DNA of 64,000 bases from Magnolia sinica (lineage: Eukaryota > Streptophyta > Magnoliopsida > Magnoliales > Magnoliaceae): the NCBI RefSeq assembly GCF_029962835.1, contig NC_080573.1:39549001-39613000 (forward strand), written 5' to 3'. This document shows, piece after piece, positions 1-64,000 of this stretch (position 1 is its first letter; each line of letters opens with the position of its first letter). The translations under genes and the position numbers were made by a program. The notes beneath the pieces were generated by a model, which saw nothing but the letters and a program-made list of their open reading frames with translations, had not been told where the DNA came from and ran no database searches.

Positions 1-324
1 TTCAATGCATCAATGGCAGTCAGTGTATAACTATTCATAAAAGCATCTTTCATGTATCTTTATCCATATTTCATCAAATTTTCCTCCCTAATTGTAAAAT
101 GCATAAGGAATCCAAGATCGGGGGCATCTAAAATGGACTCCGGGATTCGAAAGGTTATGAGTAGACAAACTTTGAGGGGGAACTTTGCACTAGGATTTTT
201 GTTATTCTTTTTCATTAAAAAAAAAATGTTATTAAACAAAATCAACAGGTCAAGAAGAGAGAGAGAGAGACAGAGAAAGACTCTTTTACCCGTTATTATG
301 ACATAATATACAGAGAAGTCCTAC
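1..324 (-). other. mTERF gene, intron 3 (partial, leaves the window on the left)
   Basis: Read on the minus strand, exon 3 ends at 325 with AAG followed by GTAGGACTTC, a good 5' splice site. No continuation of the mTERF reading frame is visible to the left, so the next exon lies outside the window. The stretch is AT-rich and contains a short GA microsatellite near 256-272. The short open frames here on both strands look like chance. Confidence 0.6.
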
Positions 325-540
325 CTTTGGCGCAATGGTTGTCTCCAAGTCAACACAAAAGATCATTGGTTTCAGTGTAAGTATTCTTCGCATGCCATCA
401 CGGCGAACTCCAAGGTAATATAGATACTTCACAAGAGGCTTCCATTTTTCCTCAATGCTGCAACCGATCAGCTGTGGCTTAAATGCTAGTAGTCGTCCAA
501 CATCTTCACTGCCCAGGCCAAACTCTTTAAGGTACTGAAC
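325..540 (-). CDS. MTERF2: mTERF-family protein, exon 3 (internal exon, 72 codons)
   Basis: This exon encodes two mTERF helical repeats of an organelle-targeted nucleic-acid-binding protein. It starts after a CAG acceptor (543-541) and ends at AAG before a GTAGG donor (324). It is 216 nt in phase 0, so it joins exon 2 (ending ..EEMNNK) without a shift and continues VQYLKEFGLG. Typical repeat signatures are visible: a GL..EDVGRLLAFKPQLIG block, then WKPLVKYLYYLGV, then a MRRILTLKP block. These match my memory of Arabidopsis EMB2219/mTERF2 (At2g21710) closely. The exon is separated from exon 2 by a 15.4-kb intron full of transposons. There is no stop or frameshift, which suggests the gene is functional. 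The family assignment is firm; the exact orthologue is from memory. Confidence 0.85.
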
Positions 541-2124
541 CTGAATTAGGAAGTCCAATCGTTTACATAAGTTGCATAGTATTGTGGGTACAAAATAAAT
601 CAAATAGGGAGAATATCCTTAAAATTTGGAAGGAAATAAAAATCACGTCCACTGATTCCAGATAAAGCATTTAACTTAAGGGTATGAATTTCTGAATACA
701 GTATATCTAAAATAGTACTTGTGCTTTCATTGGGGACCAATTTCAAAGAATAATCAGATTAAATCATTTGGGGTTCCTAAAAATGTGAGAAAGCAAGGAA
801 ATTGTCACTCCAATTACTCAAAATTTTCAACATTAATAAGATTAACAAGGCAATTTCTCTTACATATTCTTCAGCTAGGGAGTTCATTTCTAAAAACTTT
901 GTATCTGGGATTCCCAACCTACCTGATACAATCCAGTTATTGAATCAGTGAGATCATGATACCCAAATCGCAAGAATGGACAAAGAACACATCCACAAGA
1001 ATATTAGAATAGGAGGATAAACAACTTCATTGAAATTGGAACTTCTTCACTTCTTACAAATACTTGTCAACCTATAAATAAAAAAATTGAAGTGTTTTCT
1101 ACCTCCTAGAAAACCACTTTTATAGGCCCTAAAAGACACCCTAAAATTTGCATGAATATTTTATTAAGATTTTTCCAACTGTTATGTTGATTTCAAATTA
1201 ATCTAATCTAAGATAGCAACAACTTCACCTACAAGGAATTGAGCAATTTGTAATGGTCTAGTGAAAGGACATCTACAAAACCATCCCCAATTTTTTAGAA
1301 CTTCAAAATCAACAACCGGATATTCAAAATCAGCACACCTCTACAAGTGAATTGCCCACAGTTCAGCATATATTGGCCCCAGGCCACGGTAGGCCTTGGG
1401 CCTACATCACTCCCCCAAGGTTGGAGAGAATTTGAATGCCTGCAAATTAGATGCTTCATACTATTAGTAGATGTCCATACCCAATCTTTTCAATTATCCG
1501 TTGTCCATATGCATTCAAATGGGGCTTGTTCTTCCATTTCCCCTACTACTTACATTGACCTCGTCGTTTGTCAGTAGACTTCATGCGCTGCACTTGTCCA
1601 CATTCTTCCTTCTTTTCCTCAGGGAGTTGTCCATATCAATAATAGTTTCATCTTGCATGAAATGCACCTTGCCATGGTACTTGAACAAATTAGCCATGTT
1701 GAAATTCGGCAAGATATCTATGTCATCTAGCAACTCGATCTCATGTGTGAGTTGACACCTAACTCCCTTTTGACTCAGCACAGCCCAAAATTCTCAGACT
1801 TGAGCTTGTTTTAAGCTCCCCTAGGAAACTTTTCATTGCAAAGACAAAGCATAACGAAGTTAGCTTCTTTATATCTTTTCCTAACAATGTTCATTCACAA
1901 TTTCTCCATTCTTGGCACTACTCTCTTCAATCTTCTTCTTTATCTGAACGTACAAGTTTAGGATATGTTATGTGAAAGCATCAACATTGTTGCTGACTCG
2001 ATCTTGTACCAATAATGGTGCCAAGTACATGATATAGACTTCTCCCATTTACAATCTCAAATGGAGAATTCTAGTTTGTTGAGCTATTATAGGGAAACTA
2101 CGGTTAGGGCAAACCCAAATTCCA

Positions 2125-2480
2125 CTAAGATACATTATCACCTGCAATACCCCTCAAAAGGTTACCGAGACTTAGTTGACTACCTTGGTTTTGGTCATCT
2201 CCTTGAGGGTTGTGTGACCTAGAAAATTGAAGCATAGTCCTCAGGCACTTCCATAGTGCACACAAGCTCCCGACGAGCTTCGGAATTTCCAAGCCATAGT
2301 TTTCGGCACCCATTGAAATTTCACAATTTCCTTGAAAAAACATGTCAACGATACATGTAACATCCATTATCCTATTAAACGGTATGTAGTGGACCATTTT
2401 CTAGAAGTAGTCCATTACAATGAATATCAAATCTGCTCCTACTAAATCTTAAGAATACCTAGAATAAAGTCCATGGAAAT
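2125..2480 (-). pseudogene. Ty3/gypsy integrase core fragment
   Basis: The minus-strand translation begins SMDFILGI near 2476 (the start of the integrase core), continues as a decayed version of ..DSIFVVVDRFSKMAHFIP (here KMVHYIPF), and ends with LGNLLRGIAGDN, the counterpart of the SLGNLLR motif of plant gypsy integrases. The middle also matches the ..TSLQFSSAYHPQTDGQ block in degraded form (LQFSRSHNPQGDDQNQ). There is an in-frame stop in the DRFSK motif and the surrounding frame is broken, so it is inactive. Confidence 0.75.
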
Positions 2481-2847
2481 ATCCAGCCACGACATAATTG
2501 GAACAAGAAGAAACATATAAAGGACGGCAGTATGCATGTCTTTTAGAGACTTTGCATCTACGACATCATGACTATGAACTATTCAAGGTCATGATGCATA
2601 TTGAGCCAGTGAATTTTTTTTTCCTCCATAATGATCAATGTTTTATCTATTCCGAAGTATCAGCCTAATCCTCTATGTAGCTCAAATAGGATCTTTTCAC
2701 AAAACAATCATTTGGAAACGTACGAGCATAAACCTTTATAAATATCCTTCTTGTGAGATGAGTTCACACTTTGGATCTCGCCCACTCACATATCGGACAA
2801 AGCACATTGCTAACTATAAGTGCTAAATTGTTTAAGCATACTTTAGT

Positions 2848-4363
2848 TGTCAAATTTCGTATAGCCAAAACAACTTGACAATAGCTCAATCAAGAGAAGA
2901 TCAAGCTCAAAGTCAAGATGAAATCTGAGACTTCGTTCTAGTCAAAGAAGTACAGATATTTGATATATCTCAGGTGGTATAAAACCCTAGAAAGACCTTA
3001 GGACTAGGTACTTTCAAAATTGTTTAAAATTGGATTTTTACACTTATTTTGCTTAGAATTTGACCAGCCTAACTTTTGGTTCAGCTAGCCCAAGGTTTCT
3101 CGACCAGCCCAAGTTCAAGCCCGAAGCAAAACTAATTTCTGTTGCAAATTTGGCTAGCCCGAGTTTTGGTTCGGCTAGCCAGAGCTTGAAATTCGGCTAG
3201 CCCGAGAATCTTCAGGTCAAATTCCAATGACCTCATTCTTTGGAATTCGGACGAATTCGGCAAACCAAAGGTCAAATTCGGCTAGCCGAACTGGGGTGTT
3301 CAACCAGCCGAATTTTGGATAAATCTTATCCCATGCAATCCGAAGTCCATTGAACTGAATCCGGTCCGCTCGGGCTAGTCGAAGACTGCCTCGGGCTAGC
3401 CGACGATTTAACTTCTTTGCCTATAAATTGAGTTCCTCTCTCATTCCGAATTACACAAGTTAATTATCAAAATCCTTCTGCAAGAGAGAGAGAGACGCTC
3501 AAGTTATTAGCAAGTTATTTGAACGGTATTTATAAATTTAATTTATATAGTTTTTTGTTCAATTCCTTAATCTCAAATCTTTCTAATTTTATTCTAAAGA
3601 GAGTAAACTATACTCTTCTTTTGAGATTTAAGAGAATTGATTCAAGTAGCCATTGGTTTGGACTTAATTACAATCAATAGAACCCTAGACCCTTTCTATT
3701 TGACTGAACAAAGAACATTCTACATTCAAGAAAGCGGTTCTTCAGCTACAAGCTTCTGATACGTCTTCTACGGTGAAGATAAGTATACCTTCTAAACTTT
3801 GTTTGGTTTTTCTGAGATAGCCAATGAAAATCTCAGTGTAGGTTTTGTCTGAGATAGCCTGAAAATCTCGGTGAGGGGTTTAGCTGTGATAGCCCGTGAA
3901 AATCACAAGAATTATATCAGGTTTTAAGGTGACTCTGAGAAAACCTTTTTCATAGTGAAAGTCAAAATTACGTAGAGAGTAATTTTGGGAGTGGAGTAGG
4001 TGTGGCTGTTTTTAAAGCATCGAACCACTAGAATCCTTTGTGTTATGTAGTGAATGCCTTTACTTTTTATGTGATGAATGGTTGTATTTAACTTCAAGTT
4101 GAGTGGTGAATGTTGTAATATTTTATTTTTATTTACACTTGCAAGTTTGAGGTTTTGATTTTAAAGAAATTTGTGAAATAAGATTGTCCTACCTAAAACT
4201 TTAGGCGAAGGTTGTCCCACAAATTATTTGGAATCAATGTTTCAATACTTAAGCAATTGAGATCTCTAATTTATTTACATATTCAGCACTTATTTTGATT
4301 ATTTAGCATAGTCCTATTCACACCCCCTCTCTAGGACATCTTAAGCTCTCCTTTTCACTGACA
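2848..4363 (+). repeat. Nested LTR, copia-like, about 1.5 kb (boundaries approximate)
   Basis: This insert splits the gypsy element. It begins TGTCAAATTTCG and ends CACTGACA, shortly after a CACCCCCTCTCTAGGACATC stretch typical of the end of SIRE/Maximus-type copia LTRs. A CTATAAATTGAG TATA box sits at about 3420. Immediately upstream (3065-3410) are about ten copies of a GGCTAGCC dyad, mostly extended to TCGGCTAGCCCGAG or TCGGCTAGCCGAAC. No matching second LTR or internal region is present, so it is probably a solo LTR. No clean target duplication is visible, so the exact ends are uncertain. Confidence 0.5.
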
Positions 4364-4589
4364 ATGGTCTTTGTGTTCTTATTAATGCCTTGAATCCAAA
4401 AACCTTCAAGGTGAGTATCCCCAATAGCACCAACCTCCTACTCAAAGCATCTACCGCTTTGTTTTAACTTCTAACTTCGAGCGCAAAAGTAACATATGTT
4501 CCTATAGAAAAGATGTCTACTATGCATGAGAAGCACTCAGCTTCTTCTGATAGTTGAGATATCTCAATCATGGTGCGTCGTAAAGGCCG

Positions 4590-4925
4590 ATAAATAAAGA
4601 TAACAGTGGCAATCGTTACACATTACAAGGTTGTAACGGCCATAACAGCCATTATGGAAAAAATGACCCGCAACCGCTGTTAGTGGACCGTTATGCCCCC
4701 TGTAAAGGCCATAACAACCTCAACATTGTCTGTTACAATGCAGATACAGGTTTTTCAGATTTGTTTTCAACATTACGAGGCAAATATAGGTTTTTCAATT
4801 TTTTTAATCAATAATAATAATAAAAAGACCGTAACAGCCATTACAAGGGTCATAATAGTCGTTACGACCCGTATCCTAAAGGTAACGGTGGTGGCCGTTG
4901 CAACCACCGTTACCGTTCCGGAATA
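4590..4925. repeat. GTAACGG/CCGTTAC-rich inverted repeat, probable MITE
   Basis: The stretch holds many copies in both orientations of GTAACGGCCATAACAG and CCGTTAC-like units, beginning near GGCAATCGTTAC and ending near CAACCACCGTTACCG. Oppositely oriented units at its two ends and the repeats next to them are the usual look of a subterminal-repeat MITE. The open frame through it (4693-4971) is low complexity and not considered coding. Confidence 0.5.
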
Positions 4926-6330
4926 CCTTGATCTGAATACCTCACGATCCAAATATAAAATAAATTATTGATGAATCAAGTAATGCCTCAAATGCATAGT
5001 GCCTGGACCACTATATAGAACTCAAGTTCACACGTGTAGTTCTTCCGTGCATCATTAAGATTCTCGTTAAAAAAAGCAATCGGCCTCTAGTTACACGAAG
5101 CATGAAGCAAAGCGGCGACAGGCTCGGTGCAGGAGCAAGGAAGCATCAGTTTTAAAATGTTTAACAATTATAAACAACTAGGAAGCAAGAGTGGGAGCAT
5201 GAGTCTAAACCGTGATTAGAAAATATAAGTAAAACATCGTCAAGCCATGAACAGAATGGGCCTTTAAAAGAGTCCATGCCCTATGCCACTCCATAATAGC
5301 CTTGATTTTCTCTTAGTCAACCTTGGCCCTTCTGCAGAAACAATATGCCGCAAAAGACAACACATTGATGTGGACAAAAACACTTTTCAAGTTAACATAT
5401 AGTGACTCCTTCCATAGTTTTCCACAAATGATCGATGTGCACAGATGGATTAGGACTAAAAATAGGCATACCATCCAAATAAACAACTAAAAACTTCCCA
5501 TGAAGGGGCCATCAACTCCATGAACCACTTGTACAACCTACCTCATGTCTTAAACGCCATCTTCCCTTCATCCATGAGTCAAAAATGAATCTAACCATGT
5601 CCTCTCCTAAGATTGATCTTCAAAAATATCTTTGCATTGTGCAGCAGCATATCATCTAAACCAATAAAGAAAACCAATACTTGATAGTAATCCAGTTAAT
5701 TGCACAACTATCCCACATCCTCCAAGATCATTCTTTCTTAAGAGCTAACAATATAGGAACAGCGCCCGGTGACATACTTTCCCAAATTAACCCCTTCTAC
5801 GGGAACCACTTTATCTGTCAATGAAGTTCAGCATGCTCATCAAGACTCATTCGATAGTGTACAAGATTTGATACACCCGAAACTAATACTAAATCAATAA
5901 GAGTTTAAATGTTCTTCAAAGGAAGCCCAGTTGGAAGTTCTTCAGGCACTAAGTCTACATGGGAGGTAGAACATTTAATAGTCTTTTCTTATTTAGCAAC
6001 CAGGACCTAAATAATATAGGTCTACTTTCTTCTTCAAACCGCTCTATGTTAAGCAATTTTTGCCCCTCTTTATTAGATCTGGATGCTAGAAGCTATTTCA
6101 TTGTATGTAATGTGATATTAACACCATAATTCACGAATGAATAGGCGTTAGACAGAGTTTAAGTGCACTATATCTTGGTCCCACTGCCAAGGTCTCCCTA
6201 ACAAAATGTTGCAACAACTATGAGGACTACATTGCACCGCCTCATCCTTGTACTTAGATCCAATTTAAAAAACAAAACTAAGCAGCTCCTTTATTGAACT
6301 AACAATCTGTTATGGACGTGGATAAGTTTT

Positions 6331-7918
6331 CATTTATTTACCATTTCTTGTTAGGCTATGTTCTCACTACTCCTCCCACGACCGAATCGAATATATCTTC
6401 CTACCAGGAGTGCACATAGCGTGGAAGAAATTGTGTTGCAACTACGACTGATATAAAGGACATTCAAAAGAATGGTGTCTGATGCAGGATATAAAAATTA
6501 GATATGATGTGCAAGATTTCAGGCTTTAGATCATAATAATTTAGAAACAATCACAATAATTCCACATCCCATATAAAGTCAAGCATTCAACAAGGGGAAT
6601 CTATGAGGGTCCAAGCCTACACATGTTAGGGTTGAATCAATTAAAAATTATAGACCAAATAATGCTCAAAGGATAGTAGATTCATCCACACATGCAAAGG
6701 ATTATTTCCCAATCCAAGGGATTCTCACGTTTCAATTTGGGAAAACCTAGGGTTTAAAAAGTGGAATAGAACTTAGGGATTTGAGATGATCTACGGGTAG
6801 GGTTATGAAGACAAGGCGAAAGATGAGTGAAATAGCGACGAGAAGGAACCTGTGATCAGCCCGCACATATGGACAGCAAACCGACCTGATGCACGTGCGT
6901 GGATGGTGGCCCGCACGTGTGTGGCGCCCACGAATCTGGAATCGGCCAACTAGGGCCTGGTCAGCCAGGGATGGGCCACCTTCCCTCCAAATTTCAGGCC
7001 AAACGGATGATCGGTTTGAACACGATACTCCGCCGAAGTTTCAGCCCTCCTGCAAAGCCAGATTCTGGAAATCTGTTGTAGGGGAACGATTAGTTACAAA
7101 CATGGGTAGATTTGATGAGGGGATGGCTGTAGGAGATAATGAATATGGAGGGTAAGATATAGGGGCAATTTGGGATGGGTGTGGCTTCGCACCACGGTAG
7201 TTAGCCCTTCAAAGAAGGGAAGGTTTCGCACCCAATTAGGTTTCCACAACTCTGAGAATTAGAGAAGCAGGAAAACGCAGAATTTTATTAATCATCTTCA
7301 ATAAAAAAAACCCTACAAGGGATTGTTTATTTATAAGCAAAACCTATACCCCAAAAGTAGCGTCATGTGCGCATACTATTACTTAAAGACGAAGTAATCA
7401 AAAATAATAATTAATCAATGCAATCTAAACCGTTCATGATGTTCCTAATAACAATAATAAGCAAAACTCAAAGTCCAAGGTCACCGAGGGTAGCGGGCCA
7501 CGATCATGAGATCCAATGATGGGATCCACATGATGATCAGGTCCACCCCACGGAACCAAAACACGGTCTTCTAACTACCAAAACACAGTCCTCTAACTAG
7601 GAGACCCTCCTTGGATGTCGTCATCGATCCAGATCGAAGGTGGGGCCCTCCTTGCGTACGTGTGTAAGGGGGGCGTGCGTGTGCACGAGATGTCCCCATC
7701 AGTGTCCCTACTACCTACACTTAAAGCATGTGAAGGAAGTTTACTTCGTCCTATCTCGTTTGTACTAGTACCTCATCCATAACAACCTCCCCCCAAATCA
7801 TGGTTTGGCTTCACTATTGAGCTTTCATCTACCATCTCTAAAATTATGGGAGATCTTCTTGTCGCCTTACGTGAGAAGTTAGCTTGCTGCCTCATCGTTC
7901 ATGGTCCTTATTAGCACA
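6331..7918. other. No gene seen
   Basis: This part of the mTERF intron has no convincing coding sequence. It may include the gag or leader end of the degraded minus-strand gypsy element. The 6.9-7.2 kb part is GC-richer and carries short overlapping open frames without family resemblance. Around 7500-7700 it has the GGTCCACCCCAC-type phrases found throughout the window. Confidence 0.4.
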
Positions 7919-8203
7919 TGATAATGTGGGCTAGTACCGGATGTAAGCCGTCCCACTATACAGCCCAACTAGCTTCTCTCTCTTTTATATTTTGTGTTTA
8001 TATTGGATTAGGACATTGGCTTAGGACTTGTTTAGAATATGAACATTATTAGTGAGAGTATTTTTATACTTATTGGTTTTTATTATTAATATAGAGGAGA
8101 AGAATAGGGACATCCAGTCCCAAAACTCTTTCCTCTCTTCTCCCAACTTCCTCTTCTCACTCTTTTCTTCTCCTCTTCTTCTCTCATTGATCTATGATTC
8201 TAC
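7919..8203 (+). repeat. 5' LTR of the copia element
   Basis: It aligns over its length with 12604-12907: both hold CCCACT(A/G)TA(C/T)(A/G)GCCCA, a CTAGCTTCT..CTCTTTTATATTT block, GG(T)TTTTATTATTA and a pyrimidine-rich end followed by ATGATTCTAC. It is followed at about 8205 by TAGTATCATAGCATCC, a decayed initiator-tRNA-Met type primer-binding site (canonical TGGTATCAGAGC). Confidence 0.8.
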
Positions 8204-8577
8204 ATAGTATCATAGCATCCTTGTTACTGATATAATCGATCTTTCTCCCTTTTATCTTCTTATTCTTTTTCCTTCTTTTATTTTTTGGTCTCTCTCATCC
8301 CTTGTGTTTAGGAAACCTAGGATTTCTTTTCTTTTTGTTGTATCGGGCCTTAGTAATAGTTCATGCATGAGAAGGGAATGAAGTTTTCTGATCATCACCT
8401 CTTGTGTGTGGGACATGTAGACGTGTGAGCTTATTGCCTTCATCGTATGCCTTGTTCATGATCATCAACCCCCGTGATTGCTTGGAATGTGTAGATGTGT
8501 GGCGAAAGGTCATTCCGTCTATCACGAAAGGCCACCCTGGATTCATAAACTATCTTTAATAGTCTAAATCCATCCAA

Positions 8578-8895
8578 GTGTTTTTAACCGCCAAGGAAAA
8601 ATTAAAATATTTTACCAATGAGAAGCTCGATGAAAGCATTAGTATATATGATCATTGGGTCCAAGAGAATGCTCAGATTATGACGTGGTTGTGGAATAGT
8701 ACAGAACCATCCATTAATGCGAATATAATGCTTTTAGATACTAGAAAGGAAGTGTGGGATGCATTGCAAGAGTTGCATTCATCTAACAAAATCTCTTGTA
8801 TGTATCAGTTATTTGAGGAAATACTTGAGCTTCAACAAGGAGATGAATCACTGCAAGAATGGTATTCTAAACTTAAAGGAGTGTGGGAGGAATGA
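8578..8895 (+). pseudogene. copia gag fragment
   Basis: This open frame resembles the N-terminal half of copia Gag (UBN2-type): WVQENAQIMTWLWNSTEPSI, then ARKEVWDAL-like sequence (TRKEVWDALQELHSS), then a LQQGDESLQEWYSKLKGVWEE block. It ends at an in-frame TGA. The same polyprotein is then hard to follow until a Gly/Arg-rich decayed zinc-knuckle region (about 9180-9260). Confidence 0.75.
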
Positions 8896-9439
8896 ATGTG
8901 TATCAACCCCTTGATACTCGAAAAGCACCATTAACAATGAGAGAAGTTTCATGTGGCCAAGTTTTTATTTGATCTGAAACATGAATATGAACTAGTTTGT
9001 ACAAAGATTTTGGGTGGGGACAATGTGCCTTTTTTAATAAAGTGTATACTTGCCTCCAATGTGTATATCTTGGCTCTATATGTGGAGCCAATGACGGTTC
9101 TACTTAAGCATCTTTTACTAGTCACGGTCAAGGTGGTGATTGTGGTGACAGAAGTAATTAGGGTAGTCATGGTGAAGTGGGAGGAGGTTGTGGTAGAAGT
9201 AGTAGACCTAGAAAGTATACCAATTGTGGGCTTATAAATCATTCTATTGAAAAATGTTGGGATCTCCATAGAGAGCTAGCAAGGATTAGTTAAGCGTTTC
9301 ACGTTAGAGAGAGCAACAGGTCTCATTTGGCTAGCTCTACGTCTACAAATCAACAGCCATGTATGTCAAGAGAGACAGTTATGCTCACTCAAGAAGAATA
9401 TTCTAAATTGATGAAAAATCTATAGAATCAGTCCATTCC

Positions 9440-9980
9440 TGCTACTTTTCCACTCCTATGGCGACATTTGTGACAGTATGGCCTGCTTAGGATCTAAGTT
9501 CCATGCTATATCGGATAATGACTCTAAAACATTTGACCACATAACAGTGAGTCCAGTGTGTCTTTCTATATTAATATAGTGTTAACGAGTTCATCTATCA
9601 CTTTAGCAGATAGAACCCAGTCCAAAGTATGTGAAATTGGTACTGTCCATCCAACTTCTTCCCTTTCATTATCATTTGCCATTTATGTCCCTAAATTCCC
9701 TTTAAGTCTTCTATCTGTTAGCAAGCTCACCAAATCTCTTAACTACTCTATGAATTCCTATCCTTTACATTGTGTTTTCCAGGATCTAAAGTTGAAAAAG
9801 AATATTAGTCAAAGATATGAACATGATGGATTGTACCATTTGGATCATGACATTATTGGCACGGTAGCACAGAAGAACATCTCTACGTATAAAATGGCAT
9901 TGTCGTCTCAGTCATCCATCCTTGAAGATTCTCAAAGGCGTTATTCCTTCTTTGTCGTCTATATCAGTTTTAGACTGTGA
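9440..9980 (+). pseudogene. copia protease and GAG-pre-integrase fragment
   Basis: The frame contains a decayed aspartic-protease region (..ITLADRTQSKVCEIGTV.. followed by ..FPLSLLSVSKLTKSLN), the standard copia arrangement. It then has the GAG-pre-integrase segment HDGLYHLDHD. The frame is lost at about 9980, where CEVCEFKHHHVTFP-like sequence of the integrase zinc finger continues in another frame. Confidence 0.7.
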
Positions 9981-10379
9981 AGTGTGTGAGTTCAAACACC
10001 ATCATGTTACTTTTCCACCACATGTGAAAAAGCGTAATTCAATTCTTTAACTTTTTTCATTTGTCCATTTAGATGTTTAAGTACCGGTTAAAATTTCCAA
10101 TAGGTCAAGGTCTAATAATTTGTTACATTTGTTGATGATTTTTGTAATTGAATGGATTTTTTTAATGAAAAACATATCTAAACTATTTTCTAGTTTTTAA
10201 ACTTTCAATAATGCCAAGGAATATATGTCTCAATCCTTTAATCAGTATTTTTTTCTGAAACAAGTATCCTACACAAACATCATGTGCCCACACCCCACAA
10301 TAAAACAGCTGCAGAACACAAAATCGTCACCTGCTTGAGGTGACTCATGCTCTATTAATGCACACGAATATTCCGAAAA

Positions 10380-10650
10380 AAATTTATAAGTGATGCAGTA
10401 CTCACGGCATGTTTTCTAAAAAATTAAATGCCCTCGACTGTTTTAATAGGTCAATCACCTCATGAAATTTTACTTCCAGATGGTCTGTTGTTTTCTTTGC
10501 CTCCAAAAGTTTTTGGGTGTGCATGCTTTGTTCAACAATTGGAGTCAAACCCCGATAAGCCATTGAATGTATTTTTCTTGGGTATTCCCGGACACGAAGA
10601 GGTTATCAATGTTACAATCCTTCACTTCGAAAACAATATGAGTGTGTAGA
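10380..10650 (+). pseudogene. copia integrase C-terminal fragment
   Basis: The frame reads MPSTVLIGQSPHEIL, then LPPKVFGCACFVQ (integrase/reverse-transcriptase linker, canonical ..FGCVCFVH), then LNVFFLGIPGHEE (decayed ..KCIFLGYS..KGY). Most of the catalytic core (10030-10380) is lost in AT-rich degraded sequence. Confidence 0.7.
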
Positions 10651-11086
10651 TGCTACATTTTTTAAGTCCACTTTGTGCTTCTCAAAAATAGTATATCTCT
10701 TTATGTGAAATTGTGTCAGTGCCAATTGTCGTTTAAGAAGACATCATCCCAAGCTCCTGCCATTGTTGACTCCTTCATTCCCACTGTGCCTCAACTGAAA
10801 GTCTACTCACAGTGAAAATGAAAAGATACTGCAGCCAATCGTGATATATCTTCCATCATATCTTCTTCTGAGCCTGGTAATTCAATGAGTTCTCCAAATT
10901 GATCTAATTTGCCTATTACCTTGAGAAAAGATAAGTGTGTGTGTGTGTACTAATCATCCTATCTTCAAATATGTCTCTTTCTAAAGCTTATTTCCCACTT
11001 TCCATAAATTTACCCTATCTTTGTCCTAAGACTCGATTCTTAAGTCATACTAGGAAGCACATTTACATAAGGGGTGTAAGCAGGTA

Positions 11087-11735
11087 ATGGAGAAGGAAAT
11101 GGTTGCTCTTTATCAAAACAACACTTGGGAGCTAATGAGCATACCTGACGGTAACGTGTTGTTGGTTGTTGGTTGCAGATGGGTGTACATCATTAAGTTT
11201 CATCATAATGGTACAATTGAACATATAAAGGCCCGCTTGGTTGCCAAGGGATATACTCAGACCTATGGTGTTGATTATACTTGGATCTCTCCTATTGCCA
11301 AGTTGAACTCGATTCATGTTATCCTCTCCGTGACTATTAATCATGGTTGGCCCCTCCAACTTGACATAAAAAAATAAAAAAATAATAAATAATAATAAAT
11401 TTAATTTAATTTAAAAAAACGTCTTTCTTCAATGTGATCTCACTGAGGAGATCCATATGGTGCAACCACCTAGATTTGTTGCTCAGAGGGAATCAGACAA
11501 GGTGTGTAAACTGTGCAAGGCGGTTTATAGGTTAAACCAGTCACCAAATGCATTTTTTGACAAATTCAGTAAAGTTGTGTTAGACCATGGCTTTGTTAGA
11601 AGTCATGCTGCTCATTCCGTCTTTGTACGAAAAGGCACCTCCAGTCTTATCGTGCTGGTGGTATATGTTAATGATATCGCGGTTATAAGAAGTGACAATA
11701 AGGGAATTAAGGAGCTTAAGAAGTATCTTTAGAGA
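11087..11735 (+). pseudogene. copia reverse transcriptase, two frames around an AT-rich insertion
   Basis: The first block (11087-11374) matches copia RT: MEKEMVALYQNNTWELM, GCRWVY, ARLVAKGYTQTYGVDY, PLQLDIKK. It is interrupted at about 11372-11420 by an A/T-only patch. It resumes with EEIHMVQPPRFV, VYRLNQSPNAFFDKFS and VVYVNDIAVI, where canonical YVDD is changed to YVND. The catalytic motif is therefore lost and the frame is broken. Confidence 0.85.
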
Positions 11736-11739
11736 TATT

Positions 11740-12590
11740 TTTTTCACAAAAGATCTCATCATCTTCATACTTTCTTGGTCTAAAAGTTGCTAGATCCAAG
11801 GAAGGAATTAATTTGTCGCAAAGGAAATACATTGTGGATTTGCTCACAAAGGCAGGTCTTCTTGATACTAAGCCAGTTGATACACTAATGGATTTAAATC
11901 ACAAACTTGTTGGTAATCAAAGAAATGTACTTGAAGACCTAGGAGGTATAGAAGATTGGTCGGGAAACTTATCTATTTAACTATCACTCAGTCAAACATA
12001 TCTTATGTCGTGAGTCTGGTGGGCCAATTTATGAGCTCTCCGAGGGTACCCACATGGATGTGGTTGTTCAGATTCTACAATATCTTGAAGGAGCACTAGG
12101 GCAGGGAATTTTGTACAGACGGAACAATCATCTTTCAATCATAGGTACTTTACTGCAGACTAGGTAAGTTCTTTGGGTGGTCTACTACTAGGTACTGCAC
12201 GTTTGTGGGAGAAAATTTAGTCACATGGAAGAGTAACAAGTAGAGTGTTGTGGCCCGATCAAGCACTAGAGCAGAATATAGAACCATGGCTCATACTTGT
12301 GAGTTAATAGATCAAGAAACTGTTGTAGGAAATGGGTTTGCAATGGATCTATCTATGCAGTTGTTTTGTGATAATTAGGCAACATCCCACACTACAAAGA
12401 ATCCAGTCGATCATGAAAGAACTAAACATATTGAAGCCGACCGTTAATTTATATGTGAGAAAGTGGTGAAATCTCTACACCATATGTCCAATCTCAGGAT
12501 TAACTTGCCAATGTGATCACTAAGGCCCTTCTTCATAGTCAGTTTACACGCATATACTCCAAGCTTAGCATCGACAACATATATGTTTCA
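11740..12590 (+). pseudogene. copia RT end and RNase H
   Basis: Decayed sequence in shifting frames includes ..WKSNK(stop)SVVARSSTRAEYRTMA.., the RNase H signature (canonical WKSKKQSVVARSSAEAEYRAMA), then CDN(stop)ATSHTTKNPVDHERTKHIE. Both stops are TAG in place of an expected CAG. A purine-rich tract (ACTTGAGGGGGAG) follows at 12592-12603, directly before the 3' LTR. Confidence 0.8.
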
Positions 12591-12603
12591 ACTTGAGGGG
12601 GAG

Positions 12604-12907
12604 TGTTACCACAAAAGAATTTGGTCTGTACAGGCCCACCTAATGGATGTGGATGTGGGTTATCCCACTGTATGGCCCACCTAGCTTCTTTCTCTTTTAT
12701 ATTTAATGTTTTTGGTGGGTTAAGACTTGTTTGGACTTTGGAATATAAACATTATTGTCGATGGTATTTTTGTACTTTTTGGTTTTTATTATTACTATAA
12801 AGGGAAAGAGTGGGGAAGTCCAGCCCCAAAATTCTTTTTCCTCTCTTCTCCTAACTCTCTCCTCTCTGTTCTTCTCGTCTCTTTCCCTCTTCAATTTATG
12901 ATTCTAC
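12604..12907 (+). repeat. 3' LTR of the copia element
   Basis: It begins TGTTACCAC right after the polypurine tract and aligns with 7919-8203. It ends at ATGATTCTAC. It is longer at its 5' end than its partner, which has lost part of the first 40 bp. Confidence 0.8.
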
Positions 12908-13227
12908 GGTCCTCAAGAGGCACTAAATCGTCGCAGATTCCCAAATATTTATCTCCTCTTCAACAAAAGTATGCAATATATCGGACATTTTAAATACATC
13001 TTTGAAAGCCAATTCATTCTTTATGTCCAAGTTAAGACCATTAAGATATACCTTTCAAAAAAAAAAGTTAGGAACATTAAGATATCTTTTTAAAATTGTC
13101 TTCATACTCAGGAAACCCTTCCCATGATGTCAAGGTATAGAATTTCTCGGTGTATTCATTCGTTGATTTATTCCATTGACATATATTGTTATATCTTTGA
13201 TTAAGATCATGGGCATAAATCGCAGAT

Positions 13228-13810
13228 AGTGTTTTAAATAGCCTACGCTATGTAGCATGTAACCTACGCTATGTAGCATGTAGCCTACACTACATAGCGT
13301 AGCTTGACCTTAACACTACGTAACTCATGAAAATAGCTTAGGTCGCGTGTAGCCTACGCTACATGAAAATTTGCATACGCTACACACTACGTAGCTCACA
13401 TTACAAGTTATCTTTTATTACGACATTAAAATCAATTAATGTGTACAATGATTTGTTACATTTTTCTATTAAAAGAAAAGTTAATCTTTTCAATACTTTT
13501 AGTAAAAAATAATGCAAGTAAAACTATTAAATCAGTTTTGTTACTCTTTATTTACCTTTATACTTAATGATTACCCTTTCCTGTTACTTTTAAGTTGTGT
13601 TTGGTTGCGCCAAATATCATGAAATTTTGTTAAATTTCATTATTAATCAGTCTAATTTGGTGAATATAATGAAATTGGTGCAACCGAGTGCAACTTTGAT
13701 GAAAAATCTAGAAGTAGCGTGTAGCTTACGCTAAAGCTATGTAGCTTACGCCTCATGCTTCAGAGTCGTGAACGCTATGCTACATGCTATTCGCTATTTA
13801 AAAACATTGA
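13228..13810. mobile_element. MITE with CTACGCTA subterminal repeats (hAT-like)
   Basis: The left end AGTGTTTTAAATAGCC and the right end GCTATTTAAAAACATTGA are inverted repeats. Multiple TAGCCTACGCTATGTAGC-type units lie inward of the left end and inverted versions near the right end (TAGCTTACGC, GAACGCTATGC). A weak 8-bp target duplication can be read (TCGCAGAT at 13220-13227, TCACGGAT at 13811-13818, 6 of 8 identical). A small second inverted repeat (GTTTGGTTGCGCCAA near 13600 and TTGGTGCAACCGAG near 13675) is nested inside. Confidence 0.65.
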
Positions 13811-14155
13811 TCACGGATAAGAATTTACTTTTTAATTTCTCCATCTTCTCACAAGAAGTTATTTCCCCTTACCTTGACGAATTCGTTGGATTTGGAGATT
13901 GTCCCACCACACTAACACATGATCGGAAACTTCATGATTGGCATGGTGGGACTAGCAATAGGAGGGGGCCAATAATAATTTTCTTCTCCATTTCGTTCAA
14001 ATTTTCCTGCCATCATCGTATTCAATCTCCTTCCTTATCTAGGCTTAAGACTATCAATGAGTATGCAAAACATCCACTAGTGGAGTTTCAATACATATAC
14101 ATATATATCGGGTCATGAGCTAGTGGTACTGGTACCACAATAAGCTCATGGATTG

Positions 14156-14289
14156 TGGGACACATGATGTGTGCAAGAAATTCAACCCATGCATCAAATG
14201 CGCCACCTCAAGAACCCCCAGGGTCCCACATGATGTGTGCAAGAAATTCAACCCGTGCATCAAATGCGCCACCTCAAGAACCCCTAGGG
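14156..14289. repeat. 66-bp tandem duplication, two copies
   Basis: The unit from ACATGATGTGTGCAAGAAAT to AAGAACCCC(C/T)AGGG occurs twice with a 66-bp offset (14161 and 14227) and only a few differences. It produces matching repeated peptides on both strands, which are artefacts. Similar text also surrounds it, so this is a local duplication of phrase-type repeat DNA. Confidence 0.8.
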
Positions 14290-14689
14290 CCCATATATCA
14301 AGTTGATCCAAAATTCAGGCAAGCCACGACATGGGGAACAAGTTGCAAGGGGACATTCACCATTAATTTGCATGGGAGGCCCATGTTGTGTTGTATATAA
14401 AATACAAGTTCATAACCTTCTATAGATTGAATGAAAGGTCCGGCCAAAAGCTAGAAGGTTTTGCAACTCAAAAGAGCTTGAAAATCAAGGGTGGGTGTCC
14501 TGTCCCAACTTGTTCCCCGTGTTGTGGCCCACCTGAGTAATGGATGGAGTTGACTTTTAGGTTGTGGGGTTTTATTGAGGTGACAAATCTAATTGCCAAG
14601 ATGGATGTTAAATATACATCATGTGGACCTGACATCAGCCCAATACAACTGTGGCTTACGGTGGTACCAGAACCACTAGACTGCCCCCC

Positions 14690-14812
14690 TCCCCAAGAAG
14701 TCATCAAGTCTTTTCTTACTACCTCCACCCACATCCTTTTGGGCTTCCCCTTGCCCTTTTAGAGACTTCAACTTGCACCAACTCACTCCTAACCAGCACA
14801 ATTCTAGGTCTC
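14690..14812 (-). pseudogene. LINE 3' end fragment, minus strand
   Basis: The minus strand reads ..VRSELVQVEVSKRARGSPK.. (across a frame change) then MWVEVVRKDLMTSW. This is the same C-terminal LINE motif as at 18714-19090 (ELVQVEASKMARRMPRRTWVEVVRKDLM). It is a short dead fragment of the same family in the opposite orientation. Confidence 0.65.
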
Positions 14813-14994
14813 TATTGCACATGACACAACGATTACATAAAACTCCATAGGCACATCTCCATTTCTTACACCTACGCAACATCATTCTCAATCTCTCCAC
14901 TCTGACAAGTTACTCACATGGTATTGATACCAAGCTATTACTGGCCCAAATGCTACATCCAACCCATCCAACAAGTTCACCGCACCACAATGTG

Positions 14995-15033
14995 CGCCCC
15001 CCCCCCCCCCCAAAAAAAAAAAAAAAAAAAAAA
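14995..15033. repeat. Homopolymer junction, poly-C then poly-A
   Basis: About 16 C are followed directly by about 22 A. This will be error-prone in assembly; the true lengths may differ. Confidence 0.9.
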
Positions 15034-15911
15034 CAATTCAAGTGGTTTGGTCCATGTGGATGTGGTGTATGTATGACATCCAACCCGATCAATATATGCA
15101 CCCCACCACATTGATAGGAGACCCTAAAAATCGAGCAAATCAATCATAAGGTCAGCCCCACCACCAGAATTTGGAAGTTTGTAGGCAATTTTGCATTTGT
15201 TCTATGGCGTGGGCCATTGATGGTTGGATCACCCTAATTTTAGAGATGCCTAGCAATCTTGGCATGGTGCACATATTGTACATGTTGGATATCATACATT
15301 CACTCATGGGCCACACAATAGTTAGGTACCAACATTAATAGCAGCGGTACCGGGAACTGCCATGTGGCATGAGAAAACTGTGTGTGTGGGGGCAGAGTAG
15401 GGTGTGTATGGCATCCAATCAGTCCAGAAAAGTCAACCAACTCTGAAAATAGGAAGGTCCAAAATCAGGTCGATCCAACCATAAGGCGTGCCATCATGTG
15501 AATTTGTAGGTTTTAGGGCAGTTGTCTATTGTTTTCCATGGTGTAGCCCACCTGATGTTCAACATCCTATAGAATTAGACAAAACATTACAAGCATGCAA
15601 TATCATGTCATCAACACAAAACATCAGACAACAAGCTAGCTATTTTTACAGCCAAACTACTTGCTTCCCTAAGCAAGTTTGTCTTTGTTTTCACAAGACA
15701 ATACCATAAAAATGCTAAGCTCAGTCACATTTAACATTTGAATGCTGCAAAAGTTATCCAAAATTATGATAGTTGAGCAAGAGAGCAACTAACCACAAAT
15801 GATAACGTGGTTACACATATTCAAAAGTAGAGCAACTAACCAAATAAATAATGAACTTAATAAACTGAAAATTTGAAGTATCTTAATGTTGTTACTGTGC
15901 AGACAAAATAC

Positions 15912-16317
15912 CTTGTTGTTCATCTCTTCCAAGCTAAAGAAGCCAAGTGCCTTGGGGTAATCAAAGACCATCGTACCAAAGTCCTTTGTGTTTATACCCA
16001 TTTCCAAAAAGAAATTCACCCGGGAGAGCATTTCCTCCATGGAGAAAGACAACAATTGTGGGCAACGACTGACAATGAACCCCATCCAAACCCTCCTAAC
16101 TCCATTGTTCTCAAGATATATAACCAATTCTTCCAATTCTTCTGGCCTGTGCTTTAAGACACCACTGGCCTTTGTAAGCACATAACCGAGGAATCTTCCC
16201 TTAACATAGATCGATTTCAGCCACTCAATCAAGCCTCTTATCGACCCAAGATCTCGTGGAGTCATGCATATGAGCTTCCCGATCTGTGGGTATGTCAAAG
16301 AATTATGCTTCAACCAC
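15912..16317 (-). CDS. MTERF2: mTERF-family protein, exon 2
   Basis: Exon 2 starts at 16317 after GATTAG (minus strand) and ends at 15912 (AAG|GTATTT). It begins with one base completing the Arg codon CG|G from exon 1, giving ..NVIPLIRWLKHNSLTY, and is then open for 135 codons in phase 0. It encodes several mTERF repeats. Visible blocks are RWLKHNSLTYPQIGKLI, WLKSIYVKGRFLGYVL, NNGVRRVWMGFIVSRCPQLL, and GINTKDFGTMVFDYPKALGF. The P.LL and FDYP positions are typical mTERF leucine/proline signatures. An alternative acceptor 34 nt upstream would put the frame out of phase, so the GATTAG site is preferred. No defects are seen. Confidence 0.85.
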
Positions 16318-16409
16318 CTAATCATTGCCAGAATCAAGACAATATCATTTTCTGTAATCTTTCAATAGAGAAGGGAGGAAGTGTGAGGAGCTGAATTGCA
16401 GTTGATTAC
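16318..16409 (-). other. mTERF gene, intron 1 (92 nt)
   Basis: The donor is ATCCG|GTAATC (16409) and the acceptor is CAATGATTAG|G (16318). The length is typical of a short plant intron. The choice is forced by phase: exon 1 leaves two bases of a codon and this acceptor supplies the third. Confidence 0.75.
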
Positions 16410-17131
16410 CGGATCAGGGGAATGACATTGGAGTTTTGTATGACGATCTTCACCCGGGCATCAAAAGTGGAATGGGAGAATTCAGGGAGTTGCTTCATTG
16501 ATGCAGCTGTGACCATGACATGGTCGATGAAATCAGGCAAGCGGGAGATAACGTTAGAGGAGTAAGTTATGCTGAACTTGGAACCTCTCATGAGTTGTTT
16601 CAAGATGTCCACTATGGCATTGCGTCGGATTTCTAGAGCCCGCATCAGGATCTTACTGTCAATGTCGCCGTCATCGTTGTCTCTTTGGTTGAAGAGAGGG
16701 AGAGGAGAGGTTTTGTCAGGGGCCAATTTAATAGAGCCAGGGAACTGAGGAATTCTTCTGTTGCTGCTGCTAAGGCTAGTGAGTGTAGAGAGTTGCAGCA
16801 TCTTATCATCTTGGTCTGGATTTTGTGATGCATCCGGGTCTTGAAGAGGTTGAAGGTGGTGTTCTTGGTGTTGGGAGAGGAGAAGGGCAGCGGACTTGGA
16901 GTTGTGCTTACGGAATAGATCATGTTGTTGCTCCTGTGCTTCTCCTCTTCTATTCTCATTATTACAGATGTTGACAATGTAGTGTTGGTGAGTAGAGGAG
17001 CCGAGTTTTGGAGAGGACTTGAGGCGTGGGATGAGAATTGAAGGATGGAGTGGAAATGGATTGCTGTTTCTTGGATTGGATATGGGGAGTATGGAGAGCT
17101 GTTGCTGCTGCTGACACGACACCACCCTCAT
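16410..17131 (-). CDS. MTERF2: mTERF-family protein, exon 1 with probable organellar targeting peptide
   Basis: This is the first coding exon of a mitochondrial transcription termination factor family protein, which binds organellar nucleic acids and affects plastid or mitochondrial gene expression. The ATG at 17131 is preceded in frame by TAG (TAG ATT GAT ATG), so it is the real start. The first 60 residues are rich in Ser, Pro, Gln and basic residues and poor in acidic ones, as in a transit peptide. A low-complexity linker follows. The conserved part begins at about residue 170 (ALEIRRNAIVDILKQLM, SRLPDFIDHVMVTAASMKQL, then QNSNVIPLIR). This conserved run resembles Arabidopsis EMB2219/mTERF2, an embryo-essential plastid protein, from memory. 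The exon ends with CG of an Arg codon. Confidence 0.85.
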
Positions 17132-18713
17132 ATCAATCTATTCCTCATGGAAAGGAAATGCACACATTGTAAGTTACTAGTGCACAGGGAAAAAAAAGGA
17201 CCATTTGGCAGCACATCTATAGGAAACATGCAACATGGCCCTTGTGGCGGATATCCTTTCAATGGAAACACTTGGCCCCACCATGAAGATCACCTTGCAC
17301 AAAAATGAGGCCACACTGTTCTAATCAATGGACACCCGACGGTCAAACTCTGCATACAATTACGGCCCACTTAGTGATATCAGCCTAATTCTCAACAAGG
17401 GTGATCTCCATATTGGGGTGTACTGCTGCAATGATATGGATGTCCTGTGGAAATTCAGCAGATTTCAAGGACTTCCGATTGGGAAAACATCATGTAGCAA
17501 TCGATAGAACAGTGGAACAGTGGTGGCTAGAGTAATGTGGTAGTCAACCACCATATTTCAAGTTGTGTTGTCCCACCCACCAAACAAATGGAATCCATGT
17601 ATTGTAATCTAGACTGTTGAAATTGCATGCATGTTTATGCCCCAAGATTTTCATAGGTCGAATGCTCTTAACCATCTAAATTCTCTTGTTAAATTGTGAC
17701 TGCAGACCATTCTATTTTCTACCATCCATTTGATAAGCCACCAATCATATGGTTTGGATCATCTTATCAGCGTGATTTCAGGTAGTGTTGTGGATGGTTT
17801 GGGTTGACATGCGCAACTGTCACTTGTGTGATGGACGAGACACCACAAACTTAAAATAAAAAAGTGAACAGTAGCAAATACCTGTATCATACACATGTCT
17901 ACCTTTTTTAGTCTTTTATTAAAGAACCACCCTTCTAGCTGTACAACCAAAAAAAAAACTCCCTCTACTTACCGTATTTGTGAATAACCCCATAACTTTA
18001 TATATTTGTACAAAAGAAAACCTGCAGTTAAATTCTTTCCATACATGGGTCAGGACAAGAAGACGCTATTACTTTTGAGTTGCTAGCAACTGTAGATGAT
18101 GACTTTACACCTGATGCATACATTACACAGTATTTTGGTGCTTTAATGAATGCAAAGTATAGCTAACGTGGCATGTGCATATGGGATTTTTTGCACATAG
18201 TGGGGCCCACTTGATTTTTTTTTTGCATCCGGCTGGCCCCACTTGATGTTTTGCATACAGTGCACTTGGGTGGACCCACCTAATGTGCCAGCCTGGCATG
18301 TACCACGTGGCCCCCCTGATGATGATTCTTCTAGAAAAGCAAGCTGATCCACTCACTAGATGGGCCACACTCATAGGCAAAGTTAAAGTATCCATTTGTC
18401 CATTAATCCCAACAGCATGGTCCATATGATGAGCAGACCAGCCTAATTTTTGTGACAGGTGGGCTTCATGTTTGGACCAAAAAACTCTAAATAAAAATGG
18501 CAAAACAGCAATTAATGTGGTTGCGAGGAATCCACAGTGGCCCACCAAATTAACATTCCTGATCACAAGATGTGTTTGCTTCGCCTAACAGACCAGGAAA
18601 CTCTAGCTTTCTATTCCCATCAAATTTCTGGTAACAAAGAAGCAATTCGCAGTGGCACACTAGCACATGTGTGGAATAGAATGTTGGGCAGTTAAGGAAC
18701 AAAATGCTCATAA
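17132..18713. other. Upstream of the mTERF gene; no gene seen
   Basis: This must hold the mTERF promoter and 5' UTR, but no clear TATA box or telo-box was picked out. The rest is AT-rich single-copy-looking sequence with GGGCCCACTTGAT and GGCCCACC phrases (18200-18560). The longer minus-strand open frame at 18123-18566 is translated repeat DNA. Confidence 0.5.
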
Positions 18714-19090
18714 CATGAATGTAGCTGAAATGATGAGGATGTTGAGATGGATGAGTGGCAAGACAAAGAAGCATAGGATTAGATATTAATGCATTTGAGG
18801 GAATTTAGGAGGAACACCAATAAGTAATAAGATGAGGGAAAGTAGACGTAGATGATTTGGTCATGTGCAACAGAGACCAGGAACTACACCAGTTAGGAGT
18901 GAGTTGGTGCAAGTTGAAGCCTCTAAAATGGCAAGGAGAATGCCTAGAAGGACATGGGTAGAGGTAGTAAGAAAAGACTTGATGCCCTGTGGTCTTACTG
19001 AAGTTATGGCCCTTGAGAGAGTGGAATGGTAGAATAAATTTGTGTAGCCGACTCCAATTAGTTGGGATAAGGCTAGATGATGATGATATT
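18714..19090 (+). pseudogene. LINE (L1-type) 3' end, truncated and dead
   Basis: The plus strand reads MNVAEMMRMLRWMSGKTKKH, then after two stops KMRESRRRWFGHVQQRPG, then ELVQVEASKMARRMPRRTWV and EVVRKDLMPCGLTEVMALER. These are the well-known C-terminal motifs of plant LINE reverse transcriptases. The fragment ends in a GATGATGATGAT run, as many plant LINE tails do. It is 5'-truncated: no endonuclease or RT core is seen. Confidence 0.85.
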
Positions 19091-19618
19091 TTTTCAACCA
19101 TTAATTTTTTAACGGGCCACTCATCAACTGGAAAAACCCATCAAGATTCCTTGGCACAATACTCAAGCCAGTCAACTCATTAAATGTGCCACACATATAC
19201 AGTGGATATAGCCATATGTCATTTTTTAAAACCTCTAATTTTCTTAAAGTGTGAACCATCTAATAAGTGGGCCAACCTGATTTTGAGTCACGGAATGTTC
19301 ACGATGAGTCCAACTTACAGTGTGGACTAGATTTGCATGCATGTTCCATGTGGCACACGTGGATTTTCGGTTCACTAATCAGGTGGGGGTCACAATGAAC
19401 ATGTCCATCAAGTGGGCCACATGGGTAGGTAGCATGCAAACAATCATTCTTTATTAACATTCATTTTTCTAGTACACATGGCCCACCTGATGATTGACTA
19501 GCCTGAATTTGGAGGTTTATTTTTCTCATAAACTTGTTGTGCCCGTTTACTTTCTATGCTAGAAAAATCAGACTTGGGCATTACCCATGGGCCTAAATTT
19601 AAAACACAAGCCCGCTCA

Positions 19619-20258
19619 TGGCATTTGGCAGCGCAGATTGGAGGGTATTCCAAATACGAGGGATTTCAAATCCTCACTTTTGGTGAGTTTCACAATCCCT
19701 CTCTTTTGCCTGGATTACCAATCATCTCCCTTTTTTGCTCATTTTTAAAGGCAAGAGAGTCACATGTGCAACATATATGTCGCTAGGCTACTAATCTATT
19801 ATACACATGGTCAGTTGATGACAACCCAAAACAATCAGATATCAACTACATCACTAAAATTACAACAATAAAATGATCTGAGCAGTCCAAAAATTGGTCA
19901 TGTAAATCAACGGTTAAAAATTGTTGGTTAGTCGCTCGATTGTGATCCTATGCTTGTGGCCCATCCGAAGCTCGGAATTTAATCATTTTTTGCCAAAGTA
20001 TATATTTCAATGGGCTTATTACAATCATTGTGTCAAACATCACATATATATACTGATTAACGATATCGAAGTTGATATAGTAGTTAAATTCAAAGTCCTG
20101 TAAATATACTACATAGTTTAAATGCATGGCTATTTTGTATAATAGGGGATTCCGAATCCAGGGTGCGAAACACAATCGGAGTATTCCAAATCCAGGGTAT
20201 TCCGAATCCATGGGATTGCCAATCCAGGTATTCTGAATCTAATTTGCCAAACAAGGCC
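19619..20258. mobile_element. Harbinger-like MITE (copy 1 of a family also at 42173-42723)
   Basis: The left end GGCATTTGGCAGCGCAGATT and the right end GAATCTAATTTGCCAAACAAGGCC are inverted repeats. Interior blocks such as CTTGTGGCCCATCCGA and TTGCCAAAGTATATATTTCA are inverted matches to the element at 42173-42723 (TCGGATGGGCCACAAG, TGAAATATATACTTTGC), so the two are copies of one family in opposite orientation. Both ends have repeated GGATTCGGAATACC-like words. Confidence 0.6.
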
Positions 20259-20809
20259 AGTGGAATTGGAAGTATTTGAAATACACATTTTTGGTGTGTT
20301 TGGAAATCTCAGGGTTTTGCTGTGATTTTGATTCCAATTGATACAAAATACAAGCTCCCAAACAAGCCCTTAAGAAAATTGAATCATAAGTTACCAAGGA
20401 TTGAAAATCGGTTACTATGAATCATTCACCACCGAAACCGGGTTGTGTCGCCCGATATCAGCAGTCTTGGGCCTGTCGATGTTGCCTCTTCAGTTTTTAA
20501 CCGCTCATTTTCAGCATACAATCCAGCATAGAGTCCAGGCATGCACGCCCACATTAGATACTCGACAAGTCATCCAGACCATTGGTCCCATGTGACCCTT
20601 TTTTCTGAAAACTGTCCAAACAGGACGGTTAGGACAGTTTGGATTGATACGCACCATGGATTGAGAGCTCTCATTGCCTGACGAAGCCATTCATCAGGCG
20701 AGCGCCAGTGTTATGATCGTAGCCCATTTACATTGAGGGACCCAGCAGGTGGATGGTGGATTGAGTGCATGGGTCCCGCAAATAATTTCCAAAATCTATA
20801 GGGAGAGTA

Positions 20810-20838
20810 AAATAAAAAATAAAATAAAATAAAATAAA
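20810..20838. repeat. AAAAT microsatellite
   Basis: About six units of AAAAT. On the minus strand it lies just inside a candidate intron (donor at 20848). Confidence 0.9.
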
Positions 20839-20848
20839 AACCACTTAC

Positions 20849-20970
20849 CTCTGGCAGCTGCTGCTGCTTCAACTTCTTCCTCTTGAGTGGAAGACGGAAT
20901 GCGAGAGCAGAACAGGATTGATGTGAGAGAGAGAGACAAGCGTGTGGTTCGGCCGTCTGGGCTTTCGAAA
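20849..20970 (-). other. Candidate first exon, minus strand (speculative)
   Basis: Read on the minus strand, the segment ends in CTGCCAGAG|GTAAGT, a near-consensus plant 5' splice site, preceded by Gln/Ala-codon repeats (CAGCAGCAGCTG). Two frames are open up to the splice site, one acidic then alanine-rich, the other Lys/Gln-rich, but neither has a convincing ATG. It could be a 5' UTR exon or chance. No following exon was recognised to the left. A MITE sits just upstream at 20983. Confidence 0.25.
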
Positions 20971-20982
20971 GGGGGTTGCAGG

Positions 20983-21503
20983 GGAAATCGGATTGCGTAC
21001 TGAGTTACTCATCACGCTCTTATCGTACTGAGTAAACTCAGTTGAGCCCACCTTAAATGTATGTGGTCTATCTACACCGTCCATCCGTTTTTCCATATAA
21101 ATTAATGGGTTGATATCCAAAGATCAAGTAGATCATACCACAGGAAACAGTGGGGATAATGATTTTCACCGTTGAAATATTTCTAAGCCCTACAGTGATG
21201 TTTAATTGTCATCCAACCTGTTCTTAAGATCATACAAACATGGATGAAGGAAAAACACAAACATAATCTTGATACAAAACTTCTATAGCACCCAATAATT
21301 TTTCAATTGTAGACGTTCAATTCAACTGTCTCTTGTGGTGTGGTCCATTTAAATATTCCATATGTTTCATTTTCAGGGTCAAGCCTAAAATTATCTGATA
21401 AAATTGATGGAAGGAGCGGATCAGATATATAAATCAATATGGACCTCACAAAGTTTGCTCAGTACGCTAAGCGAGTGAGTTACTCACTGCCCAATCCGCT
21501 TCC
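20983..21503. mobile_element. Foldback MITE of the GCGGATT family with target duplication
   Basis: The left end GGAAATCGGATTGCGTACTG and the right end (inverted) GGAAGCGGATTGGGCAGTGA are inverted repeats that extend inward over much of the ~520-bp element, so the two halves can form a long imperfect hairpin. GTTGCAGGGG occurs on both sides (20975-20984 and 21504-21513). The target duplication is 8-10 bp, depending on how the shared GG is assigned. Inside are ATCTACACCGTCCATCCG and CACCACAGGAAACAGTGGGG-type phrases. Termini and duplication length suggest a Mutator- or hAT-type MITE. Confidence 0.7.
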
Positions 21504-21513
21504 GTTGCAGGGG

Positions 21514-22299
21514 CATCCACGTGTATCGAGTCGTATACATCCACACGCAGAAACACGTGCAAGCATGAAATACATGTTAAGATCTGAATGTTCCGTTGCA
21601 CTAGGAATAACGCTTAGAACTTATTCGTATAAATTTGGATAACTTCACTCTTCAGGTGGGCCACACCATACAGAGTAAATTGAACGTTAATTTTTAGCCA
21701 ATCATTTGTTTTGATACGTTGTAACCACTTGAGGTGTGACATGACCTGATTTTCACGGGAGAAGAGCAACACCGCGTAGATCATGTGATGGAAAGCTCAG
21801 ATCTCACACGCGTGTCAAAATGCGACATATACCATATGGATCCATACGGATCCACGATCCACGTGTACCATCTTCCTTCGAATAAGATTAAAATAGACAT
21901 TTGCACTCAACCAGCTGGTGTTAATTCAAAAGCCAGCCGCACCCAGGTACTGTCTGATTTTTTATTAATCATGGTTAGAAATAAAAAATAAAAGAAGACT
22001 AATAATTACTTTTTCGATGTGAATATTTGAGATGAAAATTTGGAGAGGTTTTTACCTTGAACTTTGGTTTGAAAATAACCTTAATCCTATTAATTTAAAT
22101 ATGTAGACCCTACCATGATGTGTGTGACTTATCCACATTGACTATCTATTTTACCAACAAATTTTAAAACATAAGTAAAAAAATGAGATAGATCTAAAGT
22201 TCAAGATAACCGCACCTCAAGAAAACACGTTCCTAAAGATGTCTACTGTTGAAAACTATTTTCTCCCTGGGGCTCATAGTGACATTTATTTGTCATCCA
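21514..22299. other. No gene seen
   Basis: AT-rich sequence with short open frames only. A partial copy of the foldback phrase family runs through about 22050-22300 (ACCCTACCATGATGTGTGTG and similar). Confidence 0.5.
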
Positions 22300-22835
22300 T
22301 GTTGGGAATCCATAAAAGCAAATCCTAAATTCGGATTATATGAGATTAAGCAAACATAAATTAAGCAATTACAAAGCACATACGATTTTACATGGAAATG
22401 CCCTTATAGGAAAAAATTATGGCACAAAACAACAGTGAATCATTGTGAAAATAAAAATATAAGATATGAAATCACTTACAATGTTTGAAAATCCTCATTG
22501 TGACCTTCCCAAGCTCCACAAAATATTTAGCCCTCCTTATTAAAACTTAAGATTACCATAATTCTGCAATTACACCCATATATATAGTGTTGCGCCTAGA
22601 GTAGGAAACAATTCCCACAAAACCATGCGCTTCTATCGATTGGATCGACCGCCATCGAAGGCTCTTCGATGGGATCGAAGCCTTCCTCGATGTCATCTAG
22701 TAGCACCCAAAAAATAGTCCAATGAGTAGTTGGAATAAATCAGGATTTTCTTAATAGGATTGAACATGTTTGTCGATGGCATCGAGTGTTCTGTCGATTG
22801 CATCGACGGACCTTGTTCCAGTAAGATTGAAAACA
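22300..22835. repeat. Probable LTR of the adjacent copia remnant, with dyad motifs
   Basis: It begins TGTTGGGAATCC and lies next to the minus-strand copia pol fragment. It contains several dyads of the form TCGAT-N(3)-ATCGA (TTCGATGGGATCGAAG, GTCGATGGCATCGAGT, GTCGATTGCATCGACG) around 22628-22810, and a TATATATAG near 22578. Whether it belongs to the neighbouring pol fragment is inference from position. Confidence 0.4.
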
Positions 22836-22949
22836 TCTGACAACAATCTTCACCCTGGCTTCAATCATTATGAACCACAAGTCCAAACTCTATCTCTAAT
22901 TGCCTCAATTATAGCTTTACCATCGTCGTCGCTTCTCTTGCACACTCCG

Positions 22950-24536
22950 TCTTCATCAACCTTTCGCCAAACCCAAAGAAGTCGAACAAAATCATAACTT
23001 CTTTATGGAAACCACCTTTATCATCATATCTATTGGATTCACGCTCGTGTGGATCTTTTTTAGAGTTACATCGCTTTTCTCAAGCACCTGTCGGATAAAA
23101 TGGTGACGAACATTAATATGTTTAGTTATAGAATGGTAACAGAATTTTTCACTGAATTGATCGCGCTTTCGCTGTTACAATTAACCGGCACGGCCTCCTG
23201 CTGAAGCTCAAGTTCATTCATTATTCCACGTAACCAAACACCTTATTTGAATGTTTTTGTTACTGCCATATACTCAGCTTCTGTTGTGAAAAGAACAATC
23301 ATATACTGAAGCTTCGACATCCAACTAACCACTCTATCTGTTAATACAAACGAGTAATCGGAAGTTGACCTTTTGTTGTCTGTATTCCCTACGTAATCCG
23401 GATTAACATAACTTACAAGCTTTCTCTCTAATTTCTGAAATGTCAAGACGTAGTCTGTTGTACCTTGTAGATAACGAAGTATCCATTTCATTACCTCTCG
23501 ATGTTGCTTGATGTGGTTTGACATGTATCTGCTCACGACACTGACTGCCCGTGAAATATTCAGTCTCATAGAAACCATGACATACATCAAATTGTCAATT
23601 GTGCTCGAATAAGGCACATGAGATATAATCTACTTTTCTTCATTTGTAATGCAACATTGCTCTGAAGAAAGCCTAAAGTGAGTAGCATGGGGTGTACTAA
23701 CTATCTTAGCCTTGTCCATACCAAACTTCACTAATACCTTGTCAAGGTACTCTACCTAAGTTAATTATAATCTACCCATCTCCCTATCTCTATGTATGTC
23801 TATGCCAAAAATCTTTTTTACAACTCTCATATCTTTCATTTCAAATGTCCCTTACAACCAAGTCTTTAACATATTAATTTCATACATGCTTCAACTGGCG
23901 ATAAGCATGTCATCAATATATAATATTAATAGAATAAATCCTTCATCACTCAGTATCTTAAAGTATACACACTGATCATATTCATTCCTGATAAATTACT
24001 GACTCACCATGAAAGTATCAAAGTTCTTATATCACTGCCTAGTCGATTATTTAAGCCCATACAACGACCTTCTCAACCTGCAAACCTTATTTTCTAACTC
24101 CTTTTCTTTGAACCCTTCTGGTTGCTTCATGCAGATATGTTTTTCTAATTCTCGATGTAGAAAAGCAGTCTTTACATACATCTGTTCTAGCACAATGTTG
24201 TATTGGGCAACCACCAACAACATAAAGTTAATCGATACATGCTTGACAACCAATGTGAACATCTCACTGAAGTTGATACTTTTTTTCTAAGCATACCCAT
24301 TCATTACCAACCTTGCCTTGTATTTGTCATATTTATTTTTATAAATCCAATTAGACCATATCATTTTACGCCCCAATGAGAAGCTTCACCAACTCTCACG
24401 TCTCATTCTTGTACGGAGATTATATCTCATCATGCATTGTCGTCATCCACTTCCCAACATCTGGGTCATCCAGTGCTTCTTATAAGGTGACCCCCCTCAT
24501 CTGTAATAAATGTGAATGCAATGTTCGAGTCATCCC
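22950..24536 (-). mobile_element. Ty1/copia pol remnant, minus strand (RT and RNase H)
   Basis: The minus-strand order RT then RNase H is clear. At 24047-24262 lies ..VYVKTAFLHRELEKHICMKQ (here QMYVKTAFLHRELE) and RRSLYGLK. Near 23900 a decayed YIDDMLIAS. At 23243-23617 is RNase H (YSSTIDNLMYVMVSMRLNIS, ILRYLQGTTDYVLTF, VNPDYVGNTDNKRSTSDYSF, TTEAEYMAV). About 23000-23110 has HFIRQVLEKSDVTLKKIHTS, the C-terminal end. It is broken by many frameshifts and stops, and its RT is cut at 24536 by insertion of a plus-strand LTR. Confidence 0.8.
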
Positions 24537-26360
24537 TGTCAGTGCATTGATTTGTGCATCTTATTTGTCAACCATGTGAGTCTGTGTGTTATGTAGTTAG
24601 TTGAGCTCTTGAAAGCTAAAGATCGAAGATACAAGTGGATATGAGCATCAATGAGTAAAAAATATGTAAATGAGTTGCTTTTGTGATCATAACCTTAGAC
24701 CCAAAACAACCCCTTAAACATCTAGATGATCATAGCTCAATAGGTAAAGTTTTTTTTAATCATCCTTTAGCCCTAAAAGCTTAATTGGAACATAATAAGT
24801 AAGGCTGGCAGAGGTATTAAGCTATTGTGAAATCGTATGCCCAAAACAACAGTTTTCGAGTGGTCTCATATCCCATCAATAGGCTGTTAATGGGACTTGA
24901 TCTAATCGAAAGTCTACTCAATCATATCAAATAATGAGTCCAGTAACCAACAAAAATACATCTAGATTTTCTCAAAGGGATTGTAGAGGGTTCGATGTAA
25001 TCGAATGACCATCAATCCCATCGAAGGCCCTTTTGATCACATCGAAAGAACCATTAACTAGTCGTTTTATAACCGTTGCAAATTAGTCTCTTATAAAACA
25101 CCATTCAGTTCTTGGGCATTTTCATGAGTTTTTGGTGTAATAGAACCCTAAGTGATTTCATGATCACATCTTTCGTCTTAAGTCTCTAAATCAATGAATT
25201 CTAAGTCATCTTCATTTATATTAACACTTAACGAGGATTCCAACCTCTACCTTGAAGATGAGCTTGAACTCCACCATTTTCTAGAGATTATACTCAACTG
25301 TATTGATATACCTTTTGTTCAAATCATTTAGAAGACCCATCTATGTGAACCCTTAGAAATTACGACATTCCATTAGTTGTATAAGATTCACCCAACCTTC
25401 CATCAACTTGGTCACCTAAAATGAGCATCACATGCAAGGTATTTGATTTTGGAGCTGAAGCATTGACAACGCATCGACATCATGATCAGGAGAGCATTTG
25501 AGGAGTAGATTTAAGTACGGGAGAGCTTTGAAGAAGTGACTTAAGATTGGCACATAAACAAGGCTTGATTCAACAAATAAGGTTGTCATTTATACAATTC
25601 ATGTATACTCCTTCCTTGTGTAGGATTGAGTGTAAGAGTTTATTTGCCAAACTGGATTAGATTCTTGTATAAGACCTTAGTTCTTATGTAGGACCTAAAT
25701 CAAGTCCTTATGTAGGCCATCGGACACGGGTGTGTACATGTTAGTCTCCGTGGGAGCCCCCAACGGGAGTAAACGTAAGTCCTTCGACTAGGACTGAGGT
25801 TTGTAGCGAGCCTATAGAGAACTACGTTAGTCTCCAATGGAGCTGGTCATTGTGTAGGATTGTAAAGGTTAGAGGTGAACCTGATTTAAAACCTTTGATA
25901 GTGAAATCTGGTACATTTATGGGTTAAGTTCATTTGTAATGAATGAAGTAGGGATACTGAACCACTATACATGATTATGTTTGGGATTGTCTTTGAAAAC
26001 TTATTTAATTATGCTTATTAATTAATTGATTAATTATATGTATGCATAATTAGATGAACATTAGGATTTGGCAGTTAGCACATTCCAGACATGCATGTAC
26101 ATTATCATGTTTATAAACTAGTTGCTTCATAGGAATATGATTTGTAGTCTATGTTATTGAACCCACTAATTGCTTGGAAGCCTTAGTGTTAGATTGCTCT
26201 ACTTAGCTTACTTGGCATATTAGTTTAACTTAAGCAATTAAATTTAAAAAGCATAATTTTATATGGTCCTAATCCCCCTCTAGGACATAACCTTCATTTC
26301 ATAGCTTTGCTAAGCTTTCACATATATAAACCGCGTGGCCCACCACCTCGTGCAATTTCA
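24537..26360 (+). repeat. SIRE/Maximus-like LTR, copy A (1.8 kb)
   Basis: It begins TGTCAGTGCATTGATTTGTG and ends GTGCAATTTCA, directly before ACTAGTATCAAAGAGGG, a decayed initiator-Met primer-binding site. It aligns end to end with copy B (29949-31778). It has a TTATAAAA box at about 25093 and, just upstream, TCGAT/ATCGA dyads (24900-25052). The LTR landed inside the RT gene of the minus-strand copia remnant. Confidence 0.85.
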
Positions 26361-27128
26361 ACTAGTATCAAAGAGGGTTTCTCCTAAAAAGCTTAACCGC
26401 ACGAAATGAGATCCGAATGAGCATTGGAATGGTGTCTTCTTATAAGGGAAAAACTAAAAGTTACCTAAGAACATGAACTTATTTGTAAATCTATTATGAG
26501 TAAGCCTATTAGGGACTAGAGATAATTTAAACTTGATAGTCATATCTTTCCTTCTACCCCTCCGGTAATTCAAATGGAATTGTCTACTTCTAGAAGTAGA
26601 CCAAGAACTTTTTCATGTGGGACATGCTTGTAGAGATGTTGGGCATCTTAAATTTAAATATATAATCTTAAAAGGAACCAATCCACCTCAGTCTCAAACC
26701 ATAGTAGTACATTCTTCATGATTGTACAATTGGTACACTAATGGAGAAGTATCCTTAAAGGACCGTCGGAAAAGAAAGAGTTTCTAACCATTTTTAAAAA
26801 GACCGATCAAATGAAGGTGTTGTTAACTCTAATGCCCGACTCAATGAAAATGTCAAGTTAATGCTAATTAAGGACAATGATAACCAGAGTAAGACTCACT
26901 TAGTTAAATCACCTAACGAAAATAAAACTCCAATTAGGAAATCACCTAATGGGAAAAATTTTAAGAAAATCATTTCCCTTCTCGTAAATGGTCCGGATCT
27001 TAGCAAATTCACACCCAAGTGGATTGTGAAAAAGGATGGGTAACCTTAGAAGGTCTATGAGAGCCTAATTGTTAAATCAAATGATTGAGCCTCATGTGAG
27101 CTTAATGGTTAAATTTAAGAATTATAGC

Positions 27129-29429
27129 TAGAGCTGGGCATTGGACCGAGTTGAATCGGATTGGGTCCAACTCGACTCAGTCCGAAATCTACAAGGCCTG
27201 ACCCGAACTCGATCTGATCTGGTACCGAGCCCAGGTCATCTGACTCGAACCGATCCGAACCACCGCTGGCCTAATCCGATCCGAGTTCAACTTGATCAGA
27301 AAAACTGAGTCGGATCGAATTCAGCAAGGTTCGGATTCATTTTTGGTGAAAATCATTATCCTCGCTGCTATTTTCAGTGTGGTCCATTTGAGCTTTAGAT
27401 ATGATTCTTTTTTTTTTTCAAATGTTATAAAATGATCACGAAAAATGGATAAAAACGGTATGGATATAATAAATACATCATTGTGGGGCCCATGTAATCT
27501 TGATCTCATTTGAGTCGTTCGTACAACTTGGAGCTCGAGGCGCGTCTTCGATCGTCTTTGCATGACACGTTACTATGTTGACGTGCTGTGCACGAAACTA
27601 CATTGCGTGTGGGCGTGGATTAGATACTGACAAGGTAAGTACCAAATTGCTAATGTCACCAAGCTCTATGGACCTCACCATGATGCATGTGTTGTGTCCA
27701 TACCATCTAACCATTTGTAGAGTTGGTTTTATAGCATGAGAAAAAAAAATTGAGATAGATCTAAAGTTCAAGTGGACCCACCACAGAAAACCATGGGATC
27801 AGTCACACCCACCGTTGAAACATTTATAGGGCCCACCATGATATATTTTTTAGATCCAACCTATTGATAAGTTAACATAGAGATAGATGAAGTGAAAACA
27901 AAAATATAAGCTTGATCAGAAACTTTTGTGGCACCTAAGAAGTTTTGAACGGTGGATGTCACTGTCCCCACTGTTTTCTATGGTGGGGTCCACTTGAACT
28001 TTAGATCTATCTCATTATTTTTCTCATGCCATAAAACGATCTCTCCAAATGGATGGACGGTATGGGTACAACACATGCATCATGGTGGGGTCCACAAAAC
28101 TTGGTGACATCACTATTGACTTTGTCAGTATCTAATCCGCATGACACATACCTACAGGCAGGCTACAATGTCAGTGGCGGTGAGGAAAATCATAGAAAGC
28201 ATGAAAGAAACTAATGAGATGCATGCTATTTATAGCTCAGATTAGACCCATGTTAGTTTTACACCATAAAGAAAACGATGGTGATTATCCAGAGCTTAGC
28301 CAAGTGAACACGCTTGTGCAACAAAGCTCACCCCATATGTTCTAGCATGGCATGCTAACTCCAAGATCCAGTCCATTCATCATAAAGGTACTGCTATATT
28401 GATGCCCTGGCCTAAGAATCAACTTGATCTAATCATCAGGTGGGCCACAGATTGCAAAACAAAGATTTGGCTATGAAAATTAACCTATTGGCCTGTTTCC
28501 AATATTGGGCCCTCAAGTTGAGTGCTCTAAATTTATTTTTTTGTGAAAACATGTACAAGGTTGGACCAACTTGATGTACGGATTGGATTTTTGTGTCATA
28601 CTGGCACACATGTAGCATCTAGCACATGCCTGTACACCTAGCAAAACCAAACTATCCAACTATACACATGGCACCGTTGTGAGGTAATCCAGACCATCTA
28701 AATGAAACTGTTGTGAATGGAGCAGAACTGAATATTTGAGACGAAGGTAATGTCAACCATCAATTTGATAAATGTTAATTGGATGGTTAGGATAACTTGA
28801 TCAATGTGACTTCATAGATATGATGGGACCCACAATTTGGACAGTGGGGATAGCTGTGCATCAGTGCCACATGATATGAGATGAGTCACCATCACTTTTT
28901 AAATAGAGTAAAACCAGCATCGGAGTATTTCAAAACTAGTAGAAGTATGCAAATTGTCTTTCACTGGTGTCCTGACGCTGATGGAATGGGATGGGACTGG
29001 GAGGACTCAGTGTTCGTCTTCGCACGACACGTATCTACAAGCTACAATAGCTATATTATATAGTTAGTGTGTGGTACACTAGCCCATTCGTACCGAGTAA
29101 ACTCTGTTGGGGCCCACCGTGAATGCATGTGGTTTATCCACGCCGTCCATTCGTTTTTCCAGATCATTTTAGTGGTTGAACCCAAAATTGATGCATATCC
29201 AAAGCTCAAGTGGACTATATCATAGGAAAAAGTAGAAGTACTGACAAGAATCACTCCGGATCGAGTCGGATCGGATCGGTCCAGATTGACCACGACCCGA
29301 TCTCAATTCGAAAAACGGTTGGATCTGAATGGCCCTATTCGACTCACACCGATCCAAGCCATCGGTTCGGTTCGGAATGGGACGGATCGGGTCGAATCCA
29401 CCGGATGGGGTCAAACATGCCCAACTCTA
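27129..29429. mobile_element. hAT-like Pack-type element, copy 2 (2,301 bp)
   Basis: The left end is TAGAGCTGGGCATTGG and the right end CATGCCCAACTCTA (one mismatch to the inverted left end). It is flanked by an 8-bp duplication, ATTATAGC (27121-27128) and ATTATAGT (29430-29437). The first ~200 bp are strongly similar to the left end of the element at 44521, and the last ~180 bp are similarly GGATCGG-rich. The roughly 1.9 kb of cargo differs completely from the cargo of copy 1 and includes a long foldback (27617-28138) and phrase-type repeats. No transposase was seen. Confidence 0.8.
27617..28138. repeat. Near-perfect long foldback (about 520 bp) nested in the hAT-like element
   Basis: GGATTAGATACTGACAA on the left is inverted at 28122-28138, and the two arms match inward for about 250 bp. 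Matching items include the CACCATGATGCATGTGTTG block and the GAGATAGATCTAAAGTTCAA block, which both appear on one arm and inverted on the other. Transcription through it would give a long hairpin RNA. It belongs to the same phrase family as 20983-21503 and 40668-41152. Confidence 0.75.
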
Positions 29430-29948
29430 ATTATAGTCTCATTTTTATTGATAGTTTAAGCTTTAAAGTTGCTGAATTTTGATATCATATGTTTTTAGCT
29501 TAGACTATTATTGGTCATTCCTACTTTTATTGGTATATCTTTTGAATAACCATAATAAGCATGCTCCATATTTTAATATTTATATACATTATTTTATTTC
29601 TCTGTTAGTATATGCCTTATAATTGGTAAATCCACGATTTATAGACTTGTTACTGGTATATTTGTGGAACTAATTCTTTGTCAAATACTGATAAAGCTAG
29701 GAGAGAAAGATCAAGTCCCACCAAAACAAGTTTAATTCTATTTTACAATATTAGTTTGTTGTTACAGGAATTAATGAGATAGATGAAGCATTTATGGGGG
29801 AGCATTACTAGTGTTATATGTCTCAAGTCCTGTATTTATATTTTTAAATCATTATAATCATGGACATGTAATGTTTTGTATTGTTTTAGTATGGACCATA
29901 ACATTGTTTAGATTCGGTTTTTGTCATATATTTGATAAAGGGGGAGAT

Positions 29949-31778
29949 TGTTAGTGCACTGATTTGTGCATCTTGTTTATTAGTCATGTGAGTTTGTGTG
30001 TCATGTAGTCGGGTTGAGCCCTTGAAAGTTGGAGACTAAAGACACAAATGGAAATGACCGTCAAGGAACAAAGAAATGTAAATGAGGTGCCTTGGTGACC
30101 ATAACCCTTGATCCAAAACAACCTCTCAAACATCTAAATGATCATAACTTAATAGTTAAACCTTATTTATTATCCTATAGCTTTATAAGCTTAATTGAAA
30201 CATGATAAGTAAGGCTATAAGAAGTGCTAAGCTGCTGTGAAATCGTATGCCCAAAATAACAGTTTTTTAGTAGTTTTCTATCCTATTAACAGTCAATCGA
30301 TGTGACTTGATCCAATCGAAGGTCCACTTGATCAAATCAAAGAATAAGTCCAACAACCAACAGAGACATATGGATTTTTTCGATGGAATCGATAGAGTAT
30401 TCAATCCTATCGAATGACCTTTAATCACATCGAAGGCCTTTTTTATCATATAAAAAGAACAATTAACTTTCTATTTTATAGTCGTTGCAATTCATTCTTA
30501 TAAAAGTGTATTTGATTCTTGGGCATTTTCATGAGTTTTTTTTTGTGCAATTAAAGCCTAGGTGATTTCATGATCATATCCCTCATCTTAACCCTTTAAA
30601 CCAATGAGTTTTAAGTCATCTTCATTTATATTAATACTCTAACGAGGATTCTAGCCTCCATCTTGAAAATGAGATTGAACTCCATCGTTTTTTAGAGATT
30701 AAATCTAACTGTATTGATATACCATTTGTCTAAATCCTCTAGAAGACTCATATAGGTGAATCTCATACAAATTACAACATTTTATTAGTTGTAGGAGGTT
30801 CACCTAACCTCCTATCACCTTAATCACCTTAATCACCTTAAAGGAGTATCATATGCAAGAATTTGATCTTGGAGCTAGAGCATTGACAATGCATCACATC
30901 ATGATTGGGGAGCACTTGAAGAGTGAATTCAAGCACGAGAGATTTTTGAAAAAGTGATTCAAAATCGGCATATCAACGGGGCTCAATTCGACAAGTAAAA
31001 TTGTCATTTATAGAGTCTAAGTATACTCATTCCTTGTATAGGATTGAGTGTAAGGGTTTATTTGCTAAACTCAATCAGGCTGTTGTGTAAGACATTGGTT
31101 CTTGTGTAAAACCTAAATTAAGTCTTTATGTAGGCACTAGACACAGGTGTGTACGTATTAGTCTCCATGGGAGCCTCCAATGAGAGTAACTGTAGGTACT
31201 TGAACTAGGACCGATGTTTATGGCAAGCCTATGGAAAACCACGTAAGTCTCTGAGGGAGCCGGTCCTTTTGTAAGATTGTAAAAGTTAGAGGTGAATTTG
31301 ATTTAAAACCTCTGATAGTGAAATCCGGTACACTCATGGGTTAAGTGCGTTCGCTGGGAGTGGAACAGGAAAACCGAACCACTTAATGCTTGTATTTGAG
31401 AATGTCTTTAAAAACTTTTTAATTATGCTTATGTGATTAATTGATGAATTATATGTATGTATGACTAGATGAATGTTAGGATTTGACAGTCAGCACATCC
31501 TACACATACGTGTACACTATCATGCTAATTGACTAGTTGTTTCATAAGAATATGATTTACAGTTTATGTGATTGAACCCACAATGGCTTGGAAGCCTTAG
31601 TGTTATATTGCTCTACTTAGCTTGATTGGCATATTAGTTTAAGTTAAGCAATTGAATCGAAAAGACATAATTTTAATTGGTCCTAATCCCTCCCCCTCTG
31701 AGATATAGCCTTCAATCCATAGCTCTGTCAAAGTTCTGCACATATAGACTGTGTGGCCCACCGCCTTGCGCAATTTCA
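29949..31778 (+). repeat. SIRE/Maximus-like LTR, copy B (1.8 kb)
   Basis: It begins TGTTAGTGCACTGATTTGTG directly after the polypurine tract and ends GCGCAATTTCA. It is followed by ATTGGTATCAGCGAGGG, a slightly decayed primer-binding site, so it also serves as the left LTR of a further internal segment. It contains TTTCGATGGAATCGAT and related dyads at 30290-30450, then a TATAAAAG box at about 30499. Confidence 0.85.
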
Positions 31779-32179
31779 ATTGGTATCAGCGAGGGTTCCT
31801 CTTGAAAGTCTTAACTGCCCGGAGTGAGATTTGAATGAGCCTTAGAATGATGTCTTCCCATGAGAGAAAAGTTAATGTTACCCAAGAACATGAACTTATT
31901 TATAATTCTATTATCGATAAGCCTATTGTAGACTATAAAGGATTTGAACTTCATAATCATATCTTTCCCTCTACCCCTTTGGTAATACAAAGGGAATTGC
32001 CTACTTCTTAAAGTAGACCAAGAACTTTTGCTGTCTTCCATACTAGTGGAGATGTTGAGAACCTTCACTTTGTATGTGTAATCTTAAAAAGGGCCCACTC
32101 CACTCCAGTCTCCAACCATAGTTGTACATTATTCATTATTAAGAAATTGGCACAACAATGGAGAAGCATCCCTAAAAGA
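31779..32179 (+). mobile_element. Second SIRE-like internal segment, cut by the Athila-like element
   Basis: This is colinear with 26361-26760 (for example AGAACATGAACTTATTT and AAGTAGACCAAGAACTTTT occur in both). It stops at 32179, where the Athila-like LTR begins. LTR A - internal - LTR B - internal is thus a tandem array. Confidence 0.75.
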
Positions 32180-33693
32180 TGTTAATATTGCACATTTCCC
32201 CTATTTATATATTGATTTTATGAACATGATAATGCTTAATAGGTATATTTTATACATGTTTGTATTGCGAGGTGAGTCCGAAAGCTTGGATTAAAAAGAA
32301 TGTTAAAACTATAGATTTGATGCTAAAGAATCACCAAGGCAAGGGATGGATACTAGGAGACCAAGGTTGAAGATTTTAAGGGCCCAAAATTTAAAGAAGC
32401 CAAGTAAAGGAGGAAGGAAGTCGAAAGTGCAAAGTGTAGAAATTCACAAAAATTGAACTTCACTGTCGATGACATCGAACACCTTTCAATAGCATCAAAG
32501 TGAGTATTCGATGACATCAAAGACAGATTGATTGCATCGAGAATTACATGAAAATTAAGTTTTTTGTTAGACTAACTAGGCACATTTCTCGATGACATCG
32601 ATGACCCGTTCGATTGATCGAAGACATGTTCGATGACATCGAGATTCTTGGAGATTTTTGAAGAAACTCGCTAGAACATTCTGGACACTTCTTCGATTAA
32701 TCGAATACCTTTCGATGCCATCGAATATTTGTTCAATGACATTGAAGGAAGTTCGATGTCATCGAAGATTTACACAATGTGAAAAGACGCGACTTCTGAA
32801 TTTGATTCAACTTAGGATTTTACCTTCGATGTCATCGAAAGTAGTTTGATGACATCGAAGGCATTACACAGAGTACATAAATTTGAGGTGGTTTCCAAAG
32901 ACAGTCCGGGAAAGCTTATAAATATGGGGTTCTTTAAGGAGTTCTAAACACGAATTAGGATTTAAGGAGCAAAGCAAAAGAGTAGAGTAGCCTCCCAAGA
33001 GTTTTTCTTATTCCTTAATTTTTTTAAAAAATATTTTTTAAAAAGTTTTAGTCTTAATCATGTATATGGTTAACTAAACCTCTTAGTTAGAGCTAAGAGG
33101 TGAAGCTTATAGATTGCTTGGATGTTTATATTACTTTGATTCAAGTTTATTTTGAACTTCATTGATTTATTTCTGGTTTGATTAAAAGAATATTTTCAGT
33201 TTTTTATAGGTTATTGTGGTTATAATCACAGTAAATGCTGTGAGAGCTTTGAATATCTGCTTACTTTTTAAGTCGTAAGATCTGTAAAATTTGTGATTTA
33301 CCATTATCTACTAGGCATGGTAGATGGTTGAATTCCCTTCCGATCATTACAATAGTTTTTCATGTGAGAACTAATTCAATAAAAAGTTCAAAATTGTTTA
33401 ATTATTCCATCTTCTAATTGAATAAGATAGGACTTCGATTCCAGTTATGTTTATTAAATCAAGAGAGGTAGCATCTTAATAGCTACAAGTGGATCATTGA
33501 CACTCTAGTTTTTTCCTTTTTATTGATAATTTATTCACAATCATTCTTAATTATTCTAAATTTTTATTTAAATCTTGTTCTAGTTCTAGTTCTAGTTATT
33601 TTCAGAATATGTACAAGTTTAGTCCCTGTGGATTCGACCTTAGTCTCACCAAGTAATTATTACATCGCAACCCTATACTTGAGGTTGTAAACA
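32180..33693 (+). repeat. Athila-like gypsy 5' LTR (1.5 kb)
   Basis: It begins TGTTAATATTGCACATTTCC and ends at GTTGTAAACA before AGTTTTGGCGGGGAC, a decayed version of the Athila primer-binding region. A CTTATAAATATGG TATA box sits at about 32920. Upstream at 32468-32862 there are about nine TCGAT-N-ATCGA dyads plus four one-mismatch variants. It is the only LTR of this element found. Confidence 0.75.
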
Positions 33694-34289
33694 AGTTTTG
33701 GCGGGGACTTCGGCTATGTTTTTCTAAGATTGATTAGTATTATAATTGAGTTAAGATTAGGGTTAACTTTTGCTGTGGTTTTAGGTTAGGATTTTCTGAA
33801 TTGTTTTTTTAAAACTAACACTGTTTTCTGTTTTGTAGTAATCTAACATAGCAACTCCAATCCGGTAACTTCTTTCCAAGTCTCTTTTCTTTCCAGATTT
33901 CTTATTTTTATAGTTTTATTTTTCTTAGGTTTTAGTTGTTTAAAATTTGAGGGCTGTGAGTGTTTCATGCCCGAGTGAGTTCGTGACAACACTCGACATC
34001 TCTTAAGTGAAGGATGATTAGTCAAAGGGCTGCCTATTCATCAACGAATTAGACACCACTTGAGATCCTCTGAGTTAATTGAAATAATGGTTGTAAATCA
34101 ACTTCAACATCCAGTTAAGGAAGTTCAAGATGAGAATGAAGTGCGTAACACTCTCTCGCCTCGTATTTTACGAGATCACTTACAACCGGCGAGAGTGAGT
34201 ACACCTTCCTGTATGGTGTTTCCACTTAATGCAGGAAATGTGAATTTTAAACCGGGAGTGATTCAACTCCTTACTAAATCTATGAACTA

Positions 34290-34830
34290 GACTCTGAAAG
34301 TTTATACCTACACATTAAAAAATTTGATGAGATAGTCACCACATTACACTTTCCAAACGTGTCTGAGGACACAATGAGACTGAAATTGCTTCTCTTCTCA
34401 TTGAAGGAGAAGGCTAAGTCATGGCCACACCCCTTAAAGTCCTGATCTATTGGCAAATGGGCTGAGACGACTCGGGAATTCCTTGAAAAATTCTTCATGT
34501 TTCATAAAACAAATACACAATCATGAATTTTGCCCAAAAAAAGGAAGAAACTTTCTTTAAATGCTAAGAAAGGTTCAAGGATCTCACGAATTTGTGTCCA
34601 CATTATGGCTATGAAATCTAGCAAATGATACGCTTTTTCTGTAACGGATTGACATCACCCATGCGCCAATTTGTAGAGATGATGTGTAATGGTGAATTTA
34701 TGAATAAGGAGGTCAGTGATGCGTGGGATTACTTAGATCAACATGTAGAGAGCGCGAAATCATGAGACACCTCCCCAAAGCCCACCACTAAGCCTACTCA
34801 GTCAAAAGAAAGGGGAAGAATGTATGTCTT
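34290..34830 (+). pseudogene. Athila-like gag fragment
   Basis: In shifting frames the plus strand reads FPNVSEDTMRLKLLLFSLKE then KAKSWPHPL, then REFLEKFFMFHKTNTQS, the typical Athila gag core. Further on ..QMIRFFCNGLTSPMRQFVEM-like sequence follows. Stops and frameshifts are frequent. A broken zinc-knuckle segment (about 34940-35000, ..GICASNKHVTHDCPT) follows. Confidence 0.75.
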
Positions 34831-35879
34831 AAAAGAAAAAAGATAAAATGAGTGCAAGGGTGGCCAATCTCACAAGGAAAGTCGAAGCCATGGAACCTAA
34901 GAAAGTGAAATGGTCAAACCAAAGGAGGCTGTGGAAGTTGCTTGCGGTATTTGTGCTAGCAACAAACATGTAACACATGATTGTCCAACAATTCTTGCGT
35001 TCCAAGAGTTGTTGAACAAGCAATCAAACACCGTAAACAACTGCCAATGACTATTTGGTGGACCCACCTCAAATACTTATAATTCCAATTGGAGGAACCA
35101 TCCAAACTTCATTTAGAGGAACGGACAATCAACCAATCCTCAAGAGGCCCTTACTTAACTTCTCAATCAAAGAAAACCTCGAGAGGATCTAGTTTTAAAG
35201 CATATCTAAAACCAAAAGCTCTTCGATCAAGGCACATGATAAGCATTTCAAGATCTGATTGAGGTCATATAAAGGATTGAGTCACACTTAGCGATTGGGG
35301 AGAAATGAACTTTTCCAACCCAACCTCTACCCAATCCAAAATCACAATGTAAAATAAGTGACCTAAGCTCTTCGCATAACATAGAGCAAGCAAAGTCTAT
35401 CACCACTCATAAAAGTGAAAAAACAATTGACAAAACTATTCCGGCGTGGCTGAAAGCCTAAGGACTCGGAAGAAGTTGAGAGTGATAGACCTAGTGTTAC
35501 TCCACATGGGATAGAATCAGAATCTCAAAATAAACTGATTACATCATTCCCCCAGCGGTTGATTGCATCAAAACTTCTATCTAACTCTCATGATATTTTA
35601 GAGGTGCTTAAACATGTGAAAGTCAATATCCATCTATTGAATTTCGTTAAACAAATTCCTTTATATGTCAAATTCCTAAAAGATTTATGTATTACCAAAA
35701 AACAACAAAACATACAAAAAGAAGATCTTTTTTACAAAGAAAGTGAGTGTCATCCTCAAGCAAGATGTGCCATAAAAATACAAGGATCTCGGTAGCCCAA
35801 CCACTACTTGTGTAATTGGGAATCACCGGATTGAACATGCACTCACTTAGGGGCAAGTGTAAATCTGACCCCTTATTCG

Positions 35880-36200
35880 GTCTACGAATAGTTGAGTTTA
35901 GGTGAATTAAAACTCATCCAAACCACACTACAACTTCCTGATCGTTCGGTTCGTATACTGAGAAGGATGATTGAGGATGTGTTGGTCCAAGTCGATAAAT
36001 TCTACTATCCAGTGGATTTTATAGTTTTGGATACTCAGCCTATTATGGATGTGAGCACTTAGATTCTCGTCATTCTTGGACGTGCATTCCTAGCTCCATC
36101 AAATGCTATCATTAATTGTAGGAATGAAGTTATGAATTTATCTTTAGGTAACATGACATTGGAGCTCAATAGTTTTTTCAATATGAGCAAATAATTAGAG
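35880..36200 (+). pseudogene. Athila-like protease fragment
   Basis: The plus strand reads ..DRSVRILRRMIEDVLVQVDKF, FIVLDTQPIMDVST, ILVILGRAFLAPSNAIIN and MNLSLGNMTLELN (across an in-frame stop), which is the standard Athila retropepsin region. Confidence 0.75.
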
Positions 36201-36711
36201 GATATTAACAATACCCGCGACATTAAAATGATCGATTCTTTCGTGGAAGATAGAGCACTTTTAACTATATACTTTGACCCTTTCAGAGAAGTGTTTGGCC
36301 CACTCCCCTGGTTTTAAATGATGACATGATTAGGAAGATGAATGTCTTGCTTGATGCGACACTGATACTTGAAATTAACCGGTGGAGGCCACAATTCGAG
36401 ACTTTGCCCCAAATCGATATAGTGCCTCTACCGTCTAGTCTCAAGGCACTAAAGCTTGACCTAAAACCTTTGCCCATCGATCTTAAATATGTTTATTTAG
36501 GTCAATACAAGACATACCTGGTGGTGATTTTCTCCCACTTCAACAAAAATAAGAGAGTACGCTCATTTCTACTCTCAAGGAATATAAGGGAGCCCTTGGA
36601 TGGACGATTGCAGACCTCAAGGGAATTGACCCTTTAATTTGTACTCACCGCATTCACTTAGAAGAAAATGCAAAAACCTTCTGACAACCACAATGTTGTT
36701 TAAATCCTAAC

Positions 36712-37895
36712 ATGAAGGAAGTGGTTAAAGCTGAGTTACTTAAATTATTGGATGTGAGTATCATATACCCTATATCCGACAATCAATGGATGAGTCCAAC
36801 ACAGGTGGTTCCTAAGAAGTATGGAATCACCATCGTAGCCAATGTTGATAATGAACTCATGCCAACTAGAGTTATGATTAGAGGATGTGTATTAACTACT
36901 GAAAGTTGAATACCGTCACAAGGAAGGACCATTTTTCGTTACCTTTTCATTGATCAAATTTTAAAAAGGCTAGCTGGTCATTCTTACTACTGTTTCTTAG
37001 ATGGGTATTCGGGCTACAATTGGATAGAGATAGGCCTTGAAGATCAGGATAAAACAACATTCACATGCCCCTTTGACACCTTTGCTTATTGAAAGATGCC
37101 ATTCAGACTGTTTAATGCCTTGCTATATTTCAGCGGTGTAACTTGAGCATATTTTCAGATATAGTGGGGCAATACTTAGAGGTCTTCATGGATGGCTTCT
37201 CTGTCTTCAGTCCATCCTTTAGCGAATGCCTTGAAAATCTTAAATATGTATCGAAGAGATGCGAAGAAAAAAATCTTGTGCTAAATTGAGAAAAATGTCA
37301 TTTCATGGTTCCCAAGGGAATAGTTCTTGGACAGATAATTTTATTCAAGGGAATTGAGGTGGATAAGGCTAAAATTGATTTAATCTCTAGCCTACCTCTA
37401 CCCAAAAGCATATGTGATGTGCGATCCTTTCTGGGACACACTAGGTTCTATAGGAGATTCATTAAGGATTTTAGTAATCTCTCTCGTCTTTTATGCAATC
37501 TCCTACAAAAAGGATGTTCGATTCAAGTGGAGCGAAGAATGCCTATAAGCTTTCTCTAAGCTCAAGGCTATGTTAATCACTACTCATATCATGTAACCAC
37601 CTGATTGAAATATTCCTTTTGAGATTACGTGCAATGCATCTAATTATGCTATTGGGGCAGTGTTAGGCCAAAGAAAGGAGAATAAGTCCCATGTGATTTA
37701 CTATGTGAGGAGAACTCTAAATTCTGCTCAAGTGAACTACTCTACTACGGAGAAGAAACTCTTAGCCGTAGTGTTCGCTTTGGACAAACTTAGGTCCTAC
37801 TTGATTGGATCCAAGATCATCATCTACACTGATCATACGGCGCTAAAATATTCTTTCTAAGAAGGATGCCAAGCCTTGCCCGATATCTCCAGAAT
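36712..37895 (+). pseudogene. Athila-like reverse transcriptase and RNase H, 3'-truncated
   Basis: The frames read VVKAELLKLLDVSIIYPISD, VVPKKYGITIV; then AGHSYYCFLDGYSGYN, FTCPFDTFAY, MPFRLFNA; then FMDGFSVFSPSF (canonical VFMDDFSVFG, with the second catalytic Asp lost); then RSFLGHTRFYRRFIKDFSNL; then RNase H (YYVRRTLNSAQVNYSTTEKK, YTDHTALKYSF). Homology stops at about 37895. No integrase and no 3' LTR follow, so the element is truncated. Confidence 0.85.
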
Positions 37896-38330
37896 TCACA
37901 AGGTACTGGGGGATGCCTGTTGTGCGGCGCAGAACGGGGTGGCCGCGCAATGGTTGACCCAATATCCATCATGCGGCGTGTAACATGCCTGTTGCGCCTG
38001 CAATGACCCTTTGTTCATGAGTTTCACCTTTATGATTCTTCCAATAGCTTGGTTAATTTGAAAAGAAAAGAACTTTTGAAGGATCGAGAAGATTTACAAA
38101 GAGATCGTTTTTTCAAAAAGTTCTACCTGCATAACAACTTCTGCAGTAAGAAGATCATATCCCAAATTAAAATGCTGCCGAAATCAATATTTGAACAGAT
38201 TTGATTATTGTGTTTTATAATTGTACGCTTTATTTTAGAATCAAGAGAAATATGAGGATGTAAATGAATTTCAAAATCAATAAAATATTTTATAATGATT
38301 GTTCTCTCATTCTTTCTTCGTTAATCATTA
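37896..38330. other. No gene seen
   Basis: A short GC-rich piece (37910-38020, TGTGCGGCGCAGAACGG) is followed by AT-rich sequence. It is neither Athila LTR nor recognisable coding sequence. Confidence 0.4.
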
Positions 38331-38656
38331 AATAAGAATCCCCCAATCAAAACACATTCGTTTCTCGTCGAAACCACAACATAAGCTCACAGTGGCATCC
38401 ATTACATGGAATACATTGATTCTCATTTCTGAGAGGTCCGGTAAACCTTGGACTACTGTCATGAGATGAAATCGTAGCCTACCATTTGGGCCACATGGAA
38501 CATTGTAAGGCCCACTCAAGGACGTGGGTCCCACCATGAATAGGCCATTTAGGGTCTTCTTTTCCAGTAAAAACATAATCCAGACCATTCCAAAATCAGT
38601 AATTTCTGTTGATGAGGTCCGACTTGCCTCAGCAGCCTTGCTTGATTCTGCTTTTG

Positions 38657-38790
38657 GTAATGTAAAAAAAAAAAGAACAGGAGAAAGAGAGATGATGATG
38701 ATGATGATGTAAGATTAGTTTCCAGCTCCAACATAGGAAAATAAGAGAGAGAGAGAGAGAGAGTACCAATTTCTTCGATTCCACTTCCAT
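38657..38790 (-). CDS. Candidate gene start, unknown product (first exon plus first intron)
   Basis: On the minus strand, ATG at 38790 opens an 8-codon exon (MEVESKKL) ending at 38767 before GTACTC. A 110-nt intron with a CT microsatellite and a long T tract ends in ACCAAAAGCAG at about 38657. The following sequence is open in two frames: one gives NQARLLRQVGPHQQ, the other (out of phase) ESSKAAEASRTSSTEITDFG. Neither resembles a family I know. The region to the left soon turns into phrase-type repeat and retrotransposon, so the gene may be a relic or may have a very long intron. The promoter (38951-38982) is the best support. Confidence 0.35.
38690..38765. repeat. Microsatellites (GAT)n and (GA)n
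   Basis: GATGATGATGATGATGATG at about 38691-38709 and an AG run at about 38744-38763. Both fall inside the candidate minus-strand intron. Confidence 0.9.
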
Positions 38791-38950
38791 GCTCCAATGA
38801 AGGCTGCAAGATTCGAATTGGATTTGGGAATGAGAAGAAGAGGAAAAGCTGAAAAGGGAAAAGGGAGAAGAAAGGAAAAGCCGAACAGAATGTGAAGAAC
38901 AATCGTCTGTACGGTGAGGAGTGAGGACCGTGAAGTGAATGAAACAGACT

Positions 38951-38982
38951 TAGGGTTTTTTTTTTCCAGAGCTTTATATATG
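38951..38982 (-). promoter_or_regulatory. Telo-box-like motif and TATA box ahead of the candidate gene at 38790
   Basis: The minus strand reads CATATATAAAGC (TATA box at 38974-38982) and then AAAAAACCCTAAG (telo-box-like, 38951-38960), about 170-190 nt ahead of the ATG. This combination is typical of housekeeping and ribosomal-protein promoters in plants. Confidence 0.45.
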
Positions 38983-39450
38983 GTGGGTCAAGCCTGAGTT
39001 AAGATTGAGTCGAGTCGAGTGACCTAGTGCTTGAACTCGACTCAATTTTTGACTCGAGCTCTAAAATGTGACTTCACTCAACTCGTCCCACTGAGTCGTG
39101 GTGAGTGAAGGGAAGTTTTTTCGAGTAAAGTTGATTGAGTTTATCAAGCTGACTCGGCTCATGACCATGTATAGTTCTACCAAGACGATTGAAATTGTTG
39201 TCTCTCGATTAAGATGGTTGAGTTCGACCAAAATGATCGATTTTGCAGTTTTTCGATCAAGATGACCAAGTTAGGCCAAGTCGAGCGACTTTTGTCAAAA
39301 TTGATGCTTTTATTGGGTCGATTAATTATCTTTATTGCACCAAACAACGAATTAATATTGCATTCACTTTTATCAAATGCAAAGTGATGTGTGGGGCAAT
39401 ATTGTACCGTATTCTTGACCATTCTTGGAAAACCCAATTGAAAGGACACG

Positions 39451-40100
39451 TGTTATAACAAGGGAAATATATTGCAGGCTAAAGATCTTCAATAATTTTT
39501 GGAGTGTCTTTTATGGAATCATAATAGACAGAATGCAAGACATAAAGTAGTTGAGAAGAATTCAAAAGCAAATCAAGCAGCTGATCGAGCGGCTGATGGT
39601 CATTTAGGGGATCGATCGAGCGACTGAGTGCATCTAGGAGGTCGATCAAGCAGTCGATAGTCATTCAGGAGGTTAATCAAGCGGTCGAGTCTCATCTAGG
39701 ATGCCGATCAAGCGATCGACAGTCATCTAGGAGCTTAATTGAGTGACCAAGTGGAATGTGGTTGACTTAGTAAGGAGGACCAGAGTGGTTACTAGGACAT
39801 GTGGCAAATAAGTCTTCAGAAGGTCATGTAGTACTAAAATGGTTATAACAATCGTAAGAACGTGGAAAGCATTTAGAAGATCAGTAGTGTTGAAACGGTT
39901 ATAGCAACCGTTAGAACGTGAAAAACATCAAAATGGCCGGATTAATGCTATAAATAACAAAGGAATTTAATAAAGCGATTTATCTCATACCAATCCAATC
40001 AAACCTAATATATCTTTTAATTCAATTATCTGTAATTTACCTTCCTTAATATAATTACTCTACCTTTTTCGTAATCAATTACATTTCATAGAATAATTCT
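39451..40100 (+). repeat. Possible solo LTR with internal 31-bp tandem repeat
   Basis: It begins TGTTATAACAAGGG and has a GCTATAAATAACAAAGG TATA-like box at about 39949, then an AT-rich tail. Upstream of the TATA-like box lie the 31-bp repeats and AACGGTTATAGCAACCGTTA. The layout mirrors the LTRs at 2848, 24537, 29949 and 32180. No partner LTR or duplication was seen, so this call is tentative. Confidence 0.35.
39581..39745. repeat. 31-bp tandem repeat, about five copies
   Basis: GATC(G/A)AG and the related words recur at 39583, 39614, 39644, 39675, 39706 and 39737, giving spacings of 31, 30, 31, 31, 31. Units have the form CGATCAAGCGGTCGA..GTCATCTAGGAGG and are diverged. Confidence 0.85.
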
Positions 40101-40667
40101 TTATTTTTTGGCTTGTTATTTACATTCCATGGTATAATATGCGACATTAATAAAGTAGTTGATAATCTAAATTGTAGTTTGGATGCATGCTCATGCAATG
40201 ACTTCAATGCGTTATCTATAAAAGTGTTTTCTTTGTATCTGATTATAATGCTTCTTTTTTTTTTTTTTCATATTGAGAAGGTTTTTTATATCGAAGAACA
40301 ATCCTCTCTTAATACCACCTTATCCTATTTATATACTAAAAGCGTGTTTGGATAGGTGACTCATCTCATTCGACACATGCGCATATGCTTACTTGGCACG
40401 CTTGGGGTTACAATTGTTTGGTTTGAATTGAATCACAAATTTAATTCTATCACACGCGCACTTATCATGTGGCTGGAACCGAAAATCGAGCACCGACGCT
40501 CCCCAATCACTAGCACATATATCGAATTATCAGGATCGTTCGAGCAGTGCAATCTCAAATGAGCCCAAGTATTCTGATAGCCTCGATTGGAGTAAGCGTT
40601 CCCGCGTGCACTGAGTCACCACCACTTAAGATTAAGAAACGGTGCAAGCGCACACAACCTCCCATCC

Positions 40668-41152
40668 GGACCGGGGACTTCGCACTGCCCAAGCTCGGCA
40701 GGTGCAGGGGTTCTGAGTGGCCACTGTTGATATACATGTATTATCCACACCGTCTATTCATTTTTTTCTTATCATTTTAGTAATAAAAAAGATTTACGAG
40801 GCTCATCCAAAGTTCACGTGAACCACACCAAAGGAAGCAGTAGTGACGATAACACCTCCCATTGAAACCTTTGTGGGCCCACCGTTATATTTATTTTCCA
40901 TCCAACCTGTTCATAGGGTCACGTGGACTTAGATGAATGGAAAACACTAACATCAGATTGATCCAAAACTTCCGTGGCCCCAGGAAGTTTTCAACGGTAT
41001 GCGTTTCATCATCACTGTGTGGTCCACTTAAGTACTTAATCTAACTGATGTTTTGGATAATACCTTAAATTGATATCCAAAAATGGATGGACGGTGTGGA
41101 TAAAACCTATTCATTAAGGTAGCCACTCAGAAGGGGTACCGAATCCGCGTCC
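40668..41152. mobile_element. Foldback MITE abutting the eL41 promoter (485 bp)
   Basis: The right end (inverted) GGACGCGGATTCGGTACCCC and the left end GGACCGGGGACTTCG start similarly. The inner arms match clearly: TTCTGAGTGGCCACTG on the left against AGCCACTCAGAAGG on the right, then ATTATCCACACCGTCTATTC against GGATGGACGGTGTGGATAAA. A 9-bp flanking match (CTCCCATCC at 40659, GTCCCATTT at 41153; 6 of 9) suggests an old target duplication. It is the same family as 20983-21503. The ends are less certain than the arms. Confidence 0.6.
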
Positions 41153-41159
41153 GTCCCAT

Positions 41160-41204
41160 TTAGGGTTTCTCTCGTCCCATGCTAAAACCCTAACCCTATA
41201 TATA
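41160..41204 (+). promoter_or_regulatory. eL41 core promoter: two telo-boxes and TATA box
   Basis: TTAGGGTTT (41160-41168, inverted telo-box), AAACCCTAA (41185-41193, direct telo-box) and TATATATA (41197-41204) lie 100-145 bp before the ATG. Telo-boxes are the characteristic element of plant ribosomal-protein promoters and support the gene call. The upstream MITE ends only 8 bp before the first telo-box. Confidence 0.8.
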
Positions 41205-41303
41205 CCGGAGAGGTCATTTCCTTTTCCTCAGAAAACCGAAATCGGCAGAGCCTCGTGAAAGGGAGCGAGAGATCGAAGGGAGGCAGAGAATAAGAAGAAG
41301 AAG

Positions 41304-41315
41304 ATGAGGGCCAAG
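41304..41315 (+). CDS. RPL41: 60S ribosomal protein eL41, exon 1 (four codons)
   Basis: The first coding exon is only ATG AGG GCC AAG, then GTACG begins the intron. The plant eL41 protein begins MRAK, and the intron after the fourth codon fits. The 5' leader (about 41230-41303) is purine-rich and follows a telo-box/TATA promoter. Exon 2 is 4.9 kb downstream; the split leaves both parts too short to be noticed by length alone. Confidence 0.9.
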
Positions 41316-42172
41316 GTACGTTTTCTCCACCTCCTATTTCTTTTCTTATTGTATCTCGCATTAGATCGTCTTTCCATGCAAAAATGTTCTCTTTTCTCTG
41401 CTTAAAATCGATTAGATCTAGACCCGTTTATGATAAACGCGATTCGGATTTTCTGTCATTGATTTTTATCTGATGATGAATCACATATCGTTGTACTTTC
41501 ATTGTATTTGCTTGAATTTGTATGGTTTATATTATCTTGGATGTTCTTCGTGCTTTTCTTAGGGTTGGCCCCCTTTTCTGCATTGCGGTAGATGTATCTG
41601 AGGATTAGTGTTTCTGAACTGTGTTGTGAGGTTAGAGTGTGATGGTGATGACGTTTGAAGATTATAGAATTTCAGTTAAGGATTTGAGAAATTTCTGATG
41701 ATCTTTTTATTGTGATTGTTCTTTTTGAGTACTCTGGACTTCCTATACATACTGCTTTAATCAATTGATTTGGGTTGGCCATTCAATCCAACCCTCTTTG
41801 TGGGTTCTTTCACATGAATCTCACAGATTGGATGGTCCTGTTTATCTGTCGCACTGACCAGCAGAATGGATGGCCTGGAAAGTTTGTTACAAAGAAGTCC
41901 AACCGATAGTTTGTATTTCCAACGGGTTCTCATTGACATCCCATTAATATCCCTGGAAATGAATGGAAGTGAGTAAAGTGGTTCATGTTCATATATGGGC
42001 CATAAGATCTTACTTTTACGACTTACTTTTACATGTTGGCCTGGATTGATCTGGTTAAAGTCCAGTGGTCCCAACATTAGTAGTCATCTACTTAGTTGTT
42101 AGAGTTTGTTTGCACCATGATCTGATGTTCAGATAGGGGCCATAAGATCCTCCTGCTGACTTACTTTTAGGG

Positions 42173-42723
42173 CCTGTTTGGGACCGTGGATTTGGAATCC
42201 TCCCGTTGTGTTTGGCACCCTGGATTCACGATCTCCTGTAATCCAGAAGTACCTACACATGGCATATTTACAGGATTTTGAATTTAATTACTAAATCAAC
42301 TTTAATATCTCTAATTAGTGTACATATGTAATGTTTGACACAATGGTTGTAATAAGCCTGTTGAAATATATACTTTGCTAAAAAATGATGAAATTCCAAG
42401 TCTCGGATGGGCCACAAGCACAGGATCATCTCTGAGTGACTAACCAATGATTTTTAACAATTGATATACATGGACAATGTTTGGATGGCGCAGATTATCC
42501 TATTAAAGTAATTATAGTGATGCCATTGATAATCTGATAGTTTTGGGATATCATCAGTGGGCAATGTGCCCACTAGATTAGTAACCTAGGGACACATGTT
42601 ACACATGCAACTCATGGAAGGACCAAGCTTCAACCTTGGATTTGAAACCCCCAGTTACTTTATGGTGCTAAACATACCAGGGGATTTCAAATCCCCCCAA
42701 ATCCATTGTGCCAAACAACCCCT
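42173..42723. mobile_element. Harbinger-like MITE, copy 2 (in the eL41 intron)
   Basis: The left end GGGCCTGTTTGGGACCG and the right end GTGCCAAACAACCCC are imperfect inverted repeats of the GGGCCTGTTTGG type. The flanks TTA / TTG suggest a degraded 3-bp target duplication. The next 30 bp inward also pair (GGATTTGGAATCC against GGATTTCAAATCC). The interior is an inverted match to 19619-20258. Confidence 0.65.
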
Positions 42724-45164
42724 TGTGAGCCTGGATTGAACTGGTGAAAGTCCAGCGGTCCCAACATTAGTAATCATCTACTTAGTTGTTTGAGTTTGGT
42801 TGTACGAGGTTTTCCTTTATTAACACATATTTGGTGGGCTACTTTTCAAGTATCGTATGACATTCCCATTTGAATGCTTATTGAGTGAGCTTCAAATGAG
42901 CCCAAGCTCTTGCCATTCTAATCTCATTCAAGTGAGTTACTGGTTACGGCCAATTTACATAGACCTTTTATGGTTCTGATGTCATTCAAGAGCATTTGGT
43001 CATCTTTGCTATTTTAATGAAAATAGGTGGTCATGATTATAAGTAATAGATAGTTAGCATTGTATTAAGGTTCTCTTTTCTTAAGAAAGAATATATACAT
43101 GTAAAGGCATTGTTCTAAGGAGTTATGATTAATAAAAAAATATTTTTTCCTGGGCTTTGTAGCATGTTCTTCTTTTCTTTTGGCATGGGTTGCATATGGT
43201 AGAAGAAGAGTATGTGTTGATAGTGATTACTGGCATAATGGCTAGTACGTTGTTGGATATTAGTTCACAGCCTTTATTTCTATGTTTTATGTTGCATTCA
43301 TGAAGAAATTTAATGGTTTGATCTTCAAGATAAACCTACATATCCAAAATATCCAAATAGATATTCTCTTTATTTGATTTTCTTGCGTCAACAATTGTTA
43401 ATCATTTACAAGATTCAACCCTCTTAATACATATGACTACCATGGTCTTAATTATTGCTGGGGATATGGCATGTGCTCTGATTGGGGAGAGGAAGGAAGA
43501 GAGATTGGGGAGAAGTCGAGAAAGTATGTGCCTAGTGAGAATTATGGAGAGAAAGTAGGTGCTAGAGCCCTGTTGATGTGGAAAAAAAATGGCCTTGGTT
43601 AATGATTCACATTTTTCAAATGCCCCAAATGCCCTGACCTATTTTTGACATCCGTCCCAAGTCCTTCCAAATCCTAAGGTTGAGGGCTGTAGCAGAAACT
43701 AATTGCATGGTCAAAATCATTCAATACTGCTTGTGTCATATTTGCAGATGATGTATCGAATGTTTTAACCACTATTTTAATACATCTTTGGATCTACCAA
43801 GAATTGGTGGTGTGAAAATACTACTACCATAAAATGATAAATTTCATGATAGAGGCAGGCTTCCCATGCTAGTTTTGCACAATTTGAAAAAGATTGTAAC
43901 TCATCCTCCTCACCTACTGCATTGATATGCAGCTATCCTAGATCATCCAAATTGTAGATGGATCATGTTTCTAAATTACACTGATTGTGGAATCGCAACT
44001 CTGCCAATCATCTCCATCTTTGGACTCAATTTATCTACGCTAAAGATCTACTTCTCCTTGATTCATGACTGCATGAATTATCACTGTGTTATTTTTTTTT
44101 TCCCATCAGTTTGGCTCCTTTTTTTTAATAACGAAAATTCAAAATTTCTTGTTGCTACTGCAGGCTATTGGTCTTTGTATGCCAACTGCTTGTTGCTGCT
44201 TCATTACATGGATGCCCCTAGCGGGGTTCTAATAAAATAGCGTTCATGGTATAGTGGGAAATGTAAGGTGTCTGATTTGTTGTGAGAAGCTTATTGAATC
44301 AGGGACTGGTCCTGACCTGTTTTTATGGGCGGTTTGTTACCAACCGGTACAAGCAGTCTGGTCCATGATGTCATCATGGTATAGCAAGTGGACACAATGA
44401 TCAAATAAGGATTTGATCTGTTGACCAGGGCTGATGTCCTGGCCCAGTAGCTCAACAGGCTAGTTGCCAAATGGGTTTTTAGGGAGCTGAACCATTTTCG
44501 CTGCTGGTTCCAATCCTGATTAGAGCTGGGCATCGGACCGAGTCGAATCGGATTGGGTCCAACTCAACTCTGTCCGAGTTTTGCATGGCCTGACCCGAAC
44601 TCGGTCTGATTCGGGACGAGTATGGGTCATCTGACTTGATCCGATCCTAACCCATGCTGGCCTGAACTGATTAAGAGTCCGACTCGGTCAGGAAAACCGA
44701 GTCGGATCGGATTTGGCCAGGTCCGGTTTGGTTGTGTATATTTGTGTTTTTCCAATGTATTGGCACCTTGCTTGCTCTTTTTCATTTTTTGTGGCATGTC
44801 GACAATGAGGTTCTCTCATGGTTTGTCAGCATGTGTTGGTACATACAAGCCATGTGTTAGCTGGGCTTCTCCATATAGATGATGTAGCCCAAAATAGGTG
44901 GACAACAAAAGTATAGAAATGATAGATGGTTCTAACAGTCCACTTCAATGGATATGTGTGGCCCATCAGATGAGGGGACCGACCTCATTTTAGGATCAGG
45001 TCATCATCATGGTCAGGCCCACCTGATGCATCTTTGTGTTCCACACATATGACAGGCTGGCACATGTAGCCAGTTTAGTGGTGCATGTGCCATGTGGGCT
45101 TAGCAAAGCATTTCAAGAGAACTATGAGAGGAAGTTTAAGCTGACTCAGGTTTGAATTGCATAC

Positions 45165-45352
45165 CATAGATAAACTCCGGTTGAGAAATGATCAGGATAA
45201 CGTAGAACTCTCACATTCTCGTGAATGTTAAGAAGTCTTTGCTTACTATACACACTGTTGATTTTCAAAGCAATTGCAACTTCTTTGTACAAAAGGATAT
45301 AAATCTGCATATGGTTGAATTTGCATCTTAGATTACTCCGTGGCATCATAAA

Positions 45353-45394
<42 letters not shown>

Positions 45395-45520
45395 ATGACG
45401 GCCTATGAGATTGGAAGAAATGGACCTCTGATTTTGCTTCTTCAAATGATGAAGCAATTGCTTAAATGCAGCTTTCCCATCTACAAACCACTGAGCCTGA
45501 CTTCCATCTTCTATCAAACC
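45165..45520 (-). pseudogene. Captured phospholipase D zeta (PXPH-PLD) fragment: two exons with intron
   Basis: The minus strand holds two pieces of a PLD zeta type gene. Exon A (45520-45426) begins after CCCTAG and reads GLIEDGSQAQWFVDGKAAF, then, after a 1-nt deletion at about 45463, EAIASSFEEAKSE, ending before GTCCAT. Exon B (45304-45165) begins after ATGCAG and reads IYILLYKEVAIALKINSVYS then LLNIHENVRVLRYPDHF, ending within a Trp codon before GTATGC. In the parent family these lie just before the first HKD catalytic motif (next residues SHHEK, absent here). An exon that normally sits between A and B is missing or replaced by a region with a CT microsatellite. Retained splice sites show capture of genomic DNA, not of cDNA. 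It cannot encode an active enzyme. Confidence 0.85.
45358..45393. repeat. (AG)n microsatellite
   Basis: About 17 AG units. On the minus strand it is a CT run between the two captured PLD exons and may be part of the captured intron. Confidence 0.9.
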
Positions 45521-46230
45521 CTAGGGATTTAGGGTTTTGGGGATTTAGGGATTTTGGGTGCGGCCGTGAGGGTAGAGAGGGACGGGTAGGGTAGGGTAAA
45601 AAAATAATAAGGGTAAAGTGGATCCGGTGCGGTCCGAATCTGTTCGGCTCGGATCTAAATGGATCGGATATCGGATTGGTGCGGTCTGATTTGAAGTTAA
45701 CCCGAACCCGACCCGATCAATGGTCGGATCTGCATGATCATGCTTGAACCTGACCGATCCAGGCCGTCGGTTTGGTATGATTCTGATCAGATCGGGTCTG
45801 ATGGGGTTGGATCCACTGGATCGGGCCCGATATGCCCAGCTCTAATCCTGATCAAGATCACTCAAGAGGTTTTTTCTCAATGGTTTTTTTTTTTTTTTCA
45901 GTGGCCTGACCTGTTTCACTGGCTGGCCTATTCATGGGTTCTAAAGCTCTAAAACCTTAATTTATACTAATGATAAATAATGAGTAGAATGATATTGGAA
46001 TATCTTTCTTATTTTTTTTGTTGCCTATGTTATTTCATCAGCGTGTGCATCATCCACTTGGTTCAAAAGGAGTGGATTGGATTGAATTTTTCAGTTGTTA
46101 GGATGAACATGTTGGACTGTCTGCCATGCTTAATGAAGCTTTGCTGTTTGGTTGCATTGATTAATGTTGTGTATTGGTCATTCCTTGCTGTATTGTTTTC
46201 TGAATAATGGAATTTGGTGATTCAATGCAG

Positions 46231-46296
46231 TGGAAGAAGAAGCGTATGAGGAGGCTGAAGAGAAAGCGCCGAAAGATGAGGCAGAGATCCAAGTAG
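46231..46296 (+). CDS. RPL41: 60S ribosomal protein eL41, exon 2 with stop
   Basis: This exon completes the smallest ribosomal protein of the eukaryotic large subunit, which sits at the interface with the small subunit. After TGCAG it reads WKKKRMRRLKRKRRKMRQRS then Lys and TAG. With exon 1 this gives 25 residues, 17 of them Arg or Lys, the exact size and composition of plant eL41. All residues match the family as I know it. No defect is seen, so the gene should be functional. Expression is expected to be strong and constitutive given the telo-box promoter. Confidence 0.95.
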   Translation, partial: WKKKRMRRLKRKRRKMRQRSK

Positions 46297-47740
46297 AGAG
46301 TCTTGACAGACAAATGGTGGGTCAGGTATCTCTCCAACTGGACCCTCATCAGCCTGCCAATGTGTGGTTAGGTAGGGATTTTTGCTTATCCCCACTTACC
46401 TATCATTGGGTTTTGAGGATACTCGAGGAGATCTGCCTAGAAACCATATGGTCTGTTTTTAGTTTCATGTTTTGCAGTTTTAGATTCAGACTATGTACTG
46501 GTGTAGCTGGTCGATCAGTTGTTGTTTGGACCCCTTAAAGAGATTCTTGGAGTTAATATCACCTCTCGTGGGGTGGCTATCTTTCTTTTTGAAGTTTGTT
46601 ATATTGGTGTGTTTTTGTGTGTATGATGATGCCTTTTCATTTAAGGTGCAATACGTTTTGCCTGTGAACGATATGTGATCCAAAACAGCCTTTTCTCGTT
46701 GGTGAATGGTATGATACCCGATTTTGGTTTCTGTCGCTATTTCAGTTTCAATGGCTTCTGTTTGACTGGCAAAGGCATGGCTATGATGTTGGTGCCTCAA
46801 TATGACCTTGTTTGTGGATGGAGGTTTCTTTATAGAAAACCCAGTTTGAGCCCTTATTGCCCTTATTGGGCATTGGATGAGAGTTGCATGTCCCCAAAAT
46901 ACTGAACCAAATGGATCATTCTGGGTTTAGGTCCTGCAAAATTAATGGTAACTGATAAATACCTCGTATTGTTCTCTAGCTGTCCCTGTCCATTTTTTCT
47001 ATTTTTGGCCGTAATTGGATGGCTTCTGCCATTCATGATTTTTGACTGACATGGTGGAATGCTCTACCCATCATATTCTCCTTTTATTTAAGAGGAGAGA
47101 AATATAAAATAATGCTTGATCTAGCATTTTGTTGTATATGTGTGTGTTGGTATGAAGTGAATTTTTGTTGCCTCAAGGTAATACACGCCTCCGTAAAATC
47201 CCTATTTTAGAGACATGCTTATTCTAGTTGCACCCAGTTCTGGTAATTAAACTCATTTACCCCTCCTTACCAAAGGACGCCTGTTCTTCTACATGTCCAA
47301 CTGTTGGTGATATTTCTTTCTTCTTCTTTTTTTTTTTAAAAAAGGGAAAAAAATAAATTTAAATCAGGAAATAGAAGAAGCCATGGCAGGGTTTTTTATC
47401 GGACCTATTCATACGGTAGGTAAGCAAGGCAACTTAATTCCTCCCTCTACAGGACTTTTTTAGACCAATCTTACGGACTTGTCTGGAACACATCCCCCTT
47501 TAACAATCCAAATCATTTATAGGATGGGACTCATCTTGGATGGGTGATAACCATAAGACGAGCTCATGAATTTTGAGCATTTCAGCCAATGATCATTTGA
47601 TTCTTGTCCTTTGCACATGATGGACATTAACTCACTAATTTAGCGTTTACACCCAGATACTTTTTTTTCAAAAAGTTTTTCAATAAGCTATTCCTTTAAG
47701 TTGATATTTTTTCCAAAAGGTTTTTCAATAATCTATTTCA
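46297..47740 (+). other. eL41 3' UTR and downstream; no further gene seen
   Basis: The T-rich sequence after the TAG should contain the 3' UTR. A precise poly(A) site was not identified. Short open frames on both strands (46486-46905) show no homology. Poly-T and poly-A tracts lie near 47320-47350. Confidence 0.4.
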
Positions 47741-48115
47741 TTGCCTTCCGTTAGGTTTCTTAATGAAAGTTGGGACTTGCTGTGTAAGGGGTTGGCAGCT
47801 CAATTTGGCCCGTGTGATGTTTACCTGATATTCACTGCATCACGTCACCCCGTGTTAGGTTCACAGCCCAAAAAAGCTCACCCACTAAGCTATTTTGGGG
47901 TGTGGATTGGGTATTACCCCCACTAGGAACCAACTAGTGATGGTCTGATGGATGATCTGTTAGGGGCTCTGTGAGGACTACCATGATATATGTGTTTTAT
48001 CCAAGCTGTCCATCCATTTTGAAAGATCATTTTAGAGCATGAGACCAAAAAGGAGGCATAACAAATGGTGGAGTTGACCGCACCACAGGAAGCAATGGTG
48101 ACAATGCTCCCCCAC

Positions 48116-48119
<4 letters not shown>

Positions 48120-48162
<43 letters not shown>
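48120..48162. repeat. (TA)n(GA)n microsatellite
   Basis: A short TA run is followed by about 16 GA units, which lead straight into a tandem duplication. Confidence 0.9.
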
Positions 48163-48165
<3 letters not shown>

Positions 48166-48287
48166 TACTCACGCACCAGTTCTCACGGGAACTCTGGTGA
48201 GAGCTTTTTTAGAACTCGGAGAGAGAGAGAGGAATACTCACGCACCAGTTCTCATGGGAACTCTGGTGAGAGCTTTTTTAGAACTCA
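48161..48287. repeat. 69-bp tandem duplication, two copies
   Basis: AGGAATACTCACGCACCAGT through GAGCTTTTTTAGAACTC occurs at 48161 and again at 48230, with one base difference (CACGGG / CATGGG) and a GA run between. The duplication probably arose by slippage between the GA tracts. The repetitive open frame through it is not coding. Confidence 0.85.
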
Positions 48288-49235
48288 TCTCTGAGTGCAA
48301 GATTTGAACCTTCCGTGTGATGCAGCAACCTGAAACCTCCTTGATCTAAAACTTCCTCCTTGATCTAAAACTTTGGTGGGCTACGTAAAAATAAAACAAT
48401 TTCCTTCCTTGATTTGACTCTCTTTCCGCCATGGCTATCAAAGTAATTGGTTCAAGGTAAAAGTTGGGTTCTCGGGGTTTCATTGAGTGTTGCATCACAT
48501 GGACAATTCAGATCCTGCACTAATATCACAGGAGATGTATGTGTGGAGATAGTATTATAAGGTTGACCTTGTGGGAACTCTAGTTAGAAAACTCTAGAAA
48601 TCGCTTCAAATTTATGTAGTTTGCTAAAATAGATTTCACTCTACGCAGTTTTTTAGAATATACTTCACTCTGCGCAATTTCACGGAATGACCCAGAGTTT
48701 TAGTATATGTTTTTTGAGGAAAATTTTCAGGAAAATGTTTGTTTTCAGGACAATTTCAGGATTCCTTTTGTTCACTTCAAATATTTGATTCTTTTCATTC
48801 CTCACTTGGTTTTCTTGGATCTTTGGCATGTGAATTCTTCAATCTTGGTCTCATAAGATCCATCCCTTGCCTTGATGATTCTTGAGCATCAAAGATTTTA
48901 AATTCACCTTGCAATACAAGCGTTATCATGTTCATAAAACTAAGATATAAATGAGGGATAATATACAATATTTGACCCTCAACACAATCCCCAACTATCA
49001 TTTCGCTAGGCTCAAGCAAAGTATGCGTGAAATAAATCTTAATGCTTAATGTCCAAAGCCTCTCTAGGAAAATAATCTTTTCTACACTCAAGTATAAATG
49101 GGTAAAATTAAGATACGAAAGTGGAGTTTTAAAATCTTAGAGCCAAACCACATAAGCAACCAATCAAGTAAATTCTTTGTCTATTAAATTGAGCATAATT
49201 TGTATATTAAGTTTTTCAATGTGCTCAGTGAAAAT
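48288..49235. other. No gene seen
   Basis: AT-rich sequence. The minus-strand open frame at 48795-49091 shows no domain resemblance, and no splice or promoter signals stand out. Confidence 0.4.
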
Positions 49236-49238
49236 TAA

Positions 49239-50187
49239 GGGCGTGTTTGGATTCGTGTATAGTATTATAGAGGGAAGTAAAACTGTCCCATCAAGGTATT
49301 AGTGGTCCTGCAATGGTAATACGTCTGCAAATTGCAAACCACTTACATTGTTTGGATAAGAGTGCACTCGTATGGCACGGAGACCATGGTTTCCGAAATC
49401 AGTGTTTGGGAACGGAGTGTTCATTAGCCGCACTGCTTCCCAAGCATGAAATAGGTCTGGAATTAATGTGGGCCGTGAGAAGAAAATTATATATACACAT
49501 CCATCCCTCATATGATGTACTTACTATCCAAAATCAATGTGGGCCCCACCGTGATAACGTAAGTAAAACCCATTCCATATACCTGATTTATATATCATGG
49601 AAATAATCAGTATAATCAGTTAGATCAGTATCAATCCACGTACGACGGTCCAGATTTCAATGGTCTAGATTTTAATTATGCCTTCAGGCCACAACCGTAA
49701 TTCGCGAAATCACCCACCTGTAATGTCTGCAGGGAAAAAGGCGAGAGGAACGACGGTCGTAAGGATGTTCCTCGAATCCTATTCAATCGGTTCCACTCGG
49801 AGGCGGTGGTGGAGGTCTTTGGAGAGATGCATGACAGGGCGAGTGAGTGGAGGAGGGTGGGCTTTGCCTGAGACAACCAGTCAAATGAGAAGAGAGTAGA
49901 AGTTTAACGATGGTCCGCAGATTTGCTTGCAATCCTGGGATTTTTTTTTTTTTCGCTTTTTCTTTAACCACTGTCTACTATGGCGGTGCAGTGCTTTCAT
50001 TGCACTGGACAGACGCCTGCGTTGTAGGCGTGTTTTACAAGACGTGTCATCTTAAGAAACAGGGCTGGCGACGTACTCGGGTAGCCAGCTTACCACGTGG
50101 CGTTGTTTGGATAGCGTCGATTTCAATGTTGTATTTTATTAACATATACGATACATTACAGTAAGGGCCCGAAATCCAAACACGCCC
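49239..50187. mobile_element. PIF/Harbinger-like non-autonomous element, 949 bp, intact ends
   Basis: The left end GGGCGTGTTTGGATT and the right end AATCCAAACACGCCC are perfect 15-bp inverted repeats. They are flanked by TAA on both sides (49236-49238 and 50188-50190), the 3-bp target duplication of PIF/Harbinger elements. The middle (about 49690-49900) is markedly GC-richer, with open frames on both strands. It may be captured sequence but matches nothing I recognise. No transposase. Confidence 0.85.
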
Positions 50188-50190
50188 TAA

Positions 50191-51810
50191 CTCACTTCTT
50201 TTACGAATACTATTAGTTCATCATATTAGCCATACTCATCACTTCAAGATTAGTTTGAAACTCAAGTATTGATTCCGAACTTATCACATTTTCCTTCTTT
50301 TTTCAGTCTTTGCTTTTATATCGATGGTCAATTTTTTATTCATTCTTTATATTTTTGCATTCTTTTCTATATTTTTCATTCTTTTTATTCTTTTTTATGA
50401 CTTCTTTGTCGATCTCCTATTGTTTTAACTGGTTCTTTTCTTCTTTTAAGGTGGATAAAATTCTCTAGACTCGATTCTCACCATCTATCAATGATTCACA
50501 TACTAACAATCAGAACTTCTAGCATGTCTTACAGAAGACAAATTGCATGTGTCTTGTGATTTAGATTAACACGATATTTAAACTATCTCTTAATCAATTG
50601 AGCGCAAGAACTTAGGTGATAGATTACTTAGTTGATCAAACTCCAACAATCCAAAATTCAATCTCTATTTTTATCATACCCAACGCATTCTTAAGTACAC
50701 AATTCATCGCTTCCTAAACAGATTTCAACTTGAAACATTGAAAATTTTCAAAATTTTGCTCAAAACTGAGAAAACACTAATTGGTTCACCTAATCCCTAT
50801 GGGATCCTGGTCTTTTGCAACATTGTTCGTGTGCACACGTGTCCTAACTCGCACCATTGATAGACCATACACTGCACCCTAGTGCACCTAGAAAACTCAC
50901 CTAAGTGATTTATTCCGAATGATCTTGAGACATCTATCACATGGACCGCGTCATCGTTGTGGTCACAAATGTGATAACCGTGTGTCAATCCGACGCTCCG
51001 TTAGTGAGATATGACTCATCGAATCTACGACCCAAATTATGTATCATTTAACATAAACAACCTTTATTATGCTAGGCCCATTGGACTTGAGCCCATGTGG
51101 GCCTAAAGCCCACTTTTAGAACATGAAAATTACTACAATATAAGATAATCACTACATGACAAAATAAGAAGCTAACATATATAAGACAAGTAATATAAGA
51201 CGAAATTGGATTCTATCCCAAAACCCATCATCAGCTCTCTCCCAATGCCTTAGAAACTAATCATAGCACATGTCCACCTCATCCTATATATGCATCTAAT
51301 GCATGTCTTGATTTGTTCCACATAACTTCAAACAACTAATTGCAACACTCCACCTCATCATATACCATGCATCACTTATAACCCATAACCCTTATCCATC
51401 CATTAGCCAATGCATGTTTAGATTTCTTCTACTTTGGTCAATGCATGCTTGGCACCATCCACCTCATCCATCCACTACCCATATCATACATTACCTTCCA
51501 CCTCATTTTTAGCACCAATAAGACCCCATAAACTTGCCACATCATCTTGCCGCATCAACCCCCAATTCCCTATATACGAGTAGGAGCTCTCTTGCTTCTT
51601 TTCCTATACTTAGAAAAATTCTGAGATTTTAAGAGAGAGTGAGAGAGAGTGGGGCTAAGGTGTGGTCCATCATCAAACGTAGAGGGAGTGGACTACACAT
51701 CATCATCCAATCATCTATCCATTGAGGTGAGTCTACACCTCTCCTTCCATCCTCCTCATCCTCTTCTGTATGTGGGGCCCACTGTATGGAGGCTCATGGG
51801 TTCATATATT
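50191..51810. other. No gene; right half is probably LTR-derived
   Basis: 50191-51000 is AT-rich without coding signals. About 51240-51800, with CATCCACCTCATCC, CTCTCTTGCTTC and CCTCATCC-type wording, resembles the pyrimidine-rich part of the LTR nested at about 54190-54620. This suggests that the gypsy LTR beginning at 51811 inserted into an older LTR. Confidence 0.35.
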
Positions 51811-54689
51811 TGTAACGTCTCGAAAAAATTCATACAAAGACTCGAGTACCACCTCAGGCAGAAATCACCCAGGACCAAAACCTTTAGAAAATTAGGTTAA
51901 TGTTAGCAAGTGCTAAACTAAAGTGCTCGTGAAATTAACACTAATCACTTTAAATATAATCTGCAAGACCCAAAACATGCAGAATCATTGACGCTACATT
52001 ACCCCGAAATCTAGAATCCAACCCTAAACCCGGTTGCTCTCGGGAGCATCCTGAAACTCCGTATCGGACCTGGACCGCACGTCGAAAGTCTGATTACACT
52101 GAAACTATACGGATGTGACCGCATTACTGGACTTGACAACCCCTTCGGAAATCAAGTCCTAATTGTGTCTAGAAATGCACAACTTGAGCCTGGAGTGAAG
52201 TGTGTGAGAAATGTGAAAATATTTAGAAATAAAAATCTGAATTTAAGTAATCTGAGTCGTGTCGCTTGCGGGCCAAATATAAGGATTCAGACCTTCAGAA
52301 TCTGACCCAAATACACCCTCGGATCAGGAGAAATGTCCCACACATGCCGGTGTACTTGTGACCCTGATCGAGTGACTGTGACCATTGAACTAAAACTGGT
52401 CCGCCATGGTCGATCTGTAAATCCGATCGGAAAGAAAACTCAGCCTGACCTGGATCCATGGTCAGGGAGCTTAAGTCCAACCGCACGTGGAAACTTGGTC
52501 ACCAAAAGTGCTCCGTTGGACCAGAACGGTCTGTATTTGGATATAACCTAAGTCTACCTTGGCCCTGGGGCTATTCCCATCAAACCTGGGCATATATAAG
52601 GATCTTAAACCCTCTCTCTCTCACCCCATACGAATTTGAGAAACCTTAGGAGAGAGAGAAGAGAAAAGAGAAAGGAAAAGAGAGGAAGTGAGAGAGTGAG
52701 TTGGAAGATCTTCCTGGGCTGCGATCCCGTTACTCCACGCACTTAGCCACCTCCTCTGTATCACAAATCCGATGTTTTTGACAATGTACTTGGGTAAGAA
52801 AACCTAACCCTAATATGTTTTAGGGTTTCAGATAGTGTAAGTTATGAAATAGCTAACCTAATTTATGCTATAGGTTGCCAATCTGCCGTAGACAAAGACT
52901 TAGCTTTAAAACTGAGTTCATTACGAGTCTACCGGCGAAAGGTGCGGACTATAAATGTTTAGGTTATGGTTTTCAAGGCTTTCAATGTCGGTTAATGGTT
53001 TATTACTGACGTGGTTGCTATTTCACATGCCAAATGCGATGTTTGTTTCGCGTTTCAGATATATATGATCTATATGGAGTTTTATATATTCCATGTATTT
53101 GTAGAAAGGATCGTATACGTATGGAATTTGATAATGTGTTTGCCATGATTAATTATCATGTATTTATACTAGTTGTATGTGTAACAACTCCTTGGCAAAA
53201 GGATTTACCCTAATACGTGCTATCACCAACATATGCCATGTATGTTGGAATATGTAGTCTAAGTGTTCGTAAAAATGTCTAAATGAGTAAGTACTTGGCA
53301 TCAGGTGCTTTATATGAGTGTTGAGATATGATTCTCAACTAACTTGACTATGTGTATGATTTCGTCCATGTAACTTATATCCTTTGTCTGCTTTACTTAG
53401 ACACTGCATATGTGTGAATTCATGTTTTAGTTGAAATCCATCAAATGCTCACATGCTTGTATGATTGGAATTGTTGATCCATTACTGTTTTGATTAGCTT
53501 GTATAATTATTTGTTATAATTGAATGTGTCTGGGACTACGGAATAGTCCAGGCAATCGGTAACAGGCATTGAATAGGTGGCTGAGATTGTCTCACCACAT
53601 AGGACGTGTTCGATGAACCCAAGTCGTACCTTGGTTGTCGGCAGTGGTTAGGCCACACGGAGTGCTTACGCACTTCATGTGGGTCAATTCAACGTGCGCT
53701 CGTATTAGTCGAGCTCGTCAAGTAACCTGATTGACCCGATGTATGTTCACCATGTATGGACGCTACTGCTTGAATCTAAGGTACCAAACTCACCAGTGAA
53801 AATCTCTTAAAACCTTGGTACCTCGATCCGCTAAGACTCATGAGCCGGGCATGGTGGTATGAAACACCGTGGTCAAGCTGTCAGCTTATGCTGGGGTGAC
53901 GTGTAAGCCTCGTATCCTAGACCGTACTGTTCTATAGACTTCCGCGGTCTTCTCAGTTGAATTCCGGCAACCTTCGACCCTTATCCGAGGTTTGCGCACG
54001 ACCCTGAGATGCATGCCGTTAACCCAAGTCGACTCAACCCAAGATATGTACCCTAGCAACTGCGCCGTCGCCGTGGTTTCGATGCCGTGACTCGCGCGCT
54101 GATCCGATACTCTGGCCAGGAGATGCGGGCCAGCGTTCGGTGCGAGGAAAACGCCGCGCGTTGGAATTACGAGAGAATCTCTACGAGATGTCACATTAAT
54201 CAATCAACCCATCAATCCCATCATGTCAAGTACATGTCAAGTACATATCACCTTTCACCCATTCCCAAGCAACCACAAAAGTTAAAAAATTCTTACAAGC
54301 CCATACCTTTCTTACACCAAAAACCCCAAAAGTCAAAAATCTCTTACACACCCATCACTCATCACATCCATCACTCTATCACCCATCACTCTCTCTCCCT
54401 TTACAAGTCTCTCTCTCTCATTTTCAAACTCATTCCTAAGCAAGAGAGAAAACACCATACGTCCAAGCCATTCCAAGCATTCCCAAGCAACAAGTGTGGC
54501 CCACCTTCCTACCCTCTCATCTCCCATCTCAACCATCCAAACTCCATCTCCTCCATTGGAATCGAAGCTAAGGAAGCCAAGGGAGCAAGAAGATCAAGCG
54601 GTGGGTGCTTTGGTAGAGTAGTTTTAATATTTTTAAGATGGGCCAAGTGAGGCCAATCGACCAATGGTTTGGATCTCACTTAGGACCCT

Positions 54690-54937
54690 AAGATGTGGCC
54701 GATGGCCCACTTGATCATCATGATCATTCCATGATGGGGCCATTCTCCATGGACCCCATTGTGATGTTTATTTTTCTTGTATACCTAGGGTCATCTAGAC
54801 CGTCTATTTTAGTGGAGAAGGGATCTCCACCGTTGGATTTTGATTTAATGGGCCCATGTGTAATGGGACCCACTTGATGTATGATTGGTTGCAAGGGAGG
54901 GCCCATAGTGCCGGGGTCCCTCCATCACGCGTGTCCC

Positions 54938-54973
<36 letters not shown>

Positions 54974-56500
54974 CTTCTCTTTTTCATTTTTTTTCTTTTC
55001 TTGTGTTAATATGTTCTTGTGGCCCATTAGGATGGACCCCACCATGAGGCAGGTATTTTATCCAAGCCATTTATAAGAGGGGCCCACTTTAAATGAGTTG
55101 TACCCACACCATATATCATTTGGTGGCCCACCTAAGTAGGGCCCACTTCAAATGCATGTGCAGGGCCAGACCGTCCAGCGTCCCTGGACGCTAAACAAAA
55201 AGGGAAGAAATAAATATTAGCTTGTTTCCAAGCTTATGGAGTGGCCCACTCATATATGCCCTACCTTGATGTATGTATTTAATCCACGCCGTCCATTCCC
55301 TTCTCAATCTCATTTTAGGCGTTGAACCGAAAAATAGAGTCAATCCGAGGTTCTGGCGGGCCATACCATAGCAAATGGTGGTTTTCACCATTGAAATCTT
55401 CCCTGATATTTTTTATACACCGAAAAATACTCAATATTGGACTCATATAGCTGGTCTTGAGATAGGGAATTTAATGGCTGGGTTCGATTTTCTGGATATG
55501 GACCCCACCTGTGAAAAACCACAGGAAAACAATAAAAAAAATAAATAACATCAGCAGCAGCACGCTGCTGCTGTGTCAGAAGGCAGCAGGCGCTGCCTGT
55601 GTAGCAGCGGACTGACGGACCGGGAGCAGGCCCCACCATGATGTGTATTGGAAATCCACATCGTTCATTGGGTGGGCCACTCCCTGAAGTGGGCCCACTC
55701 CAAAAATCAGCTTAATCCAGCGCTCAGGTGGCCCACATCATAGGAAACAGTGGGATTAAACGTCTGCCCTTGGAACCTTTTTCTGGGCCACAGAAGTTTT
55801 GGATCCAGCTGAGATTTGTTCTTCCTATTCATTTGGGTTCGTGGGACCTTATCAGCAGATTGGATGGTATGTAAACATTATGGTGGGCCCCACGTGGAAC
55901 CCACAGTGATGTAGGTGTTTTACTCCCACCGTCCAGGCGGGCGGTGGAGCCCACTGTGATTTGTGTTCTATCCCCACCGTACAGGGGACGGTGGGTGTGT
56001 GCGTGTGCGTGTGTGTGTGGGCATGTGTGTGTGTATATATAAATAAATATAAAATATTATTATATATATAATATTGTATGTACTATATATAAATTATATA
56101 TTATATTATATATAATATACTGGGTGGTAGGCCTTCATGCGGACCCCCCCACCATGATGCAAGTGTTGCATCCAAAACCGTCCATCCATTTTGAGAGCTC
56201 ATTTTATGTCAGAAGTTAAGGAATGGGCCAGATCTAAAATTCAAGTGGACCCCACCATTCAAAGTAGTGGTCAATGACGCCCACTGTTCAAAATTTCCAA
56301 GGGGCCATAGTAGTTTCCCATCAAGTTGATATTGACCCCACTCCATCTATCACTATTTAAATTATGGAAGGGGTTGATGGGAAACATATTTCATGGTGGG
56401 CCTTAGGAATTTTAATGGTGGAAATCATCACCACCACTCTTATTGGGTGTGGCCCATTGGATATGCATGGGGCCTAATTGGTGCTACCCATTTGATTTAC
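54690..56500. repeat. Cluster of GGGCCCACC phrase repeats
   Basis: At least five partial copies occur of the phrase family also present in the foldback MITEs: GTCCATTCCC near 55290, CCACATCATAGGAAACAGTG near 55733, ATGGTGGGCCCCACGTGGA near 55880, and CCGTCCATCCATTTTGAGAG near 56180. Orientation alternates. The (CT)n microsatellite at 54940-54972 and the (GT)n run at 55990-56032 lie within it. Confidence 0.6.
56033..56122. repeat. TA-rich low-complexity block
   Basis: About 90 bp of almost pure A/T with TATATAA palindromes, following a GT run. It could extrude as a cruciform and is a likely replication or assembly trouble spot. Confidence 0.85.
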
Positions 56501-58688
56501 ATAAGGCCCATGTGATTAGGCCCATTGTGATGTATTTTAAGGCCCAATGGGTTATGGCCCATTGCAATGTACATAAGGCCCGTTGGTGCGGCCCATTAAT
56601 GCAGCCCATTTAATGAATGTAAGACCCATGTGATACGGCCCATTTGATATAATGAAGGCCCAATGGGATGTACCTAGGGTCCATGTAATGTGTGATCCCA
56701 ACATGGTTTATGTAATGATGTTTACGACGGGCTATGCCTTGGGATAATGTTGGTTTGATGTCCACATTGCAAGTATAGTGTTGGTTAAATGTCCACATTA
56801 TGACTCTCCCTAGGGCTCATTGATAGGCCCGTACATGTAATGTGTAGGCCGTCTAAGCCCATCTTCGTTATGAACTGCATCCATTACCATATAACATGCT
56901 CAGTATAGTTCCATGATTCACGATCATACGCATCATATGTATGCTTGATATGAGAAGTGACTGATCATAGCATATGCCCTCGGGCAGATTGTTTATGGGC
57001 TCTCGGATAGGTGGTGTTGCCCTACATGAGAGCACGATACGTGCAGGACTGTTGTATGACTGGATAGTGTGATTCATGCATTCGCATTATGTGATATGGT
57101 ACTGTACGCCCTAGCGACATCATGGCTGTAGCCTCCACAAGCGTATCGTGGTTGGCAGGATTGGATACCGAAAATCTTATTCTATATGGGGTGCATAGAT
57201 ATCCCTGGGTGAAAGTTCCTAAACCCTTATGGTACCAAGAGGTTGCTCCAACGTCTAGACCGAGTGGGTGCATGAGCGCCGAGTGTCGATTACCAGACGG
57301 TTGCGCTTTCCACTGTGTCGTGGTCGGTTGGAAGGGAGTGCGGCCTTACCCGCCCGAGAGGAGGGGGCAAAGCTAGACTGAGTCTGACCAGCTCGAGGAA
57401 TGGGTCCGCTATTGACGAGCTGAGCCCGATATTGGCAGGCGGATAATGAGGTCTCTTCCACTCCCCTTATTGCACGTGATGGGGCGACAATCTGGTTGGA
57501 GTGTACTAAACCTCGGCGATATTCCAAAGTTGAACTGTATTGATGTATGGACTCAGATGAGGATTTGTATACTTGAGTTGCATTTTGCATCGTATGACCT
57601 TGGTATGACCGACATCATTCATGTCTTACATTGCATAGCCTTGGTACGGCTAATGGTATTCATGGGTTCACCAACATGTTCCGCATTACTCTGATACTGC
57701 ATAGTTGTATTACTACTTTGTGCACACACTTTCACCACCCTCTAAGCTTTCTATAAGCTTATGCACTACCGTTGCGTGCAGGTGACGTTGGAGCACAGCA
57801 GCGCTGAGGCAGGAGCGCTTTATAGATAATCTTGGAGCTTTTTGTTTATTATCATTGTATTTTCCTTTATGCTCATTGTACTTTTAAAGTTTTTGATCAT
57901 AGTGGAAATGTGATGGAGTTTTTGGTTGTTGTTTGTGGGTTATGCCTTTGGTTATGCTTATTACGAATCAAACTGATGTTGAAAATCCTCCTCGTAGCAT
58001 CCCAGGATCGGAACCTGGCGAATGGGCGCTGGGAGCCGAGCTGAGGGAGTGCAGGCGAGGGCATACATCATTTATACATACCATTCCTGCATTAATTAGA
58101 GTATCTAGGGATGTTCGATTGTATTGCTTTATCATTATTGCTTGACTGAATTGATAACATATTAACCTTTGCTTTATTGTTCCACTGAGTTGATCACTCA
58201 CTCCCACGTTACGGGACGGTGTCTTAAATACCAACCAGACCCTGTTGCAGGTTCAGATGATGGCGTAGCTTGCAAGGCGGATCCGGACTTTGAGGATGAT
58301 GATGAGCCATTCTCATATATGCAGTATTCAGGCGGGTTCTCGTAGACCGTTCTGAATCGACGGGAGCTTCAGGGTTATACTTGTAGTGGACTGTTACATT
58401 TTTAATATTTTGTATTTTGAAACAATACATATAATTATTGATCTGACAATGCATACATACTTTGGAGACCTAAACTAGTCTATCAACTTATATATATTTG
58501 TTTCAGTTTTTCGCTTGCGTATTACAACTGTCCCTGGATTATGTTTTGCTGATTTGACTTAATCTTATTCATGTTTATGCACTAATACAGACAACATTTA
58601 ATCATCATTAAATATGTTGCATAAGTGATGCATTAGAACTCGAGAGTTGGAATTTTACTCGAGCCCTGATTTTCAGGGCGTTACAAGT

Positions 58689-58700
58689 TGGTATCAGAGC
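58689..58700 (+). other. Primer-binding site, initiator-tRNA-Met type
   Basis: TGGTATCAGAGC is the canonical initiator-methionine tRNA complement used by most plant LTR-retrotransposons, three bases after the LTR end. It is intact here. Confidence 0.9.
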
Positions 58701-59766
58701 ATGATTTAGATTAAACCGGACCTGGGTTATGGTCACGCGACGTACACTGACGCATTTAGACCTAGGTGGGTGCGAGAAAAATGTAAAGACAAGCTTAGGA
58801 TTTCCAGTTTCGCCGATTGGCGAAAGTTACCGAAAACGATCGCCGAGATCAGGTTCGTACACGTTCGTGATCGCTTGAGGCGACTCCGGATCATCCCTAG
58901 ACCGTCAAGCGACGGGTTTAGACCATAATTTACCCAATCCCAACCTTTAACAATCGAGAAAATACATACTCACATCAGAAATTTCTCGAAATAACCCGAA
59001 ACGACTCAAAACGGAGTCGGGGGCCAAATGAAATACTTCCAGGGGGACCCAGGGTGGGCCCCACATATTTTTATAGTCTAGGGGGTAAGAGGACCTCGCC
59101 CAAAGGGCGAACCCTCGCTGGACTGTCCAGAGACTGGCGAGGGCCTCGCCGGTTCCGCGAGGCCTTGCCGGCTGGCGAGCATGGCCGGGCTGGCTGGCTT
59201 GGCTCGACGCCCCTAGGGTGCTGTGTGGCCCACTGATGCATGTTGGGTCAATTTAAAACCCTCCAAACATGCCTCCCCTTCATAATCTATGTCACGCCCT
59301 GAACTCGGAGACCGGGCTCACAAAATTCCCGATCGCCGAATCTGGCGTCGACAGCATCCGTAGAACCCCATTCTCGGCTCCCGGCACCCATTCACTAGGT
59401 TCTGATCCTAGGATACTACAAGGAGGATTTATAATCATCAATCTGATTCATAATGAGCATAACCAAAAGCATAACTCAAGAACAATAACCACAAGAACGC
59501 CACCACAAAATTCACTATGATCAAAAACTTTCGTTACCCCTCCAAGCTTCCCTTTTTCTTCAAAAATCTTTGGTTCTCTCTTAAATCTCTCCTCCATTCA
59601 CCCATTCCATCATTTTTTTAACACCTACACCCTCCCACCATTTTCCATCAAAACCCTCTCCTATCTCTCTCTTTTCCTTTGATTTGAGAGCACAAATCCT
59701 TCATTTGTGTCCCATATACCATCAAGTTCAACAACCCCTCCTTTTCCCACCTATCTTCGCTTTTCC
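58701..59766 (+). other. Leader of the gypsy element, with an inverted LTR fragment
   Basis: No clear coding sequence. From 59290 (TGTCACGCCC) to about 59530 the sequence is the reverse complement of an LTR end related to 57880-58050. A CT-rich stretch (59570-59700) then leads to the extra ORF. Confidence 0.6.
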
Positions 59767-61013
59767 ATGGCCTTGTTCGAGCTTGTGACGACCATTTTCT
59801 CGATTTTCACGGTTCTTTCTCTCATGGGGAAGAAGAGGACGCCTACGGATGAGGTCGGGCCTAGTCGCCCTGCTCGTTCAAGGAGGCCTAGAGGCGCCAC
59901 TACAAGTGCTAATGTTGATCGGGAGATACGGACCAAGCGGGAGCTTGATCCCCAGGCTCCCCTTGAAAGGATCCTCCTGATGGATATGTCTCATGGGAGA
60001 TTTTAGGGTCGTAGGGTCCTTTTTTAAGCTCATGTGGATGAGAAGCTCTTTGGGCAATATCTGGTGATGGACCGCCTGGTCGAAGCCGGGTGGGGTCCTA
60101 TGTTCGAGGGGGAGTACCGTGTAAACGTGGGCACAGTCCGAGCCTTCTACGCCCACATTCGAGAGCCTACGTTGGAGCCCTTGCAGTTCAAGATCCCTGT
60201 TGGTAGAGATCGGGAGGCCATAATTGATGCTGGGTTGATAGCTCAGCTTATGAAGATGGCGCTTGGCGAAGTGCATGCAAGCGAGAAGAATTTGAAGAGT
60301 GTACGTGAAAGGGATCGCCCCACGTGATTCCTTTGTGGACAACTGGCTCGCTGGAATCTGAACAACAGTCTCCTAGCGACCAATATGACCGATGACTTCC
60401 GCCTGCTCCACCACATCTTCACGTACAATGTGTACCCTAGGTGGAGCAACCATAGCGAGTGCACCCGTCTGATGGTGGATTTTCTATACCAAGTGGGGCA
60501 GGGAAAGAAGTTATGCGTGCCTACGCACGTTCTGTGGCAGATAGTTCTTACGACATGCTCCACTAGAGCATCTAATTTGCTTCCATTTGGCCGACTCATA
60601 TGCAAGATTGCACGTGAGTTTGGCTATAGACTTGGGGTGGAAGTGCCGGTGCCGACCCATTACACCAACAGGGCTACTCTCAACTAGATGGAAATTGGGC
60701 CACGACAGCGACAACCCGCCTCGATGAGAGTGAGGACGAGATGGCTAGTGAAGAGTATGATAGCAAGGAAGAAAGTAGAGAGGAGATAGAAGAAGAACGG
60801 GAGGAAGAAGTGGAGGCTCAGGACACGGATGAGAGCTCCCCACCTATGGCAACGGAGCATGACCCTGATCGGGCTGCTAGGGAAGCTCGTCTAGTTCGAC
60901 TTGAGGAGGACCAAGCTGCCCTGCGACAGGAGATCATTGATACTCGGGCCCTTATGAAGCACAAGTTTAAGAAGGTGACCCGCACCTTGAAAGCTATCCT
61001 GTGTTGCCTGTAG
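59767..61013 (+). pseudogene. Extra ORF upstream of gag, plant transposon-protein domain type (resembles PF20167), with nonsense codons
   Basis: From ATG 59767 one frame runs to 60687, broken only by point stops (TAG 60004, a TAA shortly after, TGA 60325, TAG 60685). It contains ..VDEKLFGQYLVMDRLVEAGW, VGTVRAFYAHIREP, LARWNLNNSLLAT, FTYNVYPRWSNHSECTRLM, VDFLYQVGQGKKLCVPTHVL and LLPFGRLICKIAREFG. This order (RxFYA, then a long helical region with ..S..TR..LL..I..GK.., then LPFP.LI..L) is that of the 'putative plant transposon protein' domain as I remember it. An acidic, coiled-coil tail (60741-61013) follows in another frame. The function is unknown; the position ahead of gag suggests an ORF acquired by the retrotransposon. 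Confidence 0.6.
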
Positions 61014-61371
61014 GATAAGGGCGCCCCTCCTCCATCGCCAGACTTAGATGTCTAGTCATTCATGCCGTTGCCCAGTAGTTTACTTTGTTGCTGTCTTACA
61101 ATGTCTGTGTTTCAATGTTTAAAGGCTTAGTAGTATCGTAGGTAAATGGTGTGCTTGTGTTTGTTAGTTGTCTTAATGTTTACAGCTATATTTGTAATAG
61201 CTCATATGCGTTTCCTGTCATGATTCATGTTATGACGTATCTCATGTAATTGTGACAATTTTGGTAAATAAAATGCATGAAATTTCTTTAAGCTGTGTGT
61301 AAATACTGTGTGATTGAGGTTGTGGGCATGCTGAATCTGACTTGGGTTGCACCCTATGTTGTATATAGGGG

Positions 61372-62289
61372 ATGCCACCTAAGACCACACGGAGTACAAC
61401 ACATTTTATGCTTGGCGATTTGTTTGACGTGGCACCTCCCCTAAGCGATAGCCATACGGACCCCAGTTCGGGCCCGTCTCCCTCTGACACTATGCCGGAC
61501 TCTTAGCTGGCCACTGGCCCCACCAATGGGCCTACACCTGTTGTGCCACCGGTTCCAGAGCAGAACCGTGCGTCCTCCTTGACGCCACCTGTATCTCAGT
61601 CGGCTCCTCCTACTAATAGGTTGGAGCAGATGATGTTGTTGATGTAGCAACAGCAGATACAGCAGCAGCAGCAGCAGGCATAACAACAGCAGTAGCAGGC
61701 ACAGCAGCAGCAGCAGTTTTTGGCCACCATGGCGGAGATTTTTGCCCAGAGCATGGGTGTGGCTTCGCTTGCTCCTTTTCTGCCCCCTGCTGGGAATGCA
61801 GGTGTCAGCGGCCACCTTGATCGATTCCATCACTTACGGTCCCCTACCTTTGCGGGTACTCACAGACCCGAGGAGGTCGAGTATTAGCTTGACCGCATCT
61901 TTAAGATGCTAAAGCCGCTGCACTGCACAGAGCCCGAGTAGGTGGAGTTGGTCACCTTCGTGTTCGAGAAGGAGGCCAGCTTATGGTGGGATAGTGTCCT
62001 CCGTACTGTTGCGGTTAGACATATGTGGACGTGGGCAGATTTTGAGGCACGCTTTCACGAGAAATACTATCCCGTCACCTACCGCCATGAGAAGGAGAGT
62101 GAGTTCCTTCGCCTCCGACAGGGAGGGATGACAATGGCTGAGTATGAGAACAGATTCACGTTGTTAGGCAGGTACGCCCCGTTGATTCTGGCAGATGAGC
62201 CGATGCGTATGCGGCATTTTTCTGAGGGCTTGCGACCAGATATTCGTCGAAGATGTGCTGTGCTAGCATACCTAACTATTCTTAGCTAG
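61372..62289 (+). pseudogene. Tekay/Del-like gag, one frame with point nonsense codons
   Basis: ATG at 61372 opens a 306-codon frame with no indels but stops at 61504, 61645, 61681, 61693, 61885 and 61939. The N-terminal part is Pro/Ser-rich, followed by a Gln-rich stretch (61640-61720) and then the retrotransposon gag domain: LVTFVFEKEASLWWDSVL, WADFEARFHEKYYPVTYRHE, FLRLRQGGMTMAEYENRFT, FSEGLRPDIRRRC. Five of the six stops read as CAG/CAA changed to TAG/TAA or TGG changed to TAG. Confidence 0.85.
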
Positions 62290-62336
62290 TGAGCATGTCC
62301 ATGAGGGCCGAGCAGGACGGGGACAGATAGTCCCAT

Positions 62337-63131
62337 ATGAGAGCACCGATGACTCCTAGGCCGCGACATGAGATTCAGAGCAGACCATTCCTCGGGAAGA
62401 GGTCGAGGGCAGATTCATCGCCGAGACTGATGGCTCCACCTGCCCTTGTGAGGCGACCTGATGTGTGGTGTGCCTATTGCAAGAGGCCAGGCCATACGGA
62501 GGTGACTTACTTCACCAGGATGAGGGATAACGGCTTCTCACCGCCCCAGAGGATCAACTGCCAGCTTTCCCAGACTATATCACCACCACCTCTACGCTCG
62601 GCACCAGCTCATTCATCCTTCCGGCCACCCGTATCTCGATCTAGGCCGCCCCAGCGACCTATGGCTCCTCAGCCCAACCGGTCTCAACAGGCGCGCGTCC
62701 ATGCACTTACAGCGAAGGTGCCTGATTCTATAGCTACCGTACTTTTGGCCTTCGAGCTCACTTCCCACATTGAAGGCACCCATATATTTCTGTTGGTGGA
62801 TACGGGATCCACTATATCTGTGATATCATGTTCTGTAGTACAACGCTTAGGGTTGAAGACGACTCCGATGGTTGGGGTGCGAGTTATCGCAGCACCAGGG
62901 ACTTTTACGGATGTCACCAAGATGTGTGAGGGTTGCTTGATGGATCTAGGGAGCAAGACAATATGCATTGACTTGATTGTCACCACGATATACCATTTTG
63001 ACGTCATCCTTGGTATGGATTGGCTGACTGAAGTGAGGGTCGAGATTGACTGCGAGACCCGATTGGTGACAGTTCACGGACCTGAGGGCACTCCCTTTAC
63101 GTTCCCCGTGCAGGTCAGTTGCCCTTTTTGA
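62337..63131 (+). pseudogene. Gag zinc knuckle and protease of the gypsy element
   Basis: The frame (264 codons) has CAYCKRPGHTEVTYF, a CCHC zinc knuckle whose last Cys is changed to Tyr, so it is probably defective. A Pro/Arg/Ser linker follows, then the aspartic protease LLVDTGSTISVIS (active-site DTG intact) and DVILGMDWLTEVRVEIDC, a well-conserved end. It ends at TGA 63129 and the polyprotein resumes in frame-compatible sequence ..[20 protein letters not shown]. Confidence 0.85.
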
Positions 63132-63191
63132 GTCCTTTATTATGCTTCCTTACTGAAGAATGTTGACGGCCCGGTACTTGAAGACACACTA

Positions 63192-64000
63192 GTGGTTCGA
63201 GAGTTTGAGGACGTGTTCAGTAAGATACCCGGACTGCCTCCTCGGCGCGAGATCGACTTCACTATTGACCTTGTGCCCGATGCGACACCAATATCTCTTC
63301 CGACGTATTTCATGACTCCATGTGAGATGGAGGAACTGAGGAAACATATTGACGATATGTTACATGCTGGCTTCATACGGCCGAGTGTGTCTCCTTGGGG
63401 AGCACTCGTGTTATTTGTGAAGAAGAAGGACGATTCACTGCGATTGTGTATTGATTATCGCAGGTTGAACCAAGTGACGGTGAAGAAAAAGTATCCCTTG
63501 CCCAGGATAGATGATCTGTTTGATCAGTTAAAAGGGGCACGATATTTTTCGAAGATCGATCTAGAGTTAGGGTATCATCAGTTGCGCGTCAGGGATGAGG
63601 ACGTGCAGAAGACGGCTTTCAGGACCAGTTTTGGGCACTACGAGTTTCTTATGATGTCGTTCGGTCTTACGAAAGCTCCGGCTGTATTAATGGACTTGAT
63701 AAACATGGTATTTCAGCCGTTCCTTTACTGATTCGTCATTGTGTTTATTGATGACATCCTGATATACTCCAAGAGTCGAGAAGAGCACAAGGAACACCTG
63801 CAAGTAGTCTTGGATACTCTGAGGAAGAACCAGTTGTTTGCACAGTACAAGAAGTGCGACTTCTGGAAAGAAGAAGTGAAGTTCCTGGGACATGTGGTGT
63901 CCAAGGAAGGGATAGCTGTGGACCTTGCTAAGGTAGCTGCAGTTCAGGACTGGGAGCAGCCTGGTTCGGTTACCGAGGTGAGGAGTTTTCTTGGTCTGGC
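63192..64000 (+). pseudogene. Gypsy reverse transcriptase, continues off the right edge
   Basis: The RT is clear: [93 protein letters not shown], then a TGA at 63729 where relatives have Arg or Gln, then [20 protein letters not shown] with an intact catalytic IDD, and [20 protein letters not shown] and VRSFLGL at the edge. The TGA equals CGA with one C-to-T change. Relatives read YFSKIDLRSGYHQL; LEL is unusual. Confidence 0.9.

Follow-up and report, generated by a model that had tools for sequence, protein, structure and literature searches.

Among transposons that carry pieces of host genes, those of the hAT superfamily have been studied less than Pack-MULEs and Helitrons, as the first-pass annotation of the DNA considered here had stated; gene capture by hAT elements has nevertheless been in print since 2008. 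In the grapevine hAT family Hatvine-6, according to the parts of the report used here (PMC2528002, 2008), the terminal inverted repeats (TIRs) are common to the copies, the remainder being in many cases unique or present in few; this variable part is often genic—exon together with intron—and includes non-genic matches as well. For maize, the portion of a 2011 paper that we draw on (PMC3260210) describes two Ds2 and nine Ds-l4 elements with gene fragments and calls such elements rare. Pack-hAT elements based on Bg and Ac termini, which are described for rice and maize, figure among the Pack-TYPE transposons in the excerpted text of PMC8903248 (2022). Among animal Pack-TIRs, in the sections used of PMC8277862 (2021), hAT elements make up 208 of 370; only four cases are multicopy, most on the chromosome of the donor, and one frog hAT Pack-TIR occurs on three chromosomes with three target-site duplications (TSDs).

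The window, a stretch of 64,000 nucleotides of Magnolia sinica DNA, harbours an element of this sort, which we designate element A, between the two coding exons of an eL41 gene:

41304..41315, + strand: eL41 coding exon 1 (MRAK) of the 25-residue gene
44513..44520, + strand: left TSD, ATCCTGAT, 8 bp, repeated exactly at 45845..45852
44521..45844, no strand assigned: Pack-hAT element A, 1324 bp, contig C1, non-autonomous
44521..44533, + strand: left TIR, TAGAGCTGGGCAT, 13 bp
44521..44729, + strand: hAT family left end, matching genome copies to about 1-216
45521..45621, + strand: CCCTAAA-like stretch
45622..45844, + strand: hAT family right end
45832..45844, - strand: right TIR, ATGCCCAGCTCTA, the exact complement of the left TIR (13/13)
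45845..45852, + strand: right TSD, ATCCTGAT, 8 bp
46231..46296, + strand: eL41 coding exon 2 (21 residues plus stop) of the same gene

The perfect 13-bp TIRs and the exact 8-bp TSD that had been claimed for the element are confirmed, and so is its location within the eL41 intron: given where the two coding exons lie, element A is intronic, the intron being that of 41316-46230, ~4.9 kb in length. A scan of the window for exact 8-bp TSDs next to perfect TIRs of at least 13 bp, at spacings of 80-6000, returned two pairs, one of them element A and the other at 27764-28001 within a nested inverted repeat; 20 first-order Markov resamplings of the window, used as the control, returned none. The TIRs of hAT elements are short and start with T/C-A-G, with which consensus TAGAGCTGGGCAT agrees. 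Pack-MULEs have TSDs of 9-11 bp and long TIRs, CACTA elements a 3-bp TSD and CACTA ends, and Helitrons no TSD at all; an 8-bp TSD with 13-bp non-CACTA TIRs fits none of the three. Pfam detected no transposase domain in the six read-through frames of element A, a sub-threshold match to Asp2 (E=0.018) being taken as chance. Element A is accordingly a non-autonomous transposon of the hAT superfamily, of the Pack-TYPE kind, and is most likely a passive passenger that is removed by splicing along with the eL41 intron. The CCCTAAA-like stretch probably belongs to the interior of the family, since copies devoid of the cargo described below, on C4, C6, and C16, match part of it (element positions 1010-1097).

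That cargo derives from a phospholipase D (PLD) gene. In the PDB, the frame 45146-45520 of the minus strand has three matches at E<=1, to PLD1, a PLD1 chimera, and PLD2; those to phospholipase D1 (6u8z) and PLD2 have E=1.8e-15 and E=3.3e-8, respectively. The parent gene, which the first-pass annotation had proposed to look for, was located on contig C14 when all of element A was searched against the genome (1.84 Gb, 127 contigs), in which search 40 of the 4286 first-look candidates—mostly matches to hAT ends—were scored. The match is 95% at C14:11950252-11950815 and 97% at C14:11949356-11949486, which figures apply to element positions 307-860 and 872-1001, respectively, and to exons and introns alike. 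Read by eye, this donor is a multi-exon phospholipase D gene, the exons of which we letter A to D:

44827..45164, - strand: PLD intron 3, 5' part, with donor site GTATGC; 13 differences in 339 compared sites with respect to the C14 gene
45165..45304, - strand: PLD exon C (IYILLYKEVAIALKINSVYSKQRLLNIHENVRVLRYPDHFSTGVYLW); 3 of 140 sites compared differ
45305..45391, - strand: PLD intron 2, 3' tail, with CT array and acceptor CAG, in element A
45392..45425, - strand: PLD intron 1, 5' head, which retains donor GT and is fused to intron 2, in element A
45426..45520, - strand: PLD exon A, 3' part (GLIEDGSQAQWFVDGKAAF...); 1-nt deletion and an ATT-to-TTT change
C14, donor exon A: ends in ...GLTEDGSQAQWFVDGKAAFEAIASSIEEAKSE (read by eye)
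C14, donor exon B: 117 nt, 39 residues (read by eye)
C14, donor exon C: IYILLYKEV...VYLW (read by eye)
C14, donor exon D: HHEKIVIVD, the exon of the active site (matched by Pfam PLDc at E=6e-6, above the cut-off)

The PLD-derived DNA of element A thus spans 44827-45520, twice the stretch named earlier, because ~340 bp of the intron following exon C was captured too; and since introns of the donor are included, the capture was from DNA. Of the earlier description as two PLD exons with their splice sites, the exons and the sites GTATGC, CAG, and GT stand, whereas the exons are not neighbours in the donor: where the intron 1 head meets the intron 2 tail, at a CA/CT microsatellite, ~0.75 kb of the donor has been lost, and with it the 117-nt exon B. 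Comparison with the C14 gene shows the reported 1-nt deletion in the first exon to be real, and the fragment is, as annotated, antisense to eL41, the former being on the minus and the latter on the plus strand. The reported lack of an HKD motif also holds: HxKxxxxD occurs in none of the six frames of element A, and in the donor the motif belongs to an exon that follows the part captured in A. The name PLD zeta fares less well; the closest matches are of the PLD1/PLD2 type and the donor has a PLDc domain, but Pfam found neither PX nor PH in the plus-strand read-through frames of 30 kb around the fragment, an interval that did not reach the ends of the gene and in which short exons may hide such domains. 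The label rests, for that reason, on the PLD1/PLD2 match, this PLD1/PLD2-like class being the one called zeta in plants.

At least four elements with PLD cargo exist in the genome, as disclosed by searches with the PLD pieces, in which 40 of 61 and 21 of 21 first-look candidates were scored and which also matched the donor, a PLD paralog on C17 (81-84%), and, weakly, an apparent repeat within intron 3. Besides element A on C1, these elements are:

C5:100599797-100601218: sister element with the same PLD piece as element A
C2:55389468-55390592: sister element holding different segments of that PLD stretch
C9:25182211-25183316: sister element holding different segments of that PLD stretch

The four are flanked by four different exact 8-bp TSDs (ATCCTGAT, GCTATAGA, ATTAGAAA, and GGTGTGGT), so that the element has moved together with its PLD cargo, to C1, C5, C2, and C9. 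The notion that the PLD piece is an older duplicate at the eL41 locus, with hAT ends merely flanking it, could appeal to co-location alone and has next to no probability: at three other loci PLD cargo lies within the same ends between other TSDs, and the PLD homology of element A stops within the element. For this last point, on which the earlier capture claim had been made to depend, the donor match is limited to the positions given above out of 1324, and PDB searches with the three minus-strand read-through frames of 43001-47050 yielded matches nowhere but inside element A, so that PLD homology was not seen outside it.

In the C2 and C9 elements the PLD cargo consists of the last part of exon A, a longer piece of intron 1 than in A, exon B in truncated form, the first part of intron 2, and exon D, this last without the HKD motif; the HxKxxxxD string HWKNTNID found once each in the C5, C2, and C9 elements (six frames) is away from the PLD active site and was taken as chance. 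In these same two elements a filler of ~70 bp, which A and C5 lack, stands beside exon A (L035:2669-2748). All the PLD pieces of the four elements follow the donor order and jointly span C14:11949356-11951131, and their joints, as judged by eye, show short microhomologies of ~1-5 nt. The PLD sequence common to all four is 78 bp only and contains one shared derived site, at which the elements read TTT (Phe) and the donor and the C17 paralog ATT (Ile). A and C5 further share a derived change in exon C, as polarised by the C17 paralog, and C5 has a 1-nt deletion of its own in that exon. Within intron 3, A and the donor differ at 13/339 sites, C5 and the donor at 12/343, and A and C5 at 15/334, from which similarity of values we conclude that A and C5 parted soon after the capture. 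With between 7e-9 and 1.5e-9 substitutions per site and year, an intron 3 divergence of 3.8% would, as a guess, amount to an age of ~3-13 million years.

The four elements have a second captured piece in common:

44728..44824, - strand: 97 bp, second captured piece; related locus at C11:399885-399983 (genome search and alignment)

In the genome search, with 5 of 5 candidates scored, 44737-44826 matched five places, namely the four PLD-carrying elements and C11:399885-399983. Full alignment of 44728-44824 with C11 gave 91 matches in 108 columns, 11 of the remaining columns being a gap, and the same 11 bp of C11 are absent from all four elements. The C11 locus, at which no gene was recognised, may be the donor of the piece or, because it differs at sites common to the four elements, a relative of the true donor. 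Of the C11-related sequence, C2 and C9 keep ~14 bp more than does the other lineage.

The ends can be followed in more copies than these. We cut 30 loci from the whole-element search, one of which was the donor while another repeated an element, leaving 28 places; these were the best-scoring loci, and the flanks of 1.5 kb would hide longer elements. A copy was considered complete with up to 3 mismatches per TIR and up to 2 in the TSD, by which definition 20 of the 28 places had a TIR pair and TSD and 8 gave no pair. The 20, together with an element B inside the window, make 21 complete copies of 1.04-2.30 kb, with TSDs that, having been selected at up to 2 mismatches, were exact in 14, had one mismatch in 4, and two in 3.

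27129..29429, no strand assigned: element B, hAT family, 2301 bp, TIRs with 1 mismatch

Element B, with the TSD ATTATAGC/ATTATAGT (7/8 identical), agrees with A in 168/208 compared columns of the left end and 98/126 of the right end, and has an unrelated interior with a long inverted-repeat element nested at ~27617-28138; it and the genome copies with 8-bp TSDs bear out the expectation of the first-pass annotation that copies without PLD would share the ends. Elsewhere in the window, the minus-strand frames of 15789-17137 look like a putative mTERF-family gene, and frames of 61942-63731 like a putative Gypsy-type gag-pol.

In a tree built from all 21 complete copies, a branch supported at 98/96 has the right ends of the PLD elements, all four of them, on one side. 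Their left ends agree more weakly (84/69; 80% of 200 bootstrap trees), in a tree where 12 of 18 inner branches are unresolved. Among the four sisters the left ends differ at 26-40 of 214-216 sites (12-19%, or 9-16% without CpG sites) and the right ends at 11-18% (7-15% without CpG), above the 1-6 differences in 87-88 sites (1-7%) of the C11-related piece. The differences are mostly transitions, as exemplified by 25 of the 32 between A and C5 at positions 1-304. This excess divergence of the ends would fit methylation decay, and an exchange of ends between elements could produce it as well.

We consider it very probable that a hAT element captured at least ~1.78 kb of the PLD gene once, was transposed, and then underwent internal deletions peculiar to each lineage, one descendant having become a passenger in the eL41 intron. 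By this account an ancestral element would have taken up at least ~1.78 kb (C14:11949356-11951131) beside the C11-related piece, probably through repair synthesis that copied the donor; a transposase acting in trans would have moved the PLD-carrying element; and internal deletions at short microhomologies would have removed different parts from its descendants. Because of the additional ~14 bp of C11-related sequence and the exon D in donor order, the two lineages have the look of unlike remnants of a single longer insert. The genome search, with 40 of 61 candidates scored, contained no element with an uninterrupted 1.78-kb cargo, and the length of the capture is for that reason deduced from the overlap of the pieces. 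Were there instead two independent captures of the PLD gene by related elements, one leading to A and C5 and the other to C2 and C9, the unlike outer PLD boundaries of the two lineages on both sides, and the filler restricted to one of them, would be readily explained; we regard this as unlikely, since all four have in common the C11-related piece, lacking the same 11 bp, the change from ATT to TTT, and the grouping of their right ends. With just 78 bp of PLD shared throughout, the PLD part of this reasoning comes down to one site, and the argument for a single capture leans on the C11-related piece and the ends.

A capture between two neighbouring insertions might leave family ends near the donor. 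Searching with the ends of the 21 copies, for which the positive control gave 44 matches, we found none at E<=1e-4 in 30 kb around the PLD donor, in 2 kb around C11, or at the C17 paralog loci; the best end match outside the control (29 bp, E=0.002, at L031) was taken as chance. This absence suits a copying in trans during break repair, although old insertions may have left. A gap-filling model for capture in the course of break repair appears in the consulted sections of PMC8277862.

Beyond a single capture followed by deletion, a function for the cargo might be entertained, in which the eL41 pre-mRNA or a transcript of the element would supply antisense or small RNAs directed at the PLD donor. 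The fragment is antisense to eL41, and the exact runs of 70, 49, and 30 nt that element A shares with the donor exons, the longest especially, would make such RNAs possible; moreover, Pack-MULEs possibly encode small RNAs, according to the part of PMC8277862 used. We nonetheless hold this function to be very improbable in view of the intronic position and the frameshift, and of the separate 1-nt deletion in exon C of C5. The 1-nt deletion of A, the loss of an exon, and the fact that the sisters have decayed separately speak for a non-functional cargo.

The trimmed interiors of the 21 copies fall into 14 groups, between which mutual coverage does not exceed 15%. Pfam was applied to one chosen frame from each of ten copies, six of which had no match in that frame. 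The cargo of L017 matched a protein kinase (E=6e-12, above the cut-off), which we take to be receptor-like; that of L023 gave an MRS2-like match below the cut-off (E=7e-4) and Mrs2 in the PDB (E=0.1); that of L021 gave Glycos_transf_3 below the cut-off (E=1.4e-3) and anthranilate phosphoribosyltransferase in the PDB (E=3.6e-3); and that of L028 (L028:903-1484) matched sorting nexin 1 in the PDB (E=2e-16). A DUF979 match in the L013 frame (E=0.054) was taken as chance. Beyond PLD, then, two cargoes have clear gene homology and two a weak one. The right end of L028 groups with that of L018 (97/97), whose interior is unrelated. L016, L017, and L025, of which one is on C14 and two are at separate sites on C6, have kinase-like cargo and one and the same TSD (GGCAAATC or its complement); a larger unit enclosing them may be what was multiplied. 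That these ends constitute a large general shuffler of gene fragments, most copies holding different host DNA and the hAT family operating on the scale of Pack-MULEs in rice, is a tentative proposal, to which we would give slightly less than even chances; if it is true, lineages of the PLD type would record the stepwise erosion of captured genes.

With respect to the known systems, and as far as the excerpts of those reports extend, the family resembles Hatvine-6 in that its copies share TIRs, vary in their interiors, and carry genic cargo of exon and intron (PMC2528002); the Hatvine-6 copies, however, also share transposase coding sequence, whereas the 21 copies here are 1.04-2.30 kb long and no transposase was recognised in element A, the scan of the other copies covering single frames of ten. 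The ends differ from those of the maize Ds2 and Ds-l4 elements (PMC3260210, in the portion used). With the Pack-hATs of PMC8903248, as excerpted, element A has in common the 8-nt TSD, the TIRs, and the captured coding DNA, though family and host are others here. An animal counterpart in the sections used of PMC8277862 is the frog hAT case, which the four PLD-carrying copies much resemble, whereas unlike the animal Pack-TIRs these copies are on contigs other than that of the donor. Neither this PLD capture nor a magnoliid hAT capture family is named in the open-access titles and abstract openings consulted; a 2026 review (PMC13317346) was among the texts used. The kind is thus already known from grapevine and maize, and this PLD-carrying member is new. 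For it the donor is identified, there are a second captured fragment and four sister elements, and the events can probably be put in order, as capture, transposition, and then internal deletion at microhomologies. Should the copies of the family mostly hold different host DNA, one could test directly by what means cut-and-paste elements acquire it.
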